DNA of 64,000 nucleotides from Bdellovibrio sp. CG22_combo_CG10-13_8_21_14_all_39_27 (GTDB lineage: Bacteria; Bdellovibrionota; Bacteriovoracia; Bacteriovoracales; Bacteriovoracaceae), in contig PCTW01000084.1 of assembly GCA_002786715.1 (NCBI GenBank), forward strand, positions 62,001-126,000, written 5' to 3'. Positions 1 through 64,000 of this stretch are shown here, piece by piece (position 1 is the first letter of the stretch; each line of letters starts with the position of its first letter). Position numbers and translations under genes: made by a program. The notes under the pieces were generated by a model, which worked only from the letters and a program-made list of their open reading frames with translations, had not been told where the DNA came from and made no database searches.

Positions 1-2509
1 GAGAAGCAGTTACACGACCCATAACTCTTTCTGAAACGTGTTCAACAACATCTCCACCTTCCACTCTTGAGTGAAGGATGATTCCGTCTCTAGCACCACA
101 GTCAGTGTTTCTGATAATACCGTCTTGAGCAACGTCAACTAAACGACGAGTCAAGTAACCAGAGTTAGCAGTCTTCAAGGCTGTATCGGCAAGACCTTTA
201 CGAGCACCGTGAGTAGAAGAGAAATATTGAAGAACGGTTAGTCCTTCACGGAAGTTAGAAGTAATTGGAGTCTCAATGATCTCGCCTGACGGCTTGGCCA
301 TAAGACCACGCATACCACCGAGCTGTCTGATCTGTTGAGTAGAACCTCTGGCTCCAGAATCGGCCATCATAAAGATAGCATTAAATGAAGGAGCTTTTTC
401 AACTGCGCCTTTCTCATTTGTGAAAGTATCAGTTGAGATTCTTTCAAGAAGAACTTTTGTAAGTCTTTCGTTTGTTTGTGTCCAAACGTCGACCACTTTG
501 TTGTATCTTTCACCGTTAGTGATTGAACCGTCATTGTACTCTTCCATAATCTTGTCGACTTCTTTGTAAGCTTCGCCAAGAATTGCTGGTTTTTCCTCTG
601 GAATAGTCATGTCGTTAACGTTGATTGAAATCCCTGCTTTAGTTGCATTGGCATAACCTAAGCGCATGAGAGAGTCGGCTAAAAGAACGGTGTCTTTTTC
701 TGTTCCAACTCTATAAGCCTTATCAATAAGTTTACCGATAGCTTTCTTACTGAGAACAATGTTCACATCAGAGAACTTCAAACATGAAGGAATCACGTCG
801 AGAACGAATGTACGGCCAACAGTTGTCTCAACAAGCTCACCATTAATACGAACGGTAATTGGTGATTGTAAGTGAAGATTTCCTGTGTGGTACGCAAATT
901 GTGCTTCTTCTCTTGAAGAGAACACTTTGCCGTAACCTTTCGCAAATGGACGAATTCTTGTCATGTAATAAAGACCAAGAACAATATCTTGAGAAGGAAC
1001 GATAATTGGCGTTCCGTCTTTTGGAGAGAGAATATTGTTTGTCGACATTGCAAGAACGCGACATTCAATTTGAGCTTCAAGTGAAAGAGGAACGTGAACG
1101 GCCATCTGGTCACCGTCGAAGTCGGCGTTAAAGGCCGTACAAACGAGTGGGTGGAGTTGGATCGCTTTACCTTCGATCAATGTTGGCTCAAAACCTTGAA
1201 TACCAAGTCTGTGAAGAGTTGGAGCACGGTTGAGAAGAACTGGATGCTCTTGCACCACTTCTTCTAAGATATTCCAAACTTCTTCTTTTTGTTGATCAAC
1301 CATACGCTTAGCAACTTTGATAGTCGTACAGTGACCTTTTTCAATCAACTTGTTGTAGATGAATGGCTTAAAGAGTTCGAGTGCCATAAGTTTTGGAAGA
1401 CCACACTGATGCAATCTCAAACTTGGACCAACCACGATAACCGAACGACCAGAGTAATCGACACGCTTACCAAGTAGGTTTTGACGGAAACGACCTTGCT
1501 TACCTTTCAACATATCAGAGAGTGATCTCAATGGACGCTTGTTAGCACCAGTGAAAACTTTTCCTCTTCTTCCGTTGTCAAAAAGAGCATCAACAGCTTC
1601 TTGAAGCATTCTCTTTTCGTTGCGGATGATGATTTCAGGAGCATTAAGTTCTTTAAGTCTCTTGAGACGATTGTTTCTATTGATTACACGACGGTAGAGA
1701 TCGTTAAGATCTGAAGTCGCAAAACGACCAGCGTCTAGTGGAACCAAAGGACGAAGATCTGGAGGAAGAACTGGAACAACTTCCATCATAAACCATTCAG
1801 GCTTATTCTCTGACTTCATTAAAGACTCAACCACTTTTAAGCGCTTGATTGTCTTAGTTCGTGCCATTTCAGTTGTTGCTGCAAGTAAATCTCTACGAAG
1901 TACTTTGTTTTCCATATCAATATCGATGCGCTTTAAAACAGCCTTAACTGTTTCGCCACCCATAGAAGCTTCGAATTCAATACCTTGCTCTTTGAGCTCG
2001 TTGTATTGTTGTTCAGAGATAACTGTTCCAACTTTCAATCCACCATCAATATCGTTAGTAGCTGAATCAGTTACTAGATATGATTCGTAATAAAGAACTT
2101 TTTCGAGATCTTTCAATGAAAGATCAAGAAGAGCTCCTAAACGAGATGGAAGTGAACGCAAGAACCAGATGTGGGCAACAGGTGTCGCGAGTTCGATGTG
2201 GCCCATTCTTTCACGACGGACTTTTGATAGAGTTACTTCAACTCCACACTTCTCACATACAACTCCACGGTGCTTCATTCTCTTATATTTACCGCAGATA
2301 CATTCGTAATCCTTAACAGGTCCAAAAATCTTAGCACAGAACAAACCATCTCTTTCAGGCTTGAACGTTCTATAGTTGATGGTTTCCGGTTTCTTAACTT
2401 CACCAAATGACCATTCTCTAATTGTGTCAGGAGATGCCATTCTTACAGATACGGCTTCTACACTGACTGGATCTTTCGGCTTATCAAAAAAGTTGAGTAA
2501 GTCTTTCAT
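1..2509 (-). CDS. rpoC: RNA polymerase beta' subunit, 3' part outside window
   Basis: This is the N-terminal 836 residues of the beta' subunit, which with beta forms the catalytic centre of RNA polymerase. The start ATG at 2509 gives [13 protein letters not shown] and lies 20 bases after the rpoB stop. The N-terminal zinc ribbon is visible near residues 70-90 (ECICGKY followed by VVCEKCG). The catalytic [10 protein letters not shown] motif that holds the Mg ion begins at residue 461 (codons around 1129). The reading frame stays open to base 1, so the C-terminal jaw and trigger-loop region lie outside the window. It is cotranscribed with rpoB and the ribosomal protein genes. Confidence 0.98.
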
Positions 2510-2529
2510 CTTTATGCCTTCCTCATTAA

Positions 2530-5500
2530 TTAATTAGTTAAAGCTTCTTCTTCACTGTTCTCTTCAAGTTTCACGTCTAAGCAAAGAGCTTGTAACTCTC
2601 TCACAAGAACGTTGAACGACTCTGGTAGACCAGGCTCGAGAACCTGTTCACCTTTTACAATCGATTCATACATTCTCGTTCTGCCGATAACATCGTCAGA
2701 CTTAACCGTTAGGAACTCTTGAAGTGTAAAGGCTGCGCCGTATGCTTCAAGTGCCCAAACTTCCATTTCCCCGAGACGCTGACCACCAAACTGCGCTTTA
2801 CCGCCGAGTGGTTGCTGAGTAACGAGAGAGTATGGACCAGTAGAACGTGCGTGAATTTTTTCATCTACCAAGTGGTGAAGTTTCAACATGTACATGATTC
2901 CCACAGTTACCTCTTCCGCAAAAGCGTCGCCAGTAATACCGTCGAATAATGTTGTCTTACCTGATTCATCAAGGTCACCAAGCTTCAACATTGCTTTAAT
3001 GTCGATCTCTTTAGCGCCGTCAAAAACAGGAGTTGAGAAGCGAACACCAAGAGCCAGTTGCTCTGCAACCTCACGAACTCTCTTATCACTTGCTTTCTTC
3101 AACCATTCTTTTACGTCTTCAGACTTATAGATTTCGTAAATGAAGTCTTTAATCTTATGCATTTCTGCTTGTTCTTCCATCATGGTCTTGATTTTTTCAC
3201 CAAGTCCGCGACCTGCCCAACCAAGGTGCAACTCAAGAAGCTGACCAATGTTCATACGAGAAGGAACGCCCAATGGATTAAGAACGATTTCAACAGGAGA
3301 ACCATCGGCGAGATATGGCATATCTTCTTGTGGAAGAACCATCGAAATAACACCTTTGTTCCCGTGACGACCGGCCATCTTATCACCAGGTTGTAGCTTT
3401 CTCTTAATCGCAACATAAACGATGACTTTCTTGATCACGCCAGGCATGAGCTCGTCACCACGATGAAGCTTAGCGATTTCTTCGTTAGCTTTTGTGCGTA
3501 CGCGATTAATACGGTTACGAACGTCAGCGAAGTATTCACCAAGTTTTTCTTCCAAAGAAGCTTCAAGAGGAAGGTATCCAATCAATTCAAATGGCACTTT
3601 TTCAAGAGCGTCAGCAGTAATCTCTGATCCCTTTGCCATAAGTTCTGTTGTTCCGTCTTCTGAAACCAACTTGTCAGTAGTTTTTGTTCCCTTCAACATC
3701 TTTGCAATTTTTTGAATTGCAGTTGTTTGAATGGCTTTAATTTCAATTCTTTCATCTCTACGAACAAGTGTTGTCTCTTGGTCGATGATTTCTTTTGATC
3801 TTGCATCAAGTTCAACACCTTCTCTCGTGTAAACCTTGGCATCAATCACTGTTCCACGAACATGTGATGGAGATCTCAAAGATGTATCTTTTACGTCACC
3901 AGCTTTGTCACCAAAGATAGCTTTCAAGAGCTTTTCTTCTGGAGAAAGTTGAGTTTCACCTTTTGGAGTAATCTTACCTACGATGATATCGCCTGGCTTA
4001 ATGATAGCTCCAACACGGATAATACCAGCTTCGTCGAGATCCTTGAGGGCCTCTTCTGAAACGTTTGGAATATCGCGAGTGATTTCTTCTTTTCCAAGTT
4101 TTGTATCACGAGCTTCAACTTCGAAACTTTCGATGTGGATTGAAGTGAAAACGTCACGAGCAAGAAGTCTTTCAGAAATCAAGATCGAGTCTTCGTAGTT
4201 GTATCCACCCCATGGCATGAAGGCTACGAGGACGTTTTGTCCAAGGGCCAAGTCACCCAAGTGAGTAGAAGGACCGTCGGCAATAACCATTCCCTTTTTA
4301 ACCGAATCGCCTTCTTTTACGAGAGCTTTTTGGTTATTACAGGTATTTTGGTTAGTACGTTGGTACTTAATAAGTTTATAGATATCGACGCCAGATTCGC
4401 CCTCTTCAAATTTATCTCTTTGAATAACGATTCTGTTTGAGTCAACAAAGATAACTCTTCCGTCAGCGTGAGCTGTTAAAATAGCTCCTGAATCACGGGC
4501 CACAATGTGCTCGTATCCAGTACCAACAAAAGGAGCATCCGTTCTGATCACAGGCACGGCCTGTCTCATCATGTTCGATCCCATCAAAGCACGGTTAGCA
4601 TCGTCATGTTCCAAGAATGGAATCAATGTCGTTGCAATCGAAATCATCTGACTTGGAGAAACGTCCATGAGGTCAACGTCTTCAGTTTTAACAAGGGTAT
4701 AATCACCAGAAGCACGTGAAGGAACATGGTCACCTTCGATTTTTGAACCATTGATATGGTTAGCATCGAGCTGAGCAATAACTTTTCCTTCTTCTTGGAA
4801 AGCCGTGAAATACTTTGGCTTACCAATTGAACGATCTTCATTAATGACGAGGTATGGAGTTTCAATGAATCCGTATTCAGAAACTCTTGCAAATGTTGCA
4901 AGTGAAGTGATCAAACCAATGTTTGGTCCTTCTGGAGTTTCCACCGGACACATTCTTCCGTAGTGAGTGCTGTGAACGTCGCGGACTTCGAATCCGGCTC
5001 TTTCACGAGTCAAACCGCCAGGCCCAAGAGCAGACAATCTTCTCTTGTGAGTTACTTCTGAAAGAGGGTTCGTTTGATCCATAAACTGTGAAAGCTGAGA
5101 TGAACCAAAGAATTCTTTAATAGAAGCGGCAACTGGTTTTTGATTGATAAGGTCGTAAGGCATCATGGTGTCGATTTCTTGAATCGCCATTCTTTCCTTA
5201 ACAGCTCTTTCCATTCTCATTAAACCAACGCGGAATTGATTTTCAAGAAGCTCACCAACAGCACGAACTCTTCTGTTTCCAAGGTGGTCGATATCATCAA
5301 CTTTACCTTTTCCGTTATTGAGTTCTACGAGATACTTCACAGTTGTTAGAATGTCTTCTTTCGTTAAGACGGTATTCTCAACTGGAATTTCCATATTGAA
5401 TTTGTAATTGATCTTCATACGACCGACTTTAGATAGATCGTATTTGTCAGCAGTAAAGAAAAGACCATTAAATAGAGTCTGTGAAGCCTCAACTGTTGGA

Positions 5501-6660
5501 GGTTCACCCGGTCTTAGTCTTTCGAAAATTTTAACTAAAGCATCTTCTTTCGAGTCAGTCTTATCTAAAAGAAGAGTGTTTCTGATTTGATCACCGAAAT
5601 TGATCATGTCGATATACAAAACTTTAAGTTTTGTAATTCCAGCATTCATCAATTCAGTAATTTTTGCTTCAGATAAAGCTTCGTTAGCAAGACAGATGAC
5701 TTCACCAGTATTCTCGTCAAAGATATCTTCAGCTAGAACTTTTCCAACAACTTCATCAAGAGTAGCAGGAAGGTTCTTTAAACCAGATTCTTCCATTTTC
5801 TTAATTGAAGCTTTTGAGAATTTCTTGCCTTTCTTAATGATAACGGCACCAGATTTTGGATCAAGAATATCGCTTGTCGCTCTTGTTCCATTAAGGAGGT
5901 TGAAGTCCAAAGTTCTAGTGAAATTGCCATCTTTTGAAAGCGCCAATGTTTCCATTTGATAGAAAATATTGAGCAATTCAGCTGTATTGTATCCCATTGC
6001 CTTTAAGACAACAGTTGCATGCAATTTTCTTTTTCTGTCGATTCGAGCATAAAGAATATTTTTATGATCAAATTCAAAATCAAGCCATGAGCCACGATGA
6101 GGAATAATTCTTGCAGAATATAGAAGCTTACCACTGGAGTGCTTCTTACCACTATCATGTTCAAAGATAATACCAGGAGAACGGTGCAACTGAGATACGA
6201 TGACTCGCTCAGTACCGTTATAAACAAATGATCCTGTTTCAGCCATTAGAGGAATGTTACCGAGGTAAACTTCTTGCTCTTTAATAGAAGAAACTGTTCT
6301 TTGTTCTGCTCCGTCTTTATCAACTCCGACTTCGTAAAATACGAGACGTACGACAACCTTTAAAGGTGCTTCATACGACAAGCCACTTTGACGACATTCT
6401 TTAACAGAATGCTTCGGCTCTTCAAGAGAATAACTTACAAATTCTAAAGACACTGTCTTATTGAAATCGTAAATCGGGAATACCGACTTGAAAACAGACT
6501 GGAGTCCCATGTCTTGTCTTTTAGCTGGCGGAACGTCCTTTTGCAGGAACTCTTCATAGGAATTGACTTGTAGTCTCATCAATGGAGGAGTCTCTAAAAC
6601 ATTTGGTAGTTTAGAGAAATCTTTTCTGTACCATTGGTTTGGAGAAAAAACCTGGGTCAT
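2530..6660 (-). CDS. rpoB: RNA polymerase beta subunit
   Basis: This is the complete 1376-residue beta subunit of RNA polymerase, close to the usual length of the proteobacterial protein. The rifampicin-pocket region lies around residues 515-550 ([20 protein letters not shown], then [10 protein letters not shown]). It is followed by the conserved [14 protein letters not shown] stretch. The C-terminal part has [21 protein letters not shown], which contacts beta' and sigma. The gene follows rplL after a 102-base gap that contains a strong hairpin, the usual site of partial termination between ribosomal and polymerase genes. It precedes rpoC by 20 bases. Confidence 0.99.
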
Positions 6661-6700
6661 TGTAGTCTCCCGAACGAAATGAGTTAATTAAAAACACACA

Positions 6701-6732
6701 AAGGTGTGAAAGTTACATAACCTTCACACCTT
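6701..6732 (-). promoter_or_regulatory. Hairpin between rplL and rpoB (attenuator or RNase site)
   Basis: This is a near-perfect inverted repeat with 14-base arms (AAGGTGTGAAAGTT and AACCTTCACACCTT) and a 4-base loop; the single non-Watson-Crick position is a G-U pair. It sits between rplL and rpoB. On the minus strand it is not followed by a clean U-run, so it is a weak terminator at best. In Escherichia coli the same interval holds an attenuator and an RNase III site that lower rpoBC expression relative to rplJL. Position and shape suggest a similar role here. Confidence 0.65.
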
Positions 6733-6762
6733 AATAAATTCAAACTTCTAACAGAGCACTAA

Positions 6763-7131
6763 TTACTTAAGCTCTACTTTTGCACCAGCAGCTTCAAGCT
6801 TCTTCTTCATTTCATCAGCTTGTTCTTTTGTTACTGCTTCTTTAACGTTCTTAGGTGCGCCTTCTACAAGGTCTTTAGCTTCTTTCAAGCCAAGTCCTGT
6901 GATAGCACGAACTTCTTTAATTACGTTAATCTTGCTTGCACCAGCATCAGTTAAAACAACTGTAAATTCAGTTTTTTCTTCTGCAGCAGCAGCAGGACCT
7001 GCAGCACCAGCAACAGCAACAGGAGCTGCTGAAACGCCGAAATGCTCTTCAAGGTTCTTAACCAAGTTGGCCATATCAAGTACTGACATTTTTGAAAGAT
7101 GATCGATAAGTGCTTCATTTGTAATAGACAT
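6763..7131 (-). CDS. rplL: 50S ribosomal protein L7/L12
   Basis: This 122-residue protein of the ribosomal stalk recruits translation GTPases. It has the N-terminal dimerisation helix region, an Ala/Gly/Val hinge (residues about 35-50, [15 protein letters not shown]) and the C-terminal domain with [16 protein letters not shown]. The start is preceded by AAGGAG. It follows rplJ by 40 bases, the standard order, and is presumably made in several copies per L10. Confidence 0.99.
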
Positions 7132-7171
7132 ATAATTCTCCTTAAATTTTAAAAATAAATATTAAACTCAA

Positions 7172-7675
7172 TTAAACTGCTAACTCGCCCTTCTCTTTTT
7201 TCTCACGGATTGCTTCGATGACTCTAGCAAACGCAGAAACTGGAGCATTGAAAGTTGCCAAAAGGGTACCAAGCATTTGATCTCTAGACGGAAGATCTGC
7301 AAGTTGCTTCACTTCAGCCATAGAAAGCTCTTTTCCTTCTAGGAATCCACCTTTCAATTGGACTAGTTCAAAAGTATCGCCTGCTTTCTTAAGACACTTC
7401 GCGATTGCAGCTGCATCGTCGAATGCAAATGCAAGAGCACTTGGTCCCTTGAGAGTAGACAGTAATTTCTCAGCATACGTTCCAACTGCTGCTTTTTGAA
7501 AAAGTGTGTTTCTAGTAACAACAACTTTTCCATTGGTTTCACGAATTTCCTTTCGTAAAGCCACTGCATCGTTTGAACTAATGCCGATCAGGTTAGTAAG
7601 GAAAACAGCCTTTGCTCCATCTAAATCTTTCTTTAGATCGGCAATGATGACTTCCTTCTCGGATCTCTTCAGCAT
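7172..7675 (-). CDS. rplJ: 50S ribosomal protein L10
   Basis: This 167-residue protein anchors the L7/L12 dimers to the 50S subunit. The N-terminal domain contains TNLIGISSNDAVALRKEIRE, and the C-terminal helix ends in RVIEAIREKKEKGE for L7/L12 binding. The start at 7675 is preceded by AGAGGAGG, which can be folded into a short hairpin. It lies between rplA and rplL in the usual order. The 92-base leader may carry the L10 autoregulatory element. Confidence 0.98.
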   Translation of the reverse strand: MLKRSEKEVIIADLKKDLDGAKAVFLTNLIGISSNDAVALRKEIRETNGKVVVTRNTLFQKAAVGTYAEKLLSTLKGPSALAFAFDDAAAIAKCLKKAGDTFELVQLKGGFLEGKELSMAEVKQLADLPSRDQMLGTLLATFNAPVSAFARVIEAIREKKEKGELAV

Positions 7676-7767
7676 AGTACCTCCTCTTTTTCAGAGGGAG
7701 ATTTCGGGCAGGATTTATAGACAACTACCTTGTCGCCAACCGACCTTCTTCAACCCCAAAAAACTTA
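7676..7767 (-). promoter_or_regulatory. Possible L10 leader with Shine-Dalgarno hairpin
   Basis: The 92-base rplA-rplJ interval includes, on the minus strand, AAATCCTGCCCGAAAT, which resembles the conserved tail of the ribosomal L10 leader. Just before the start codon, CCTCT and AGAGG (around 7681-7696) can form a 5-bp stem with loop GAAAA that ties up part of the AGGAGG ribosome site. L10 leaders bind the L10-L7/L12 complex and repress translation. The match was judged by eye, so this is tentative. Confidence 0.4.
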
Positions 7768-8472
7768 TTAATTGGCTATATTAACAGCCTCAACTGTATC
7801 AACTTTAATTCCAGGACCCATTGTTGTGCTTATTGTAAGTGATCTTAAATAAGTACCTTTCGACGTTGAAGGCTTAGCCTTGATAATCGCAGAAAGAATG
7901 GCATCAAAATTTTGCTTGATTTGCTCTTCAGTAAAAGATCTTTTACCGATTGGCACATGCACGATACCGTTCTTCTCAGTTCTGTACTCAACCTTACCAG
8001 CTTTTTGTTCAACAACAGCTTTGGCAACGTCTGGAGTAACTGTACCAAGTTTTGGGTTTGGCATTAAACCACGTGGACCAAGGAGACGACCAATACGGCC
8101 AAGCTTCCCCATCATGTCTGGAGATGCGATCACGCGATCGAAATCCATCCAACCACCAGCAATTTTTGTGATGATATCATCTGAACCAACAAAATCCGCT
8201 CCAGCGTCTTCTGCTTTCTTAAGATTTTCACCCGAAGTGATTACACATACGCGAACAGTTTTACCTGTACCTGCAGGAAGAGCCACTGAACCTCTGATCA
8301 TTTGATCAGCGTGACGTGGATCAACACCTAGGCGAAATGCAAGATCAATTGACTCATCAAACTTTGCAAAAGCTACAGACTTTGCAGTCTTGATAGCGTC
8401 AGCAATTGAATAAGCCTTTTCAACTTCAATTTTTGATTGTGCTTCTAAATATTTTTTTGAATTCTTTTTCAT
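7768..8472 (-). CDS. rplA: 50S ribosomal protein L1
   Basis: This 234-residue protein forms the L1 stalk next to the ribosomal E site. Visible family features are FDESIDLAFRLGVDPRHADQ in the N-terminal half, the GRIGRLLGPRGLMPNPK signature in the second domain, and GTVTPDVAKAVVEQ. The start is preceded by AAGGTAATT. The length is normal. It follows rplK by 43 bases. In many bacteria L1 represses its own operon by binding the rplK leader; no clear copy of that site was seen here. Confidence 0.99.
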   Translation of the reverse strand: MKKNSKKYLEAQSKIEVEKAYSIADAIKTAKSVAFAKFDESIDLAFRLGVDPRHADQMIRGSVALPAGTGKTVRVCVITSGENLKKAEDAGADFVGSDDIITKIAGGWMDFDRVIASPDMMGKLGRIGRLLGPRGLMPNPKLGTVTPDVAKAVVEQKAGKVEYRTEKNGIVHVPIGKRSFTEEQIKQNFDAILSAIIKAKPSTSKGTYLRSLTISTTMGPGIKVDTVEAVNIAN

Positions 8473-8515
8473 AATTACCTTCCTCGCGGTCTTATAATAA
8501 TCAGCTCTAAGCTAA

Positions 8516-8944
8516 TTATTTATAGTCCAGTTTTAAACCCATAGAGCGAACAGAACCTTCAACCGTTCTCATACCAGCTTCTAAAGTCGCTGCTGTGAGG
8601 TCTGGTTTCTTTGCTTCTGCAATCTCTTTTACTACTTTCTCAGGAACTGAACCAGCAACCTCATGACCAGGCTTGTTTGATCCACTCTTGAGCTTCAACT
8701 TGTTCTTCAAGAACCAAGTTGCCGGAGGGGTTTTAGTAATAAATGTAAAAGAACGATCAGAATAAACTGTAATGATTGTTGGAAAAACAACGCCAGAATC
8801 TTTTTGAGTTCTTGCATTGAATGCCTTACAGAATTCCATGATGTTCACACCACGTTGACCGAGTGCCGGTCCGATTGGAGGTGATGGATTGGCTTTCCCA
8901 CCCTCAATCATAAGCTTAATAAAGCCTGTAACTTTCTTAGCCAT
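8516..8944 (-). CDS. rplK: 50S ribosomal protein L11
   Basis: This 142-residue protein of the GTPase-associated centre binds 23S rRNA and is needed for the RelA response. It shows the signature [20 protein letters not shown] near residues 15-34, with prolines at the usual positions, and the C-terminal rRNA-binding domain with [20 protein letters not shown]. The start has AAAGGAG upstream. It is the first ribosomal gene after nusG. Confidence 0.99.
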
Positions 8945-8993
8945 AAATACTCCTTTCGATCGTTAGATCTCCCAACCTTAAACAAAACGCTTT

Positions 8994-9608
8994 TTAAGAT
9001 ACTCTCTCGATTTGAGAAAAATCCAATTCCACTGGCGTTGGTCGACCAAAAATGGAAACGTTTACTTTTACTTTACCTTTGTCATTAACGTGCTCAACAG
9101 TTCCTACGAAAGAAGCAAATGGCCCTTCGATAACTTTAACTGTTTCGCCTTCAGAGAAGCTAACCACTGTACGAGTACGCTTCATTCCACCATCACCTGC
9201 TTGCTCGAACATTGCTTGAGCTTCAGCGTCTGTTAGTGGGGCTGGCTTCGTAGGAGATCCACCAACAAAACCAGTGATCTTGTCTGTGTCCTTTACTACG
9301 TGCCAAGTATCATCGTTCATCACCATCTTTACGAATACGTAACCTGGGAAAAACTTTTTCTTGATGCTTTTCTTTTTTCCAGAAGCAAAACTTTCAACAG
9401 TTTCATCTGGAACTTTAATATCTGAAAAAAATTCTGACTTTTTTAAATTAACAATTCTCTCTTTAAGAGACTTAGCCACTTTATTTTCTTGACCAGTAAG
9501 AGTACGGACAATGTACCACTTGAAATTTAAACCAGGAGCAGCTACTTCTGTCGCTTCTGTTTCGTCGTTTATTTCTGATTCTATGATTGCGCTTTTATCT
9601 TCACTCAT
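8994..9608 (-). CDS. nusG: Transcription antitermination factor NusG
   Basis: This 204-residue RNA polymerase-associated elongation factor links transcription to Rho and to the ribosome. After an acidic extension of about 27 residues comes the NGN domain (FKWYIVRTLTGQENKVAKSL). The C-terminal KOW domain has EGETVKVIEGPFASFVGTVE. The N-terminal extension and an inserted KKKSIKKKFF stretch before PGYVFVKM are modest variations. The secE-nusG-rplK order is the standard one. Confidence 0.98.
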   Translation of the reverse strand: MSEDKSAIIESEINDETEATEVAAPGLNFKWYIVRTLTGQENKVAKSLKERIVNLKKSEFFSDIKVPDETVESFASGKKKSIKKKFFPGYVFVKMVMNDDTWHVVKDTDKITGFVGGSPTKPAPLTDAEAQAMFEQAGDGGMKRTRTVVSFSEGETVKVIEGPFASFVGTVEHVNDKGKVKVNVSIFGRPTPVELDFSQIERVS

Positions 9609-9623
9609 TATTTAACTCGCTCA

Positions 9624-10010
9624 TTAATAAAGTAGCTCTAGGATTGTTCTTATGAGGTAATCAACACCAACAAAGATAGAACTTAAAATAATAAGTCCTA
9701 CAATAATTCCGATTGTGACTTTTACGACTGAATCTTTATCTGGCCAAACGACCTTAAGAAGTTCTCCGTAAACATCCTGAAGGTGAGTCAGCGCCGATTT
9801 ATTTTTGACAACAAAAACAAATACCGCCAAACCAACGACAAAACCTAAGCCTTGTGCAACGAGAACGAAATGATTGATTTTAGCCTCGAGATCAAACCAT
9901 TCACCTAGTTGTCCAACAAATCGAATAGTTACAAAACCAACGATGATGCTAACAACAGCAACAAATGAATTAATCCACTTCTGACTATCCTCACTTTTTA
10001 ATAGTGACAT
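9624..10010 (-). CDS. secE: Preprotein translocase subunit SecE
   Basis: This 128-residue inner-membrane subunit of the SecYEG channel is of the longer, three-helix Escherichia coli type rather than the single-helix type. Hydrophobic segments lie near residues 14-33, 46-66 and 100-124. Between them is the conserved cytoplasmic amphipathic region VYGELLKVVWPDKDSVVKVT. The start ATG is at 10010, and nusG begins 15 bases after its stop. Confidence 0.95.
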   Translation of the reverse strand: MSLLKSEDSQKWINSFVAVVSIIVGFVTIRFVGQLGEWFDLEAKINHFVLVAQGLGFVVGLAVFVFVVKNKSALTHLQDVYGELLKVVWPDKDSVVKVTIGIIVGLIILSSIFVGVDYLIRTILELLY

Positions 10011-10199
10011 ATGCAGTCCTAAACTCTTGAAAATTAACCTTCACTAGGAATGACGTTTATCCGACAAAATAATCAAATTGTCTATACCCTCACTTAAACT
10101 TTTATTACGTTGCAATATATTGAAATTACTACTTGTGTTATTCATAGACTCAATAATGCAATGTGATAATAAATTTTTGTAGAAAATTTTATCGAGAAG

Positions 10200-10275
10200 T
10201 GGCGGGCGCACAAGGATTCGAACCTTGAACCTACTGATTTGGAATCAGCCGCTCTACCATTGGAGCTACACGCCC
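10200..10275 (-). tRNA. tRNA-Trp(CCA)
   Basis: This 76-base tRNA has acceptor stem GGGCGTG pairing with TGCGCCC, anticodon loop TTCCAAA (anticodon CCA), T-loop TTCGAAT and an encoded CCA end. It lies between tuf and secE on the same strand. The U-run of the tuf terminator ends one base before its 5' end, so its transcription must come from read-through or processing. Confidence 0.97.
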
Positions 10276-10276
10276 G

Positions 10277-10303
10277 AAAAAAAGAGGGGCCGAAAAGCCC
10301 CTC
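10277..10303 (-). terminator. Intrinsic terminator after tuf
   Basis: On the minus strand GAGGGGC and GCCCCTC form a perfect 7-bp GC-rich stem with loop TTTTCG, directly followed by seven Ts. It lies 22 bases after the tuf stop and one base before tRNA-Trp. Confidence 0.9.
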
Positions 10304-10325
10304 CCATAAAACTTTTTAAAACAAA

Positions 10326-11516
10326 TTAGACTAGAATATCAGATACTGTACCAGCACCGATTGTACGACCACCCTCACGGATAGCGAACTTCAAGCCTTT
10401 TTCCATCGCGATTGGAGTGATGAGTTCAACTTCGAAAGAAGTATTGTCACCTGGCATAACCATTTCAACACCAGCAGCGAGAGTTACTGAACCAGTAACG
10501 TCTGTAGTTCTGAAGTAGAACTGTGGACGGTAACCGTTGAAGATTGGAGTGTGACGTCCACCTTCGTCTTTAGAAAGAATATAAACTTCACACTTGAATT
10601 TCTTGTGTGGGTTTACTGAACCTGGCTTACAAAGAACTTGTCCACGCTCAATATCTTCTCTCTTAGTACCACGGAGAAGAAGTCCAACGTTGTCACCAGC
10701 ACGACCTTCGTCGAGTAGCTTACGGAACATTTCAACACCAGTGATAGTTGTTTTAGTAGTGTCGCGGATACCGATAACATCAACTTCTTCGTTGATCTTA
10801 ATAATTCCACGCTCAATACGACCAGTAACAACAGTTCCACGACCAGAGATCGAGAAAACGTCTTCAACTGGCATCAAGAATGGCTTATCGATTTCACGAG
10901 TAGGCTCTGGAACATATTCGTCAACTCTAGCGATAAGTTCAACGATTCTATCTCTACCGATTTCTGGATTACGATCTTCAACAGCAGCAAGAGCAGAACC
11001 CTTGATAATTGGCACATCGTCTCCTGGGAAACCATAGCTTGAAAGAAGTTCACGAACTTCCATCTCAACCAAGTCGAGAAGTTCAGCGTCGTCAACCATA
11101 TCAACTTTATTCATGAAAACCACGATCGCTGGAACACCAACCTGACGAGCAAGTAGAATGTGTTCACGAGTTTGTGGCATAGGACCGTCAGCAGCTGAAA
11201 CGACTAGAATCGCTCCGTCCATCTGAGCAGCACCAGTAATCATGTTCTTTACGTAGTCGGCGTGTCCTGGACAGTCAACGTGCGCATAGTGGCGATTTTG
11301 TGATTCGTACTCTACGTGAGCAGTGTTAATTGTAATACCGCGAGCTTTCTCTTCTGGAGCTGAATCGATATCAGCATAAGATTTAGCAGCTCCACCATAA
11401 ACTTTTGCCATTGTCATAGTGATGGCAGCAGTTAGAGTAGTTTTACCATGGTCAACGTGCCCGATTGTACCAATGTTAACGTGAGGCTTTTTCCGATCAA
11501 ATTTTTCCTTACCCAT
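10326..11516 (-). CDS. tuf: Translation elongation factor Tu
   Basis: This 396-residue GTPase delivers aminoacyl-tRNA to the ribosome. The GTP-binding motifs are GHVDHGKTT (residues about 19-27), DCPGHADY and NKVD. Domains 2 and 3 carry [13 protein letters not shown] and the C-terminal [14 protein letters not shown]. The length is typical. The gene follows four tRNA genes, an arrangement well known from Escherichia coli tufB. It ends at a strong intrinsic terminator. A predicted promoter lies at 11566-11594. Confidence 0.99.
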
Positions 11517-11565
11517 AATATCAGCTCCTGTAAGAAAGTTATTACACCTATAAATTTAAACCCAG

Positions 11566-11594
11566 AGTATGCAAAAACAAATAATGAGTGGCAA
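11566..11594 (-). promoter_or_regulatory. Predicted sigma-70-type promoter of tuf
   Basis: On the minus strand a -35 box TTGCCA (11594-11589) is separated by 17 bases from a -10 box CATACT (11571-11566). This is about 50 bases before the tuf start codon and downstream of the tRNA-Thr(GGT) gene. It would give tuf its own start site besides read-through from the tRNA cluster. Confidence 0.45.
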
Positions 11595-11642
11595 GTCATA
11601 ACTCATTTTTGCCGCTTTGGCATTTTATTTTTTTTACGCACA

Positions 11643-11717
<75 letters not shown>

Positions 11718-11796
11718 ATCTAGCCAACTGTTTTTAAAGAATTTCTTGAAAGTTGTAAAGGGGATTTAGTTTGCTCCCCCCTTTGGAGAGGGGGAA

Positions 11797-11872
11797 TGGA
11801 GCGGGCGACAAGGTTCGAACTTGCGACATCCAGCTTGGAAGGCTGGCACTCTACCAACTGAGTTACGCCCGC
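11797..11872 (-). tRNA. tRNA-Gly(TCC)
   Basis: This 76-base tRNA has acceptor GCGGGCG pairing with CGCCCGC, anticodon stem CCAGC/GCTGG with loop CTTCCAA (anticodon TCC), T-loop TTCGAAC and an encoded CCA. It is the third tRNA of the cluster before tuf. Confidence 0.97.
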
Positions 11873-11880
11873 AGAATACA

Positions 11881-11966
11881 TGGTGGCGAGAGATGGATTC
11901 GAACCATCGAAGGGAAAACCCGACAGATTTACAGTCTGTTGCCTTTGACCGCTCGGCAATCTCGCC
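11881..11966 (-). tRNA. tRNA-Tyr(GTA)
   Basis: This 86-base tRNA has a long variable arm (CGGGTTTTCCC region) as expected for bacterial tRNA-Tyr. The acceptor is GGCGAGA, the anticodon stem is ACAGA/TCTGT with loop CTGTAAA (anticodon GTA), and CCA is encoded. It lies 8 bases upstream of tRNA-Gly. Confidence 0.97.
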
Positions 11967-11986
11967 TAAATATTAAAGAACAAAAA

Positions 11987-12062
11987 TGGAGCTGGCTATA
12001 GGAGTTGAACCTACGACCTACGGTTTACAAAACCGTTGCTCTACCAACTGAGCTAAGCCAGC
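11987..12062 (-). tRNA. tRNA-Thr(TGT)
   Basis: This 76-base tRNA has acceptor GCTGGCT pairing with AGCCAGC, anticodon stem ACGGT/ACCGT with loop TTTGTAA (anticodon TGT), T-loop TTCAACT and an encoded CCA. It is the first gene of the tRNA-tuf cluster, about 12 bases after the predicted transcription start. Confidence 0.97.
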
Positions 12063-12080
12063 ACACCAAAACGAGTGATT

Positions 12081-12110
12081 TTTATAATCGCCAACAAGGG
12101 GGTTAGGCAA
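12081..12110 (-). promoter_or_regulatory. Predicted promoter of the tRNA-tuf cluster
   Basis: On the minus strand TTGCCT (12110-12105), an 18-base spacer and TATAAA (12086-12081) precede tRNA-Thr(TGT). The predicted start is near 12074. It lies just after the stop of the RNA methyltransferase gene. Confidence 0.55.
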
Positions 12111-12121
12111 GAGAAATTTCA

Positions 12122-12868
12122 TCATCCCCAAATTTTTTGCATAGCAACGGCCGCACTAACGGAAACATTCAATGTTTTTAGTTCACCTGGGCCATCTAAA
12201 GCGACTACTTTTGTCAGTGTTCTTTGAACGGCATTGGATAAACCAGTATCTTCCGCGCCCAAGACCAAGGCCAATTTTTTATCAGAGCAGCTTTCTCTGT
12301 TTAACGTCTCTCCTCTTTCATCGAAACCAATAACAGCTAAGCCTCGCTCTTTAAGTTGCTCGATCGCACGAGGAAGAGATGAGCAATTCACGACACTAAC
12401 TAATTCCGTCCCACCAGAGGCAATACGATAAAAAGAAGGCGGGAATCCATCAAAGTTTTTCTGAGAGAAAAGCATGGCATCTATCTTATAGAATGCTGCC
12501 GTTCTCATTATAGCGGCACGATTGTGGACATCTGTGACACTATCAAGAATGAGCATCTTAAAATTATCTTTGCGCTCAAGCTCTTTATAAAGCCAGTCAA
12601 GTTCATAGATCTCAAGAGAGTTAATTTTTAAAACCGCATTACCAGGCACACGTTGGTATTCGAAACCCAAGTAGGAAAATAATTTTTGAGCTTCTGCCTG
12701 AAAATTTTCAGGACTGACAATAGTAATAAGTAATTCTGGTGATTTCTTAAACTCTGCCAATTGAGAATCAAGAACATCACGACAAATCACAAGTTCAGCT
12801 CCTTGATGATTTCTCATCTTCAAAGCCCATGCAATACTGTGGACACCAACAATTAAATCTACGTTCAC
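12122..12868 (-). CDS. SpoU/TrmH-family RNA 2'-O-methyltransferase
   Basis: This 248-residue member of the SPOUT methyltransferases makes 2'-O-methylribose in rRNA or tRNA using S-adenosylmethionine. The N-terminal 70 residues (VDLIVGVHSIAWALKM) resemble the substrate-binding domain of RlmB-type enzymes. The knotted C-terminal domain has the three SpoU motifs: DSVTDVHNRAAIMRTA (expected N-x-GA-x-R), LALVLGAEDTGLS and TLNVSVSAAVAM. Whether the target is 23S G2251 or a tRNA cannot be told from sequence alone. The start overlaps the proS stop by four bases, so the two are translationally coupled. Confidence 0.85.
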   Translation of the reverse strand: MNVDLIVGVHSIAWALKMRNHQGAELVICRDVLDSQLAEFKKSPELLITIVSPENFQAEAQKLFSYLGFEYQRVPGNAVLKINSLEIYELDWLYKELERKDNFKMLILDSVTDVHNRAAIMRTAAFYKIDAMLFSQKNFDGFPPSFYRIASGGTELVSVVNCSSLPRAIEQLKERGLAVIGFDERGETLNRESCSDKKLALVLGAEDTGLSNAVQRTLTKVVALDGPGELKTLNVSVSAAVAMQKIWG

Positions 12869-14595
12869 AGTGCGCTCTCATAGAGTGATTTTACTTTTTC
12901 TATCAGCTCGCTTTCTTTAACAAAAATTTTCTCACCAGTTCTTCGCACAAATATTTCAACTTCTCCTCTTTCTTTGAAATCGCGTTCACCGAAAACGATT
13001 CGAAGAGGTAAACCAAGGAGCTCAGAGTCTTTAAACTTAAAGCCTGGACCGACATTGCGATCATCAAAGAGGACTTCGTATCCCTTTTGGGCAAATTCGC
13101 TGTAATATTTTTCTGCGATTGTTGAAATTTCAGGATCTTTACCCACAAATGTTAAATAAAGATGAAATGGGGCGATCGCCTTAGGCCAAATAATACCATT
13201 TTCATCATGGTGCTGTTCAATAGCTGCAGCTGCGATGCGGGTAATACCAATTCCGTAACATCCCATCAGGGGATAAACGGCCTTACCATTTTGATCGAGC
13301 ACGGTGGTACTCATGGCCTTTGTATATTTATCGCCCAGCTGAAAAATATGTCCGACTTCAATACCTTTTCTGATCGTAATATTGCTATTTCCAGATGGAG
13401 AAAGGTCGCCGTCTTGAGACATGCGGAGATCGACTTTTTCATAAGCACTTTGGCAATCTCTTTTCAGATTAAAGCCCGTTAAATGGGTATCAAGCTTATT
13501 GGCACCTGTTACATAATAAGCGTCTTCAGAAATATGCTCTTCAACTAACATTTTTATATTCTTAGGTAATCCACATGGACCAATAAAACCTTTAAGAAGT
13601 CCCAAAGATTCAATCTTATTATCAGCAAGCATGGTTAAGTGCGAGCTGCCTAAATAGTTTTTAAGTTTAACTTCATTGATTTCATCGTCTCCAAGAAGAA
13701 CAACCAGCACTATTTCTTCTTCATTGTTTTTTACAGAAGAGAAAAGAAGACACTTAAGACTGTGCTGTTGTTCAATTTTGAGGAAACTTGAAACTTCATC
13801 AATTGATTTCTTATTGGGAGTTGCGACTTCAGTACAATCAGCCTTTGTTAGCTGAGGCTTGAGGTTAGCTCTTTTGGTTGTCGCCTTTTCAATATTGGCG
13901 GCCAGACCTTCACTCGCTGAATAAACAATCTTGTCCTCGCCTGTGTCGGCAATAACTTGAAACTCATGAGTTTTTGAATCTTTGCTCCCCATGTTTCCTG
14001 CATCAGCTTCGACTGCAATGAATTCTAGACCCATTCGATTAAAACAAGCTTCATACGCCTTAAAGAGTCCGTCATAAACCAGGTCGAGACTTGGCTTATC
14101 CACGTGAAAACTATAAGCATCTTTCATGGTGAACTCACGTCCGCGCATCAGACCGAAGCGAGGGCGAATTTCATCGCGAAATTTAGTATTGATTTGATAC
14201 AAAGTAATAGGTAGTGATTTATAAGACTTAATGGTCTTTCTAAAAATATCTACAACCGCTTCTTCATTCGTTGGACTGATACTTAAGTCGCGCTTTGATT
14301 TATCCTTAAACTTAAGCATCTCATCGCCCATGACTTCCCAGCGACCTGACTCTTGCCACAGCTCACCTGGAGTAATGACTGACATGAGAAGCTCTTGAGC
14401 TCCAGTCTTATCCATTTCTTCTCTTACGATTTGCTCGATCTTGCGAACCACCCGGTAACCGAACGGAAGATAATTATAAATTCCGGCAGCTGATTTATGA
14501 ATCAGGCCCGCACGCAACATTAGGCGGTGAGAGGGAATTTCTGCTTCGGCTGGATTTTCTTTATACGTTTGCCAAAAAGCTTTTGATAGTTTCAT
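12865..14595 (-). CDS. proS: Prolyl-tRNA synthetase
   Basis: This 576-residue class II aminoacyl-tRNA synthetase of the bacterial type charges tRNA-Pro. Motif 2 is seen in FRDEIRPRFGLMRGREF and motif 3 in GCYGIGITRIAAAAIEQ. An inserted editing domain (about residues 225-385) between motifs 2 and 3 would remove mis-charged alanine. The C-terminal anticodon-binding domain carries YEVLFDDRNVGPGFKFKDSE. The start MKLSKAFWQTYKENP matches the family. It lies downstream of lpxC and overlaps the methyltransferase gene. Confidence 0.97.
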   Translation of the reverse strand: MKLSKAFWQTYKENPAEAEIPSHRLMLRAGLIHKSAAGIYNYLPFGYRVVRKIEQIVREEMDKTGAQELLMSVITPGELWQESGRWEVMGDEMLKFKDKSKRDLSISPTNEEAVVDIFRKTIKSYKSLPITLYQINTKFRDEIRPRFGLMRGREFTMKDAYSFHVDKPSLDLVYDGLFKAYEACFNRMGLEFIAVEADAGNMGSKDSKTHEFQVIADTGEDKIVYSASEGLAANIEKATTKRANLKPQLTKADCTEVATPNKKSIDEVSSFLKIEQQHSLKCLLFSSVKNNEEEIVLVVLLGDDEINEVKLKNYLGSSHLTMLADNKIESLGLLKGFIGPCGLPKNIKMLVEEHISEDAYYVTGANKLDTHLTGFNLKRDCQSAYEKVDLRMSQDGDLSPSGNSNITIRKGIEVGHIFQLGDKYTKAMSTTVLDQNGKAVYPLMGCYGIGITRIAAAAIEQHHDENGIIWPKAIAPFHLYLTFVGKDPEISTIAEKYYSEFAQKGYEVLFDDRNVGPGFKFKDSELLGLPLRIVFGERDFKERGEVEIFVRRTGEKIFVKESELIEKVKSLYESAL

Positions 14596-14654
14596 AAAGG
14601 GAACCTTTTATCTGTTAAATTATGGGCATACAATAAGAGGGAGTTTGTTAAAAA

Positions 14655-15575
14655 TCAATGGAAGACAGAAGTCATGGCCCTCGGGAGCTCAAAAGCTTCC
14701 AAAGCTTCTTTCTGAAGAGAAGAAGCAGAGACGATTTGATAAGCTGATGGAGTCTCCAAAAGCTTGCGGCAAAGCATATTATGAATGTTATGCCCTGATT
14801 TAAAAGTCGTTACTTTTCCAGCAATTTCAAAGCCTAACAAGCTGAAATCACCAATGGTATCGAGTATTTTGTGGCGAACAAATTCGTCTTTGAATCTTAA
14901 GCCTTCATTATTGATCACTTTAAAATCGTCGAGAACGATAGCATTATCGAGAGATCCGCCTTTAATCAGGCCACGTCTCTTGAGCATATCCACGTCCTTT
15001 AGCATCCCAAAGGTGCGAGCACGCCCAATATCGCTAATATAATTTTCACAAGAAAATTCAAAAATCTTTCTTTGAGTTTTAATTGTTGGATGCGGAAACA
15101 CGATCGTTGAATCGATAACTAATTTTGAATGCGGCTCAATCGTTGCCCACTTGTCGTCAAAGCTAACTTTCACTGGCTCGAGCACCACGAGAAATTTTTT
15201 CGACTTATTAAGATTAGAAATTCCTGTTTCTTTTAAAATAAAAACAAATGAAGCGCCAGATCCATCCATGATGGGAACTTCAGGTCCATCAATTTCACAG
15301 AGGACATTATTGATTCCAAAACCGTAAAGAACTGAGAGTAAATGCTCAACAGTGTGAACGGCATTATGCCCTTGTCCCAATGTCGTATTATTTTCAGTAG
15401 CACCAACTGTATTGGCATGAGCTTTTAGCGGAGTTGATCCTGGAATATCTGTGCGAATAAATTGAATACCAAAATCTGCATCGGCTGGATGCAAATTCAT
15501 CGTTACTTTTTTGCCAGAGTGAATTCCTATTCCCGTAATGGAAACACTCTTGGCTATGGTACGTTGGTATAACAT
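14655..15575 (-). CDS. lpxC: UDP-3-O-acyl-N-acetylglucosamine deacetylase
   Basis: This 306-residue zinc enzyme performs the committed step of lipid A synthesis, so the cell makes an outer membrane with lipid A. The zinc and catalytic residues are in HTVEHLLSVLYGFGINN and in RHKILDTIGDFSLLG. The catalytic Glu-Gly-type loop is seen as GPEVPIMDGSG. The start MLYQRTIAKSVSITGIGIHSG matches the family. The 333 bases upstream hold no gene. Confidence 0.97.
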   Translation of the reverse strand: MLYQRTIAKSVSITGIGIHSGKKVTMNLHPADADFGIQFIRTDIPGSTPLKAHANTVGATENNTTLGQGHNAVHTVEHLLSVLYGFGINNVLCEIDGPEVPIMDGSGASFVFILKETGISNLNKSKKFLVVLEPVKVSFDDKWATIEPHSKLVIDSTIVFPHPTIKTQRKIFEFSCENYISDIGRARTFGMLKDVDMLKRRGLIKGGSLDNAIVLDDFKVINNEGLRFKDEFVRHKILDTIGDFSLLGFEIAGKVTTFKSGHNIHNMLCRKLLETPSAYQIVSASSLQKEALEAFELPRAMTSVFH

Positions 15576-15908
15576 GTCACTCCAAAAATATTGCGCAGGT
15601 TTCGATTTTACACACTGCCCACCAGTTTTGGCAAATGTGTAATATTACGTTCATTTTAACACCGGTTCCTTTTGTAACTCCGCGAGAGGCACAAATAACC
15701 GAGTTAAAAAACCATGATCAAACTAAATTGATCCAGTACTTAGCAAATAATAGAGGATCATTCGACACCTAATTGTAAAAGCTGGTATTTTTTTCTAATA
15801 ATCAGTGCTTAACTGACTTTCAGGGATTGAGAGTTTGGTCCCTGACTTTCAAAAGTGGCTATATTTATTGCATTTTAAAAGATAACTACATGATTTTACG
15901 AGGTTACT
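15576..15908. other. Non-coding interval between lpxC and thioesterase, with paired repeats
   Basis: This 333-base interval separates two divergent genes. No credible open reading frame or RNA gene was found. It contains a direct repeat CTGACTTTCA at 15813-15822 and 15842-15851. An inverted pair, CAGGGA (15821-15826) and TCCCTG (15839-15844), overlaps the repeats. The thioesterase start at 15909 has AGGTT upstream. Promoter boxes could not be assigned with confidence. Confidence 0.5.
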
Positions 15909-16325
15909 ATGAGTTTAAATTTACCAAGCCTTGATCAGATCAATAACTTTAATCGAGGAACTCTTATTGAGTTTTTAGACATTAAAATCACCGCAATCAC
16001 TGAGGATTCTATTGAGGGAAGCCTACCTTTTTCCCAAAAGCTCACCCAACCAATGGGCTTAGTCCATGGTGGAGTCTATTGTGTTGTCTCGGAATCTCTC
16101 GCCAGCATTGGATCCAATATTATTACTCCCGACAGTGAAGTGGCCTTGGGCCAGACTATAACTTCTTATCATTTGAAGCCCATCAAAATGGGAATGATTA
16201 CGGCCAAAGCTAAATTGGAATTCAAAGGACGTTCAAGTCATCTTTGGAATATTGAAATTTTTGATGAAGAAAATAATCTTGTTCACGTTTCAAAAATGCA
16301 AGTGGCGATTAGAGAGAAGAGATAA
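15909..16325 (+). CDS. PaaI-type hotdog-fold thioesterase
   Basis: This 138-residue acyl-CoA thioesterase of the hotdog superfamily resembles the YdiI/MenI and EntH group. The signature QPMGLVHGGVYCVVSESLAS is followed by a helix that would carry the catalytic acidic residue (E of SES), with the oxyanion-forming HGG before it. The length is normal. The physiological substrate cannot be told. It is a single gene that converges on ruvB, ending one base before its stop. Confidence 0.85.
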   Translation: MSLNLPSLDQINNFNRGTLIEFLDIKITAITEDSIEGSLPFSQKLTQPMGLVHGGVYCVVSESLASIGSNIITPDSEVALGQTITSYHLKPIKMGMITAKAKLEFKGRSSHLWNIEIFDEENNLVHVSKMQVAIREKR

Positions 16326-17309
16326 TCAGATCAAGTGTTCTGTGGCCTTTTGAGTGATCTCACGTCCTCTTGGAGTGCGAATAATAAATCCTTCTTTTAA
16401 AAGAAAAGGTTCATAAACATCTTCAAGAGTTGAACGATCTTCAGCAAGGGTTGCAGACAAAGCATCGATACCAACAGGACCACCACCATAATAATCTTTA
16501 ATCACAGACAAGATTTTTCGATCCATGCGATCTAGACCAGCTTCATCAATATCCATGAGCTTTAAAGAGTTTAAAACATCTTGGTCATTAATAACGGTTG
16601 ATTTGTTAATCACTGCAAAGTCGCGAACACGTCTCAAAATTCGATTGGCAATTCGAGGGGTTCCACGAGAGCACTTAGACATATGATGGAGTGCTTTCTC
16701 ATCAACGGTTAAACCCAGTTTCTTAGAATTTTCTTTTATGATAAGGGCCAGCTCTTCACTTGAATAAAAATCGAAATGCAAATGGGCCACAAAACGATCA
16801 CGTAATGGATTTGAGATCAGTCCAGAGCGAGTCGTTGCTCCAATTAAAGTAAAGGGTGGTATTTCAATTTGCATGGTGCGAGCGCTCGGCCCTTGGCCGA
16901 TGAGGATATCAAGTCGAAAATCCTCCATTGCTGAATAGAGAATTTCTTCAATAGAAATATGCAGACGATGAATCTCATCTATAAAGAGCACGTCGCGTGG
17001 TTGCAAATTAGTTAAAACGGCTGCGAGATCGCCTTTCTTTTCAACAGCTGGACCACTGACAACATGAAGATTAACGCCTAATTCTTTTGCAACTAAATAG
17101 GCTAGCGATGTTTTACCCAAACCCGGAGGCCCGGAGAGAAGAAAATGATCGATCGGCTGCTGGCGAATTCGAGCTGATTCAACCATCACTTCAATGTTTG
17201 AAATGATTTTCTTTTGACCTACATATTCTGAGAAGTTATCAGGTCTCAGACGAGACTCATAAGTCACTTCATTTCTTTCAATGGGATCTAAAAATCTATT
17301 TTCTTCCAA
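16326..17309 (-). CDS. ruvB: Holliday junction branch-migration ATPase RuvB
   Basis: This 327-residue AAA+ motor drives branch migration of Holliday junctions with RuvA. It has the Walker A GPPGLGKTSLA, Walker B VLFIDEIHR, sensor region LIGATTRSGLISNPLRDRF (with the arginine finger) and a C-terminal winged helix ending RGREITQKATEHL. It is the last gene of a ruvC-ruvA-ruvB run with short spacers. Confidence 0.98.
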   Translation of the reverse strand: MEENRFLDPIERNEVTYESRLRPDNFSEYVGQKKIISNIEVMVESARIRQQPIDHFLLSGPPGLGKTSLAYLVAKELGVNLHVVSGPAVEKKGDLAAVLTNLQPRDVLFIDEIHRLHISIEEILYSAMEDFRLDILIGQGPSARTMQIEIPPFTLIGATTRSGLISNPLRDRFVAHLHFDFYSSEELALIIKENSKKLGLTVDEKALHHMSKCSRGTPRIANRILRRVRDFAVINKSTVINDQDVLNSLKLMDIDEAGLDRMDRKILSVIKDYYGGGPVGIDALSATLAEDRSTLEDVYEPFLLKEGFIIRTPRGREITQKATEHLI

Positions 17310-17326
17310 AGCTTTGTACCTTTTTT

Positions 17327-17923
17327 TTAAAGTGATCTAAGAACATCTTGCAATAACTTTTCGGGTTGCTGATAAGTTTGTTCTTTTAATTTATCCAGAA
17401 CAATTTGGTTAAATTCAGTTTCTTTATAACCGAGTTCTTTTAGGGCCAAAACAGTGTCTTGGAAAAGCTGCTTAGATGTATCAGTAAGTTGTGGTCTGGC
17501 CGAAGTTTTGTTGAGTTCAGTTCCAATTTCAATATGATCAAGCTTGCCAGTCAGATCGAGAATAATTTGAGCAGCTGCCTTGGCACCAACTCCAGGAACT
17601 TTACTTAGAGCACTTTTTGAGTCGGTACGGACGGCAAGACTTATTTGCTCAGGGCCAATTTGAGTCATGAGATTATAAGCCGTTTTAGGTCCAATTCCTT
17701 TTACCTTAAGCAGAAGCTCGAAGAATTTTTTCTCTTGAAGAGTTGAAAATCCATAAAGAAATTGTCCATCTTCACGAAAAATAGATGAAACATAAACTTG
17801 AGTCTGATGACCAATGGTTACAATTTGCTTGTAATAAACTTGATAACCTACGCCAGCGTTATTCTTAATAATGGTTTCATGTCCATCACTTGAAAGTACT
17901 GTGCCTTCTAAATATCCAATCAT
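17327..17923 (-). CDS. ruvA: Holliday junction DNA-binding protein RuvA
   Basis: This 198-residue protein forms the tetramer that holds the junction for RuvB and RuvC. It has the N-terminal OB fold (MIGYLEGTVL), the helix-hairpin-helix pair around residues 70-130 (VKGIGPKTAYNLM and VPGVGAKAAAQIILDL) and a C-terminal RuvB-binding domain (KELGYKETEFNQIV). It starts 8 bases after the ruvC stop. Confidence 0.98.
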   Translation of the reverse strand: MIGYLEGTVLSSDGHETIIKNNAGVGYQVYYKQIVTIGHQTQVYVSSIFREDGQFLYGFSTLQEKKFFELLLKVKGIGPKTAYNLMTQIGPEQISLAVRTDSKSALSKVPGVGAKAAAQIILDLTGKLDHIEIGTELNKTSARPQLTDTSKQLFQDTVLALKELGYKETEFNQIVLDKLKEQTYQQPEKLLQDVLRSL

Positions 17924-17931
17924 TGTCTTCT

Positions 17932-18480
17932 CTACTTTATCATATGGGCAAAGTGATCTTTGATATTCTTCGCCTTAGATTTACTCTCTCCTCGCGGAAG
18001 AGACATTTTATTTCTCATAAGAAAATGACTTAAAGCAATCGCCAAAGCATCACTTTCATCGCTTGATTCAAACGTTATTTTTTTTCCCAAAATAAGTTGA
18101 ACCATCTTCTCTATTCCCTCTTTTGAGCTATGCCCGTGACCCGAGACCACTGACTTAATCAGATTGGGGCTGTATTCAAAAATTCGCTCTGCTGAAATTC
18201 CCTCAAGTGCCGAGATCATGGCCCCTCTGGCCTGTGAAAGTTTCGCGAGTGAAGAGACATTTTTTACATAAACCAATGATTCAAGGACGACTTCATCAGG
18301 TTTATGCTCTTGAACAATTTCCTTGATGGTAATTGAGAGATTCATTAATCTTTCAAAAAAATTATCAGTAGATTTAAATTTTATAATCCCAGAACAAATA
18401 TAAAGAGGTTTATTGTTCACTGTCTCAACAACAGCGTAACCAGCTTTCAGCGATCCAGGATCAATTCCAAGTATTTTCAC
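17932..18480 (-). CDS. ruvC: Crossover junction endodeoxyribonuclease RuvC
   Basis: This 182-residue RNase H-fold resolvase cuts Holliday junctions. The four acidic active-site residues are visible: D7 in LGIDPGSLKAGYAVV, E in VVLESLVYVKN, and the pair of Asp in SSDESDALAIALSH. The C-terminus is slightly extended and basic. The start at 18480 is the first ATG in frame. Confidence 0.97.
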   Translation of the reverse strand: MKILGIDPGSLKAGYAVVETVNNKPLYICSGIIKFKSTDNFFERLMNLSITIKEIVQEHKPDEVVLESLVYVKNVSSLAKLSQARGAMISALEGISAERIFEYSPNLIKSVVSGHGHSSKEGIEKMVQLILGKKITFESSDESDALAIALSHFLMRNKMSLPRGESKSKAKNIKDHFAHMIK

Positions 18481-18534
18481 TTCTCAATGCTATAATGCAA
18501 AAAAAGCCGAGTCCAGAATGTCGCGCCATGTAAT

Positions 18535-18705
18535 CTATTTCTTTCTGAAAAAATGTCCAAGATAAAAGACTACTGATCCGCCTACCAATTGAATGAGTTC
18601 TAACTTTCCGTAATCCCCTTTGCTCAAGCCTGAGAAAAGGCAAATTCCCACAGTTGTAAATCCAATAAGTTGAAGACCTAGGCCTAAGTAATGAGTCACA
18701 ATCAT
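18535..18705 (-). CDS. Small two-helix membrane protein, unknown function
   Basis: This small reading frame encodes 56 residues from ATG 18705, or 54 from GTG 18699. The GTG has the better ribosome site, AGGA six bases upstream. It begins MIVTHYLGLGLQLIGFTTVG and ends FYLGHFFRKK. Two hydrophobic segments (about 7-26 and 36-52) flank a polar SKGDYGK turn, and the tail is basic, as in small inner-membrane proteins. It lies 54 bases upstream of ruvC on the same strand. No function can be assigned. A longer overlapping frame at 18461-18742 lacks these features. Confidence 0.5.
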   Translation of the reverse strand: MIVTHYLGLGLQLIGFTTVGICLFSGLSKGDYGKLELIQLVGGSVVFYLGHFFRKK

Positions 18706-18791
18706 TCCTATTCGTATTTCGATCTAATAAAACACTTAGCAAATAAGGTTCAATCTATTATGATGGCGGTCCATCAAGAGCAAATTTAACT

Positions 18792-19655
18792 ATGGCAAAA
18801 TTACTCGAATCTAAGTCAGTTGTCGATTCACAATTAGAAAAGCTCAAGAAGCGAGTTGCTGCTCTTTCACAACTTGGAATTGTTCCCAATATGCGTGTTA
18901 TTTTGGTTGGTGAGAATCCTGCCAGTTTAGTTTATGTAAAAAATAAAAAGACCCTATCGGAAAAAGTTGGAGCTCAATGTACTATTGATAAACTCCCAGA
19001 AAATATAAGTAAGGCCGATTTTGTCTCTCATTTAAATTCAGTCGTGAATAATTCCGCCGTCCATGGTTGCTTTGTTCAGCTCCCCTTACCTCAGCAATTA
19101 AAAGACACACCAATTGCCCATATGATTCCTCCATCAATGGATGTCGATGGCTTTACTCCGGATAGTCTTTTTGCACTGATGGAAGGCGACAAGGGCGAAA
19201 AAGCTTTATTGCCTTGTACTCCAAAAGGCATCATTACTCTTTTGCAGCATTACAATATAGATATTAGTGGAAAAAATATTGTGATTATTGGTCGCAGCCT
19301 GATTGTTGGAAAACCGATGAGCTATCTTTTTACAAATCACGATGCCACAGTAACCCTTTGCCACTCAAAAACTAAAAACATCAAAGAACATACTCAAATG
19401 GCTGACATCATTGTCGTGGCCATTGGTGTGGCTGAATATCTTGATGAAACTTTTTTAAGTAAAAATAAAAACCAAGTCATCATAGACGTTGGGATGAATA
19501 AAAAGCCTGATGGCAAACTGTGCGGAGACGTTCATTTTCAAAAAGTTAAAGATCATTGCGACTCGATCACGCCTGTTCCTGGTGGAGTCGGACCAATGAC
19601 TGTTCTAAGCTTAATCGAAAATTTAATTTTCGCTGCCGAAAGAAAAGGAAGATAG
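18792..19655 (+). CDS. folD: Methylenetetrahydrofolate dehydrogenase/cyclohydrolase
   Basis: This 287-residue bifunctional enzyme interconverts 5,10-methylene-, methenyl- and 10-formyl-tetrahydrofolate. The catalytic YVKNKKTL region near residues 48-55 contains the essential Tyr and Lys. Family motifs are LPCTPKGI, the NADP-binding IIGRSLIVGKPMS and the C-terminal TPVPGGVGPMTV. It ends one base before gcvT. Methylene-tetrahydrofolate from the glycine cleavage system would feed it directly, so the three-gene group is coherent. Confidence 0.98.
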   Translation: MAKLLESKSVVDSQLEKLKKRVAALSQLGIVPNMRVILVGENPASLVYVKNKKTLSEKVGAQCTIDKLPENISKADFVSHLNSVVNNSAVHGCFVQLPLPQQLKDTPIAHMIPPSMDVDGFTPDSLFALMEGDKGEKALLPCTPKGIITLLQHYNIDISGKNIVIIGRSLIVGKPMSYLFTNHDATVTLCHSKTKNIKEHTQMADIIVVAIGVAEYLDETFLSKNKNQVIIDVGMNKKPDGKLCGDVHFQKVKDHCDSITPVPGGVGPMTVLSLIENLIFAAERKGR

Positions 19656-19656
19656 A

Positions 19657-20733
19657 TTGGAAAATTTAAAATGTACCCCTCTTTTAAAAACTCACGAAGC
19701 ATTAAAGGCTCGTATCGTTGATTTTGCTGGCTTTGCTATGCCTGTCCAATATCAATCAGTTAAAGAAGAAGTTGAAGTTGTGAGAAAATCCGCTGGCGTC
19801 TTCGACGTAAGTCACATGGGCGAATTTTGGGTCAATGGACCTGAAGCAGTCGCTTTTGTTGATTATATCATGACAAATGATTTTCTTAGTGCCCCGGTTG
19901 GAAAGGCCGTCTACTCACCTCTATGTAATCACGAAGGAAAAATCCTCGATGATCTCATTGCCTATAAACTAAGTGAAACTCGCGTCCTTATCTGTGTCAA
20001 TGCTTCAAATATCGACAAGGATTGGAATTGGATAAAGCAGTTTGCACCGAAATTTAAAGTTGAACTTACTAATTTATCTGATGAAACGTCATTATTGGCG
20101 CTTCAGGGTCCAAAAAGTGAAGAAGTCCTTGGTCAAATCTTAAGCCTATCACTGGCTGAATTGCCGTATTATGGTGTTTTATCGGCAAAGTGGGACAATT
20201 CAGAAATCATTATCGCCAGAACAGGTTATACCGGTGAAGACGGCTTTGAAGTTTTTTGCCCAAACAAATCAATTGTAAAATTGTGGAATGCGATGATCGA
20301 GCTTAAAGTCGCTCCGTGCGGACTCGCTGCACGTGATGTGTTGCGCCTAGAAGTTTGTTACCCTTTGTATGGAAATGACTTATCTGAAGAGCTCACGCCT
20401 TTAGACGCAGGTTTAAAGTGGACTGTAAAATTAGATAAGCCTGACTTTGTGGGAAAATCTGCTTTAACAAATTATCAACCAGTTAAAAAACTTATCAAAT
20501 TCCAACTTGAAAAAGGTATTCCTCGCAGCGGTTATTTAATCGTTGATGGAAATGGCAAGCAAGTTGGCTTAACGAGCTCAGGAACTCATTCTGTGAGCTT
20601 AGAGCGCGGAATTGGTATGGCCTTGATTGATTTTTCACAATCAACTAAGGAACCATTGTTCATTTCAGTTAGAAATCAAAATGTATCTATAAATATTCAA
20701 ACCAAACCATTTGTAAACGGAGGTCATAAGTGA
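19657..20733 (+). CDS. gcvT: Glycine cleavage system aminomethyltransferase (T protein)
   Basis: This 358-residue enzyme transfers the aminomethyl carbon of glycine from lipoyl-H protein to tetrahydrofolate. Motifs include VFDVSHMGEFWV, YSPLCNHEGKILDDLIAYKL, ALQGPKSEEVL and the late CGLAARDVLRLEVCYPLYGNDL. The start is a TTG at 19657 with AAGGAAG upstream. The stop overlaps the gcvH GTG start by four bases. No gcvP gene follows, so the decarboxylase must be encoded elsewhere. Confidence 0.96.
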   Translation: MENLKCTPLLKTHEALKARIVDFAGFAMPVQYQSVKEEVEVVRKSAGVFDVSHMGEFWVNGPEAVAFVDYIMTNDFLSAPVGKAVYSPLCNHEGKILDDLIAYKLSETRVLICVNASNIDKDWNWIKQFAPKFKVELTNLSDETSLLALQGPKSEEVLGQILSLSLAELPYYGVLSAKWDNSEIIIARTGYTGEDGFEVFCPNKSIVKLWNAMIELKVAPCGLAARDVLRLEVCYPLYGNDLSEELTPLDAGLKWTVKLDKPDFVGKSALTNYQPVKKLIKFQLEKGIPRSGYLIVDGNGKQVGLTSSGTHSVSLERGIGMALIDFSQSTKEPLFISVRNQNVSINIQTKPFVNGGHK

Positions 20734-21107
20734 GCCAAAACGTACCAGCAGATTTAAAATACACAAAAGATCATGAGTGGGCCAAAGTCGAAGGCGACGT
20801 CTGCACTGTCGGAATAACTGATTTTGCTCAATCACAACTAGGTGACATTGTTTTCATGGAACTTCCTGAGCCAGGACGCACAGTTGGCCGTGGAGAGAGT
20901 TTTGGTGTCGTAGAATCGATTAAGTCAGTGAGCGACCTCTACTCGCCAATTAGTGGCGAAGTTCTCGAGCGCAATGATGATCTTGTCGCTTCTCCAGATG
21001 GTTGTAATCAAAATCCATATGGCTCTTGGATGGTTAAAATTAAAATGTCTCAGCCTCAAGAGCAAAATGAATTGCTTTCTGCTGATTCATATCTTTCTTT
21101 GTTGTAA
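20730..21107 (+). CDS. gcvH: Glycine cleavage system H protein
   Basis: This 125-residue lipoyl carrier protein shuttles intermediates between P, T and L proteins. The lipoylated lysine is K65 in VVESIKSVSDLYSPISGEV. The N-terminal KYTKDHEWAKVEGD is typical. GTG start at 20730 lies inside the gcvT stop (GTGA overlap). An intrinsic terminator follows 9 bases after the stop. Confidence 0.97.
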   Translation: MSQNVPADLKYTKDHEWAKVEGDVCTVGITDFAQSQLGDIVFMELPEPGRTVGRGESFGVVESIKSVSDLYSPISGEVLERNDDLVASPDGCNQNPYGSWMVKIKMSQPQEQNELLSADSYLSLL

Positions 21108-21116
21108 TTTTTTTTT

Positions 21117-21145
21117 GCGAGGAGCTCAAACTCCTCGCTTCTTTT
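21117..21145 (+). terminator. Intrinsic terminator after gcvH
   Basis: GCGAGGAG and CTCCTCGC form a perfect 8-bp stem with a six-base loop CTCAAA, followed by TTCTTTT. It ends the folD-gcvT-gcvH transcription unit. Confidence 0.8.
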
Positions 21146-21173
21146 AGTTTCGTACGTTTATCAAATACAAGTC

Positions 21174-21319
21174 TTTTTTTTCAAAAAATCATGTCAATCT
21201 TTTTTTTAAAGAAAAAGAGCATAGATAGCATTTTTTCTATCTAATACATCAAGGTTTGCATCGTGTTCAGTGCACTTTGTGCAGAGTGAATTATTTTTTT
21301 TTCTCGATGCTTTTTTTTT
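21174..21319 (+). promoter_or_regulatory. T-tract-rich upstream region with small palindrome
   Basis: This stretch before the gene at 21386 has T-runs of six to nine at 21174-21181, 21200-21207, 21231-21236, 21294-21302 and 21311-21319. Two dyads are visible: AGATAG/CTATCT (21223-21242) and TGCAC-TTT-GTGCA (21271-21283). A weak promoter-like pair, TTTACG (21322) and TAATAC (21344), follows. Curved upstream DNA with an operator is a possible reading. Confidence 0.3.
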
Positions 21320-21385
21320 ACTTTACGATCGTCCGAAAAAACTTAATACTCACTTTCGTTCAAACCGTTTTTATCTAGAGAGAAT

Positions 21386-21676
21386 ATGGAACAAGAATTC
21401 GTTCAACTTCTAAATACAGCAATCATCAAATCTAAAGAGAAGAGAATTGATAGTTCGTTTGAAGAGCGCTTGTCACAAGTTTGTAATAAGCCTGCAATCA
21501 AAGCACTTTCTTACGCGATTGAATTTTTAGCTGATTCACAAAAAATTTCTAGAGACCAGGCAGCTGTTGAGCTCGTTGAATCTGTAAGAGAATTAGATCT
21601 CGTATGGAATGATTACGTTATGCTTGAAGGTCTTGGAAAATTAAAAGCGTTTTTGAAAGATTCAATTAAGCACTAA
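21386..21676 (+). CDS. Hypothetical 96-residue helical protein
   Basis: I do not recognise this protein. It is small, charged and apparently all-helical, with no signal peptide or membrane segment. It contains RLSQVCNKPAIKALSYAIEF and SRDQAAVELVESVRELD. The start ATG has AGAGAG upstream. The preceding 278-base interval is unusually rich in T-tracts. Its stop interlocks by four bases with the stop of the TonB-like gene on the other strand. Codon use looks like that of the neighbours, so it is probably a real gene. Confidence 0.65.
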   Translation: MEQEFVQLLNTAIIKSKEKRIDSSFEERLSQVCNKPAIKALSYAIEFLADSQKISRDQAAVELVESVRELDLVWNDYVMLEGLGKLKAFLKDSIKH

Positions 21677-22551
21677 CTCTTTACGACAAATCCCCATTCA
21701 ATTTTTGCCATACCACCCTTAAGCATTCCTTTAGGTGGATTTGGAAATGGTCCTGCTTTATTGAAGGATTCAATAGCGGCATCATCGAGCTCTTTTACAC
21801 CACTGGTAGACTTAACTGCGATGTTAGTAATATTTCCTGCTGAATCAATGATGATTTCAAGAGAAGTGATCTTATCTTCGTTAGATGCGATTCTACGGCC
21901 AGACTTATATAGATTTTCCGCCTTCTTTCTAAGACTTCTGCCCCAATGCTGTTCAAGCTTTTGCTTAATTCGATGATAGAAGCCGTAGTATTTATACTCA
22001 ATGGTGTTCAATTGAGTTAAGTCGGCCAATGGAATATCATCTACATAGTCATTGCTCTTTCCAAGGCCCTTAACACCCTTAACCCCATGGGAAAGACCTA
22101 ATTGGCTTAAGGTGCGGTCTGGAGCTTTAAAATCTTTTGAATTGAGAGAGAGATCAGAAAAGGAAACTGTTTTCTTTTTCTTTTGTTGCTTGGCCTCAGC
22201 TTCTGAACCATTTTTTACGCCTAATCCAGCCTCTTTAAAACTACCGATGGCTTTTGACACTGTCTGGCGATCAACTGATTGATCACTATGGCTCAGAAAT
22301 CGTGATTCAACAGGTTTCTTTTTTTCTAAATTTTTGACATTGTCCACAATTTGCATGGATTTTGCTAATTTTGTCCTCGGAGCTTCATCGCTATTTAAAA
22401 AAATTGGAATTCTCTGCTCATCTTCAACGCGTGAAATTTTTGATTCTTCGATGGCGATTTTATAGAAGAGGCCAGACAAGTGAACAAAGAGCGAAAGCAA
22501 AAGAGCTGTTCGCAATATTGTGTTCAATTTTCTGTCGTGGACTTGAGTCAT
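21673..22551 (-). CDS. TonB-family protein
   Basis: This 292-residue protein has one N-terminal membrane helix (about residues 13-32, ILRTALLLSLFVHLSGLFYK). A long polar linker follows, then a C-terminal TonB-like domain from about residue 225 (SLEIIIDSAGNITNIAVKST, DDAAIESFNKAGPFPNPP). TonB proteins transmit proton-motive energy across the periplasm to outer-membrane receptors. The linker is less proline-rich than in classical TonB, so a role in another envelope machine (TolA-like or gliding-type) is possible. Its ribosome site is paired in a hairpin at 22557-22588. Confidence 0.75.
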   Translation of the reverse strand: MTQVHDRKLNTILRTALLLSLFVHLSGLFYKIAIEESKISRVEDEQRIPIFLNSDEAPRTKLAKSMQIVDNVKNLEKKKPVESRFLSHSDQSVDRQTVSKAIGSFKEAGLGVKNGSEAEAKQQKKKKTVSFSDLSLNSKDFKAPDRTLSQLGLSHGVKGVKGLGKSNDYVDDIPLADLTQLNTIEYKYYGFYHRIKQKLEQHWGRSLRKKAENLYKSGRRIASNEDKITSLEIIIDSAGNITNIAVKSTSGVKELDDAAIESFNKAGPFPNPPKGMLKGGMAKIEWGFVVKS

Positions 22552-22556
22552 TTTGC

Positions 22557-22588
22557 CCCCTCGTACTCTTCTCTTCGGAAGTGAGGGG
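22557..22588 (-). promoter_or_regulatory. Hairpin masking the ribosome site of the TonB-family gene
   Basis: On the minus strand CCCCTC (22588-22583) pairs with GAGGGG (22562-22557), the Shine-Dalgarno of the gene starting at 22551. Additional internal pairing (TTC with GAA) shortens the loop. The arrangement could limit translation or respond to temperature or a ligand. Confidence 0.45.
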
Positions 22589-22675
22589 ATGATTCTTTAA
22601 ATATCTTATTTGCGATAATGATCTGGACTTTTAATTGTCAGGATCAAAGAAACAAAATTCGTCAGAAATATTAAA

Positions 22676-25399
22676 CTATTGTTTATTATAGTAATCATCG
22701 TCTTCGATAATATCGTTAGGCGACTGCAATGACGGATCTATAGGTGATACAATTTGTCGGCCAGGTTCTGTTCCTTCGGCAAAAGCCTCTGTTAAGACAT
22801 TCGCATCTCCAGTCTTGGCCAAATCACCTGTTTCTTTATTTATCAGCAAATTGATAATCCCCTTGGGTGACCTAAAGTCATTCTCGCCATATTTTGAAAG
22901 TCCTAATCTCATAATATCCATCCAAATTGGCAAGGCAGATTTAGCACCAGTTTCACCCCAACCCATCGTTTGATTATCATCAAATCCAGTCCAAACAGCA
23001 GTGATTAGATTTGAAGAAAATCCCACAAACCAAGCATCTACATAATTGTTAGTCGTTCCAGTTTTTCCTCCTAGGAAATAACTTAACTCTTTAGCAGCTT
23101 GGCCGGTACCATTGAGAACAACTCCTCTTAAGAGATTGGTCATAATGTAAGCTAATCTTTCATCATAAACCTGATGTTCATTTAAATTACTGGTAAATGG
23201 ATTTGGAGGAAGATCCGTTGAAGGATTTGGAGTTGTTACATTCTCCGGAGTTTTTAATGCTTCGGCATTTTTGGAAGAATCTTCAGCTAATTCAACAGAC
23301 TGTTCTTTTAATTGAACGACATTATTATCGCGATCAAGAATCTCTTTTAAATAAATGGGTTTAATTCTTTTTCCACCATTAGGGAAAAGGGAATACGTAG
23401 AAGCCATAACTTCTAAGGAAACGCCAAAACTTCCGAGTGCAAGACTTAAATCTTGATCAAGATCAGCATCAAATCCAATTCGCTTTGTATATTCGTGAAT
23501 TGTCCTCACCCCTAGGCGTTGAGCAATTTTAACAGTTGGAACGTTACGGCTTTGCTCTAACGATTTTCTTAAAGTCACAGGACCCAAAAACTTGCGATCG
23601 TAATTCGACGGCTTCCAATTCAGACCTTGATCAACACCACCCAGCGCTTCTGGTGAATCATTGATAAGTGTTGCAGGAGTGAAGCCATTCTCTAAGGCAG
23701 CAGCATAAAGAATTGGTTTGAAACTTGAACCTGGTTGGCGCTTCGACTGATAAACACGATTAAATTGACTCTTTGAGAAGTTTGAACCGCCGACATAGGC
23801 CAAGACTTCTCCAGAGTAAGGATTCATAACAAGTGAACTTGCCTCTACCACTGGTTCTTGATCCAAAGTACATGACATATACTTTTGTTTGCCAATCGCC
23901 TTCAATTCATCACCAGTTAGTTTATCTAATACAGGAGCAAATGTTTTATAAACTAAGCGATTAAAAGCCGTGCTTTTATAAACTAATTTTACTTCAATAA
24001 TATCCCCAGGTTTGACCAAAGACGAAGGTTTCGTGATTGGAGAAAAGTATTGATACTCTTCAGAAATTTTTCTCTCATGGGCCCAATCGAAACCAGTTTG
24101 AGGGATCACACAGGTTAGACCACCAATGTCAGCAAAAATGGTGCGAGAGTAATCATGAGTTTTCCTAACTACTGCCTTATATGTTTCACCTGAGTTTAAA
24201 ACATCAAGTAATTTATCATTAGGCAGGTTACCTGGAACAAGTTTTGACAATAATCCTTTTTCTTCTGAAAAAGAGTTCTTATTTTCTTCTAACTTTTGCA
24301 ATTCTTCATCAGACAATTCAAATTCATACTTTTTCTCCAATTCTCGACTGATGGTGAAAAAATTAGAATTCTCCTTGAAAAGTTCTTTGCGCTGATGGGA
24401 GCTCCATTCATCGATTTTTTCGAGCTCAACTTTTCCGATCGGCCCAAGAAAACCTTGTCTTTTATCAATCGCTTTGACACCCTCCCAAGTCGCTTTTTCG
24501 GCAACTCTTTGGAGTTCGAAATCAAGTGTTGATTTAATTTTGTAACCTTCAGTACTCAATTGCTCATCAGTAATTTTGTCGCCAATGCTTTGCTTAATGT
24601 ATTCAACAAAATAAGGAGCTTCGTAGAGAATTTTTTTTCTCAAACGAAACTTGAGAGTTTCGGCCAAAGATTTCTTATACTCATCTTCAGTAATCTTTGC
24701 GGTTTCAAACATTCTTCTTAAAACGTATTCCTGTCTTCTTTTAGACATCTCAACACTGAGATAGGGTGAATAGCGTCCAGGTGCCACCAAGAGTCCTGCT
24801 AGCATCGCAGCTTCAGCGACTGTAACTTCTTTTAAGTCTTTATCGAAATAGCCACTGAAAGCAGCTTTAACTCCATAATATCCCCCACCCAAATAAACTT
24901 GATTCAAATAAAGATAGAGAATTTCTTGTTTACTGAGTTTTTCTTCAAGCTTTTGGGCCAAAAGAAAATCTTTAATTTTTCGCGAGAAGGTTCTCTCTTT
25001 TTCAAGAAGCAATGATTTAGCAACTTGCTGAGTTATGGTACTACCGCCTTGAACAACTCTACCGGCTTGAATATTTTTTAACATGGCACGAATTACACCC
25101 ATGTAATCAATTCCATCATGAAGGTAAAATTTATCATCTTCCGCTGATAAAAAAGCATCCACGATTCTTGTAGGTATTTCTTCAAAATTGACGACTTCAC
25201 GTTTCTCACTTCCAAACTCGGCAATAATTTGACCATCTCTTGATAATAAGGTCGATTGTATGGCGGGCTTATAATCTGCAATTGTTTTAATTTTTGGCAA
25301 TTGAAATGAGTAATAAATAAATATAAAAGTTACGAGCACCGCTCCGACGAAACCGCTCACTACAGTAAAAATGAGGGCATTAATAATGATTTTCTTCAT
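22676..25399 (-). CDS. Penicillin-binding protein 1A (transglycosylase/transpeptidase)
   Basis: This 907-residue class A penicillin-binding protein both polymerises and cross-links peptidoglycan. A membrane anchor (residues about 5-28) is followed by the GT51 domain with EDDKFYLHDGIDYMGVIRA and GGSTITQQVAKSL. The transpeptidase domain has the acylated serine S558 (PGSSFKPILYAAAL), the SRN triad in LEQSRNVPTVKIA and KTGTTNNYVDAWF. A linker between the two domains is longer than in short homologues and contains an OB-like region. The N-terminus overlaps the upstream lipoprotein gene by 20 bases. Confidence 0.96.
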   Translation of the reverse strand: MKKIIINALIFTVVSGFVGAVLVTFIFIYYSFQLPKIKTIADYKPAIQSTLLSRDGQIIAEFGSEKREVVNFEEIPTRIVDAFLSAEDDKFYLHDGIDYMGVIRAMLKNIQAGRVVQGGSTITQQVAKSLLLEKERTFSRKIKDFLLAQKLEEKLSKQEILYLYLNQVYLGGGYYGVKAAFSGYFDKDLKEVTVAEAAMLAGLLVAPGRYSPYLSVEMSKRRQEYVLRRMFETAKITEDEYKKSLAETLKFRLRKKILYEAPYFVEYIKQSIGDKITDEQLSTEGYKIKSTLDFELQRVAEKATWEGVKAIDKRQGFLGPIGKVELEKIDEWSSHQRKELFKENSNFFTISRELEKKYEFELSDEELQKLEENKNSFSEEKGLLSKLVPGNLPNDKLLDVLNSGETYKAVVRKTHDYSRTIFADIGGLTCVIPQTGFDWAHERKISEEYQYFSPITKPSSLVKPGDIIEVKLVYKSTAFNRLVYKTFAPVLDKLTGDELKAIGKQKYMSCTLDQEPVVEASSLVMNPYSGEVLAYVGGSNFSKSQFNRVYQSKRQPGSSFKPILYAAALENGFTPATLINDSPEALGGVDQGLNWKPSNYDRKFLGPVTLRKSLEQSRNVPTVKIAQRLGVRTIHEYTKRIGFDADLDQDLSLALGSFGVSLEVMASTYSLFPNGGKRIKPIYLKEILDRDNNVVQLKEQSVELAEDSSKNAEALKTPENVTTPNPSTDLPPNPFTSNLNEHQVYDERLAYIMTNLLRGVVLNGTGQAAKELSYFLGGKTGTTNNYVDAWFVGFSSNLITAVWTGFDDNQTMGWGETGAKSALPIWMDIMRLGLSKYGENDFRSPKGIINLLINKETGDLAKTGDANVLTEAFAEGTEPGRQIVSPIDPSLQSPNDIIEDDDYYNKQ

Positions 25400-26288
25400 T
25401 CTTCATTTCTCGCAAAAGGTTATTAACAAATTCTTTTGTTGCAGGTTTATTTCTCTGAATAAAATCGGCTAAATTTCTTAAGTCACTGGCAGATTGATTT
25501 TTCGAATCGAGTATTAAAATTCTCTTTACATCGTTTTGGTTGATGGACACTTTCAAAAATGAAGTTTTTTCAATTTTATCTATATTGCCTTGCTCTGAAT
25601 TCAACACAGAATCAATCACAATCGGTATATCGAGACGTAGCGAGGCTAAATCAATTTCTTTTTTATCGTTTTGATCTTTTGCCAATGATCTATAAAAATA
25701 ATCAAAGTGATTTTTAAGTGAAGTTGCGACATTACCTCTTTTGAGAAAGACAAATTTCTTATTAATAGAATCATAAGCAGGCAGGGCCAAGACAACTTTA
25801 TAATCTTGTATGCCGTCGACGCCAAATATAGAGTCGATAAATTGATCAAGAGACTTCATCCACTCTCTAGAAAAGGGGGTATGCTCTTTTAATTGATTTC
25901 TTAATTTAAAAATTCTCCATTCTATCTCTCGCGCGCTTCCGTACTTAGCAAAAAGAGCAGCGACAAGAGCTCCCATTTCGTAACCAGAGATGAGATGTAC
26001 CCTTATCGCGTTTTTGTCGAATTCATTCAATACTTCAGGGTAAGCAAAGGCCCTATAGGTACCACCAGTTAAAAAGACACCAAGAACTTTTGAGGCTTGA
26101 GCAGTTTTATTTTTTGATACTGGATCCATCGAAGGACCTTGATTAACGACAAGCTGCTCTTTCGATCCTGAATCAACACTCACCACGACTGTTTCGTTAA
26201 TATTGAGTTTTTTCTTTTCTGATTCAAGCTGAGGATTTGCACAGCTATGAATGAAAAGAATTATAAATATTAGAAAAAACTTAATCAT
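25380..26288 (-). CDS. Patatin-like lipoprotein lacking the nucleophile serine
   Basis: This 302-residue protein has a lipoprotein signal (hydrophobic core, then IHSCANP). The mature part starts like the patatin phospholipase fold: GVFLTGGTYRAFAYPEVLNEF corresponds to the oxyanion-hole strand and first helix. SGYEMGALVAALFAKYGS aligns with the nucleophile elbow G-x-S-x-G. Here the serine position is E104, so hydrolysis by the usual Ser-Asp dyad is not expected. The oxyanion loop is also reduced. It sits between xseB and PBP1A, overlapping both, which suggests an envelope role rather than a phospholipase. Confidence 0.65.
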   Translation of the reverse strand: MIKFFLIFIILFIHSCANPQLESEKKKLNINETVVVSVDSGSKEQLVVNQGPSMDPVSKNKTAQASKVLGVFLTGGTYRAFAYPEVLNEFDKNAIRVHLISGYEMGALVAALFAKYGSAREIEWRIFKLRNQLKEHTPFSREWMKSLDQFIDSIFGVDGIQDYKVVLALPAYDSINKKFVFLKRGNVATSLKNHFDYFYRSLAKDQNDKKEIDLASLRLDIPIVIDSVLNSEQGNIDKIEKTSFLKVSINQNDVKRILILDSKNQSASDLRNLADFIQRNKPATKEFVNNLLREMKNEENHY

Positions 26289-26502
26289 CTACTTTTACTT
26301 CTTTTAATTGATCAGTCAGGGTGGTTACTTTCTTTTCTGCTTGATCCAGAACTTTTTTACATTCGCTATAAAGTTTAACCCCTTTTTCAAATTCACTTAA
26401 ACTTTTCTGCAGAGATAATTTACCTGATTCCAACTGTTCAATAACTCCTTCGAGCTCTTCTATTTTTTTTTCAAAATTGACCACTTCACTTGGTTGCGAC
26501 AT
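26281..26502 (-). CDS. xseB: Exodeoxyribonuclease VII small subunit
   Basis: This 73-residue coiled-coil subunit of exonuclease VII supports XseA in degrading single-stranded DNA. The family pattern is FEKKIEELEGVIEQLESGKL followed by SLSEFEKGVKLYSECKKVLD. An upstream in-frame ATG at 26568 exists. The start at 26502 is preferred because AAGGAG lies seven bases upstream and it matches the usual length. The gene for the large subunit is not in the window. It overlaps the lipoprotein gene by eight bases. Confidence 0.9.
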   Translation of the reverse strand: MSQPSEVVNFEKKIEELEGVIEQLESGKLSLQKSLSEFEKGVKLYSECKKVLDQAEKKVTTLTDQLKEVKVDD

Positions 26503-26655
26503 GCTTTCTCCTTGGCGGCGAGTCATAAAAATGACACCTTTGCTTAAATACATACCTATTGTTGACAATTAAATACTAAATTTCAATATGTTAGCACGTA
26601 GCACATTTTGCCCGTGTTCGAGTTTTGTCACCTGGTTGCTATATTTTAAGTAGGC

Positions 26656-26670
26656 AGACCAGGAGGGTCT
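26656..26670 (+). promoter_or_regulatory. CsrA-type hairpin covering the flgF ribosome site
   Basis: AGACC and GGTCT form a perfect 5-bp stem with the loop AGGAG, which is the Shine-Dalgarno of flgF. The stem ends two bases before the TTG start at 26673. An AGGA/ANGGA motif presented in a small hairpin loop over the ribosome site is the classical CsrA (RsmA) target. The protein partner CsrA is encoded at 34886 in the same cluster. Binding is inferred, not shown. Confidence 0.6.
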
Positions 26671-26672
26671 AT

Positions 26673-27518
26673 TTGAAAGAACTATGGGTTCCCGTTTCCG
26701 CTGCAAAAGCACAGCAAAGATATGTCGACACACTCGCTAACAACATAGCGAACGTTAACACATCTGGCTTCAAGCGCGATACTCTTGTCTTTAAAGAATA
26801 TTTAACGTCTTTGGAAAAAGGCGCTGATATTGATTTGCCCTCTAAAGAATGGGCTCCCGAAGATTTTTATCGCTCCTACGGCGCAGAACATTCACACGTC
26901 AAAGTTGATGGATCTTTTACCGACTTTTCTCAAGGCCAAATGGTTCCAACTCAAAATCCATTTGATATCGCTCTCAAGGGCGATGGTATGTTTGAAGTTT
27001 TAACTCCAAACGGAATTCGTTACACACGCAAAGGAAGCTTCTCCCTCAACTCCGAAGGTTTCCTCGTTAATGAAAAGGGAAATTTTGTTTTGGCCAGTGT
27101 TGATTTACCCCAGGTGCAAAAGGAAGACCTCCTTGGTGCTATTTCCCAAATACCAGGACCAAGTGAGCGCAAAATTAAAATTGATGGAAACCTCAAAAGT
27201 CTTGGAGTGGCCCTTAATGGCGAAGTTGAAGCAAACGGGCTTTTGGCCGGAAAGATTTCAGTTGTTGAATTTAAAGATAAACAAGCTCTTCAAAGAGAAG
27301 GTGGAAGCTATTTTATCAATAAAGATGCAAACAATATTAAAATATCTTCTAACTCGACACAGACACTACAAGGTTTTGTCGAGCAATCAAATGTAAATGC
27401 AATTCAGGAAATGTCTGAACTTATTAAGGCATCAAGACAGTTTGAAAATATTCAAAGAGCAATCAAAACTTACGACAACATGGCGGGGAAGGCATATAAT
27501 GAAATTACTAAATTCTAA
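26673..27518 (+). CDS. flgF: Flagellar basal-body rod protein FlgF
   Basis: This 281-residue proximal rod component of the flagellum has the shared rod/hook N-terminal motif TLANNIANVNTSGFKRD, a central FlgF/G domain (NPFDIALKGDGMFEVLTPNG) and the C-terminal LIKASRQFENIQRAIKTYDN. The start is taken as TTG 26673 because AGGAGG lies at 26661. An extension to ATG 26625 would lack a ribosome site and add non-family residues. It is the first gene of the plus-strand flagellar cluster and ends inside flgG. Confidence 0.92.
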   Translation: MKELWVPVSAAKAQQRYVDTLANNIANVNTSGFKRDTLVFKEYLTSLEKGADIDLPSKEWAPEDFYRSYGAEHSHVKVDGSFTDFSQGQMVPTQNPFDIALKGDGMFEVLTPNGIRYTRKGSFSLNSEGFLVNEKGNFVLASVDLPQVQKEDLLGAISQIPGPSERKIKIDGNLKSLGVALNGEVEANGLLAGKISVVEFKDKQALQREGGSYFINKDANNIKISSNSTQTLQGFVEQSNVNAIQEMSELIKASRQFENIQRAIKTYDNMAGKAYNEITKF

Positions 27519-28353
27519 TAAAATCTTCTTACTTATCTTTTGCCTAGCGGCTTTTGATGCGCACGCAATGTTAAGAGCACTTAATACTGCTGCAACTGGA
27601 ATGGCGGCGCAAGAAATGAACGTCAGTACCATTTCTAACAATATCGCGAACGTTAACACTATTGGATACAAAAAAAATAGAACTGAATTCGACACACTTC
27701 TTTACCAAACGGTAGAAGAAGCTGGCGCACGTTCTGATGCCAACACTGTCTATAATGTTGGGACTCAGATTGGTAGTGGTACCAAAGTCTCAGCGGTGAG
27801 AAAGGAATTTAGCCAAGGCTCACCTCAAATTACCAACAATCCTTTTGATCTTATGATCAATGGAGATGGCTTCTTTGGAATTCTCCTTCCTAATCAGGAG
27901 GTAAAATACACTAGAGATGGAGCCTTTAATGTTGATAGCCAAGGTAACTTGGTAAATAAGAATGGATATAGAGTTGTTCCGGGCATTGTCGTTCCTGCCG
28001 GAACAATTAACGTTAACATTACTGAGGATGGTCTTGTTGAAGCTTTCACATCTGGTCAAGTTGAGCCAACTCAAGTCGGCCAAATTCCACTTTTCACTTT
28101 TATTAATCCCGTTGGCCTAAAATCAATTGGCCAAAATCTCTACACCGTTACAAGTGCAAGCGGTCAGCCCGTAAGCAACATTGCCGGCCAAAACAATGCT
28201 GGAGTCGTTCAACAAGGATCACTTGAAGCTTCAAACGTGAGTATCATGAACGAAATGACCGATCTCATTAAAGCGCAAAGAGCTTATGAAATGAACTCTA
28301 GAGTAATGAAAGTTGCAGATGAGATGCTTCAGACGGTGAACAATATAAGATGA
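27499..28353 (+). CDS. flgG: Flagellar distal rod protein FlgG with signal-peptide-like N-terminus
   Basis: This distal rod protein has MLRALNTAATGM, TISNNIANVNTIGYKKNRTE, NPFDLMINGDGFFGI and the C-terminal LIKAQRAYEMNSRVMKVADE. The best ribosome site (GGGGAAGG) points to ATG 27499, which gives 284 residues. The first 23 of these form a textbook Sec signal peptide: a basic start, a hydrophobic core (FLLIFCLAAF) and DAHA just before the canonical first Met at 27568. The usual FlgG starts at that Met and is exported by the flagellar type III system. The internal ATG has no visible ribosome site. It overlaps flgF by 20 bases. Confidence 0.93.
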   Translation: MKLLNSNKIFLLIFCLAAFDAHAMLRALNTAATGMAAQEMNVSTISNNIANVNTIGYKKNRTEFDTLLYQTVEEAGARSDANTVYNVGTQIGSGTKVSAVRKEFSQGSPQITNNPFDLMINGDGFFGILLPNQEVKYTRDGAFNVDSQGNLVNKNGYRVVPGIVVPAGTINVNITEDGLVEAFTSGQVEPTQVGQIPLFTFINPVGLKSIGQNLYTVTSASGQPVSNIAGQNNAGVVQQGSLEASNVSIMNEMTDLIKAQRAYEMNSRVMKVADEMLQTVNNIR

Positions 28354-29231
28354 AATATTTAAAGACCTTATTCACATTTTTAGCTTTCTCCAACATTGCA
28401 CTTGCTTGCAATGTTTCGCTTTTTTCTCGAATCTATATCGTTAAACCTGACAATTTAACCATGAAGGATTTAGTCAAAGCGAGCGATTGCTCCAGAGATG
28501 TAAATTCTAAAATATTCCATTTCTTAAAGTCAGGTCGTGGCACCATCACTTCAGCGATGTTATTAGAACATGTGTTGGATTCTGCTGTTACTATTGAGCC
28601 TCAAAAAATTGTAGTAGAAGATTTTACTTCTTTCCTTGAGCGCTCACTTAACTTTACTAGTGACAGAAAGATAATCTCATTAAGCTTAGTTACTGGAGCT
28701 CCTACTGTTTCACTTTTAAACAACCAATTTCTTTCTTCAACCTGTTCAGAATGTACTAAGCCGGGAAATTCAACAGCGAAGCTCAATATTACAAACGCTT
28801 TAGAAAATACCAATACTACTCAATGGATTAATATCCAGGTGGGTGTTCGTGCTCACGTTTTCAAAGCTGCATCTAACATTCCAGCTTTTACAAAAATCGA
28901 GAATAATGGGCTCTTGCTGGAAGAAGATATTTATACTTCCGAGCCAGCGAAATTTGCATCAAGCTTTTCCGAGCTTAAGTACCGTCAAATTGTTCGTCCA
29001 GTGCAAAAAGGCCAACCAATTGAGCTCACTTCAACTATGCCCTACGCAGTGGTTAAAAGTGGTGAAACAATAAAAATCATCACGAAGAGTTCAAATATTT
29101 CAATTGAGACCACAGGTATATGCTTAGAGCAAGGTCATGTTGATCAGTTGATAAGAATTAAGAATTTAAATAGTAACAAAATTTTTAGCGCTAAAATCGT
29201 TGACAAGAATACTGCTAGGATCGATTTATGA
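28350..29231 (+). CDS. flgA: Flagellar P-ring assembly chaperone FlgA
   Basis: This 293-residue periplasmic chaperone is needed for FlgI polymerisation into the P ring. A Sec signal peptide (about residues 1-19, ending ALA before Cys20) is followed by a divergent N-terminal half and a C-terminal SAF-type domain (IPAFTKIENNGLLLEEDIYT, KYRQIVRPVQKGQPIELTST, VKSGETIKIITKSSNISIE). It overlaps flgG by four bases and flgH by four, as in a tightly coupled operon. Confidence 0.88.
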   Translation: MKYLKTLFTFLAFSNIALACNVSLFSRIYIVKPDNLTMKDLVKASDCSRDVNSKIFHFLKSGRGTITSAMLLEHVLDSAVTIEPQKIVVEDFTSFLERSLNFTSDRKIISLSLVTGAPTVSLLNNQFLSSTCSECTKPGNSTAKLNITNALENTNTTQWINIQVGVRAHVFKAASNIPAFTKIENNGLLLEEDIYTSEPAKFASSFSELKYRQIVRPVQKGQPIELTSTMPYAVVKSGETIKIITKSSNISIETTGICLEQGHVDQLIRIKNLNSNKIFSAKIVDKNTARIDL

Positions 29232-29956
29232 AATTATTACTTCTTCTTTTAACTACTTTACTGATGAGCTCTTGTTCGAGCTACATTAGTCAGATGTATA
29301 AAGATCTTGATCGTGCTGAAGGAAAAGAAAATCCTCAGCAATCTCAGGATAAATTTGATCTCTATCGTAAAAAAGCGCAAATGCCAGCAACGAGTAATAC
29401 CAGACAGCTCCTTCCACAAACCAGAAGATCTTATAAGCCAAGTGAGGATGCACAACGAAGATATAAGGCAAATGACCTCAATGACAATTCAAACGATGGC
29501 AGTCTCTGGACGGCATCAAGCTCTAAGACGGACTATCTCTTCACGCATGACGTAGATAAAAAGAATGGCGACATTGTTCTCATTCAAGTTATGGGTAATC
29601 TCAAAAATGAGATTACCGCTGAACTCAAACGCGCCTTTCCAGATCCCATTCGCAAGAAAGCTGATCCTGCCAAACCTGCCGATCCTGCCGCGGCCGCTGC
29701 TGCTGCTGCCACACCCGCTTCGGCAACCGAAGAGCCGACAGGAGAAGATGGTAAAGTCTATGACAGAATTTCATCTGTTGTAGTTGAAGAAATTAACAAG
29801 GATCACGTCTTAATTCGCGGTCGAAAAAATCTTCTCTATAAAAATCGGAAAAGACTCGTCGAAGTTCAAGCCCTTGTTTCCAAAAAAGATATCACGGTTG
29901 ATGACACACTTGATTCTGAGAAAATCTTAGAATCATCTATTACTGTTTTGAGGTAG
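29228..29956 (+). CDS. flgH: Flagellar L-ring lipoprotein FlgH
   Basis: This 242-residue outer-membrane lipoprotein forms the L ring. A short hydrophobic signal ends in the lipobox MSSCSS (Cys16). Family features include SLWTASSSKTDYLFTHDVDKKNGDIVLIQ and the C-terminal VVVEEINKDHVLIRGRKNLLYKNRKRLVEVQALVSK. Between them lies an unusual Lys/Pro/Ala-rich insert (about residues 140-170, with a run of eight alanines) followed by an acidic stretch. It sits between flgA and flgI. Confidence 0.88.
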   Translation: MKLLLLLLTTLLMSSCSSYISQMYKDLDRAEGKENPQQSQDKFDLYRKKAQMPATSNTRQLLPQTRRSYKPSEDAQRRYKANDLNDNSNDGSLWTASSSKTDYLFTHDVDKKNGDIVLIQVMGNLKNEITAELKRAFPDPIRKKADPAKPADPAAAAAAAATPASATEEPTGEDGKVYDRISSVVVEEINKDHVLIRGRKNLLYKNRKRLVEVQALVSKKDITVDDTLDSEKILESSITVLR

Positions 29957-29960
29957 TCGT

Positions 29961-30959
29961 ATGAAGTATTTATTTTGTTTTTTGCTCGTTCTCAATGTTG
30001 GTTATGCTCAAACATCTAGTCGACTTAAGGACCTCGTCACTGTAAAGGGTGTTCGTGAGAATCCTCTAATCGGTTACGGACTTGTAATAGGACTCAAAGG
30101 AACAGGCGATGGCGGCGGTGAAATCACTAACAGTTCTATGAAACTAATGTTTCAAAAGCTAGGCCTCAATCCTCAACGTGAAATTTCTTCTAAGAACGTA
30201 GCAAGTGTCATTGTAACAGCAAAGTTACCGTCGTTTGCACGCTTAGGACAAAAGCTTGATATTACCGTTTCATCAATTGGTGATGCTTCTTCACTTGCTG
30301 GTGGTACCTTACTGGTAACTCCTCTCAAGGGCGGAGATGGTAACGTCTATGCTGTGGCAAATGGTGCTCTATCTATTGGAGGCCTAAAAAAAGGAGCCGA
30401 GTTCCCTACTACCGGCAGAGTGATAAGTGGCGGAACAGTTGAAAAAGAAATAGCAATGGACTTTGACAAGAAAAACTCGCTCCGTTTGGCTTTGAATAAT
30501 TCTGATTTTACGACTGCTGCTCGCATTGAGAAAACGATAAATGAAGAGCTTGGTGGCAAGTATGCAATTGCTCGAGATGCAACAACGATAGATCTCGTCG
30601 TTCCTGTAAATTATCAAAGAAATGTCGTTCAGTTATTGGCAATTATCGAAAATTTTCGCGTACACACAGATAATAAGGCCAAAATCATCATCAATGAGAA
30701 AACTGGGACCATTGTGGCCGGTGGGGACATCTTACTGAATCCTGTGGCCATTAGTCATGGAAACCTGACCATTGAGATCAAGGGTGAAAGTGGTGGAAGT
30801 GATAAGCCCAACCACCTCTATTATGTTGACCAAAAAGGTACACTAAATGATTTAGTCAAAAGTTTGAACGCCTTAGGTGCAACACCTGAAGATCTCATTT
30901 CGATTTTTCAAACACTTAAGAGTAATGGGGCATTGATTGCAGAACTTGAGTTAATATAG
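29961..30959 (+). CDS. flgI: Flagellar P-ring protein FlgI
   Basis: This 332-residue periplasmic protein forms the P ring around the rod. It has a Sec signal (cleavage likely after GYA). The strongly conserved RLKDLVTVKGVRENPLIGYG and LVIGLKGTGDGG follow. The C-terminal half has EKTGTIVAGGDILLNPVAIS and LVKSLNALGATPEDLISIFQ. It starts four bases after flgH. Confidence 0.97.
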   Translation: MKYLFCFLLVLNVGYAQTSSRLKDLVTVKGVRENPLIGYGLVIGLKGTGDGGGEITNSSMKLMFQKLGLNPQREISSKNVASVIVTAKLPSFARLGQKLDITVSSIGDASSLAGGTLLVTPLKGGDGNVYAVANGALSIGGLKKGAEFPTTGRVISGGTVEKEIAMDFDKKNSLRLALNNSDFTTAARIEKTINEELGGKYAIARDATTIDLVVPVNYQRNVVQLLAIIENFRVHTDNKAKIIINEKTGTIVAGGDILLNPVAISHGNLTIEIKGESGGSDKPNHLYYVDQKGTLNDLVKSLNALGATPEDLISIFQTLKSNGALIAELELI

Positions 30960-31015
30960 TCATTTTTTTCACTAGGAGATTTTTTTTCCTATTTGTGATA
31001 AAATAACAAGAGGAA

Positions 31016-31051
31016 TCCCAGGATGGGAGACCACTGATACCAGGAAGGTAT
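31016..31051 (+). promoter_or_regulatory. Tandem CsrA-type hairpins in the flgJ leader
   Basis: Two small hairpins lie before flgJ. The first (31016-31028) has stem TCCC/GGGA and loop AGGAT. The second (31037-31051) has a perfect 5-bp stem ATACC/GGTAT and loop AGGAA; it covers the Shine-Dalgarno and ends two bases before the TTG start at 31054. CsrA dimers commonly bridge two such sites. The second hairpin has the same geometry as the one in front of flgF. Confidence 0.6.
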
Positions 31052-31053
31052 GA

Positions 31054-31455
31054 TTGAATATAACAGATAAAAAGCCATTACCTATTGCTTCTCAGAGCAA
31101 ATCTAAGGAATTCGTTCCAGATAAATTCAAAGAAGTCGCTGGCTCTATGGAGCAGCAGTTTTCTGAAATGATGCTTCAAGAAATGCATAAGACCATTGAT
31201 CGCACTGAACCTGAAAATAATGCTGAAACTTTTTATAAATCTCTTCAGACTCAAGAGTATGCAAAGTCACTTTCAAATGGTGATGACGGAACAGGACTTA
31301 AGAAAATGATTCTCGACCAGATCTACCCACAACATATGCGGAATGAAATTAACTTCCGTCGATTTCAAGGTCAACAACTAGCGGCCAATCAGCCCAAGAT
31401 GCCAAAAAAACCTGAACAACAATTGATTCAGGGAAAGGAGCTCAATCATGAGTAG
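31054..31455 (+). CDS. flgJ: Flagellar rod-binding protein FlgJ-like (no muramidase domain)
   Basis: This 133-residue protein corresponds to the N-terminal rod-capping half of FlgJ. It has KFKEVAGSMEQQFSEMMLQE and FYKSLQTQEYAKSLSNGDDG, the family pattern. The glucosaminidase domain found in gammaproteobacterial FlgJ is absent, as in many other phyla, so rod penetration of the wall must use another enzyme. The start is TTG 31054, just after a hairpin that contains its ribosome site. The C-terminus is Gln- and Lys-rich and overlaps flgM by eight bases. Confidence 0.85.
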   Translation: MNITDKKPLPIASQSKSKEFVPDKFKEVAGSMEQQFSEMMLQEMHKTIDRTEPENNAETFYKSLQTQEYAKSLSNGDDGTGLKKMILDQIYPQHMRNEINFRRFQGQQLAANQPKMPKKPEQQLIQGKELNHE

Positions 31456-31780
31456 TATAGATCCAAGCTTAAATCGTTCTAGTTTCTTTCCTAACAGCCG
31501 ACCTAAATCTAAGTCGAGCTCTACTCGTGCCATTGAAACTTCCATTCAGCGAAATCCGGCTGAACGTGCGGACATGCTTCAAAAGAGTACGGCCAAGGAC
31601 GCTAAGGTAGATATAAATCTTGCAACTAAGGACTTTGCCAGAATTAGAAAAGCCGTTGATGCAGCTCCAGAGAGAGACAATAGTGCCAAAATCAATCAGC
31701 TTAAGGAACAGATTAATGCTGGAACTTATAATGTTGATTACGACGCACTTGCAGACAAAATTATTAGCGAAGGATTCTAA
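31448..31780 (+). CDS. flgM: Anti-sigma-28 factor FlgM
   Basis: This 110-residue regulator has a disordered N-terminal half and the FlgM domain at the C-terminus (DFARIRKAVDAAPERDNSAK, LKEQINAGTYNVDYDALADK). FlgM holds the flagellar sigma factor FliA inactive until it is exported through the completed hook. AAGGAG lies seven bases before the ATG. It overlaps flgJ by eight bases and flgN by one. FliA is not in this window. Confidence 0.88.
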   Translation: MSSIDPSLNRSSFFPNSRPKSKSSSTRAIETSIQRNPAERADMLQKSTAKDAKVDINLATKDFARIRKAVDAAPERDNSAKINQLKEQINAGTYNVDYDALADKIISEGF

Positions 31781-32283
31781 TGAACACAACAGAGCTTAAT
31801 CTTCTCTATTTTCGTTTTACAGATATTTGGAAGCAATTTTGTGAGCTCCATAATGACCTGTTCTTTCTTTCGTTAGATGAATACTCATGTCTTTTATCTA
31901 GTGACGTTGAAGCGATTGAAGCGAAAGTATCAGAGAAAAAAGAAGTGATAGAGAGAATCGGACAAATCGAACAAGTCAGAACTCAATGTTTTAATGAAAT
32001 TCAAACATTACTAGGTCCTGATAATAATATGAAAAACTTCAGAGAGCTGATTGATTATTTCAGCAATACAATGCCTGAAGAAAAAGAGCATAAACATCTT
32101 CAGCGTTTTAATAATTTATTAATTGATCTCATTGGTAAAATCAAAGATCAAAATAAGAAAACACAATTATTTATAAACAAGGCGATCTATTCATTGCAAA
32201 CCATTCGTGATGAAGCAATGGGAGTTAAGCCAAATACTGTTTACAATAAAAAAGGTGTCGCAACCAAGAACTTGACGACTTAG
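31780..32283 (+). CDS. flgN: FlgN-like export chaperone
   Basis: This 167-residue, largely helical cytoplasmic protein lies between flgM and flgK, the usual position of the FlgN chaperone that delivers FlgK and FlgL to the export gate. It has a coiled-coil-like region (LSSDVEAIEAKVSEKKEVIE) and a C-terminal INKAIYSLQTIRDEAMGVKP, which resembles FlgN tails. Sequence similarity of this family is weak, so the call rests partly on context. The start overlaps the flgM stop (TAATG). Confidence 0.75.
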   Translation: MNTTELNLLYFRFTDIWKQFCELHNDLFFLSLDEYSCLLSSDVEAIEAKVSEKKEVIERIGQIEQVRTQCFNEIQTLLGPDNNMKNFRELIDYFSNTMPEEKEHKHLQRFNNLLIDLIGKIKDQNKKTQLFINKAIYSLQTIRDEAMGVKPNTVYNKKGVATKNLTT

Positions 32284-32291
32284 GCGGACGA

Positions 32292-33755
32292 GTGGCTGAT
32301 TTACTAAGTATTGGTAAAACTGGATTATCGGCTTCAAAGAAGTCACTTGAGGTGACAGGGCACAATATTGCCAACGTAAATACCGAAGGCTACTCAAGAC
32401 AACGAGTGCTTCAACAAACAAACGTTCCTATAAATAAAGGCGGACTCATTTTTGGTACTGGTAACAGAATCAAAAATATCAACAGAGTTCACGATCCTTA
32501 TATCGAAAAAAGACTACAAAAAAGCACATCTGAAAAACACTTTTTTCAACAACGTGCTGATCAATTAGGTCTAGTTGAAAACGTCTTTAATGAAGTTGAT
32601 AACGAAGGCTTAAACAAACTCTTAAATAAGTTTTTTAACTCTTTTAGAGAGCTTGCCAATCAACCAGAAAATGAAACTATTCGTTCAGTTGTTCGAGACA
32701 CGGCCAATATCGTAGTTCGAGACTTCAGAAGAATTCGTGAAACCATGGATGATATCGCAAGAGGAGCCGACCAAAAGCTTTTGACTGAAATTGAAGATAT
32801 CAACTCCTTGGTAAAAAACGTTGCGAACTTGAATAAAAAAATCGCAGCTCTTGAAGCTGGCGGTGAAGAAACTGGGGATCTTCGCGACCAAAGAGATCTT
32901 GCTATTCGTTCACTTTCAAAATCATTTCATGTGGAAACATATATTGATGGCAAAAATCATTATGTCGTTTCAGCAAAGAACGTCGGAACTTTAGTCGCAG
33001 GCGGAGAATATCAAGAATTAGCGGCCAGTGGAACAACTAAAGCTGACGGTGATTCCGGACTTGATGGATCTGTTGAAGTTTTCTTCAAAAGTCGACCTTC
33101 AAGCCCACTCGGTCAAAAATTTATCAGTGGTAACGTAGCTTCGCTTTTAAAAGCACGCAATGAAGATATTAAAGTTCTTCGCGAAAAAATGGATGGATTG
33201 GCTTATAACTTTGTTAACACTGTGAATTCAATCCATCGCAAAGGCTTTGTGAATCGACCTGTAGAGCTCGACGCAGCTGGAAATCCCCTTCCTTTTGATA
33301 AGCGTGGCCCAGTTACTGGAATTAATTTTTTCAAGGTTCCAAATGGAATTGATAATACCGCCCTAGAATTGGATCTTAGTGACGAAGTGAAGAGCGATCT
33401 TTCAAATATCGTGACTGGTTTCGATGCTAACAGTCCTGGCGATAACAGAATTGCTGTTGCCATTTCTGAAGTCCAAAAAGAGCGAATTCTAGATGATGGC
33501 GAATCAACCTTCGAAGAATCATATCTTCAAATGATAGGTAATATTGGTATTGAAACCAGCAAAGCAAACTTTGATGCCGAACAATCCGAGGGACTTCTCG
33601 CTCAAGCGAACGCTCTTCGAGAAAGAACATCTGGTGTCTCAATCGATGAAGAAACGGCTAACTTGGTACGCTTTCAACATGCTTACGACGCTTCTGCAAA
33701 AGTGATGAAAACGGCTAATGAAATGTTTGATACTGTCTTAAGTATTAAGAGGTAA
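32292..33755 (+). CDS. flgK: Flagellar hook-associated protein 1 FlgK
   Basis: This 487-residue protein forms the hook-filament junction. The N-terminal motif is LSASKKSLEVTGHNIANVNT followed by EGYSRQRV. The C-terminal coiled segment has SIDEETANLVRFQHAYDASA and KTANEMFDTVLSIKR. The start is GTG 32292 with GGACGA upstream. It is 8 bases after flgN and 5 before flgL. Confidence 0.96.
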   Translation: MADLLSIGKTGLSASKKSLEVTGHNIANVNTEGYSRQRVLQQTNVPINKGGLIFGTGNRIKNINRVHDPYIEKRLQKSTSEKHFFQQRADQLGLVENVFNEVDNEGLNKLLNKFFNSFRELANQPENETIRSVVRDTANIVVRDFRRIRETMDDIARGADQKLLTEIEDINSLVKNVANLNKKIAALEAGGEETGDLRDQRDLAIRSLSKSFHVETYIDGKNHYVVSAKNVGTLVAGGEYQELAASGTTKADGDSGLDGSVEVFFKSRPSSPLGQKFISGNVASLLKARNEDIKVLREKMDGLAYNFVNTVNSIHRKGFVNRPVELDAAGNPLPFDKRGPVTGINFFKVPNGIDNTALELDLSDEVKSDLSNIVTGFDANSPGDNRIAVAISEVQKERILDDGESTFEESYLQMIGNIGIETSKANFDAEQSEGLLAQANALRERTSGVSIDEETANLVRFQHAYDASAKVMKTANEMFDTVLSIKR

Positions 33756-33760
33756 TATAA

Positions 33761-34780
33761 GTGGGAAGAGTTTCTGACAATAGTTCAACCGCTTCAGTGA
33801 ATTATTCACTGAATCGGATTAAATCAAAGATGGAGGACTTGCAACTCAAGGGCTCTACTTTGAAGCAATTGACGAAACCATCTGATAGTCCAGTCAATAA
33901 CGTTGAAGCTTTAACCATTACTTCTCAGTTAAGTGATAATGCTCAATATTTACGTAATGCTGATTACGCAACGATGTATCTCAATATAACTGAAAAATCT
34001 CTTGAGGAAATGACAGATCTTTTGACCAAGGCAAAAGAGATTGCCATTGCTCAGTCTTCAGATTTTTACGATGAAAACATAAGAAAAAATATCGCCAATG
34101 AAATTGTACAAATTCGCAACCAAGTTTCAGCGATTGCCAATAAGCGCGTCGGTCAGAAGTATATTTTTTCTGGGTTTAAGACTCTCACCAAACCCTTTGA
34201 CGATAGCGGAAAGTACTTAGGTGACAATGGTTCCATTAAGTTAGAAGTTTCCAAAGATTTCTTTGTTCCGATTAACCTTAATGGTCATGAAGTTTTTATA
34301 TCGGATGAGAAAAATTCATTTAAGAACAACAATACGATTCCGACTTTAGATAATCAGGGTAAGGAAGAAAAGCAAGATCCGGCTCAAGCAACACAAAGCC
34401 GAGACCTGGCTTCGATTGATGCCCAAGACGATGGTTTTGGCACACGAGGCAGCTTATTCTCTCAACTTGATACCTTTGTCGCAGCACTTGAAAACAATGA
34501 CGCCGAAATGATCCAAAGCTTGCTCGAGAAATTCGATGACAGTATTTCGCGTCTTGTCACACTTCGAACCAGAGCAGGCTCACTTTTGGGTTCCATTGCC
34601 ACCGCCAAATCCACTATGGAAAGCAATAATGTGGATAGGGCTGAGCGTCGAAGTAATCTTGTGGATGCTGACATCGCCGAACTTTTTTCAGATATTACAA
34701 AGCAACAAAATGTATTGAAAACCACCTACCAAGCCAGTAAGAGTGTTTTAAATCAGTCATTGCTTGATTTTATTAAGTAA
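33761..34780 (+). CDS. flgL: Flagellar hook-associated protein 3 FlgL
   Basis: This 339-residue flagellin-like junction protein has an N-terminal helix with LQLKGSTLKQLTKPSDSPVN and a C-terminal helix with SNLVDADIAELFSDITKQQN followed by TTYQASKSVLNQSLLDFIK. The start is GTG 33761 with AAGAGG upstream. It is the last structural gene before csrA-fliW. No flagellin gene is in the window. Confidence 0.94.
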   Translation: MGRVSDNSSTASVNYSLNRIKSKMEDLQLKGSTLKQLTKPSDSPVNNVEALTITSQLSDNAQYLRNADYATMYLNITEKSLEEMTDLLTKAKEIAIAQSSDFYDENIRKNIANEIVQIRNQVSAIANKRVGQKYIFSGFKTLTKPFDDSGKYLGDNGSIKLEVSKDFFVPINLNGHEVFISDEKNSFKNNNTIPTLDNQGKEEKQDPAQATQSRDLASIDAQDDGFGTRGSLFSQLDTFVAALENNDAEMIQSLLEKFDDSISRLVTLRTRAGSLLGSIATAKSTMESNNVDRAERRSNLVDADIAELFSDITKQQNVLKTTYQASKSVLNQSLLDFIK

Positions 34781-34805
34781 TAAGATTTATTTTCCTTCTT
34801 TTTAC

Positions 34806-34834
34806 TTGCTTTTGTTAATTCTAAATAATATATG
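34806..34834 (+). promoter_or_regulatory. Possible promoter of csrA
   Basis: TTGCTT (34806-34811), a 17-base spacer and TATATG (34829-34834) would start transcription near 34841, a few bases before the CsrA-type hairpin. The -10 box is weak. Confidence 0.3.
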
Positions 34835-34847
34835 AGAGCTTCGGACC

Positions 34848-34862
34848 GAATCAGGATGGTTC
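34848..34862 (+). promoter_or_regulatory. CsrA-type hairpin in the csrA leader
   Basis: GAATC and GGTTC form a 5-bp stem (one G-U pair) with loop AGGAT, 23 bases before the csrA start. The core C-AGGAT-G is identical to that of the first flgJ hairpin. It suggests that CsrA binds its own mRNA. A second small stem, CCTC/GAGG with loop TAA, includes the csrA ribosome site. Confidence 0.55.
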
Positions 34863-34885
34863 TGTAGACCCTCTAAGAGGTTGTT

Positions 34886-35116
34886 ATGTTGGTTTTGACA
34901 CGGAAGCTAGGTGAAAGTATTGCAATCGATGACCATATCAAGATTGTGGTCGTATCTATTAAGGGCAAGCAAGTTCGTCTTGGCATAAAAGCGCCCAAAG
35001 AAACAAAAATCCATAGAGAAGAAGTCTATAAGGCTATTCAGGATCAAAATGAGGAAGCGGCGCAGTCTGACATTACCTCACTTTCTGATCTTACGAGCGA
35101 CCTCAATAAGAAGTAA
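34886..35116 (+). CDS. csrA: Carbon storage regulator CsrA
   Basis: This 76-residue RNA-binding dimer controls translation by binding GGA motifs in mRNA leaders. The family core is complete: MLVLTRKLGESIAIDDHIKI, then VRLGIKAPKETKIHREEVY with the RNA-contacting L4, R6 and R44. The C-terminal tail (about 20 residues, Ser/Asp-rich) is longer than in Escherichia coli. It lies between flgL and fliW. In such genomes FliW binds CsrA and lifts repression of flagellar mRNAs. Confidence 0.97.
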   Translation: MLVLTRKLGESIAIDDHIKIVVVSIKGKQVRLGIKAPKETKIHREEVYKAIQDQNEEAAQSDITSLSDLTSDLNKK

Positions 35117-35124
35117 ATTCCTAC

Positions 35125-35154
35125 TTGCACATTCGGAAGACCGGTTGCTAGAAT
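35125..35154 (+). promoter_or_regulatory. Predicted promoter of fliW
   Basis: TTGCAC (35125-35130), an 18-base spacer and TAGAAT (35149-35154) lie 40 bases before the fliW start. It would let fliW be expressed independently of csrA. Confidence 0.45.
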
Positions 35155-35193
35155 CTTTTAGGGCTTTTTTAGCCTGTTTATTGGGAGGCATCG

Positions 35194-35769
35194 GTGAAAT
35201 TTAATACGACTAGATTTGGTGAACTTGAAGTTGATAAAAAAGATATACTCAACTTTGCTGAAGGCCTTCTTGGTTTTGAACAGTTAACAAAATTTTTCGT
35301 AGTTGATCCAGGTGATCAGACTCTCATTCTTTGGCTACAATCAGTTGATGATCCTAAAGTTGCATTTCCAATTTTAGAACCAAAGATTTTTAAATCTGAC
35401 TATTCTATTAAGCTATTGCCTTCTGAGCTTCAAAGTCTTTCTCTTGAAAGCCTAAGTGATGCAACGATTTATGCCATTCTTACTATTCCAAAAAATGTTA
35501 CTGATATGTCTGCGAACCTTAAAGCTCCTATCATCATTAACAACAAGACTAAGAATGCACGCCAGATCGTTCTTCAAGACAGTAAATTAGAAGTAAGATT
35601 CAATATGTATATTGAACTCAAGAGAAGCATCGTAGCTTTTGCTTCAGATGATTCTAAACGTACTAAAGTAAGCGCGCCTCAAGTTGTTTCAAACACAACT
35701 TCAGAAATTTCAACTGAAAAAGTTGAAGCACCAGCTACTAAGCCTGCCAATAATACAAAAGAACTTTAA
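35194..35769 (+). CDS. fliW: Flagellar assembly factor FliW
   Basis: This 191-residue protein belongs to the FliW family, which antagonises CsrA and is itself titrated by flagellin. Visible features are the start FNTTRFGELEVDKKDILNFA, GLLGFEQLTKFFVVDPGDQT and LWLQSVDDPKVAFPILEP, then APIIINNKTKNARQIVLQD. The C-terminal 45 residues are a low-complexity Ser/Thr/Ala-rich tail beyond the usual length. The start is GTG 35194 with GGGAGG upstream. It ends before a bidirectional terminator. Confidence 0.95.
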   Translation: MKFNTTRFGELEVDKKDILNFAEGLLGFEQLTKFFVVDPGDQTLILWLQSVDDPKVAFPILEPKIFKSDYSIKLLPSELQSLSLESLSDATIYAILTIPKNVTDMSANLKAPIIINNKTKNARQIVLQDSKLEVRFNMYIELKRSIVAFASDDSKRTKVSAPQVVSNTTSEISTEKVEAPATKPANNTKEL

Positions 35770-35790
35770 TTCATTAGAAATTTTCAACCA

Positions 35791-35823
35791 GTGAAACAAG
35801 CATTTTTTAAATGCTTGTTTCAC
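35791..35823. terminator. Bidirectional terminator between fliW and a TPR gene
   Basis: GTGAAACAAGCATTT pairs with its complement AAATGCTTGTTTCAC around a three-base loop, a 33-base perfect palindrome. It separates convergent genes and contains the stop codon of the minus-strand TPR gene. The stem has T-rich arms but no long U-run, so its efficiency is uncertain. Confidence 0.65.
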
Positions 35824-36541
35824 TCGCTGTTTTAGAAAGATTCATATACATGTTTGCTTCTTTGTTAAATGGTTCCTTGGAGAGAACTTGTTGCCATTCA
35901 GACTGAGCCTCTAAAATTTTTCCCGAACCATAATAAAGAACGCCCAAAGAAATTCGGGCTTGGATATAATTAGGATTTTCTATTTTTAATTTTTTCAATT
36001 CTTCAAAAGCTTTGCCGATAAAATTCTTTTTAGCATAGACCTTTGCAATCTTAATTCTAATTTCGAGATTTTCTTGATCCAAAGAAGAAGCCTTATTGTA
36101 TTCAAAAAGGGCTTCGTCGTAGCGACCATAAGTTACGTAAAGCTCCGCCAGCTCATAATGCTTGGCCGCAAACTTCTTTGAGATATGCTTATCGACAATT
36201 TTTTCGCCAGATGTTTTTGCCCGAACTCTTTCATTGGCCTGTTCAAAAACCTTCTTAGCCTCTTCGTAATGGCCAATATCATTGTATAAAACTGACAATG
36301 AAATAGCAGCATCAGTATGTGAAGGATCAAGCTCTAAAACCTTATTAAATGCCTTGATAGCCTTACCGATTTCACCATTTAAGTGAAAGATATTTCCAAG
36401 CATAAAATAAATTTCAGACTGATCATTGTTCTCAATGTCTTCTAACAACTCGTTTAAGATTTTGAGAGCATCAGCTCTTCTTCCCTTCTCAATTAAAGCT
36501 TTAGCTGAATCCAATTCATTCTGAATTTTCATTGATTTCAT
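35807..36541 (-). CDS. TPR-repeat protein
   Basis: This 244-residue protein consists almost entirely of tetratricopeptide repeats (for example YFMLGNIFHLNGEIGKAIKA and FNKVLELDPSHTDAAISLSV). There is no signal peptide, so it is probably cytoplasmic. It starts inside the stop region of the BamD-like gene (four-base overlap). TPR units bind partner proteins; the partner here is unknown. The gene downstream of the stop is fliW on the other strand. Confidence 0.8.
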   Translation of the reverse strand: MKSMKIQNELDSAKALIEKGRRADALKILNELLEDIENNDQSEIYFMLGNIFHLNGEIGKAIKAFNKVLELDPSHTDAAISLSVLYNDIGHYEEAKKVFEQANERVRAKTSGEKIVDKHISKKFAAKHYELAELYVTYGRYDEALFEYNKASSLDQENLEIRIKIAKVYAKKNFIGKAFEELKKLKIENPNYIQARISLGVLYYGSGKILEAQSEWQQVLSKEPFNKEANMYMNLSKTASETSI

Positions 36542-37293
36542 TCATCTTCCTTGCAATTTTTGAGGTTTTCTTTAAAGGCTTCTGCTTGCTTAGGCTCTGT
36601 TACAAAATTTTTATATCTATTAAAGAGATTGCGACAATCATCGTATCTTTTAAGAAAAGAAGCAGAGCTCATGGCCCTCGTTGCGGCATGAATTTGGTAT
36701 TCCTTATCACTAATAGAGCCTAAAATTTGTTTGTATCGATACAGTGCTGAAGCGAATTCTTCAGTCTTATAGTAAAAATCAGCAATATATTTTTCTTTCT
36801 TATTTAACATTTCTTGAATGGTGGCCTGTCTTTCAGTGGCCTCTTTTGCATATTCCGAATTTTGAAAAATTCTTAACAATTCTTGATAATATTTGATTGC
36901 CTCATAACCTGGTGCTAAATCGCGATCAAATGTCTCTGGCAATTGAAGATAAAAAGATTCTGCAATTCTCCAAATAACATAATCAAGCTTTTCATGTTTT
37001 GGGTGAAAGTCTTTGAAAACAATATAAGCAGAAGCCGACTCTACATAATTCTCTTGTTGAAAAAGAATATCAGCATTTAAAAGTTCTGCGTGAGTTGAAT
37101 AAAAACTATAAGGATACTGAGATCGGATAGTATTCAATTTTTCTGTCGCCAATAAATATCTACCATCAGCAATGAGCTTCTGTGCTTCTTTGTACAAAAC
37201 TTCAGCTTCAGTGGTTCCTTCAGGTCTTGTCGTTGAACAAGATGCAGTTAAGAGAAGTCCCAAAAGAACGATAATATTAAAAATAGTCTTCAT
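36538..37293 (-). CDS. bamD: BamD-like outer-membrane assembly lipoprotein
   Basis: This 251-residue lipoprotein has a signal of about 18 residues ending LLTASC, then TPR-like repeats typical of BamD (YfiO): EAEVLYKEAQKLIADGRYLL, ATEKLNTIRSQYPYSFYSTH and AIKYYQELLRIFQNSEYAKEA. BamD is the essential lipoprotein of the beta-barrel assembly machine. A longer frame from TTG 37320 adds nine residues. ATG 37293 fits a lipoprotein signal better. Confidence 0.82.
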   Translation of the reverse strand: MKTIFNIIVLLGLLLTASCSTTRPEGTTEAEVLYKEAQKLIADGRYLLATEKLNTIRSQYPYSFYSTHAELLNADILFQQENYVESASAYIVFKDFHPKHEKLDYVIWRIAESFYLQLPETFDRDLAPGYEAIKYYQELLRIFQNSEYAKEATERQATIQEMLNKKEKYIADFYYKTEEFASALYRYKQILGSISDKEYQIHAATRAMSSASFLKRYDDCRNLFNRYKNFVTEPKQAEAFKENLKNCKEDE

Positions 37294-37335
37294 AAAAGAA
37301 TGATAGGAAACTTGGCGCAAAAAGTCACTTAATGG

Positions 37336-38364
37336 TTAGCTGCGAATTTCGTAAAATTCTTTGTAAATTTCAATCAAAATGAGCTTTAAAGCTGCTGCAA
37401 TTGGAATACAAATAATCATCCCCAATACACCTAAATACTGGGAACCTAAAATAACGCTAACCACAACTACAACAGGATGCAAATCAACGATTTTGGAGAC
37501 GAGAAGTGGAAACACAATCCCAATATCTATAACATTTGCCACAAGATAAAGAATCATCATGGCCCCAAATTGAGGAGACCATCCGTATTCTGTCATGCCC
37601 AGCAGGCCTGCTGGAATTATTCCTAATAGCGGACCAACGTACGGAATAATATTTGTGATGGCAGCTGCGAGGCCCAAAATAATGGAGAATCTGACCTTTA
37701 AAAGAACAAGTCCCACTGTAATGATAATCCCGACAATACTTGCTTCAATAAACTTTGCGAAGATATAGTCACCGATCTGCTTATTGAGCTGATGGAAAAT
37801 ATAATAAAATCTTTCAAAAATTGAATTGGGAACCAGTTTTAAAAAAGTTTTCTTAACTCTTTCAGAGTCCGCCAGTAAAAAGTAGCTCAATAGTGGCACC
37901 AAAAACATCCACTCAAGAATAGAGGCTAAAAACTGCGGCAGCTTGAGCAACACACTCGTGACTTGAGTTCTCAAATAACTAAATGCCTCAAAAATATATT
38001 TATCCTGCAATTCAAATCCAAACTTTGCCTGAAGAAAATGCTGAATTTGTTGAAATTGAACATTCACATAGTTTTCTAGTTTCGGAATATAGTATTGAAT
38101 ATTTTCAATCTCAGAAGAAATGATTGGTGAGATCTTTATAATTGGAAAAATGGAGATCGTTAGGACACCTGTCATGATAATCATAACGGCAATATTTTTT
38201 TTGAGACCAAGAAGAGTTAATCGAGGAACAAAGGGTTCAAGGATCAAATAAAAAAGATAGCTCGCCAAAAAAGGCAAGGACAACCTTGGCAAAGAGAACA
38301 TTCCCACAAATCCCATAATGAGAATAAGAGTGAAGATAAAGTGCTTGTACGTTTTTATTTTCAT
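37336..38364 (-). CDS. AI-2E family (PerM-type) membrane permease
   Basis: This 342-residue membrane protein has about eight hydrophobic segments. The typical family stretch is YVGPLLGIIPAGLLGMTEYG, with LHPVVVVVSVILGSQYLGVL near the C-terminus. Proteins of this family export small molecules or act as Na+/H+ antiporters; the name does not establish autoinducer transport. It overlaps the cyclic-nucleotide-binding gene upstream by four bases and is followed by the BamD-like gene. Confidence 0.85.
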   Translation of the reverse strand: MKIKTYKHFIFTLILIMGFVGMFSLPRLSLPFLASYLFYLILEPFVPRLTLLGLKKNIAVMIIMTGVLTISIFPIIKISPIISSEIENIQYYIPKLENYVNVQFQQIQHFLQAKFGFELQDKYIFEAFSYLRTQVTSVLLKLPQFLASILEWMFLVPLLSYFLLADSERVKKTFLKLVPNSIFERFYYIFHQLNKQIGDYIFAKFIEASIVGIIITVGLVLLKVRFSIILGLAAAITNIIPYVGPLLGIIPAGLLGMTEYGWSPQFGAMMILYLVANVIDIGIVFPLLVSKIVDLHPVVVVVSVILGSQYLGVLGMIICIPIAAALKLILIEIYKEFYEIRS

Positions 38365-38987
38365 TGATTAATTTTTTCCAACTCAGAAATTCTATATTTA
38401 AGTTCTCGAATTTCTCGTGTCATTGAAGTTAATCTTTGTGAAACAATAAGCGAAATTGATTGAAGTAACTTCGCAACAACATTTGGATTTGTTTGAATGA
38501 GTTCCTCAATATCTGGTTTAAAAATCCCCAAAAGCTCAGTGGGCTCTCTTGCTATAACCGTAGCATTTCTTAAGCTATTCTCTTGAAGTAGGGCCAATTC
38601 CCCAAAATAGGCAAATCTATTGAGAGAGAGGAGATAGGTTCCAAGATTTTCCGCAGCTTCTTGATCTTCAGACTTTTGTCCCTCAATAATGACATCGACT
38701 CTGCCTGAATAAATAAAATAAAAGCCAATACCGACATCGTTTTGACGAAAGACAACTTCTTTTTCAGAGAACTTCCTAAAGTGCATTGAATTTGCCAAAA
38801 TTCTTAATTCATTTTCAGAAAAATTTTTCAACACATCAATTTTTCTTAGAAACTTTGGAACTGTATCTGTCTTGCTGCTGGTAAAAGGATTGGCTTGCCA
38901 AAAATATTTTACCAATGAAATATTGACTCTGTCGCTTTCAAAATTAGCAGAGTTTTTACCTTTTTCGCTTTCATAACTTTCACTCAT
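38361..38987 (-). CDS. Cyclic-nucleotide-binding domain protein without DNA-binding domain
   Basis: This 208-residue protein has one cNMP-binding beta-barrel (about residues 48-165: FRQNDVGIGFYFIYSGRVDV, RFAYFGELALLQENSLRNAT) and a C-terminal coiled coil (SLIVSQRLTSMTREIRELKY). The phosphate-binding-cassette motif F-G-E-x-A-L-L is present, although the following R-x-A/T is only partly matched (NSLRNATV). There is no winged helix, so it is not a CRP-type transcription factor. It may sense cAMP, cGMP or another ligand for its neighbours. Confidence 0.8.
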   Translation of the reverse strand: MSESYESEKGKNSANFESDRVNISLVKYFWQANPFTSSKTDTVPKFLRKIDVLKNFSENELRILANSMHFRKFSEKEVVFRQNDVGIGFYFIYSGRVDVIIEGQKSEDQEAAENLGTYLLSLNRFAYFGELALLQENSLRNATVIAREPTELLGIFKPDIEELIQTNPNVVAKLLQSISLIVSQRLTSMTREIRELKYRISELEKINQ

Positions 38988-39664
38988 TGCTTATTCCTTA
39001 AAAAGGCTAATTGTGGACCCAAAATCCAGCCAATATATTCCTGCGGTGATTGGATAAGGTACCAGCCATCACCATTATTTTTTACGACTAGTTTTGCACC
39101 AGATTTAATATCCAATTTTTTTTCAAATATTTGAGAGGGTCCCTCATAAACAGGTCCATCTTTTAGCGTCACCGCTTGGATAAAAGTTTGGTCTACATAA
39201 AATTTCGCAGCAATGGGGAGAATGAAAATAAAGATAAGAACAACAAGGGTTCGATCCCACTTTCTCTTTGCAAAAAAATAAATGGCCTGTGTGACTAAAA
39301 CAAAAAGGAGAGAGACGATCAAAACACTACTCATTCCAAACGAGGATGAAAACTCAAGCATCTTATCCTTGGGAGATGAGTATTCCATCACTACGCCATT
39401 TTGAGCGAGATTGTTTTTTACAAAGTTGAGATTGTTTTTAACTGTCGTTGAATTAAAGCCATAAGACTGAGCTTGCTCGAGTGAGTAGCGCGCAGCTCCC
39501 ATATCACCCACCTTTGCCTGCAGCGTGCCAAGATTGTAATAATAGATGCCTAGATCCAACTGATCTCTCATCTCGAGAAGTTTATCGATAGTTCCTTGAT
39601 AATTGCCTGCCAAGTAGAGTTGCTCTAATGGCTTAAGGAGTTGGCTTGTGCTAATATCTTCCAT
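38984..39664 (-). CDS. TPR and SH3-like domain membrane protein
   Basis: This protein of about 226 residues has an N-terminal TPR-like part (LEQLYLAGNYQGTIDKLLEM, GIYYYNLGTLQAKVGDMGAA), two membrane helices (about 121-140 and 147-165) and a C-terminal bacterial SH3-like domain (GAKLVVKNNGDGWYLIQSPQ then EYIGWILG). The layout recalls BatE-type proteins. The start at MEDISTSQ (39664) is preferred over the ATG at 39700 because the upstream residues look unrelated to the family; this is not certain. It overlaps the downstream gene by four bases. Confidence 0.65.
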   Translation of the reverse strand: MEDISTSQLLKPLEQLYLAGNYQGTIDKLLEMRDQLDLGIYYYNLGTLQAKVGDMGAARYSLEQAQSYGFNSTTVKNNLNFVKNNLAQNGVVMEYSSPKDKMLEFSSSFGMSSVLIVSLLFVLVTQAIYFFAKRKWDRTLVVLIFIFILPIAAKFYVDQTFIQAVTLKDGPVYEGPSQIFEKKLDIKSGAKLVVKNNGDGWYLIQSPQEYIGWILGPQLAFLRNKQ

Positions 39665-39722
39665 GCTAATGATTATCATTCTTAGTGCAGTAGAATGCAA
39701 TAAGACTTAAGAGGCAAAAAGC

Positions 39723-40529
39723 TTGAATCAAACGGACAGTTTTTCTCAATCTGATTCTGAAAATTTTCTCAATGTTGCTGAATTTCTTTTGCAACACAAC
39801 AGGGAACTTTCCCCATTTCTAAATTCAGAGACGGAATTGAGCCGCAAGGGTCAATATATCATTGGTTCCGACAAGGGATTGCTCATAGATCTCAACCTCA
39901 AAAATGGTGTCCTGCCTTTTGGTTACCAATCTCCCTTTGATTTTGAATTTAGTCTTGCGAACAAGTCTCATGATTTTGAAACCTTTGGTGACTATAAAAT
40001 TGGTTTCCTCCCTTTGGCAAAAGAAGATTTTTTTAGTCGACTATCTACTGAGAAGATTCACTTTGTTGAACACTTTATTTGGCTAAATCAATCAATTCGT
40101 GAATTGCTCAAGACAAATCATTTGTCTTACCTTTTTTCGCTTGAGGAAAAGACGCTGGTTCTTATAACAAAAGATGTATTTCTTATGAATGCTTTTAAAG
40201 AAGCACGAACCACTCATAAAATGTTCAACATACTCGAGAGTAAAGTCGTTCACAATAGTAATTCATATTTTTTTAAAGTAGCGAAAACTCTTTCAGATTT
40301 TTGTCAGCAAAAATTTCCTCAGGCCAAGGCTGAGGGACGAATGATCTCTTTACCATTAGATTTTTTTACTGATGAAGAGCTTGAACAACTTGAAAATCAA
40401 GAATGTTTACGAATCAAAAAAAGTAAGGACAGCATTCCCCTCTTTTTTACTCCCACGTTGAATTTGGAAGTCATTCAAAACATTCTTTTTACTATCTTTA
40501 ATTTTAAGGACAAACGATGTTTATCATAA
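39723..40529 (+). CDS. Hypothetical protein coupled to astA
   Basis: I do not recognise this 268-residue protein. It has no signal peptide, membrane helix or cysteine motif, and reads as a soluble mixed alpha/beta protein (GQYIIGSDKGLLIDLNLKNG, LPFGYQSPFDFEF, DFFSRLSTEKIHFVEHFIWL). The start is TTG 39723 with AAGAGG upstream. The end overlaps astA by 13 bases, so it is probably translated together with the arginine-succinylation genes. A function in that pathway is an inference from position only. Confidence 0.7.
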   Translation: MNQTDSFSQSDSENFLNVAEFLLQHNRELSPFLNSETELSRKGQYIIGSDKGLLIDLNLKNGVLPFGYQSPFDFEFSLANKSHDFETFGDYKIGFLPLAKEDFFSRLSTEKIHFVEHFIWLNQSIRELLKTNHLSYLFSLEEKTLVLITKDVFLMNAFKEARTTHKMFNILESKVVHNSNSYFFKVAKTLSDFCQQKFPQAKAEGRMISLPLDFFTDEELEQLENQECLRIKKSKDSIPLFFTPTLNLEVIQNILFTIFNFKDKRCLS

Positions 40530-41545
40530 GAAATGCTACATTAAATGACCTGAATGATCTTTATGAATTAAGTCAGCATATGGTTTTCATTAACCTACCT
40601 CCGGATCGAGACATCATTAAAAAGAAGATCAATGCTTCAATAAAATCTTTTAAATCGCCTTCTGATAAACTTGAGAATAATTACTATATATTTGTACTGG
40701 AAGACTCTGAAAAACGAAAAGTTATCGGTGCGAGTATGATTCATGGAAAGCATGGAACAGAAGAAGAGCCTCATTTTTACTTAAAAGTTTCAAAAGAACA
40801 GAAGTATAGCAAAACCATTAATACCGGATTCATTCATGGTACGTTAAAACTTGGGCTCACTTCTGATGGATGGAGTGAAATTGGTGGGCTTATTCTTTCT
40901 CCAGACTTTAGAGGTCATGCTGATAAATTAGGAAAACAATTATCTTATGTTCGTTTTCTGTATATTGGTTTAAATCGCCATCGCTTTACTGATTATATAC
41001 ATTCTGAGCTCATGCCTCCACTGGATAATAAGGGGCAATCTCCACTTTGGGAGGCTATCGGGCGACGCTTCATGAACATGGAGTATGAAGATGCTGATGT
41101 TCTCAGTCGCCAGAACAAGGAATTTATTCTAAGTCTTTACCCTAGTGATACGATTTACGAAACCCTCCTCCCCCCCGAGGCACGATTTGCGATTGGAAAA
41201 GTTGGCAAAGAAACTTTACCGGTAAAAAAAATGCTTGAGTCCATAGGTTTTCACTATACAGAGGAAGTCGATCCTTTCGACGGTGGACCTCATTATAGAG
41301 CTAAAACTGATGATATTAAGCCGATCAAAAAAATTCAACAGACGCTTCCTATAGAGTGGGCAAAGCTTGAAGATGAAGATGCGCAGGATATTTTGGCCTG
41401 TTTCTCCAATACTCCGAATGCATTTATTGCTGCTAAATTAAAAGGCAAGAAAAGTAAGTCAAAACTTATCTTAAATATTGCCGACAAAGAAAATATTCAA
41501 AGACATTACAAAGATGAAAAAATCACTTTTACTGTATTAGATTGA
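40517..41545 (+). CDS. astA: Arginine N-succinyltransferase
   Basis: This 342-residue GNAT-fold enzyme transfers succinyl from succinyl-CoA to arginine, the first step of the AST catabolic pathway. Recognisable stretches are MIHGKHGTEEEPHFYLKVS, SEIGGLILSPDFRGHADKLG, HSELMPPLDNKGQSPLWEAI and GFHYTEEVDPFDGGPHYRA. The last of these is highly typical of AstA. The length is normal. It is followed at once by astD. The astB, astC and astE genes are not in the window. Confidence 0.9.
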   Translation: MFIIRNATLNDLNDLYELSQHMVFINLPPDRDIIKKKINASIKSFKSPSDKLENNYYIFVLEDSEKRKVIGASMIHGKHGTEEEPHFYLKVSKEQKYSKTINTGFIHGTLKLGLTSDGWSEIGGLILSPDFRGHADKLGKQLSYVRFLYIGLNRHRFTDYIHSELMPPLDNKGQSPLWEAIGRRFMNMEYEDADVLSRQNKEFILSLYPSDTIYETLLPPEARFAIGKVGKETLPVKKMLESIGFHYTEEVDPFDGGPHYRAKTDDIKPIKKIQQTLPIEWAKLEDEDAQDILACFSNTPNAFIAAKLKGKKSKSKLILNIADKENIQRHYKDEKITFTVLD

Positions 41546-41553
41546 GGTTGATT

Positions 41554-43077
41554 ATGAGATTTAAAATTAAAGGCAATTACTTCAATGGTAATTACCAAGC
41601 TCCAAGAGAAAATAACAAGGACAATAAACTTTCCTATATTGATCGTCATTGTCCAGCAAACACGGACGAACTTTTGTGGACATGCCCTGTCGATTTAGAA
41701 GCTGTTGATAAGGTTTTAGAATCCGCTCAGTCAGGATATGACTTCTGGAAGAGAGTTCCATTAACAGAAAAAATTAATTATTTAAAAAAATATCAGGAAA
41801 ATCTCATAAAGATTAAAGATCAAATTGCAGAGGCCATTTCGCTTGAAATGGGTAAACCTCTTTGGGAGGCCATGACTGAAGCGAATTCTCTTATCTCAAA
41901 GGTTGATGTCACAATAAATGATTCATTGCCGCGAGTGAAAGATCAACACTATGAAGAGATCATGCCACAAACCATGGGTCATGTTTTTTTCAAGCCCCTA
42001 GGCCCTTGCCTGGTAATAGGGCCTTTTAATTTCCCCTGCCACCTTGCCAATACACAAATTCTTTCTGCTCTCATTACTGGAAATAGCGTTATCTTTAAGC
42101 CGTCTGAGCGTACTTGTTATAGTGCCCAACTTATGATGGATTGTTTTCACCAAGCCTCTTTTCCTAAAGGAGTGATCAATCTCATTAATGGAGCTGGAGA
42201 AATTGCTTCGCGCTTAACAAGATCAAAATCAATCAAGGGCGTTTTCTTTACTGGCTCCAAGGAAGTAGGACTTAGAATTTTAGAAACAACTCATCAAGAC
42301 CTCAGCAAATTAGTTGCACTAGAGCTCGGAGGAAAAAATCCAGCAATCGTTCATAAAGATGCTGACATTAATCTCGCGCTTGAAGAGCTTATTCGAGGCT
42401 GCTACTTAACCACTGGGCAGCGATGTACTTCAACTGCTGTCATTTTTGTTCACAAAAGTCTTGTTGATCAATTTGTGATGAAGTTTCATGAAATTTCCAA
42501 AAGAGTTATCATTGATCATCCGATTGAACATGAAGTGACACCTCTCATGGGCCCTCTTGTTGATCAACGAGCACTCGACACTTATCTTCTCTTCATGGGA
42601 ATGGCCAAGCGCGAAGGCATTGAAGAAATAATGCGCGGTAAACAGCTGGAAAAGAAGTATAAGGGTCACTACGTTTCTCCTTCAATTCATCTGGCCTCCA
42701 AATGGGATACAAAAAGTTTATTTCTTATGTCTGAAATTTTTGGCCCAAATTGCACGATTGTACCTTATGAAGAAATCGAAGAGGCTTTCGCTGCCATTTC
42801 AACAATTGAGTACGGACTTGCAGCCTGTGTTTTCACAAAATCAGATGCTATTTTCAAGGAATGTATATTGAATATAGATTCTGGATTAATTAATCTCAAT
42901 CGTTCAACTTGTGGTGCTAGTGCTAAACTTCCTTTTGGTGGAGTTAAGAACTCTGGAAATTATAGACCAGCGGCCGTCGCGACAATTGACTCGTGCGTTT
43001 ACCAAATGTCGAGCCTTGAAGCACTAAATGCTCAGGCAGGGAATAGCGCAAATCTAGTGGGTATTAAACAAGATTAG
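41554..43077 (+). CDS. astD: Succinylglutamate-semialdehyde dehydrogenase
   Basis: This 507-residue NAD-dependent aldehyde dehydrogenase catalyses the fourth step of the AST pathway. The catalytic glutamate is in LVALELGGKNPAIVHKDAD and the catalytic cysteine in TTGQRCTSTAVIF. The NAD-binding FFTGSKEVG is present. The C-terminal PFGGVKNSGNYRPAA matches the AstD subgroup. ATG 41554 has GAGG upstream and is preferred to ATG 41542. The stop interlocks with that of a minus-strand gene. Confidence 0.88.
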   Translation: MRFKIKGNYFNGNYQAPRENNKDNKLSYIDRHCPANTDELLWTCPVDLEAVDKVLESAQSGYDFWKRVPLTEKINYLKKYQENLIKIKDQIAEAISLEMGKPLWEAMTEANSLISKVDVTINDSLPRVKDQHYEEIMPQTMGHVFFKPLGPCLVIGPFNFPCHLANTQILSALITGNSVIFKPSERTCYSAQLMMDCFHQASFPKGVINLINGAGEIASRLTRSKSIKGVFFTGSKEVGLRILETTHQDLSKLVALELGGKNPAIVHKDADINLALEELIRGCYLTTGQRCTSTAVIFVHKSLVDQFVMKFHEISKRVIIDHPIEHEVTPLMGPLVDQRALDTYLLFMGMAKREGIEEIMRGKQLEKKYKGHYVSPSIHLASKWDTKSLFLMSEIFGPNCTIVPYEEIEEAFAAISTIEYGLAACVFTKSDAIFKECILNIDSGLINLNRSTCGASAKLPFGGVKNSGNYRPAAVATIDSCVYQMSSLEALNAQAGNSANLVGIKQD

Positions 43078-43625
43078 GCCTGTTTCTTATTGACCAGAAC
43101 GCCGAATTGATTTGATTTATGAAGATCATCTTTATTGTTGCGATAAATGTTGATATCTACTTTCGCGTTTTTTTCATACATTTGAATTATTTCTTTACCT
43201 TTTAAGGTTTGAGAAGCGTGCTCTAATTTTTTCTTCTCTTCAATAATGAAAAGTGAAGTCTCTTTAGTGTTTTTAACCTTCTTCGTATTTCTTTTCGCTG
43301 CAAATATGTCTTTTAAATTGTGTTTATGTTTCTTCTTCATATCGATGAGGACTTTATGACATCTTTGTCCCATTTCTAAGCTGAGTTCAGGTAGAGGTTG
43401 ATCCTCTTCACTGACAACGACTTCTTCTTGAGTTTCGCTATCATCACTTTCAACTTTCTTTTTGAAAGGCAAAATCTTGGCCTCACTTTCCTCTGGGTCG
43501 TTAGACTCATCGAATTCTTTCAACATGATCTCGCTTAGAGAAACTCTCTTATGCCCACTGCCGGTTGTAATCAAATCATTGATTTCTTCCGGGGTTAACA
43601 ATCTTAGTAATGTATAAATTAACAA
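43074..43625 (-). CDS. Hypothetical hydrophilic protein
   Basis: I do not recognise this 183-residue protein. It begins MLIYTLLRLLTPEEINDLIT, then has a long acidic low-complexity part (about 45-85) and a strongly basic, helical part (KKKHKHNLKDIFAAKRNTKK). No signal peptide or membrane helix is present. A role as an adaptor or regulator is possible but nothing in the sequence shows it. The stop codon shares four bases with astD. Confidence 0.65.
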   Translation of the reverse strand: MLIYTLLRLLTPEEINDLITTGSGHKRVSLSEIMLKEFDESNDPEESEAKILPFKKKVESDDSETQEEVVVSEEDQPLPELSLEMGQRCHKVLIDMKKKHKHNLKDIFAAKRNTKKVKNTKETSLFIIEEKKKLEHASQTLKGKEIIQMYEKNAKVDINIYRNNKDDLHKSNQFGVLVNKKQA

Positions 43626-43740
43626 GATGATCCCCTTTATTATCCTGAGTAAACCTATCGGCTATTTCTCATTATTTCTTTAGGCCTCTCGAGGCTACAT
43701 AATAACAACTATTTACACGCTTTTTTCTCATTCGAAACAC

Positions 43741-43770
43741 TGGACAAAGAGGAGTGAAGTCCTTTATAAA
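43741..43770 (+). promoter_or_regulatory. Predicted promoter of tRNA-Asn
   Basis: TGGACA (43741-43746), an 18-base spacer and TATAAA (43765-43770) lie 24 bases before the tRNA. The predicted transcription start is near 43777. Confidence 0.5.
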
Positions 43771-43794
43771 TGTTCTCTAAGTCTTCTTTATTAC

Positions 43795-43869
43795 TGGGGC
43801 GTGGCGCAGTGGTAGCGCAGCGGACTGTTAATCCGTTGGTCGTCAGTTCGAATCTGACCGCCCCAGCCA
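43795..43869 (+). tRNA. tRNA-Asn(GTT)
   Basis: This 75-base tRNA has a perfect 7-bp acceptor TGGGGCG/CGCCCCA, anticodon stem GCGGA/TCCGT with loop CTGTTAA (anticodon GTT), T-stem GTCAG/CTGAC with loop TTCGAAT and an encoded GCCA end. The HExxH-protein gene begins 9 to 27 bases downstream. Confidence 0.97.
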
Positions 43870-43878
43870 TTCTATCGC

Positions 43879-45294
43879 TTGATAGCGGGAATATCTTTGA
43901 ATACATCACAACAGCATTTCGAAAGCAATCTTGCCAACCTTCATCTTCAAATTAAAAAAGATGTTCACTGGTTAATGACCAACAAGGACCAAGTTTCACT
44001 CAATGAAACTTTTAAAGATTTTATTAAGCAAGTGAACTCTGAGCTTATATTAGATTCAGAAATTTCATATTCCGTTTATTTTCTATCGAGTATTTCAAAG
44101 CTTATTAGAATCAGTGATCTCCTCACTGAATATACAATTGATGATGATGCCGCTAATGATATTTTAGATTTTTGGAGTGGTACCGATCTTGGTGATTTTT
44201 TCTTCGATTATTTAGATTTTTACCAAGACCTCATGGTAGCGACCCTTGAAACAATGGCCATCCTTGAAAACAAGATCATGGCTTTCTATTATCTTCATAT
44301 TGATTTCAATTCTGAAGTCTATTTTGAGAATGCTCTTCAATACCCCTATCTTCCCAATATTGGTGATTCTGCCTCCGGACTCTATGCCATGGTGGATTAC
44401 TATTTTCCAATTCCTTTAGATAATGGCGATCATACGATTGAGCTCATTTCAAGAAGCGGAAGTAAAAAGGAGATCACATTAAGAATTGGTAACAATGAGG
44501 TAAAGCTCAAAGGATTCTTTTTTCAGAATGAGGTCAATTCCGAGGGGCGAACCTTTCAAATTCGTACGAATGCTGAGACTTTTTCAATTGCTGATGAAGT
44601 AAAAGAACGCACTCAGCGGGCCATTAATTTATTTCCTTATATTGATAATGAGTTTCTCAATATTCTCTCTATCGGAACGACATATGTCGTTCCGATGCTT
44701 GAAGACAATATTGTTAGCTATTCAATGCAAGACTTACCCCTTTTTTCTTCGATAAATTATGGTTTTCGAGATTTTGTAGATCATCTCGATGATCTCCTTC
44801 ATGAGAATGGTCACCATCTTCTTAATCAGGTTTTAAATACCTGTGAACTCGTGGTTGAGGATCAAGAGCAAGATTATTTAAGTCCTTGGCGAAGGAGTTT
44901 GAGACCAGCACGCGGAATTTATCATGCCTTTATAACATTTTTTTGGGCCCATAATCTCTTTTCCAAGCTCTTCCCTTTTGCATTAGAACTATCGGCCAAC
45001 GAAACTGAGATAGTGGAACTTGACCGAATTACGTTCAGATATCTCGAGGAAAACCTTTTAATGAAAGCTTGCATTCCCATACTTGAACTATGCATTGAAG
45101 ATAATAAGGTATCCATTGAGGGCGAGGAGTTGCTCCAAATCTATAGAGAAAAATTTGAGAATGATTCAAAGCTCATTGATGTTGCCCTAATTACGCTAGA
45201 GTGCCTTAACCCTATGATGTATTCGAATTATTTAAAGCTATATGAAGAATATAGAGTCAATCTCAAGCATTTTCACGATATCGAATTTAAGTAA
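43879..45294 (+). CDS. HExxH-motif protein resembling 2-oxoglutarate peptide beta-hydroxylases
   Basis: This 471-residue protein starts at TTG 43879, or more likely at the TTG 43897, which has GCGGGA upstream. The C-terminal half carries LLHENGHHLLNQVLN with H308-E309-x-x-H312. SPWRRSLRPARGIYHAF follows, with H349 a likely third metal ligand. The order HExxH, then PWR-x-RP-x-RG-x-x-H, is the hallmark of the HEXXH domain family now known as aKG-HExxH-type peptide beta-hydroxylases of RiPP pathways. The N-terminal half is unassigned. No precursor peptide, radical SAM or leader-binding gene lies nearby, so the substrate is unknown. It may be transcribed from the tRNA-Asn promoter. Confidence 0.7.
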   Translation: MIAGISLNTSQQHFESNLANLHLQIKKDVHWLMTNKDQVSLNETFKDFIKQVNSELILDSEISYSVYFLSSISKLIRISDLLTEYTIDDDAANDILDFWSGTDLGDFFFDYLDFYQDLMVATLETMAILENKIMAFYYLHIDFNSEVYFENALQYPYLPNIGDSASGLYAMVDYYFPIPLDNGDHTIELISRSGSKKEITLRIGNNEVKLKGFFFQNEVNSEGRTFQIRTNAETFSIADEVKERTQRAINLFPYIDNEFLNILSIGTTYVVPMLEDNIVSYSMQDLPLFSSINYGFRDFVDHLDDLLHENGHHLLNQVLNTCELVVEDQEQDYLSPWRRSLRPARGIYHAFITFFWAHNLFSKLFPFALELSANETEIVELDRITFRYLEENLLMKACIPILELCIEDNKVSIEGEELLQIYREKFENDSKLIDVALITLECLNPMMYSNYLKLYEEYRVNLKHFHDIEFK

Positions 45295-46766
45295 TTTTCT
45301 ATAAGCTCACATTTAGTTTGATCATTTTTCTCTTTTGCTAATGCAAGGGACTTCGAAAATTGAGATCGAGCTTGATCTAGCATGCCGGCTTTAAGATAGT
45401 TTATCCCCGTCTTAAATGCATAATCGAGATGCTGTGGTTTCAATTTTATTAGCGCTTCAAAATAAGTAAGTGATTTCTTATAGAGCTCTCGTTCTAGAAA
45501 TATTGTTGCTAATCCAGAGAGGGCCATTTCATCCTCAGGATCAATTTCTAATACTTCTTCAAACATGGAGATTCTTCTATCTTGCTCATTTCTTTTGCGA
45601 TCATCAAGCTCTTGCTGATTCACACTTCCTTGTGACATTTGCATCGAGGCTGCAAGAGCCTTGTGCTCTTCAGCCTTCTCTACATTATTAAGTTTTATAT
45701 AAAAAAGAGAGAGATTAGTGTGGGCCATGAAGTTCTTTGGATTAATTTCTAATAGATCGTACATTGTCTGGATCGCTTTTTCATTTTGATTAAGGCTTGA
45801 TAAAATCTGGGCCTTTAGCTCATAAGCTTCGAGATGAGTCGGATTCAAAATGAGGCATTGCTCGACAAGCATGAGAGATTCATCATATTTATTCTGATGA
45901 AAAAAATCGAGTGAATTCTCAAAGGCACTATTGGCCTTCTTTTCAACAAGGCTCATCACATCAAGCGATGACGGATCTAAATCTAAGTACTCAACTTGTT
46001 TTTTTTCAGCAAGTTCAATAAAGGAAAGTCTTTCTTCGTTATTTTTAAACTTTAACTTGAGAAAAGCTTGATTCAAGAAATCAAATTCTTCAATTTTCTG
46101 ATCTTTGACATTAAGCAGAGTGCAATCAGACTTTTTTAAAACGAGTCTAGGAACATAGGTATTTTTTCCACGTACCAACAATTTCGAAGCCGTCTCTTGT
46201 CCTAAAAAACAACCTTTTGAGAGAGAAAGACCGATGACGGATAGTGGGGATTCATTGATGAGTATTTTCTTTTCAACATTTTTAAGTATTGGTTGCTCTG
46301 TAAAAAATGATATTGCATCTAATTCAAGCATTCCCGACGATTGAGCTTGATTTCTTGGAGAAATGACAAAGAGAACTCCTCCTAATGAGAGAACCACATC
46401 ATTAGGATTAACCTTGTGATTCTCAAGTCGCTTCAAATCAAAATCTTCCAAAGGCAATGACAAGAGTTCCACATCTTCCGAGATGATAAATTTCTCGAGA
46501 TCAGCCTTAAGGTGATCAATCGTTTCCGAAACTGAGTACAAAACAAATGTTTGGTCTTGAATCGTAGTATAAAAACAAGATTGAATTCTTCCCGATCTAT
46601 CTAAACGGGAGGAAAGTTGAGCTAGCCCTGGTCTCAAAGAATTGTGATCGAGCGTAAGCTGCCCTTGAAGAAAGCTTAAACGATCACTACCAGAGACAAT
46701 TAATTTGGAAAAATTAGCTAAAGAATAGGTATCTTGGAAAAGTGGAAGCGTGTTAAATGTTCCCAT
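45273..46766 (-). CDS. YgfZ-like folate-binding protein fused to TPR repeats
   Basis: This 497-residue fusion begins with a YgfZ/GcvT-like domain (about 1-250). The family signature K-G-C-x-x-G-Q-E is present as KGCFLGQE at 184-191 (within SLSKGCFLGQETASK). YgfZ proteins use tetrahydrofolate to support iron-sulfur enzymes. The second half (about 290-490) is a series of TPR units (AYELKAQILSSLNQNEKAIQ, YDLLEINPKNFMAHTNLSLF). The gene lies four bases after an IscA-type gene, which supports a role in Fe-S maturation. The 3' end overlaps the HExxH gene by 22 bases. Confidence 0.82.
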   Translation of the reverse strand: MGTFNTLPLFQDTYSLANFSKLIVSGSDRLSFLQGQLTLDHNSLRPGLAQLSSRLDRSGRIQSCFYTTIQDQTFVLYSVSETIDHLKADLEKFIISEDVELLSLPLEDFDLKRLENHKVNPNDVVLSLGGVLFVISPRNQAQSSGMLELDAISFFTEQPILKNVEKKILINESPLSVIGLSLSKGCFLGQETASKLLVRGKNTYVPRLVLKKSDCTLLNVKDQKIEEFDFLNQAFLKLKFKNNEERLSFIELAEKKQVEYLDLDPSSLDVMSLVEKKANSAFENSLDFFHQNKYDESLMLVEQCLILNPTHLEAYELKAQILSSLNQNEKAIQTMYDLLEINPKNFMAHTNLSLFYIKLNNVEKAEEHKALAASMQMSQGSVNQQELDDRKRNEQDRRISMFEEVLEIDPEDEMALSGLATIFLERELYKKSLTYFEALIKLKPQHLDYAFKTGINYLKAGMLDQARSQFSKSLALAKEKNDQTKCELIENYLNSIS

Positions 46767-46769
46767 AAC

Positions 46770-47102
46770 TTAAACAGAAAAGGATTCGCCACATCCACAA
46801 GTATTAGTTGCATTGGGATTCTTAAAAACAAATCCCTTTCCTTTTAGTCCATCTTCAAAATCGAGAGATACACCCTTCAAATAGATAGAAGATTTGAGAT
46901 CAATGAAGACTTTAACTCCATCAAATTCAAAAACTTTGTCTTTTTCTTTTGCTTGATCAAAGTCCATTTTATAAGACAGTCCTGAGCACCCACCACCGAT
47001 AACTGCAAGTCGAAGACCTGTTTCCTGAGACGTATTTTCGGCTTGAAAAATACGTTTAACTTCTTCTATGGCTTTTGGTGTGAGGTTAACTATTGATTCC
47101 AT
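46770..47102 (-). CDS. A-type iron-sulfur carrier (IscA/ErpA family)
   Basis: This 110-residue protein of the HesB/IscA family transfers Fe-S clusters to target proteins. The three conserved cysteines are present: GGGCSGLSYKM in the middle and NTCGCGESF at the C-terminus. Which member (IscA, ErpA, SufA) it represents cannot be told. It is the first gene of a two-gene unit with the YgfZ-TPR fusion. Confidence 0.92.
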   Translation of the reverse strand: MESIVNLTPKAIEEVKRIFQAENTSQETGLRLAVIGGGCSGLSYKMDFDQAKEKDKVFEFDGVKVFIDLKSSIYLKGVSLDFEDGLKGKGFVFKNPNATNTCGCGESFSV

Positions 47103-47233
47103 AACGCCCTTAAATATATTTTATTGTTACACTGTTTCGTGAAATCATAATATAATCTATTATAGCATATGCGTATCTACCTCAAGTATGGATTTTTAAT
47201 TTGTACAACTTCTAACCATCGGATTTTCTAAAC

Positions 47234-47917
47234 GTGTCAATATTTCTCATTATCAAAGAAGATGGTCAAACGAAGAGAATCCCGTTGGGAATCAAGGCAT
47301 CTTTTATTGGTAGGGCCAATGGTTGCCATGTCCAATTGGCCGACGGAATGACGAGCTCAAAACATCTGGCCGTTAAAATTGGCAAGGATGGTAAGGCGGT
47401 GGTCAAAGATCTCGATTCGACCAACGGAACCTATATCAATGATTATCGCATAGCAGAGTCCTATCTCTATCTTGAAGATGAAATAAAAATCGGCAATGTC
47501 GTTATGTGGCTTGATCCTACTGGGATGAATAATAAAGAAAAAGAACTTCATACACGCGAAGGTCAAAAAACAAGTGTTACCTTTATTAAACTTCAAGAAT
47601 ACGAGCAACAGATTTCCGGCAGCCAATTTAAAAGCATTCGACCACCACAAGAGAATTTAACACAATCAAAAACTCAAAAAGGGGAATCTAATGTTTCTTC
47701 AAAAATAAATGAGAGGGCCAAGGAGATTGCCCAAGCAAAGCCAAATGTCGAAATTGGTGTCGACAGTGTAATGGATATGGATGAATCAACAGGTCAGACG
47801 AAGATGATTAAAGTTGAAAAGAAAGAATCTAAGAAAAAATCAGGTAAACTAAAAAAAGTCGTTCCGGAAGAAAAAGAGAGCTTAGCCGATAAAATCATTA
47901 ACCTATTTAAAAAATAA
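47234..47917 (+). CDS. FHA-domain protein
   Basis: This 227-residue protein has an N-terminal forkhead-associated domain (residues about 5-95), which binds phosphothreonine. The key residues are in FIGRANGCHVQL, GMTSSKHLAVKI and DLDSTNGTYIND. The rest is hydrophilic and lysine-rich without a recognisable fold. The start is GTG 47234, with no strong ribosome site. It converges on the adenosyltransferase gene with one base between the stops. A partner kinase is not in the window. Confidence 0.85.
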   Translation: MSIFLIIKEDGQTKRIPLGIKASFIGRANGCHVQLADGMTSSKHLAVKIGKDGKAVVKDLDSTNGTYINDYRIAESYLYLEDEIKIGNVVMWLDPTGMNNKEKELHTREGQKTSVTFIKLQEYEQQISGSQFKSIRPPQENLTQSKTQKGESNVSSKINERAKEIAQAKPNVEIGVDSVMDMDESTGQTKMIKVEKKESKKKSGKLKKVVPEEKESLADKIINLFKK

Positions 47918-47918
47918 A

Positions 47919-48479
47919 TTACTTACCAGGTTTCCAAATTGTCTCTTTAATCTTATTTTTCATATTAGAAAGTCTCCCCAATACAAATAAATAATCTGAT
48001 AAGCGGTTCAAAAACATGACTATTGACTCTAGTCCAGACAACTCTTCGTCATTCGCAAGAGCGACAATTTTTCTTTCTGCTCTGCGAGTGACTGTTCTCG
48101 CGAGGTGAATAGAAGCGGCTTCATTTCCTCCACCTGGCAAAATAAAGTTAGTCAGTGGTTCAACCTGTGAATCTATGTCATCTATGAGCTTTTCCATTTC
48201 ACTAATGAGGTCTGAGCTCAACTGAGGAAGTTTAAACTGTGATCTCTTCTCTGGCTCGCAAGCAAGAAAACTCCCCATCACGAAAAGTTCATTTTGAACT
48301 TTTAAAAGTAGCTCCATGTGTTCTTTATCTAATCGAGATTGTGCAAGGACAAAACCAATCCAGGAATTGAGCTCATCAAGCTCCCCGTAAGCCTCAAGGC
48401 GATCACAAGCCTTTGACACTCGCGTTCCTCCAATTAATGAAGTCATTCCTTGGTCACCTGTCTTTGTATAAATCTTCAT
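47919..48479 (-). CDS. Cob(I)alamin adenosyltransferase, PduO type
   Basis: This 186-residue enzyme converts cobalamin to adenosylcobalamin with ATP. Family motifs are IYTKTGDQGMTSLIGGTRVS, EAYGELDELNSWIGF and the C-terminal HLARTVTRRAERKIVAL followed by FLNRLSDYLFVLGR. It overlaps the last base of the mutase gene, which needs this coenzyme, so the two clearly act together. Confidence 0.94.
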   Translation of the reverse strand: MKIYTKTGDQGMTSLIGGTRVSKACDRLEAYGELDELNSWIGFVLAQSRLDKEHMELLLKVQNELFVMGSFLACEPEKRSQFKLPQLSSDLISEMEKLIDDIDSQVEPLTNFILPGGGNEAASIHLARTVTRRAERKIVALANDEELSGLESIVMFLNRLSDYLFVLGRLSNMKNKIKETIWKPGK

Positions 48480-51400
48480 TACATGTTTCTCCGATACTTA
48501 CCGCCAATTTCATAAAGGAGATTGGTTATTTGTCCTAATGAACAATAATTAACGGCGTAAAGCAAACCCTCAAAAATATTCCCACCGGCCAATGAAATTT
48601 CTCGAAGTTTCTGAAGGGCTTCAGCTGTTTTGTCTTCATTCTTTTTCTGAAAATTTTCTACTCTCGAAATTTGAGCATTTTTTTCTTCATAGGAGGCACG
48701 AGTGATATTTATTTCTTGAGTTGCCTGAGATTCTGAATTTGGATTGATATAAGTATTGACTCCAATGATTGGAAATTCTCCAGAATCTTTTAAAGTCTCA
48801 TAATAAAGAGATTCTTCTTGTATCTTGCCTCTTTGGTACATGCTCTCCATCGCTCCGAGCACTCCACCTTTGTCCGATATATTTTCAAATTCTCGCAAGA
48901 CTGCCTCTTCCACCAAATCACTTAATTCATTAACAATAAAAGAACCTTGAACTGGATTGTCTGATTTATTGAGACCAAATTCACGATTAATGATCATTTG
49001 AATGGCCATCGCTCTTCTGACTGACTCTTCAGTTGGAGTAGTAATAGCTTCGTCATAAGCATTAGTGTGTAGTGAATTACAGTTATCTGAGATCGCTAAA
49101 AAGGCCTGCAGTGTTGTTCTGATATCATTAAAGTCGATTTCTTGAGCATGGAGAGATCGTCCAGAAGTTTGAATATGGTACTTAAACTTCTGAGACTTTT
49201 CACTTGCTCCGTATTTTTCTTTCATCGCTACCGCCCAAATCTTACGAGCGACTCTGCCAATCACGGTATATTCTGGATCAAGACCGTTACTAAAGAAGAA
49301 AGAAAGATTTTGTGCAAAATCATCTATCTTCATTCCACGACTTAAATAATATTCAACAAATGTAAATCCGTTTGAAAGCGTAAAAGCTAACTGAGTAATC
49401 GGGTTCGCTCCGGCTTCAGCAATATGGTAACCACTTACTGAAACAGAATAATAATTTCGAATTGCATTTTTACAAAAGTACTCTTGAATATCACCCATCA
49501 TTTTTAAGGCAAATTCGAGAGAGAAAATACAAGTATTCTGAGCCTGATCTTCTTTTAAAATATCTGCTTGAACTGTTCCTCGAACAGATTGCATAATTTC
49601 TACGCGTTTCTTTTCATCCCAAAATTCTTCACCGTTAAGTTTTTGCGCGATGGCCGTATTCATAAACATAGCGAGAATTATGGGAGCTGGACCATTAATA
49701 GTCATTGAAACAGATGTATTAGGCGATGTTAAATCAAAGCCACTGTACAAATCTTTCATATCATCTAAAGTCGCAATACTGACGCCAGACTCACCAATTT
49801 TTCCGAAGATATCTGGTCTCAGAGAAGGATCTTCACCATAAAGGGTTACAGAATCAAAGGCCGTTGAAAGTCGCTTGGCTGTATCGTTTTGTGATAAGAA
49901 GTGGAAGCGTTTATTGGTCCGACCAGGTCCGCCCTCTCCGGCAAACATTCTCTTTGGGTCTTCATCATTTCGCTTAAAAGGAAAAATTCCTGCAACATAG
50001 GGAAAGAATCCAGGAAGGTTCTCATTGCGAATGAAATTATATTTTTCAGCGAGCGACTGAAAGCGTGGAAAACCAACCTTTGATATTTTTTGGCCAGAAA
50101 GAGATGTAAACTTGGTACTTACCTTAAGAACTTTGTCGCGAACTTTATAGCTAAATTCGCCAGAATCATATTGCTCAATCACATCTTCAAATTCTTTAAC
50201 TGAACTTAAAACTTTTTCTCCCAATTTTTCAGCCGTTTTATTTTTGAGATCTTCAATTTTTTTATCTTTGATTAATTTGTGGGTACGATCAAGGGCTTCA
50301 TAATCAAGCAATGTAGCGCAAGTCTCTTTTGTTTCGTGATTATAGTTTCTGCAGGCTTCTGCGATTTCTCTCAAGTAAAAAACTTTTGAAGCTGGAATAA
50401 TTGATAACTTTTTGGTGTTCTCGCGGTCAATGACAAGTTTAATTTTAAAACTTGTGTCCCAACGTAAAAAGCTTTCGCATAAATCAACAAAAAGAGCGTT
50501 CACTCCGGGGTCATTAAACTTTGAAGCCATAGTTGCAAAAATAGGCAACTCTACATCTTCTGGACTACCTGGGTGACCAGCGAAGAGCTGATGATTTCTT
50601 CTAAACTGCTTTCTGATGTCCCGAAAAGCATCCTCTGATCTAGGCTTTTCGAATTTATTGAGGGCAATAAATTGTGCTGATTCAAGCATTTCAATTTTTT
50701 CTAACTGAGTAGCGGCGCCATACTCTGGAGTCATGACATATAAACAAGAGTCGGCAATTTCAGTAATTTCACTCGATGATTGTCCGATGCCCGATGTTTC
50801 AACAATGATCATGTCAAAGTCGAGACTTTTAACAAATTCAATTACTTTTTTAATTTGTGGACTCAATTCGTTTGAAGAGTCTCTTGTGGCCAACGATCTT
50901 ACGAAAAAGTTTTCGTCTGAAGAATAACTCAAGCGAATACGATCTCCCAAAAGGGCACCTTGCGTTTTCTTTTTAGATGGATCTACAGAGATCAAACAAA
51001 TCTTTTTATCGGAATAATGCTGCTTAAAGCGAAGGAGGAGTTCATCGATGAGCGATGACTTTCCAGCTCCACCAGTTCCCGTTATGCCTAGGACTGGGGT
51101 GCTGTGAGCCTTGGCAGTAACTGGAAATTCTCCCTTGTCTTCAATAAAAGAAATCGCTTTAGCAATTGTATATTTATCGACAATTTGTGATTTGATTTTT
51201 TCTGAAAAGGGGTAATCTTTGTATGTATCGTGCCGAGCCTTTTCGATCATGTCATCAATGATGCCATTTAATCCCAAATTCATTCCATCGTAAGGCGAGT
51301 AAATTTTTGTAATTCCTTGCTCTTCAAGTGCTTTTATCTCTTTTGGTGTAATAACACCGCCGCCACCGCCAAAAATGCGAATATGCTTTGCGCCAGCTTC

Positions 51401-51637
51401 ATCTAATAAATCTCTTATGTATTTGAAATATTCATTGTGACCACCTTGATAAGAACTTATGGCGATCGCATGAGCATCTTCTTGAAGTGCGCAATCGACC
51501 ACTTCTTTGGCCGAGCGATTATGTCCCAAATGGATCACTTCTACGCCTTTTGATTGAAGAAGTCGGCGCATGATATTAATTGAAACGTCATGCCCATCAA
51601 ATAAACTGGCTGCGGTTACGAAACGTAATCTAGTCAT
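48479..51637 (-). CDS. icmF: Fused isobutyryl-CoA mutase with G-protein chaperone (IcmF)
   Basis: This 1052-residue three-part enzyme interconverts isobutyryl-CoA and n-butyryl-CoA, or a related branched acyl-CoA. The N-terminal cobalamin-binding domain has D14-G-H16 in [13 protein letters not shown] and the later GGGGGVITP. The MeaB-like GTPase has the P-loop GTGGAGKSS (187-195) and [13 protein letters not shown]; it protects and reloads the coenzyme. The mutase barrel follows from about residue 560 ([40 protein letters not shown]). It is divergent from a ferredoxin gene. Confidence 0.92.
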
Positions 51638-51755
51638 AGTCCACCAATATTTATTATTTATGCTCTTATGTAAATTTACAGCATGGGCAATATAGCTTAT
51701 AAATCTAAGTAAGCAAAATTATGCTACAATTGAGTCCTATTTAAGGAGAAGCTAC

Positions 51756-52178
51756 GTGTCTGACTCTGATAACCGTTTAGTTTTAGTTGAAAACCCCTTT
51801 CATTCTGCGAGGTTAAAACCTATTCGCAAGGGAAAAAAACCACCAAAACTCATAGCTGTTGTTCACCAGTCTGGCTGTACAGGATGCGAGGTTTGCATTG
51901 CTGGCTGTCCTGTAGACTCTATCGAAATTGTTCCAGGCCCAAACCCTGAGAACCCAACTTTTCAACAAACTGTCGAGATCGATATTGCTCGTTGTATCGG
52001 ATGTCAAAACTGTTCTCAAGACTGTCCGTGGGAAACCATTACAATGTACGAACATGAAGATTCTTATACCGCTTGGGGAAATGAAACCTTAAAATCAGAA
52101 CTCTATATACCTCAAGAACAACTCGAAACTATTCAAGCTGAAGCTGGTATCTTGCCTGAATCTAAAGAGAACGCTTAG
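51756..52178 (+). CDS. Ferredoxin-like protein with two [4Fe-4S] motifs
   Basis: This 140-residue protein has two complete C-x2-C-x2-C-x3-C-P motifs: CTGCEVCIAGCP and CIGCQNCSQDCP. An insert of about 30 residues separates them. N- and C-terminal extensions (about 25 and 45 residues) have no known match. The start is GTG 51756 with AAGGAG upstream. It probably carries electrons between redox enzymes, but no partner gene adjoins it. Its stop region overlaps the Lgt-like gene on the other strand by 17 bases. Confidence 0.88.
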   Translation: MSDSDNRLVLVENPFHSARLKPIRKGKKPPKLIAVVHQSGCTGCEVCIAGCPVDSIEIVPGPNPENPTFQQTVEIDIARCIGCQNCSQDCPWETITMYEHEDSYTAWGNETLKSELYIPQEQLETIQAEAGILPESKENA

Positions 52179-52875
52179 TTCTATAAATCATTACTACGCC
52201 AATGCTGATCATTGCAATAGAAACAATTTGAGAAGTGGATAGCAGGTTGAGATAAACTCCACGTATTTCGTCCCCACGTAGAAACTCAAGTGAAAATCTC
52301 AATATACCGTAGCTGATGAGATACTCGCGAAGATTTTTTTGTTCGTTTTTATTTTTATTATTTCGATGTAGCCACAGACCAATCAACACAAGACCTGCTG
52401 ATTCCATGAGTTGAACAGGGTATCGGTCCAAACCTATTGCATGCAGGTCACACTGTTTTCCATAACAACAACCGGCCAAAAAACAACCTACTCTACCAAC
52501 GGCATGGGCAAAAGGAAGTGCTGGTAGCATGAGATTCAACTGCAAAAGACTTATCCACTTTTTCTTGAGTGAGAATAGAGTGAAAAGTGTTGCACCAATT
52601 AATCCACCAAGAAATACAAATCCTCCCCCCAACCAAAAGCTCGCACTTGTTTGATCGAGGTGATTATGACTTGAGACAATGAGGAAAAGAACTTTCGCAC
52701 CAATCCATCCTGTAATAAAAATTCCAACAAAATAGAGGAGAAATTTTCTGTTGTATTCATTTCTTATTAACAAATAATGTTCACAGAGTCGGTAGGCCAA
52801 TCCCCAGGCCATTCCCCACAGTAAGGGGTAGGAGTAAAGTGAAAATGATCCTATTTGAAAAAGGAGAGGTCTCAA
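52162..52875 (-). CDS. Lgt-like prolipoprotein diacylglyceryl transferase homologue
   Basis: This 237-residue polytopic membrane protein has about seven hydrophobic segments. The Lgt signature region appears as AHAVGRVGCFLAGCCYGKQC (residues 124-142). In classical Lgt this is GRIGNFINGE; the Cys-rich form marks a distinct subgroup. RYPVQLMES corresponds to the H-P-x-Q-L-x-E part of Lgt, with His replaced by Tyr. It may be a lipoprotein-modifying paralogue or a related lipid transferase. It overlaps the LspA-like gene by four bases and belongs to the same operon. Confidence 0.75.
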   Translation of the reverse strand: MRPLLFQIGSFSLYSYPLLWGMAWGLAYRLCEHYLLIRNEYNRKFLLYFVGIFITGWIGAKVLFLIVSSHNHLDQTSASFWLGGGFVFLGGLIGATLFTLFSLKKKWISLLQLNLMLPALPFAHAVGRVGCFLAGCCYGKQCDLHAIGLDRYPVQLMESAGLVLIGLWLHRNNKNKNEQKNLREYLISYGILRFSLEFLRGDEIRGVYLNLLSTSQIVSIAMISIGVVMIYRTKRSL

Positions 52876-53336
52876 GATTTCACTCGCTTGAAATAGGTGA
52901 AATAAATATAAGTCACAATTCCGACTGGGATATAAATATCTGCAATGGAAAAACTTAGATATATTAAATTCATCTTTAGGAGAAAGCAGCTAAAGGCATG
53001 ACCCGCAACAGAACGATCAAAAAAATTACAAAGAAGTCCCGTTAATAGAATAACCATTCCCACCAAAGGACCCATCTGGTTTTTCCTGAAGGCCGTCACA
53101 TAAAGCTTTCCAACCCATACAATGCAAAGGAAGTAGAGAATACTAATCACTAAGTTTGATAAGAGGGGAACTGAGTCCAGCAAACTGTATTCCGTAAGCT
53201 TTAATGATAGAAAAAAACGAGGCGCCTGCTGTTCCGAGTATTCTGAATTCGTAATTTGGGCCAAACTGCCCTTCATCATTTGATCTACGATTATCCCTGC
53301 GCTTAAAAATAGGGATGTAAACCATGACTTAGACAT
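52872..53336 (-). CDS. LspA-like signal peptidase II homologue
   Basis: This 154-residue membrane protein has four hydrophobic segments, like lipoprotein signal peptidase. Family residues are D18-Q-x-x-K22 near the N-terminus (VDQMMK), N104-F-F-D107-R108 and I131-A132-D133. D107 and D133 would be the catalytic aspartates. The second motif is SIAD rather than N-x-A-D, and the loop between is longer than usual. Its ATG follows the regulator stop with no gap (CTAAATG), so translation is probably coupled. A standard lspA presumably exists elsewhere. Confidence 0.72.
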   Translation of the reverse strand: MSKSWFTSLFLSAGIIVDQMMKGSLAQITNSEYSEQQAPRFFLSLKLTEYSLLDSVPLLSNLVISILYFLCIVWVGKLYVTAFRKNQMGPLVGMVILLTGLLCNFFDRSVAGHAFSCFLLKMNLIYLSFSIADIYIPVGIVTYIYFTYFKRVKS

Positions 53337-54839
53337 TTAGTAATAGTCTTTTGGATTAATGACGTATTTTTCAATTTTACGAAGTAAAGTCTTCTTCGGA
53401 ATATTCGCCTTAAGGGCCGTTTGGTTGATTTTTCCTTTGTTGATTCTCAAAGCTTGAACAATGAATTCTCTTTCGAATTCTTCTTTAGCAACTTGAAAAT
53501 CTAAATCTGTCTGCTCACCTTTGGAATCATCAATTTTTAACTGGATATTAAATTGAGATTTGCCTAGCGGTACAGACTTAACTTCATCAAGAACAGAGTC
53601 TTTAATTTGTTTAATATCAATAATTGACTCATCTTTTTCTTCTCTGTCTTCAGTTTTTGATGTGGCATTTTTCTTAACAATATCAGGCAAAGAACTCACC
53701 TTAATTTGATCACCTGATTCAATAATAAAACAATGCTCAATTACGTTTCTAAGTTCGCGAATGTTTCCTGGCCACTTGTAGCCTTTTAATAATTCAAGCG
53801 CATCATCAGTTGGTGCTTGAATATTAAGATTGTGAACATCATTAAAATATTTAATGTAATAATCCACCAAATGAGGAATGTCTGACTTGCGCTCTCTTAG
53901 TGGTGGCAAATAAACAGGAAGAACATTTAATCTATAAAACAAATCTTCTCTGAAGGTTCCTAGCTTGATCATTTCTTCAAATGGCTTATGCGATGCTGCT
54001 ATAACTCTCACATCAACTTTGATATCCCGATTAGAACCGACAGGTGTAAAGGTTTTTTCCTGGAGTGCTCTTAACAATTTAACTTGCATGGTTGGAGACA
54101 CGTCTCCAATTTCATCCAGAAAAATTGTTCCCCCATCCGCAAATTGGAATTTACCAATTTTACGTTCAGAAGCTCCTGTGAAAGCTCCTTTTTCGTGACC
54201 AAAAAGTTCTGATTCAATCAAATTATCTGGAATGGCTGCAAGATTTATTGTTACAAATTTTTCATCTTTTCTTGGCCCATTGAAGTGAATCGCTTTAGCA
54301 ACGAGCTCCTTCCCTGTACCTGATTCTCCCCGAATAAGAACTGGAGTATTCACTTGTGCAAGTTTTTGAATAACATTGAAAACTTTCTTCATCTCATCAG
54401 ATTGACCAACAAACTTGTCGTCATTGGTTCCCCCAAGAGAGAGGGCCGGTGCTGAAAATAATGAGGTTTCAACAAGTGATCGTGCTTTTAGAGCACGCTT
54501 GATAAGTGCTACTAAATTTTCACTACTAATTGGTTTTTCTAAATAATTATAAGCGCCCTCTTTTACGGCTTTTACAGCGTCACCGACATTTGAATAAGCG
54601 GTAAGGATGATGACGATAATAGTAGGATCGTACTGCTTAATGTGTTGAAGAGCTTCAATACCATCCATTTCTGGCATATTGACGTCCATCACCACTAAAT
54701 CATATTTCGAAGTCGTTACAGCATTGACTGCTTCTTTCCCATTATCCGCTACGTCTACTTGAAAATTATGATATTCAAGAGCGCTCTTAACGGAATCTTG
54801 TAAGACTTTATCATCATCTACGACTAGTACCTTATGCAT
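53337..54839 (-). CDS. Sigma-54-dependent response regulator, NtrC family
   Basis: This 500-residue regulator has a receiver domain (D8, D9 and phosphoacceptor D52 in MDVNMPEMDG). The AAA+ domain (about 145-380) has Walker A GESGTGKELVAKAI and the sigma-54 contact motif GAFTGA (in HEKGAFTGASER). A C-terminal Fis-type helix-turn-helix ends NQTALKANIPKKTLLRKIEK. A linker of about 75 polar residues separates the last two parts. It lies 18 bases after the kinase gene. The targets are unknown. Confidence 0.94.
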   Translation of the reverse strand: MHKVLVVDDDKVLQDSVKSALEYHNFQVDVADNGKEAVNAVTTSKYDLVVMDVNMPEMDGIEALQHIKQYDPTIIVIILTAYSNVGDAVKAVKEGAYNYLEKPISSENLVALIKRALKARSLVETSLFSAPALSLGGTNDDKFVGQSDEMKKVFNVIQKLAQVNTPVLIRGESGTGKELVAKAIHFNGPRKDEKFVTINLAAIPDNLIESELFGHEKGAFTGASERKIGKFQFADGGTIFLDEIGDVSPTMQVKLLRALQEKTFTPVGSNRDIKVDVRVIAASHKPFEEMIKLGTFREDLFYRLNVLPVYLPPLRERKSDIPHLVDYYIKYFNDVHNLNIQAPTDDALELLKGYKWPGNIRELRNVIEHCFIIESGDQIKVSSLPDIVKKNATSKTEDREEKDESIIDIKQIKDSVLDEVKSVPLGKSQFNIQLKIDDSKGEQTDLDFQVAKEEFEREFIVQALRINKGKINQTALKANIPKKTLLRKIEKYVINPKDYY

Positions 54840-54857
54840 TCTGACTCCATTCTTTAT

Positions 54858-56732
54858 TTAAGCGTTTCTTAATTTTACCGTAAATTTAGTCCCTTGTCCC
54901 ATTGTAGATTCTACTCCAATGGTGCCACCGTGTAATTCTACAAAATATTTAACTAAATAGAGACCCAACCCTGTACCTTTTATAGAGTGACTCGCATCGT
55001 TTTTAACCCTATAAAATTTGTCAAAAATATGGGCGAGATCATCTCCACCAATACCGACTCCATTATCAGCAACATCAATGAAAACCCATTCCCCTTCATC
55101 TTTAGTAGAAACGCTTACCACTGTATCATTACCAGAATATTTTAGGGCGTTTTCCACTAGATTTGAAATCACACGCTTGATCAGCGTCATGTCAAAAGTA
55201 ATGGGATAAAGTGGCTGAAGATCTAGCTCTATTTTGACGTTTTTGAGCCCTGCTTCATACCTTAATCCCTGAACAATTGATTCAATTAGTGGATTGATGT
55301 CTTTGGTGATTAGGTTCAACGTAAGATTACTGCTTTCAATTTTTGTCAGATCAAGAATGGAAGTAATAAAGCCATTAAGTTCTTTAGTTGAGTCATTAAT
55401 GAGTTCTAATTGTTTTTTACTTTCACTAGATAAATCTTTTTGTCTTCCAATCATATCAACCAAGCCTGAGATTTTTGCCACTGGCGTTTTAAGATCGTGA
55501 GACATGAGAGAAATAAAATTTTGTTTCAAGTTTTCAACTTTTTTAATTAGCTTCGCTTCCTCTTGAATAGCATATCTTTTTTGATACTCCCCTATCGCCT
55601 TAAAGGGAACCCAAATATAATAAACGACGAAGATAGTTAAAATCATGTGTGATATATAAATCCAAATTCCAAAAATTGAAAAAAGTAAATATGAACTAAC
55701 GATGACTAAGAAAACGAGAATGACGGTTAAGAACAAACCCATTGTCGGACGTAATCTCGAAATAAAAATGGATAATATCATAGCGAGAAAAATTGAAACA
55801 CCATAGCTAAATGTTCGTGGTAATGCGTAAACAGTCTTTTCTTGTAGAAGCGACTGTATGATAGAGGCATGAATGGAGAGCTTGCTCGATTTGTACTCTT
55901 CTTTATTAAACGGAGTAAGTAAGTAATCTGAAGGATTTGAAATGTACGATGATCCGATTAATACAATTTTATCTGTAAAAAATCCCCTTGGAAAATTTCC
56001 AACAGCTACTCGATGGAAAGGAATTTTCTTTATTCTTCCATTGGAATCTAAAGGTGATGTGTAATAACGAAAGAGAGCAAAGTTAGCATCAGCTTCTCTA
56101 TTATAATACGCTCCCTTTATTCTTTTGGCCGATAGTTCATCAAGTCCACTAATTTTACGATCAAAATTGGCGGTCCATAAATGAAGCGAGTTCTCCCCCG
56201 AAATAGTGAGTATTGCTCTGCGTACGATATCATCTTTTGCGAACGTAGAGTTGTCGATATTAATCAAGGCTAAAGAATAGCCAATATCTCTAAGATCATT
56301 TGGAGGGAGGAGCTCTCCCCAAGCATCCATCTCATAGGCAAGGCGAACCCCTCCGCCCTTTGACTTGAAATCTACTAACTCTTTTTTGAAAGTAAGAAGA
56401 TTCTCTTTATCAACCAGAGACTCTGGCTCTTGAAAATTAACCATGAAGTTGATAATTTTGGGTTGGTCCTGCTTGAGTTTTTCAAGCATTCTCCTGTGGG
56501 TCGCGAATGTGTATGGATAATTCTCACCTAAAAACTCATCACTTTCTTCATCTAATGTAATGAGCACAATATTGTCTTTAAACGATGTCCCGAGATCAAA
56601 CCGTACTCGGAGATCATAAAAGACAGCTTCTAATGATGAGAACGAATACTGAAAAAGAACGACGACAAAAGCAATTGTAAAAAAGAATGGGTAAAGACTC
56701 GCTAACTCAAAACTTTTTTTGCTTTTTTTCAT
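54858..56732 (-). CDS. CHASE2-domain sensor histidine kinase
   Basis: This 624-residue membrane kinase has an N-terminal helix and a large extracytoplasmic CHASE2 domain (about 35-300: FYDLRVRFDLG, DEFLGENYPYTFATHRRML, DKIVLIGSSYISNPSDYLLT). Three membrane helices follow near 308-395. The HisKA domain has H412 in SLMSHDLKTPVAK, and the ATPase domain has N (LVENALKYSG), DNGVGIG and GTGLGLYLVKYF. It would phosphorylate the adjacent sigma-54 regulator. The stimulus cannot be told. Confidence 0.93.
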   Translation of the reverse strand: MKKSKKSFELASLYPFFFTIAFVVVLFQYSFSSLEAVFYDLRVRFDLGTSFKDNIVLITLDEESDEFLGENYPYTFATHRRMLEKLKQDQPKIINFMVNFQEPESLVDKENLLTFKKELVDFKSKGGGVRLAYEMDAWGELLPPNDLRDIGYSLALINIDNSTFAKDDIVRRAILTISGENSLHLWTANFDRKISGLDELSAKRIKGAYYNREADANFALFRYYTSPLDSNGRIKKIPFHRVAVGNFPRGFFTDKIVLIGSSYISNPSDYLLTPFNKEEYKSSKLSIHASIIQSLLQEKTVYALPRTFSYGVSIFLAMILSIFISRLRPTMGLFLTVILVFLVIVSSYLLFSIFGIWIYISHMILTIFVVYYIWVPFKAIGEYQKRYAIQEEAKLIKKVENLKQNFISLMSHDLKTPVAKISGLVDMIGRQKDLSSESKKQLELINDSTKELNGFITSILDLTKIESSNLTLNLITKDINPLIESIVQGLRYEAGLKNVKIELDLQPLYPITFDMTLIKRVISNLVENALKYSGNDTVVSVSTKDEGEWVFIDVADNGVGIGGDDLAHIFDKFYRVKNDASHSIKGTGLGLYLVKYFVELHGGTIGVESTMGQGTKFTVKLRNA

Positions 56733-56744
56733 TCCAACTTTTCT

Positions 56745-57449
56745 TTATGTTATATTTGGCATTAGCTCTTCATGCCTTACCTCAGTTAGAGATAATGACA
56801 TATATAATGAAGCGGCTTTTCTCTTATCATTATATTCTAATTGTCGTTTTTTTCTAATAAGTTTTACCAATATATCTTGATTATCCATCGCCAACTGATG
56901 CTTAAACCCGTTCATTATTATGGAATCTATTTTTCCATTGATCAGTAGCCTCATTGAAACATAAAGCATATTAGTCCACGAAAGCATTTTCATGAATGAG
57001 AGAGAATAGAATAACAACTCAGTCTTTATGATTAGCCATTGAAAATAGCGTATCTTGCTCCTGTTTATTAAAAGGCTATGTGATAAGAGATGATCAATTT
57101 CTTTCGACGTAAGGGAATCCAGCAGCTCTCTTCCAATCGCAATAATGACTCTTTTACCTGTCGTGACTAAGATCACTAGGTCAAAAGGATAATCTGTGAG
57201 TTGAAATATTTGCGGATTATGGACATTGAGCTTGAAAGATATATTTTTAATCTGTGACAAGTTCTTATCTGCACTTAAATCTTCAGCATTGGTTTTACTT
57301 AAGATGTAGGTGTATCCCCAAATATATATGATGAAGTTTATGAACATCACCAATAAAACATAGGCTCCAATAAAAAGAGGAGTTAGTTGCATAAGCCCGT
57401 AAAGGAGGGCCCCAAGGAGAAGTTCTGAGAATATTGCTATTAACCACAT
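56745..57449 (-). CDS. Membrane protein resembling M48 peptidase with lost active site
   Basis: This 234-residue protein has two N-terminal membrane helices (about 3-21 and 25-49). A soluble part follows with the layout of HtpX-like M48 peptidases: VIIAIGRELLDSLTSKEIDH then LLSHSLLINRS. In active members the last part reads HExxH. Here it is H124-S-L-L-I128, so neither the Glu nor the second His is present. It is the first gene of the kinase-regulator-LspA-Lgt operon, 12 bases before the kinase. A regulatory or scaffold role is possible. Confidence 0.55.
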   Translation of the reverse strand: MWLIAIFSELLLGALLYGLMQLTPLFIGAYVLLVMFINFIIYIWGYTYILSKTNAEDLSADKNLSQIKNISFKLNVHNPQIFQLTDYPFDLVILVTTGKRVIIAIGRELLDSLTSKEIDHLLSHSLLINRSKIRYFQWLIIKTELLFYSLSFMKMLSWTNMLYVSMRLLINGKIDSIIMNGFKHQLAMDNQDILVKLIRKKRQLEYNDKRKAASLYMSLSLTEVRHEELMPNIT

Positions 57450-57600
57450 AACGCGCCGCCATTTTCTTAATTACACGAGTCCTTCCAAATTATAGACAAC
57501 TTCGCCCAAAGGGGCTATAAGTCTGCAGCATCCAAATTTAGGGTATTGGGGTGTCTTGATTTACTCAAGTGGCTGATTTTATTGTTTTTGGGGGTCTTAA

Positions 57601-58437
57601 ATGCGTTTTGAACGTCTCCTTTTTGGGACTGCTGGGGTGCCTAATTCCACAGTTAAAAAGAATAATCCGATTGAAGGTGTTAAGAGAATCCATGAACTTG
57701 GACTTGATTGCATGCAGCTAGAGTTCGCTCATGGCGTACGCATGAAGGAAGAAGTATCAAGCGGCTTGAGAAAAATTTCTTATGAGCTTGGAATTCCTCT
57801 GACTTCTCACGGTCCTTATTACATTAATCTCAATGCACGTGAGCAAGATAAAATCGACTCATCTGTTGAAAGAATTATTCAAACAGCAAAAATCTCTGAT
57901 CTTTGCGGTGCTGAATCAATGACCTTTCACGCTGCATTTTATATGAAAGATTCTCCTTATGATGTTTTTGATCTCGTTGAGAAAAGTTTAAGCATCATTG
58001 AAGAGCGTCTCGGACGCCTTGATATTGAGATCGAGCTTCGTCCTGAGTTGACTGGTAAAACAAGTCAATTTGGATCACTTGAAGAATTGATTTCACTTTC
58101 TCGCTCTATTAACTCTTGTTCTCCTTGTATGGATTTTTCACATCTCTATGCAAGAACGGGCCAATTTAATACCGAAGAAGAATTCGATGAAGTTTTAAAG
58201 CTTCTCGAAGCAGAGCTCGGCAGAAACACTGTTGATAACATGCACATTCATGTTTCAGGAATTTCTACCAACTCTAAGGGTGATCTTAAGCATCTTAATC
58301 TTGATGACTCAGCTTTCGACTGGAAAGCACTTTTGAGAAGTCTCAAGAAGATCAATGGCGGAGGATATGTTGTTTGCAATAGTCCTAACCTTGAAGTCGA
58401 TGCTAAGAAAATGAAAGATTATTATCTTTCTCTTTAA
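57601..58437 (+). CDS. Endonuclease IV-like TIM-barrel protein
   Basis: This 278-residue xylose isomerase-like TIM barrel is closest to the shorter, archaeal-type endonuclease IV (Nfo), which repairs abasic sites with three metal ions. Metal ligands can be traced as H70 (SHGPYY), H110 (TFHAAFY), E149 (RPELTGK), D178 and H181 (CMDFSHLYAR), H215 or H217 (NMHIHVSG) and H231 (LKHLNL). The final Glu, expected in a CESPNLE-like context, is replaced by N260 (VVCNSPNLE). Activity is therefore uncertain. Ribosome site GGGGG is upstream. The stop interlocks with the next gene. Confidence 0.8.
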   Translation: MRFERLLFGTAGVPNSTVKKNNPIEGVKRIHELGLDCMQLEFAHGVRMKEEVSSGLRKISYELGIPLTSHGPYYINLNAREQDKIDSSVERIIQTAKISDLCGAESMTFHAAFYMKDSPYDVFDLVEKSLSIIEERLGRLDIEIELRPELTGKTSQFGSLEELISLSRSINSCSPCMDFSHLYARTGQFNTEEEFDEVLKLLEAELGRNTVDNMHIHVSGISTNSKGDLKHLNLDDSAFDWKALLRSLKKINGGGYVVCNSPNLEVDAKKMKDYYLSL

Positions 58438-58958
58438 GCAGCTTTAGTATGGACCGAGGCCATCGAGAAGATCTCTTCTAATTGGCTGCACTTTTTGCTA
58501 ATCCATTTAGATTCAAATTCTCTTTTTTGATCAGCCACGATGATCATATTTCGTTTATTAACATTTACGAGATAGATCACTGGCTCTTGGGCTTCATTCA
58601 AAAGAAAGGTTCCCAACTCTTTTTCATCACAGGTTGTCAGTCCACTTAGACCTTGAAACTCATGAAGCCTTGAGAACGATGACCAATTGGATGGAAAATC
58701 AACAGTCGCATTATCTTTTCTAATTCGATAGCAACCGATTGAAGATAGGTATTCCATTTCCTGAAAAATGATTCCTGATTTTTTTGAAAAATGTTCTATA
58801 TCTTTAATAATAGAGGATATTTCAGAAACGGAAGATTTCTGAGCAAAGTATTCACTCAAGTCTTTTGAACTCTTTGAGACATCCTGGGCCGGAAAGACCT
58901 CATATGTTTCATTCAGCAATTTACTGATGAGTTTGTCATCATCCTTACGCATGGTCAT
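58434..58958 (-). CDS. Hypothetical soluble protein
   Basis: I do not recognise this 174-residue protein. It has no signal peptide or membrane helix. The C-terminal half reads like a small alpha/beta domain (TFLLNEAQEPVIYLVNVNKR, MIIVADQKREFESKWI). Its start (MTMRKDDDK) could be either of two close ATG codons. It lies 30 bases downstream of a lipoprotein gene on the same strand. The stop shares four bases with that of the endonuclease-like gene. Confidence 0.65.
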   Translation of the reverse strand: MTMRKDDDKLISKLLNETYEVFPAQDVSKSSKDLSEYFAQKSSVSEISSIIKDIEHFSKKSGIIFQEMEYLSSIGCYRIRKDNATVDFPSNWSSFSRLHEFQGLSGLTTCDEKELGTFLLNEAQEPVIYLVNVNKRNMIIVADQKREFESKWISKKCSQLEEIFSMASVHTKAA

Positions 58959-58988
58959 GTCTGCTTTTCGGATAAAATGTGAGCGAAC

Positions 58989-59462
58989 TTAAAGGTCTTC
59001 GCCCTCTGATTTTGATCCTGATTTCGACGATATACCGATCTCAGGAGATTCAATGTAAGTCTTTATATTGCTTACTTCAGACACTTTCCAACTGTCTTCT
59101 TCTTTGGCCAAGACAGCCTCTTTTTTGTTTTCAACGACATACGGCTTCTTGCCCTGATCAGACTTCTCGTACTTGAGAATATAAACAATTTTACACTTAT
59201 CCCCGGAACAATTACTAGACTGAATTGATAGGCTTTTTTTGGTCATATTGGTCGAATTCAAAAATATCTTCAACTCTTCTTCACTTAGAGACTTTAACTT
59301 TTCCTTAAGCTCTCCCGTAAGCATCTCGATAGCACCGTCTCTCGTTTGAGAGGCAGAAAAGCGATAATCCACATACTTTCTTAAAACATCCTCAGGTGCT
59401 TGCTTCTTAGTACAAGAAAAGATCAAAAGTGCGATAAGTGAATTTAAAAATAGAAACCTCAT
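58989..59462 (-). CDS. Hypothetical lipoprotein
   Basis: This 157-residue protein has a lipoprotein signal (FLNSLIALLIFSCTKKQ, lipid-attached Cys17). The mature part is charged, with two cysteines (SSNCSGDKCKIV) that could form a disulfide. The region KIVYILKYEKSDQG and EDSWKVSEVSNIKTY resembles small lipoproteins with a cystatin- or NTF2-like fold, but this is only a guess. It overlaps the PilZ-like gene upstream by four bases. Confidence 0.7.
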   Translation of the reverse strand: MRFLFLNSLIALLIFSCTKKQAPEDVLRKYVDYRFSASQTRDGAIEMLTGELKEKLKSLSEEELKIFLNSTNMTKKSLSIQSSNCSGDKCKIVYILKYEKSDQGKKPYVVENKKEAVLAKEEDSWKVSEVSNIKTYIESPEIGISSKSGSKSEGEDL

Positions 59463-60166
59463 ACTGGCATTATTCCTTTCTTATTCAATATTCCTGTTAA
59501 CAGTTTCCAATTATACACTTCTTCTTGTTCCTCGATAAAGCGTATTCCTATTCCTTCCGCATAACGGGAGGATATAACTCCGTGACCGACAAATTCTTTA
59601 CCAAAATGTTTTGTTATTAACCTTATTTTACCAGAAGGATACTCACCCTCTAATGTTGGTAAGTGAATAAAACAAGAGTGATCATTCCAATTGGTTAAGT
59701 ACCCCTCATAAACGCCATCAATTGAATAGATTGTTACGAATAACTTTTTGATAAAGAAAAGGTTCGCTTGATTGCTCAAGTAAAGTGGGTTGTTAGAAGC
59801 AGAATTTATTTCTGCATTTAACGTAAGGAGAAAGAGATAAACATGAACCATAAAAAGAAAAATTATTATCAAGATAATTTTATTTTGAGACTCGATAAAG
59901 CTCATAACAAACTGAAAAATTAAAAACATATGAAACGCCAGATAGAAAAAGTGACTATGTTTTTCAACTTTCCAAACCAGAACAACTGTTAAGGCCAAGA
60001 GTCCGAGGAGATAGAGGTTTGCTAGCGTAAAGGCTTTGAAGCTCATGAGACTAAGAGCTGATTCTCCTAGCGCTATTGAATTCACAATATAAAGTAAAAT
60101 ATATGATAATATAGTGAAGAGTAAGACTGAATAAATGTTAAAGCTTTGGCGGACTATTTTAATCAT
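59459..60166 (-). CDS. Membrane protein with degenerate PilZ-like domain
   Basis: This 235-residue protein has four hydrophobic segments in residues 10-120 and a C-terminal beta-rich domain that resembles PilZ (SIDGVYEGYLTNWNDHSCFI, FVGHGVISSRYAEGIGIRFI). PilZ domains bind cyclic di-GMP through an R-x-x-x-R and a D/N-x-S-x-x-G motif. Here the arginine motif is not visible and the second is N-x-x-x-S-C. Nucleotide binding is therefore doubtful. Its ATG shares two bases with the ATG of the divergent ferredoxin gene. Confidence 0.6.
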   Translation of the reverse strand: MIKIVRQSFNIYSVLLFTILSYILLYIVNSIALGESALSLMSFKAFTLANLYLLGLLALTVVLVWKVEKHSHFFYLAFHMFLIFQFVMSFIESQNKIILIIIFLFMVHVYLFLLTLNAEINSASNNPLYLSNQANLFFIKKLFVTIYSIDGVYEGYLTNWNDHSCFIHLPTLEGEYPSGKIRLITKHFGKEFVGHGVISSRYAEGIGIRFIEEQEEVYNWKLLTGILNKKGIMPV

Positions 60167-60374
60167 GTTAAATATACTTTATCTAAATATTAATACCAAA
60201 TGCATCTCTTGTGACAATTGTAGACTAATCTGCCCAGAACTAGCCATACTAAAAGATAATCAAAAATATATAATTGATAGCCAAACCTGCACTCTCTGCG
60301 GGCTCTGCATTCAAGTATGCCCAACTGAGGCCATTGAATTTCAAGATTTAGACATTGATAGTTCAATTTCTTGA
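60165..60374 (+). CDS. Small 2[4Fe-4S] ferredoxin
   Basis: This 69-residue protein has two complete motifs, CISCDNCRLICPE and CTLCGLCIQVCPTEAI, the pattern of clostridial-type ferredoxins. The start at 60165 gives MLNILYLNINTKC. An extension to ATG 60135 is possible but lies antisense to the PilZ-like gene. Its end overlaps the 3' end of the nucleotidyltransferase gene by 34 bases. The redox partner is unknown. Confidence 0.85.
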   Translation: MLNILYLNINTKCISCDNCRLICPELAILKDNQKYIIDSQTCTLCGLCIQVCPTEAIEFQDLDIDSSIS

Positions 60375-61210
60375 ACAATCTCTTTATATTTTAAGCTTAG
60401 AACATTGTTGTGCTGCTCAATTTTGATGTATTGAAATAAGCAATCAATCCAACTCTCTAAGCCATTTGGAATAAAATGATATTTTTTTAGATCTTCTACA
60501 ATTTGATCATTTTTCATCTTTTGAAAACTTTCAAATAATTTTTCATGTGACGACACGAATTCAGTCATTGTACCTAAGTCAAAAAACTCAATGTCATTTC
60601 TGAAGTATGTTTTTACTGGGTTTTTCTTGTAATTAAGCAAACTATCAAAGAAGGTCTCCGGTTCAATTCCCGCTTTAATTTTTTTCAAATTGATTAAGGA
60701 CATCCCCGAGAAGGTATGATCATCCTGATTGGAACTGATGATATCTATCACTGTATCATTTTCGAAAATCACTTTATTATATTTCGACTTTTTTTCAACT
60801 TTCATTAAAAGCAAGCAAGCAATGTTCTCTGCCATTTTATTTTCCATGGCCTCGAGATCTTTTTTATCCAAATTTGAAATCATATCTGCGGTTACAACCA
60901 ATAGCTTTTCTTCACTGTTTGTTTGATGCTTTAAATTGGCAATAGCGCCACCAACATTTAGCAGTATCTTTTCGTGGATCAGGTGAACTTGGCCTTGCCA
61001 GTTTTTATTCACGTGCTCAGTAATGAGCTCATGTCCATGGTGAGTGTTAATATAAATGTTTTTGATACCTAATTTCATCATTTGAATGATTTGCCAATCA
61101 ATTAAGGTCTTCTCAAATAGTGGCCAGAGGGGTTTAGGTAAAACTTTCCCAATGGCTCCCATGCGGGTTCCTTTCCCTGCACAGAGAATAAGTCCAGTGT
61201 TAATGCTCAT
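60341..61210 (-). CDS. Nucleotidyltransferase, MurU-like
   Basis: This 289-residue sugar-phosphate nucleotidyltransferase has the signature GLILCAGKGTRMGAIGKVLPKP, metal-binding VVTADMISNL and late FDLGTMTEF. Next to an AmgK-type kinase, the most likely role is that of MurU, which makes UDP-MurNAc from MurNAc-1-phosphate in cell-wall recycling. The C-terminal 55 residues after KLFESFQ have no clear match. It overlaps the kinase gene by 11 bases. Confidence 0.78.
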   Translation of the reverse strand: MSINTGLILCAGKGTRMGAIGKVLPKPLWPLFEKTLIDWQIIQMMKLGIKNIYINTHHGHELITEHVNKNWQGQVHLIHEKILLNVGGAIANLKHQTNSEEKLLVVTADMISNLDKKDLEAMENKMAENIACLLLMKVEKKSKYNKVIFENDTVIDIISSNQDDHTFSGMSLINLKKIKAGIEPETFFDSLLNYKKNPVKTYFRNDIEFFDLGTMTEFVSSHEKLFESFQKMKNDQIVEDLKKYHFIPNGLESWIDCLFQYIKIEQHNNVLSLKYKEIVQEIELSMSKS

Positions 61211-62216
61211 AGAGAATACTGATTAGATTTTTGCGTAATTCTTGATAGCCTGTTTTATAGAGGTGAAATTTCAGCTTTTCAATCCCGCTGTGAATATACT
61301 TTAAATATCTCTCATCACCCTTGTTTACGAATATATAACCAAAGCTTCCTAGGGCCTTAAAAGTTCTTTGAATACACATAAGGGAATAATAGTGATGATA
61401 CTCATCCATGTCGTTAAAATATTTTTTCGAGACTAACCATTCACCAAAGCTTGCGATGAGCTTATCTTTATTCTCTCGGTTAATTGTATAGTAACAATCT
61501 TCCAATAGTGAAACAAGGTCGTATAACGCCATTCCTGGTCGCGCGTCTTGAAAATCAATAATTACAAACTTATTATCTTTGAGCATGATATTTCTAGAAT
61601 GAAAGTCCCTATGACAAAGCACTTTAGGTTTAGCAGCCAGTAATTTGTTAATTTTTTGAAACTCAGAAAAGATGCTCGGAATACGTTTATCTTCTGGGGA
61701 GAAATGCATCATCTTAACCAAAAGGTTATCAATCGAAAACTTTGACTCCCAATCGAATTTTTCTTGATCAAATGAATACTTGTTAATACAGGAGTTGGGA
61801 AATTGTGCTACTGGGATTGTGTTAATTCTTTTTAATACATCGATGAGTTTTTCATAATAAATCATTTCGTCATCAAGTTTATCCAGTGTCGCCAGCTTTG
61901 AGAGTAAGGTAACTTCCCCAAGATCCTCTTCGAGAAGATATCCACGAGAGAGATCACTATCTATAACTCTGGGTACTTCGATGCCTGATTGCGAGAGAAT
62001 TGAATGCACATCTAGAAAGGATGATAAAGAACCTTCTTGATTAGGCTTATCAAGGCAAACGATAAATTTATTCTCTAATCCTTTTAAACGATAGTATCTT
62101 CTCGATGATGCATCACCTGCCATCTTGACTATTTCATAGTCACCACTTGGAAGCCTACCTGTCTTAATTGTATTTTGCACAAGCTCTCTAATTCGTGCGC
62201 CATCACTTTCGTTCAT
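61200..62216 (-). CDS. Sugar kinase of the aminoglycoside phosphotransferase fold, AmgK-like
   Basis: This 338-residue protein matches the AmgK group, which phosphorylates MurNAc or GlcNAc at the anomeric carbon. The N-terminal AGDASSRRYYRLKG is typical. The catalytic loop is VLCHRDFHSRNIML and the metal site is VIIDFQDARPGMALYDLVSL. Together with the MurU-like gene downstream it forms the recycling route that bypasses de novo UDP-MurNAc synthesis. It overlaps the upstream lipoprotein gene by four bases. Confidence 0.82.
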   Translation of the reverse strand: MNESDGARIRELVQNTIKTGRLPSGDYEIVKMAGDASSRRYYRLKGLENKFIVCLDKPNQEGSLSSFLDVHSILSQSGIEVPRVIDSDLSRGYLLEEDLGEVTLLSKLATLDKLDDEMIYYEKLIDVLKRINTIPVAQFPNSCINKYSFDQEKFDWESKFSIDNLLVKMMHFSPEDKRIPSIFSEFQKINKLLAAKPKVLCHRDFHSRNIMLKDNKFVIIDFQDARPGMALYDLVSLLEDCYYTINRENKDKLIASFGEWLVSKKYFNDMDEYHHYYSLMCIQRTFKALGSFGYIFVNKGDERYLKYIHSGIEKLKFHLYKTGYQELRKNLISILYEH

Positions 62217-62998
62217 TGCATTTCCATTTGGTAGAGAAGCTTTGAATATTTCTTATTTTGAACATTATGGGCTTTTGAAATTTCCCCTAAGTTTTCATGT
62301 GAAACTAAAAAGCTTTTAAATTTTCTTTCTGCACTAGTCAATATTCTGCCATCATCCACCATAAGTGTGAAATCTAAAATATTCTTGTTCTTAATTTGAA
62401 GAACATTCAAAACGGCGATACCTTCTCGCCCAGATCTTCTTAGAAGAATATAGGCCCATTCGTATAATTTTTCGTTTTGCTCGGGGCTAAGTTTTTGAAA
62501 CGTTAACAAGTCATTTATTGTTATTGAGCCATTAGGAATTAATCGCTTCATTTTATAGTACTTTTTTTCGACTCGAATCAACTCAATCGCTAGAACGGCT
62601 GCAAAAAGCTCTTCTGTTTTAATGTATTTTTTAACTAACCCACTAGACATCACAACTCTTCCATCTGGCAGTGAATAATAAAATGGATTTACAGATTCTA
62701 TGAAAACTAGCTCAACTTCTTTTTTATCTTTAAAAAACAGTTCATTGTTGATTCGAATACTGTTAATAACTTCTTGAAGATATCTGGATGTATCATTGCT
62801 GATTTTAACTATTTTACTTGATTGAGCATCCGTAAATTGCTTACCAATTGCAGACATGTGGTGGGCATAGATATTCTCTGAATGCAAAGCAAGCTTCACA
62901 TCATTGAATCTCTTTTCACTTGAGCATGAAGTAAGAATTGAGAGAATTATCAAAAAAAAGCCCTCAAAAGAGAGGGCTTTTCGAATTAAAATCTTCAT
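62213..62998 (-). CDS. M48-like lipoprotein with lost active site
   Basis: Starting at ATG 62998 this is a 261-residue lipoprotein (signal ending SILTSCSS). The middle part follows the BepA/Oma1-like M48 layout: NPFYYSLPDGRVVMSSGLVK then TEELFAAVLAIELIRVEKKY. The active-site HExxH is replaced by I-E-L-I-R (residues 138-142), so zinc binding by the usual histidines is not possible. It starts 7 bases after the LysM gene stop. A canonical intrinsic terminator lies within its signal-peptide codons. A longer frame from 63037 is less likely. Confidence 0.65.
   Translation of the reverse strand: MKILIRKALSFEGFFLIILSILTSCSSEKRFNDVKLALHSENIYAHHMSAIGKQFTDAQSSKIVKISNDTSRYLQEVINSIRINNELFFKDKKEVELVFIESVNPFYYSLPDGRVVMSSGLVKKYIKTEELFAAVLAIELIRVEKKYYKMKRLIPNGSITINDLLTFQKLSPEQNEKLYEWAYILLRRSGREGIAVLNVLQIKNKNILDFTLMVDDGRILTSAERKFKSFLVSHENLGEISKAHNVQNKKYSKLLYQMEMQ
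62952..62981 (-). terminator. Intrinsic terminator inside the signal-peptide codons of the M48-like lipoprotein
   Basis: On the minus strand AAAAGCCCTC and GAGGGCTTTT form a perfect 10-bp stem with loop TCTTTT, followed by four more Ts. It is as strong as any terminator in the window, yet it lies within codons 6-16 of the gene starting at 62998. It probably ends most transcripts of the upstream LysM gene and limits expression of the lipoprotein-amgK-murU genes. Confidence 0.8.
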
Positions 62999-63005
62999 TA
63001 AAAGA

Positions 63006-63653
63006 TTACTCCGGCATAGACGCAACATCTCTATCACCCGCTAGATAATAGATTGTAAATCCAGAGAAAATCAAATTTGGATCTCTAATGAGTGGTTGAT
63101 TGTTATCATAGATACTCTTCCACTTCTTAGTCGTTCCGTACTTATCTTTTGAAATAGTTCCCAGAGTATCACCATTTTTAATAAGATATGGTAGTCCCTC
63201 TGGTCTCCAAGTAAACTCTTGAGCTGGTTTATAGTATTTTACAACCATACCTTCTCTTAAGGCACCGTCAAAGCTATTGAGAGACTTCAACTCTTTCCAC
63301 TTTCTATAATCTCCGAAAAGATTGAATGCAATTAACATTAGAGTGTCGCCCTTTTTAACTTGATACTCAGCAATGGCTCCGACTTCCTGAATTTCAGGTG
63401 AACTTGGAATAGCTGCCATTTCTTCAACCATTGGAGCTTCAGAACTTCCAAGGTCACTTACAACTTCTTCTGTCTCAGACATCGGTTCTGCGACTAGAGA
63501 ATCATCTTCTGCATCAACAATAAAATCTGCATCTGAAGGCTGAGAAGCCTCAGTTCCTTCAACAACTTGAGAATCTCCATCCCTCTTCGATCCATTTGAA
63601 CACCCGAGTAGGGAGATCAACAATATCGATGCTAATATTTTATGAATTTTCAT
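63006..63653 (-). CDS. LysM-domain lipoprotein
   Basis: This 215-residue lipoprotein has a signal ending ISLLGCSN (lipid-attached Cys18). An acidic, low-complexity linker (about 25-90) follows. Two LysM-like units come next: YQVKKGDTLMLIAFNLFGDY (about 95-145) and YLIKNGDTLGTISKDKYGTT (about 155-210). LysM domains bind peptidoglycan glycan chains, so the protein likely links the outer membrane or inner membrane to the wall. AAAGGAG precedes the start. It heads the run of cell-wall recycling genes. Confidence 0.88.
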   Translation of the reverse strand: MKIHKILASILLISLLGCSNGSKRDGDSQVVEGTEASQPSDADFIVDAEDDSLVAEPMSETEEVVSDLGSSEAPMVEEMAAIPSSPEIQEVGAIAEYQVKKGDTLMLIAFNLFGDYRKWKELKSLNSFDGALREGMVVKYYKPAQEFTWRPEGLPYLIKNGDTLGTISKDKYGTTKKWKSIYDNNQPLIRDPNLIFSGFTIYYLAGDRDVASMPE

Positions 63654-63770
63654 ATGTACTCCTTTGATTTCCTTTAACTTATCGACTTTTATACATTTTA
63701 CTTTAATCTACTCTGAAAATATCTCTAACTACCTATTATTTCACTTATTCTTCTTGTACAATTTTTCTAT

Positions 63771-64000
63771 GTTATGGATTCTTATTACTTCCATGCTCAA
63801 TTTTACTACGGCTTTCGGTCAAAGCGTAATAGATGAAATTTCTGCTCCTGAGGGCAGAAACTCAACCATTAGCGATCTTCCAACCGAGAGAATTGTTAAG
63901 GTATCTCCTTCTAAGCGAATTTTAGTGCTTACCAATTCACAAAATAGTTACGGAAAGGGCGATTTCATCACACTTGTGATTGGTGAACAGGCCGTCACTC
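63771..64000 (+). CDS. Secreted protein, partial
   Basis: The frame opens at ATG 63771 and stays open to the window edge (76 codons). The first 17 residues look like a Sec signal peptide (MLWILITSMLNFTTAFGQ). The mature part begins SVIDEISAPEGRNSTISDLP, with VKVSPSKRILVLTNSQNSY beyond. It is divergent from the LysM lipoprotein gene. There is no match I can name, and the start lacks an obvious ribosome site. TACAAT at 63759 could be a -10 box. Confidence 0.6.

Follow-up and report, generated by a model that had tools for sequence, protein, structure and literature searches.

Paired binding sites for CsrA or RsmA have been described in repressed leaders such as those of E. coli glgC, B. subtilis hag, and C. 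jejuni flaA and flgI. In these leaders one site coincides with the Shine-Dalgarno sequence, a second lies upstream at a spacing within dimer-bridging range, and AGGA is displayed in loops. In other bacteria the protein FliW antagonises CsrA, and FliW bacteria encode the two proteins near each other. In the repression of glgC, a hairpin site is bridged to the Shine-Dalgarno site by one CsrA dimer (PMC7652899), and C. jejuni CsrA binds several flagellar leaders under the control of FliW (PMC4894983). The accessible portions of two reports on Geobacter sulfurreducens give an operon flgJMNKL-csrA-fliW, the same gene order as in the DNA analysed here (PMC11934962, PMC13407953), with csrA co-transcribed from flgJ (PMC11934962). 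The predicted sites in these portions are linear VVAAGGAGRV matches, and no hairpin pair in a flgJ leader is described there (PMC11934962, PMC13407953).

We analysed a 64-kb stretch (the window) of a Bacteriovoracaceae genome in which the flgJ leader resembles the repressed leaders: AGGA lies in hairpin loops, with one site at the Shine-Dalgarno sequence and one upstream at a bridgeable spacing, and csrA and fliW are encoded nearby. However, the targets here would be flgJ and flgF rather than flagellin as in hag and flaA, both sites are compact pentaloop hairpins, and csrA and fliW stand at the end of the target's own gene string, unlike in systems of the glgC, hag or flaA type. The features of the window are as follows.

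26656 to 26670, forward strand: flgF leader hairpin, AGACC-AGGAG-GGTCT, two bases before the TTG start (26673)
30996 to 31004, forward strand: extended -10 element TG-A-TAAAAT, with a putative transcription start near 31011
31016 to 31028, forward strand: HP1, the upstream CsrA-type hairpin, TCCC-AGGAT-GGGA, containing no Shine-Dalgarno sequence of flgJ
31029 to 31036, forward strand: spacer of 8 nt between HP1 and HP2, giving 22 nt from GGA to GGA
31037 to 31051, forward strand: HP2, CsrA-type hairpin, ATACC-AGGAA-GGTAT, whose loop is the flgJ Shine-Dalgarno sequence
31054 to 31455, forward strand: flgJ, rod-binding domain only, TTG start, its end overlapping the flgM start at 31448
34848 to 34862, forward strand: csrA leader hairpin, GAATC-AGGAT-GGTTC, with one G-U pair, about 34 nt before the csrA start
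34886 to 35119, forward strand: csrA, the sole CsrA gene of the 4.08-Mb genome, with a C-terminal extension and N at position 55
35194 to 35769, forward strand: fliW (PF02623, E = 3e-37)

HP2 ends two bases before the TTG at 31054 that starts flgJ. Both hairpins lie in the 94-nt spacer between flgI and flgJ and are included in the minimum free energy fold of the leader (z = -2.0). The sequences, positions and 8-base separation of the two hairpins given in the first-pass annotation were correct to the base, and its likening of HP2 to the flgF hairpin in stem length, loop size and distance to a TTG start also held, the flgF hairpin standing two bases before its TTG as well. Our analysis adds the csrA-leader site, the nearby promoter, the family-wide conservation and the related small RNA that Bdellovibrio has at this locus. 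The extended -10 element was not singled out by a simple sigma-70 scan of the sequence. Of 81 distinct flgJ leaders, 66 had the motif TGnTAnnAT just 5' of the hairpins, compared with 0-20% for flgG, flgH, flgI, flgN, flgK and flgL, which suggests that the 5' end of the flgJ mRNA probably lies a few bases ahead of HP1.

Pfam calls among the ten reading frames scanned were flgF, flgG, flgA, flgH, flgI, flgJ, flgM, flgN, csrA and fliW, while flgK and flgL (32292 and 33761), between flgN and csrA, were assigned by position and synteny. The order flgFGAHIJMNKL-csrA-fliW was kept in relatives, and we infer one long transcript through the gene string. The best solved-structure match of the window CsrA was 5dmb, a chain of a CsrA homologue. 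Alignment and reading showed L4, R6, R44 and N55 in the window CsrA, which we take to be the RNA-binding and FliW-contact positions. For N55 this assignment is also given in PMC11934962. An extended -10 element of fliW itself, TTGCTAGAAT, was found within positions 35140-35193 of the window and at the same place in 42 of 43 relatives, suggesting that fliW can probably be transcribed separately from csrA.

The motif CAGGANG occurred only 19 times on both strands of the window, and a stem of 4 bp or more was formed only at the flgF site, at the two flgJ sites and in the csrA leader. Watson-Crick hairpins of this form numbered 3, compared with 0.45 in dinucleotide shuffles. When the 94-nt spacer was shuffled 20,000 times, at least one hairpin formed in 0.2% of the shuffles and two formed in none. 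The first-pass annotation had held that independent sequences of the same architecture are hard to explain by chance or duplication; this was borne out, both explanations being ruled out by the shuffles and by the differing stem sequences. It had also proposed comparing hairpin frequency with shuffled leaders and non-target genes, and the frequencies were far from equal. Shuffles predicted AGGAN hairpins in 1.2 of the 84 flgJ leaders of the family, but 64 had them; 16 leaders carried at least two, against 0 in shuffles. In the source genome, where leaders were counted in a 271-kb sample of other sequence (6.6% of the genome), 3 of 252 AGGA sites at the Shine-Dalgarno position were enclosed by a stem of 4 bp or more, and only one of these was C-G closed. 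Qualifying sites in the flanks of named relatives numbered 35 of 83 at flgJ and 21 of 75 at flgF, compared with 32 of 747 elsewhere.

The relatives retrieved via FlgI were Bacteriovoracaceae, and tandem AGGA-loop hairpins recurred in the flgJ leaders of the family, built on stems that differed. So that pairing played no part in the choice of sites, HP2 was picked only by an AGGA at Shine-Dalgarno spacing from the open flgJ frame (82 of 84 leaders), and HP1 was picked only as the nearest upstream GGA, present in 70 of the 82. The third stem pair of HP2 was kept in 84% of leaders compared with 39% when the arms were exchanged among species at random (at most 55% in any of 1000 permutations), and all eight HP1 stem positions (1-8) were paired in 65-81% compared with 39-48% after permutation; the species are related, so these counts are not independent events, and the permutations preserve column composition, not the tree. 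Covariation was 0.59 against 0.26 for HP2 (54 sequences) and 0.93 against 0.25 for HP1 (43 sequences, filtered by eye), and 0 of 500 shuffles reached the observed value for either hairpin.

Since the AGGA of HP2 doubles as the Shine-Dalgarno sequence, conservation of HP2 alone proves nothing about CsrA. HP1 was also defined in the reverse manner, by taking whichever hairpin upstream of HP2 was strongest and leaving GGA out of the choice. The loop of the hairpin chosen in this way contained GGA in 53 of 80 flgJ leaders, and the seven controls from the same loci spanned 2-13% (flgG 3/44, flgH 9/70, flgI 2/77, flgN 5/71, flgK 4/59, flgL 3/49 and fliW 2/41). Because HP1 is not a Shine-Dalgarno sequence, this enrichment points to a GGA-type RNA-binding protein. 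A reading of HP1 as a Shine-Dalgarno element only was ruled out by the same test. We conclude that the paired hairpins are genuine and are conserved, with changing sequence, over about 80 predatory bacteria and relatives.

In some flgJ leaders (L032, L054, L058, L085, L092 and L098) the HP1 stem was retained while the loop GGA had become TGA. The putative CsrA site at HP1 has apparently been lost in several lineages, so dual binding is not universal.

In the flgJ leader, as in known CsrA leaders, the loop AGGA is conserved while the stems change, and a second site accompanies the Shine-Dalgarno site at a permitted distance, the 22 nt from GGA to GGA falling within the 10-63 nt range of CsrA-dimer bridging (PMC7652899). 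The genome encodes CsrA from one gene. The flgJ loops match the CsrB repeats, CAGGA(U/A/C)G (PMC7652899). Most E. coli SELEX ligands have a six-nucleotide loop with AC/GU closing, whereas the flgJ leader has C-G closed AGGAN pentaloops, the former being a majority preference and no requirement. The earlier interpretation of the hairpins as paired CsrA-type sites is supported by covariation, GGA enrichment, non-target depletion, gene neighbourhood and spacing.

We consider it highly probable that a CsrA dimer bridges HP1 and HP2 and represses flgJ, in a feedback relieved by FliW. The leader would be a short 5' UTR with its own promoter just upstream and two AGGA-loop hairpins. CsrA would dock at HP1 and then bridge to HP2, which would block ribosome entry at the Shine-Dalgarno loop and repress flgJ, and flgM would probably be repressed as well through its reading frame overlapping flgJ. 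Most likely this would act as feedback on the expression of rod, hook and anti-sigma genes, with FliW relieving it. Such feedback control is likely given that the flgJ gene string closes with csrA and fliW and that csrA and flgF bear the same kind of hairpin. The flgJ leader would thus join the known class of CsrA-bound leaders as a predicted member, and a small RNA at the same locus in the sister lineages adds to its interest.

Binding of CsrA to both hairpins could instead stabilise or activate the flgJ mRNA, as for flhDC or ymdA in E. coli. HP1 begins within a few bases of the putative 5' end, two sites near the transcript 5' end resemble flhDC, and HP2 pairs around the Shine-Dalgarno sequence, so that its opening could activate as for ymdA (PMC7652899). 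However, the HP2 loop displays the Shine-Dalgarno sequence in the usual geometry for ribosome competition and the FliW-CsrA systems in the same review work by repression (PMC7652899), and we regard activation as improbable. We likewise give little credence to a leader that is chiefly a trans-acting, mRNA-derived CsrA sponge with flgJ control as a by-product. The C. jejuni flaA leader does titrate CsrA (PMC4894983), and the same spacer in seven other families holds a terminated, sponge-like RNA with multiple GGA sites, but the flgJ leader has just two sites, HP2 is fixed at the Shine-Dalgarno sequence, and no terminator was detected ahead of flgJ within the window. Hairpins at mRNA 5' ends can be stabilising and the AGGA of HP2 coincides with the Shine-Dalgarno sequence, yet hairpins that serve Shine-Dalgarno presentation, temperature sensing or generic mRNA stabilisation with no role for CsrA are very unlikely, because such a role leaves unexplained the GGA in the HP1 loop, where there is no Shine-Dalgarno sequence, the csrA-leader motif about 34 nt from the start, and the RNA with multiple GGA sites that relatives carry in this spacer.

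The same motif also precedes other genes. AGGAN hairpins were found in 14 of 51 flgF leaders (0.6 expected) and in 10 of 48 csrA leaders (0.24 expected), the arms of the latter varying among relatives. The flgF hairpin was absent from the minimum free energy fold of its leader piece and the csrA hairpin was not the fold preferred by RNAfold for a 63-nt piece (z = +0.8), so both rest on comparison and not on energy. The csrA-leader hairpin is a candidate autoregulatory site. Among the three sites in the 271-kb sample was a hairpin AGTAC-AGGAG-GTGCT directly before the ATG of lon, a gene named from its sequence:

19586 to 19604 of locus L116 (contig C8 of the source genome, G000): lon hairpin of seven pairs, ATAGTAC-AGGAG-GTGCTAT, covering the Shine-Dalgarno sequence and the start codon

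Of 25 such leaders in the family, 21 kept this hairpin with paired changes, making lon a probable further CsrA target. With these predicted sites at flgJ, flgF, csrA and lon, a CsrA flagellar regulon in predatory Bdellovibrionota gains comparative evidence for the first time in the literature searched.

Apart from flgL, seven flagellin genes are present in the source genome, and inspection of their seven leaders (contigs C45, C83, C34 and C87) showed no clear AGGA hairpin. Flagellin was thus rejected as the main visible target, and the network would depart from the hag/flaA model seen in other FliW bacteria.

Across loci L032-L111, an excess of AGGAN hairpins was also seen upstream of flgM (19 of 85 against 0.5, in counts that include coding sequence) and upstream of flgA (21 of 52 against 5.7, where the shuffled expectation is abnormally high).

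A structured RNA of about 200 nt (model R1) was found in the flgI-flgJ spacer of seven other families (f6, f10, f13, f17, f20, f21 and f22). It has five GGA-loop hairpins, whose GGA is in every case either invariant or more than 90% conserved, and is closed by a GGGGAG...CUCCCC terminator stem followed by a T-run, the T-run having been part of the selection. Covariation was 0.361 compared with 0.170, and 93% of pairs were paired compared with 83% in shuffled and at most 46% in slid controls. The covariance model found one copy each in 49 of 192 genomes of the phylum (E = 1e-9 to 1e-60), and all 47 matches with listed flgI coordinates, compared by hand, followed flgI on its own strand at a distance of at most about 160 nt. 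In nearly all examined loci of the R1 families, csrA and fliW were downstream. The model found no copy in the source genome (best E = 4.25) or in the Bacteriovoracaceae genomes of the phylum survey. Rfam gave no match, with none to the CsrB or RsmX/Y/Z families at gathering or relaxed thresholds, and no known RNA family was identified.

One R1 match lay at 499,376-499,587 of genome G148, which we take to be B. bacteriovorus HD100. There R1 coincides with APsRNA1 (positions 96-302 of locus L200, corresponding to 499,375-499,581), a published attack-phase small RNA with no assigned function. APsRNA1 was reported at 499,375-499,581 on the plus strand with a length of 207 nt, was 16-fold higher in attack phase, and had no reported homology outside B. 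bacteriovorus (Karunker et al., PMC3627812). No other paper in the literature searched names it. From the R1 matches we conclude that APsRNA1 is conserved over at least 27 genera and 7 families of Bdellovibrionota.

Like the CsrB/RsmZ-type small RNAs, R1 has repeated GGA-loop hairpins, here with covariation, and an intrinsic terminator at which a discrete and, in HD100, abundant transcript (APsRNA1) ends. It differs from them in matching no Rfam family, in its place between flgI and flgJ, and in hosts that also encode FliW. R1 is a strong candidate for CsrB/RsmZ-type function, given the missing Rfam match a likeness in mode of action rather than established homology, and APsRNA1 is probably a CsrA-binding, CsrB-like sponge. 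This would propose a function for an attack-phase RNA of B. bacteriovorus that has been unexplained since 2013.

On balance, we favour the view that CsrA-binding RNA has long been housed between flgI and flgJ in Bdellovibrionota. The spacer would hold a two-hairpin repressing flgJ leader in Bacteriovoracaceae and the terminated five-hairpin sponge APsRNA1 in Bdellovibrio and six further families, placing CsrA under both a CsrB-like small RNA and FliW and tying it to the attack phase. A 2020 review left it as an undecided question whether any species controls CsrA through FliW and small RNAs together (PMC7652899), and Bdellovibrio is a laboratory-tractable organism that appears to have both FliW and a CsrA-sponge-like small RNA.

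A third layout of the spacer was observed in families f8, f11, f19 and f24, with nearly invariant CCAGGAAAC and GCCTGCTAGGATGGTGGGT. The loci with this layout (L140, L142, L143, L146-L149, L151 and L202-L212) often contained GGCA(T/C)GGAAGCC hairpins.
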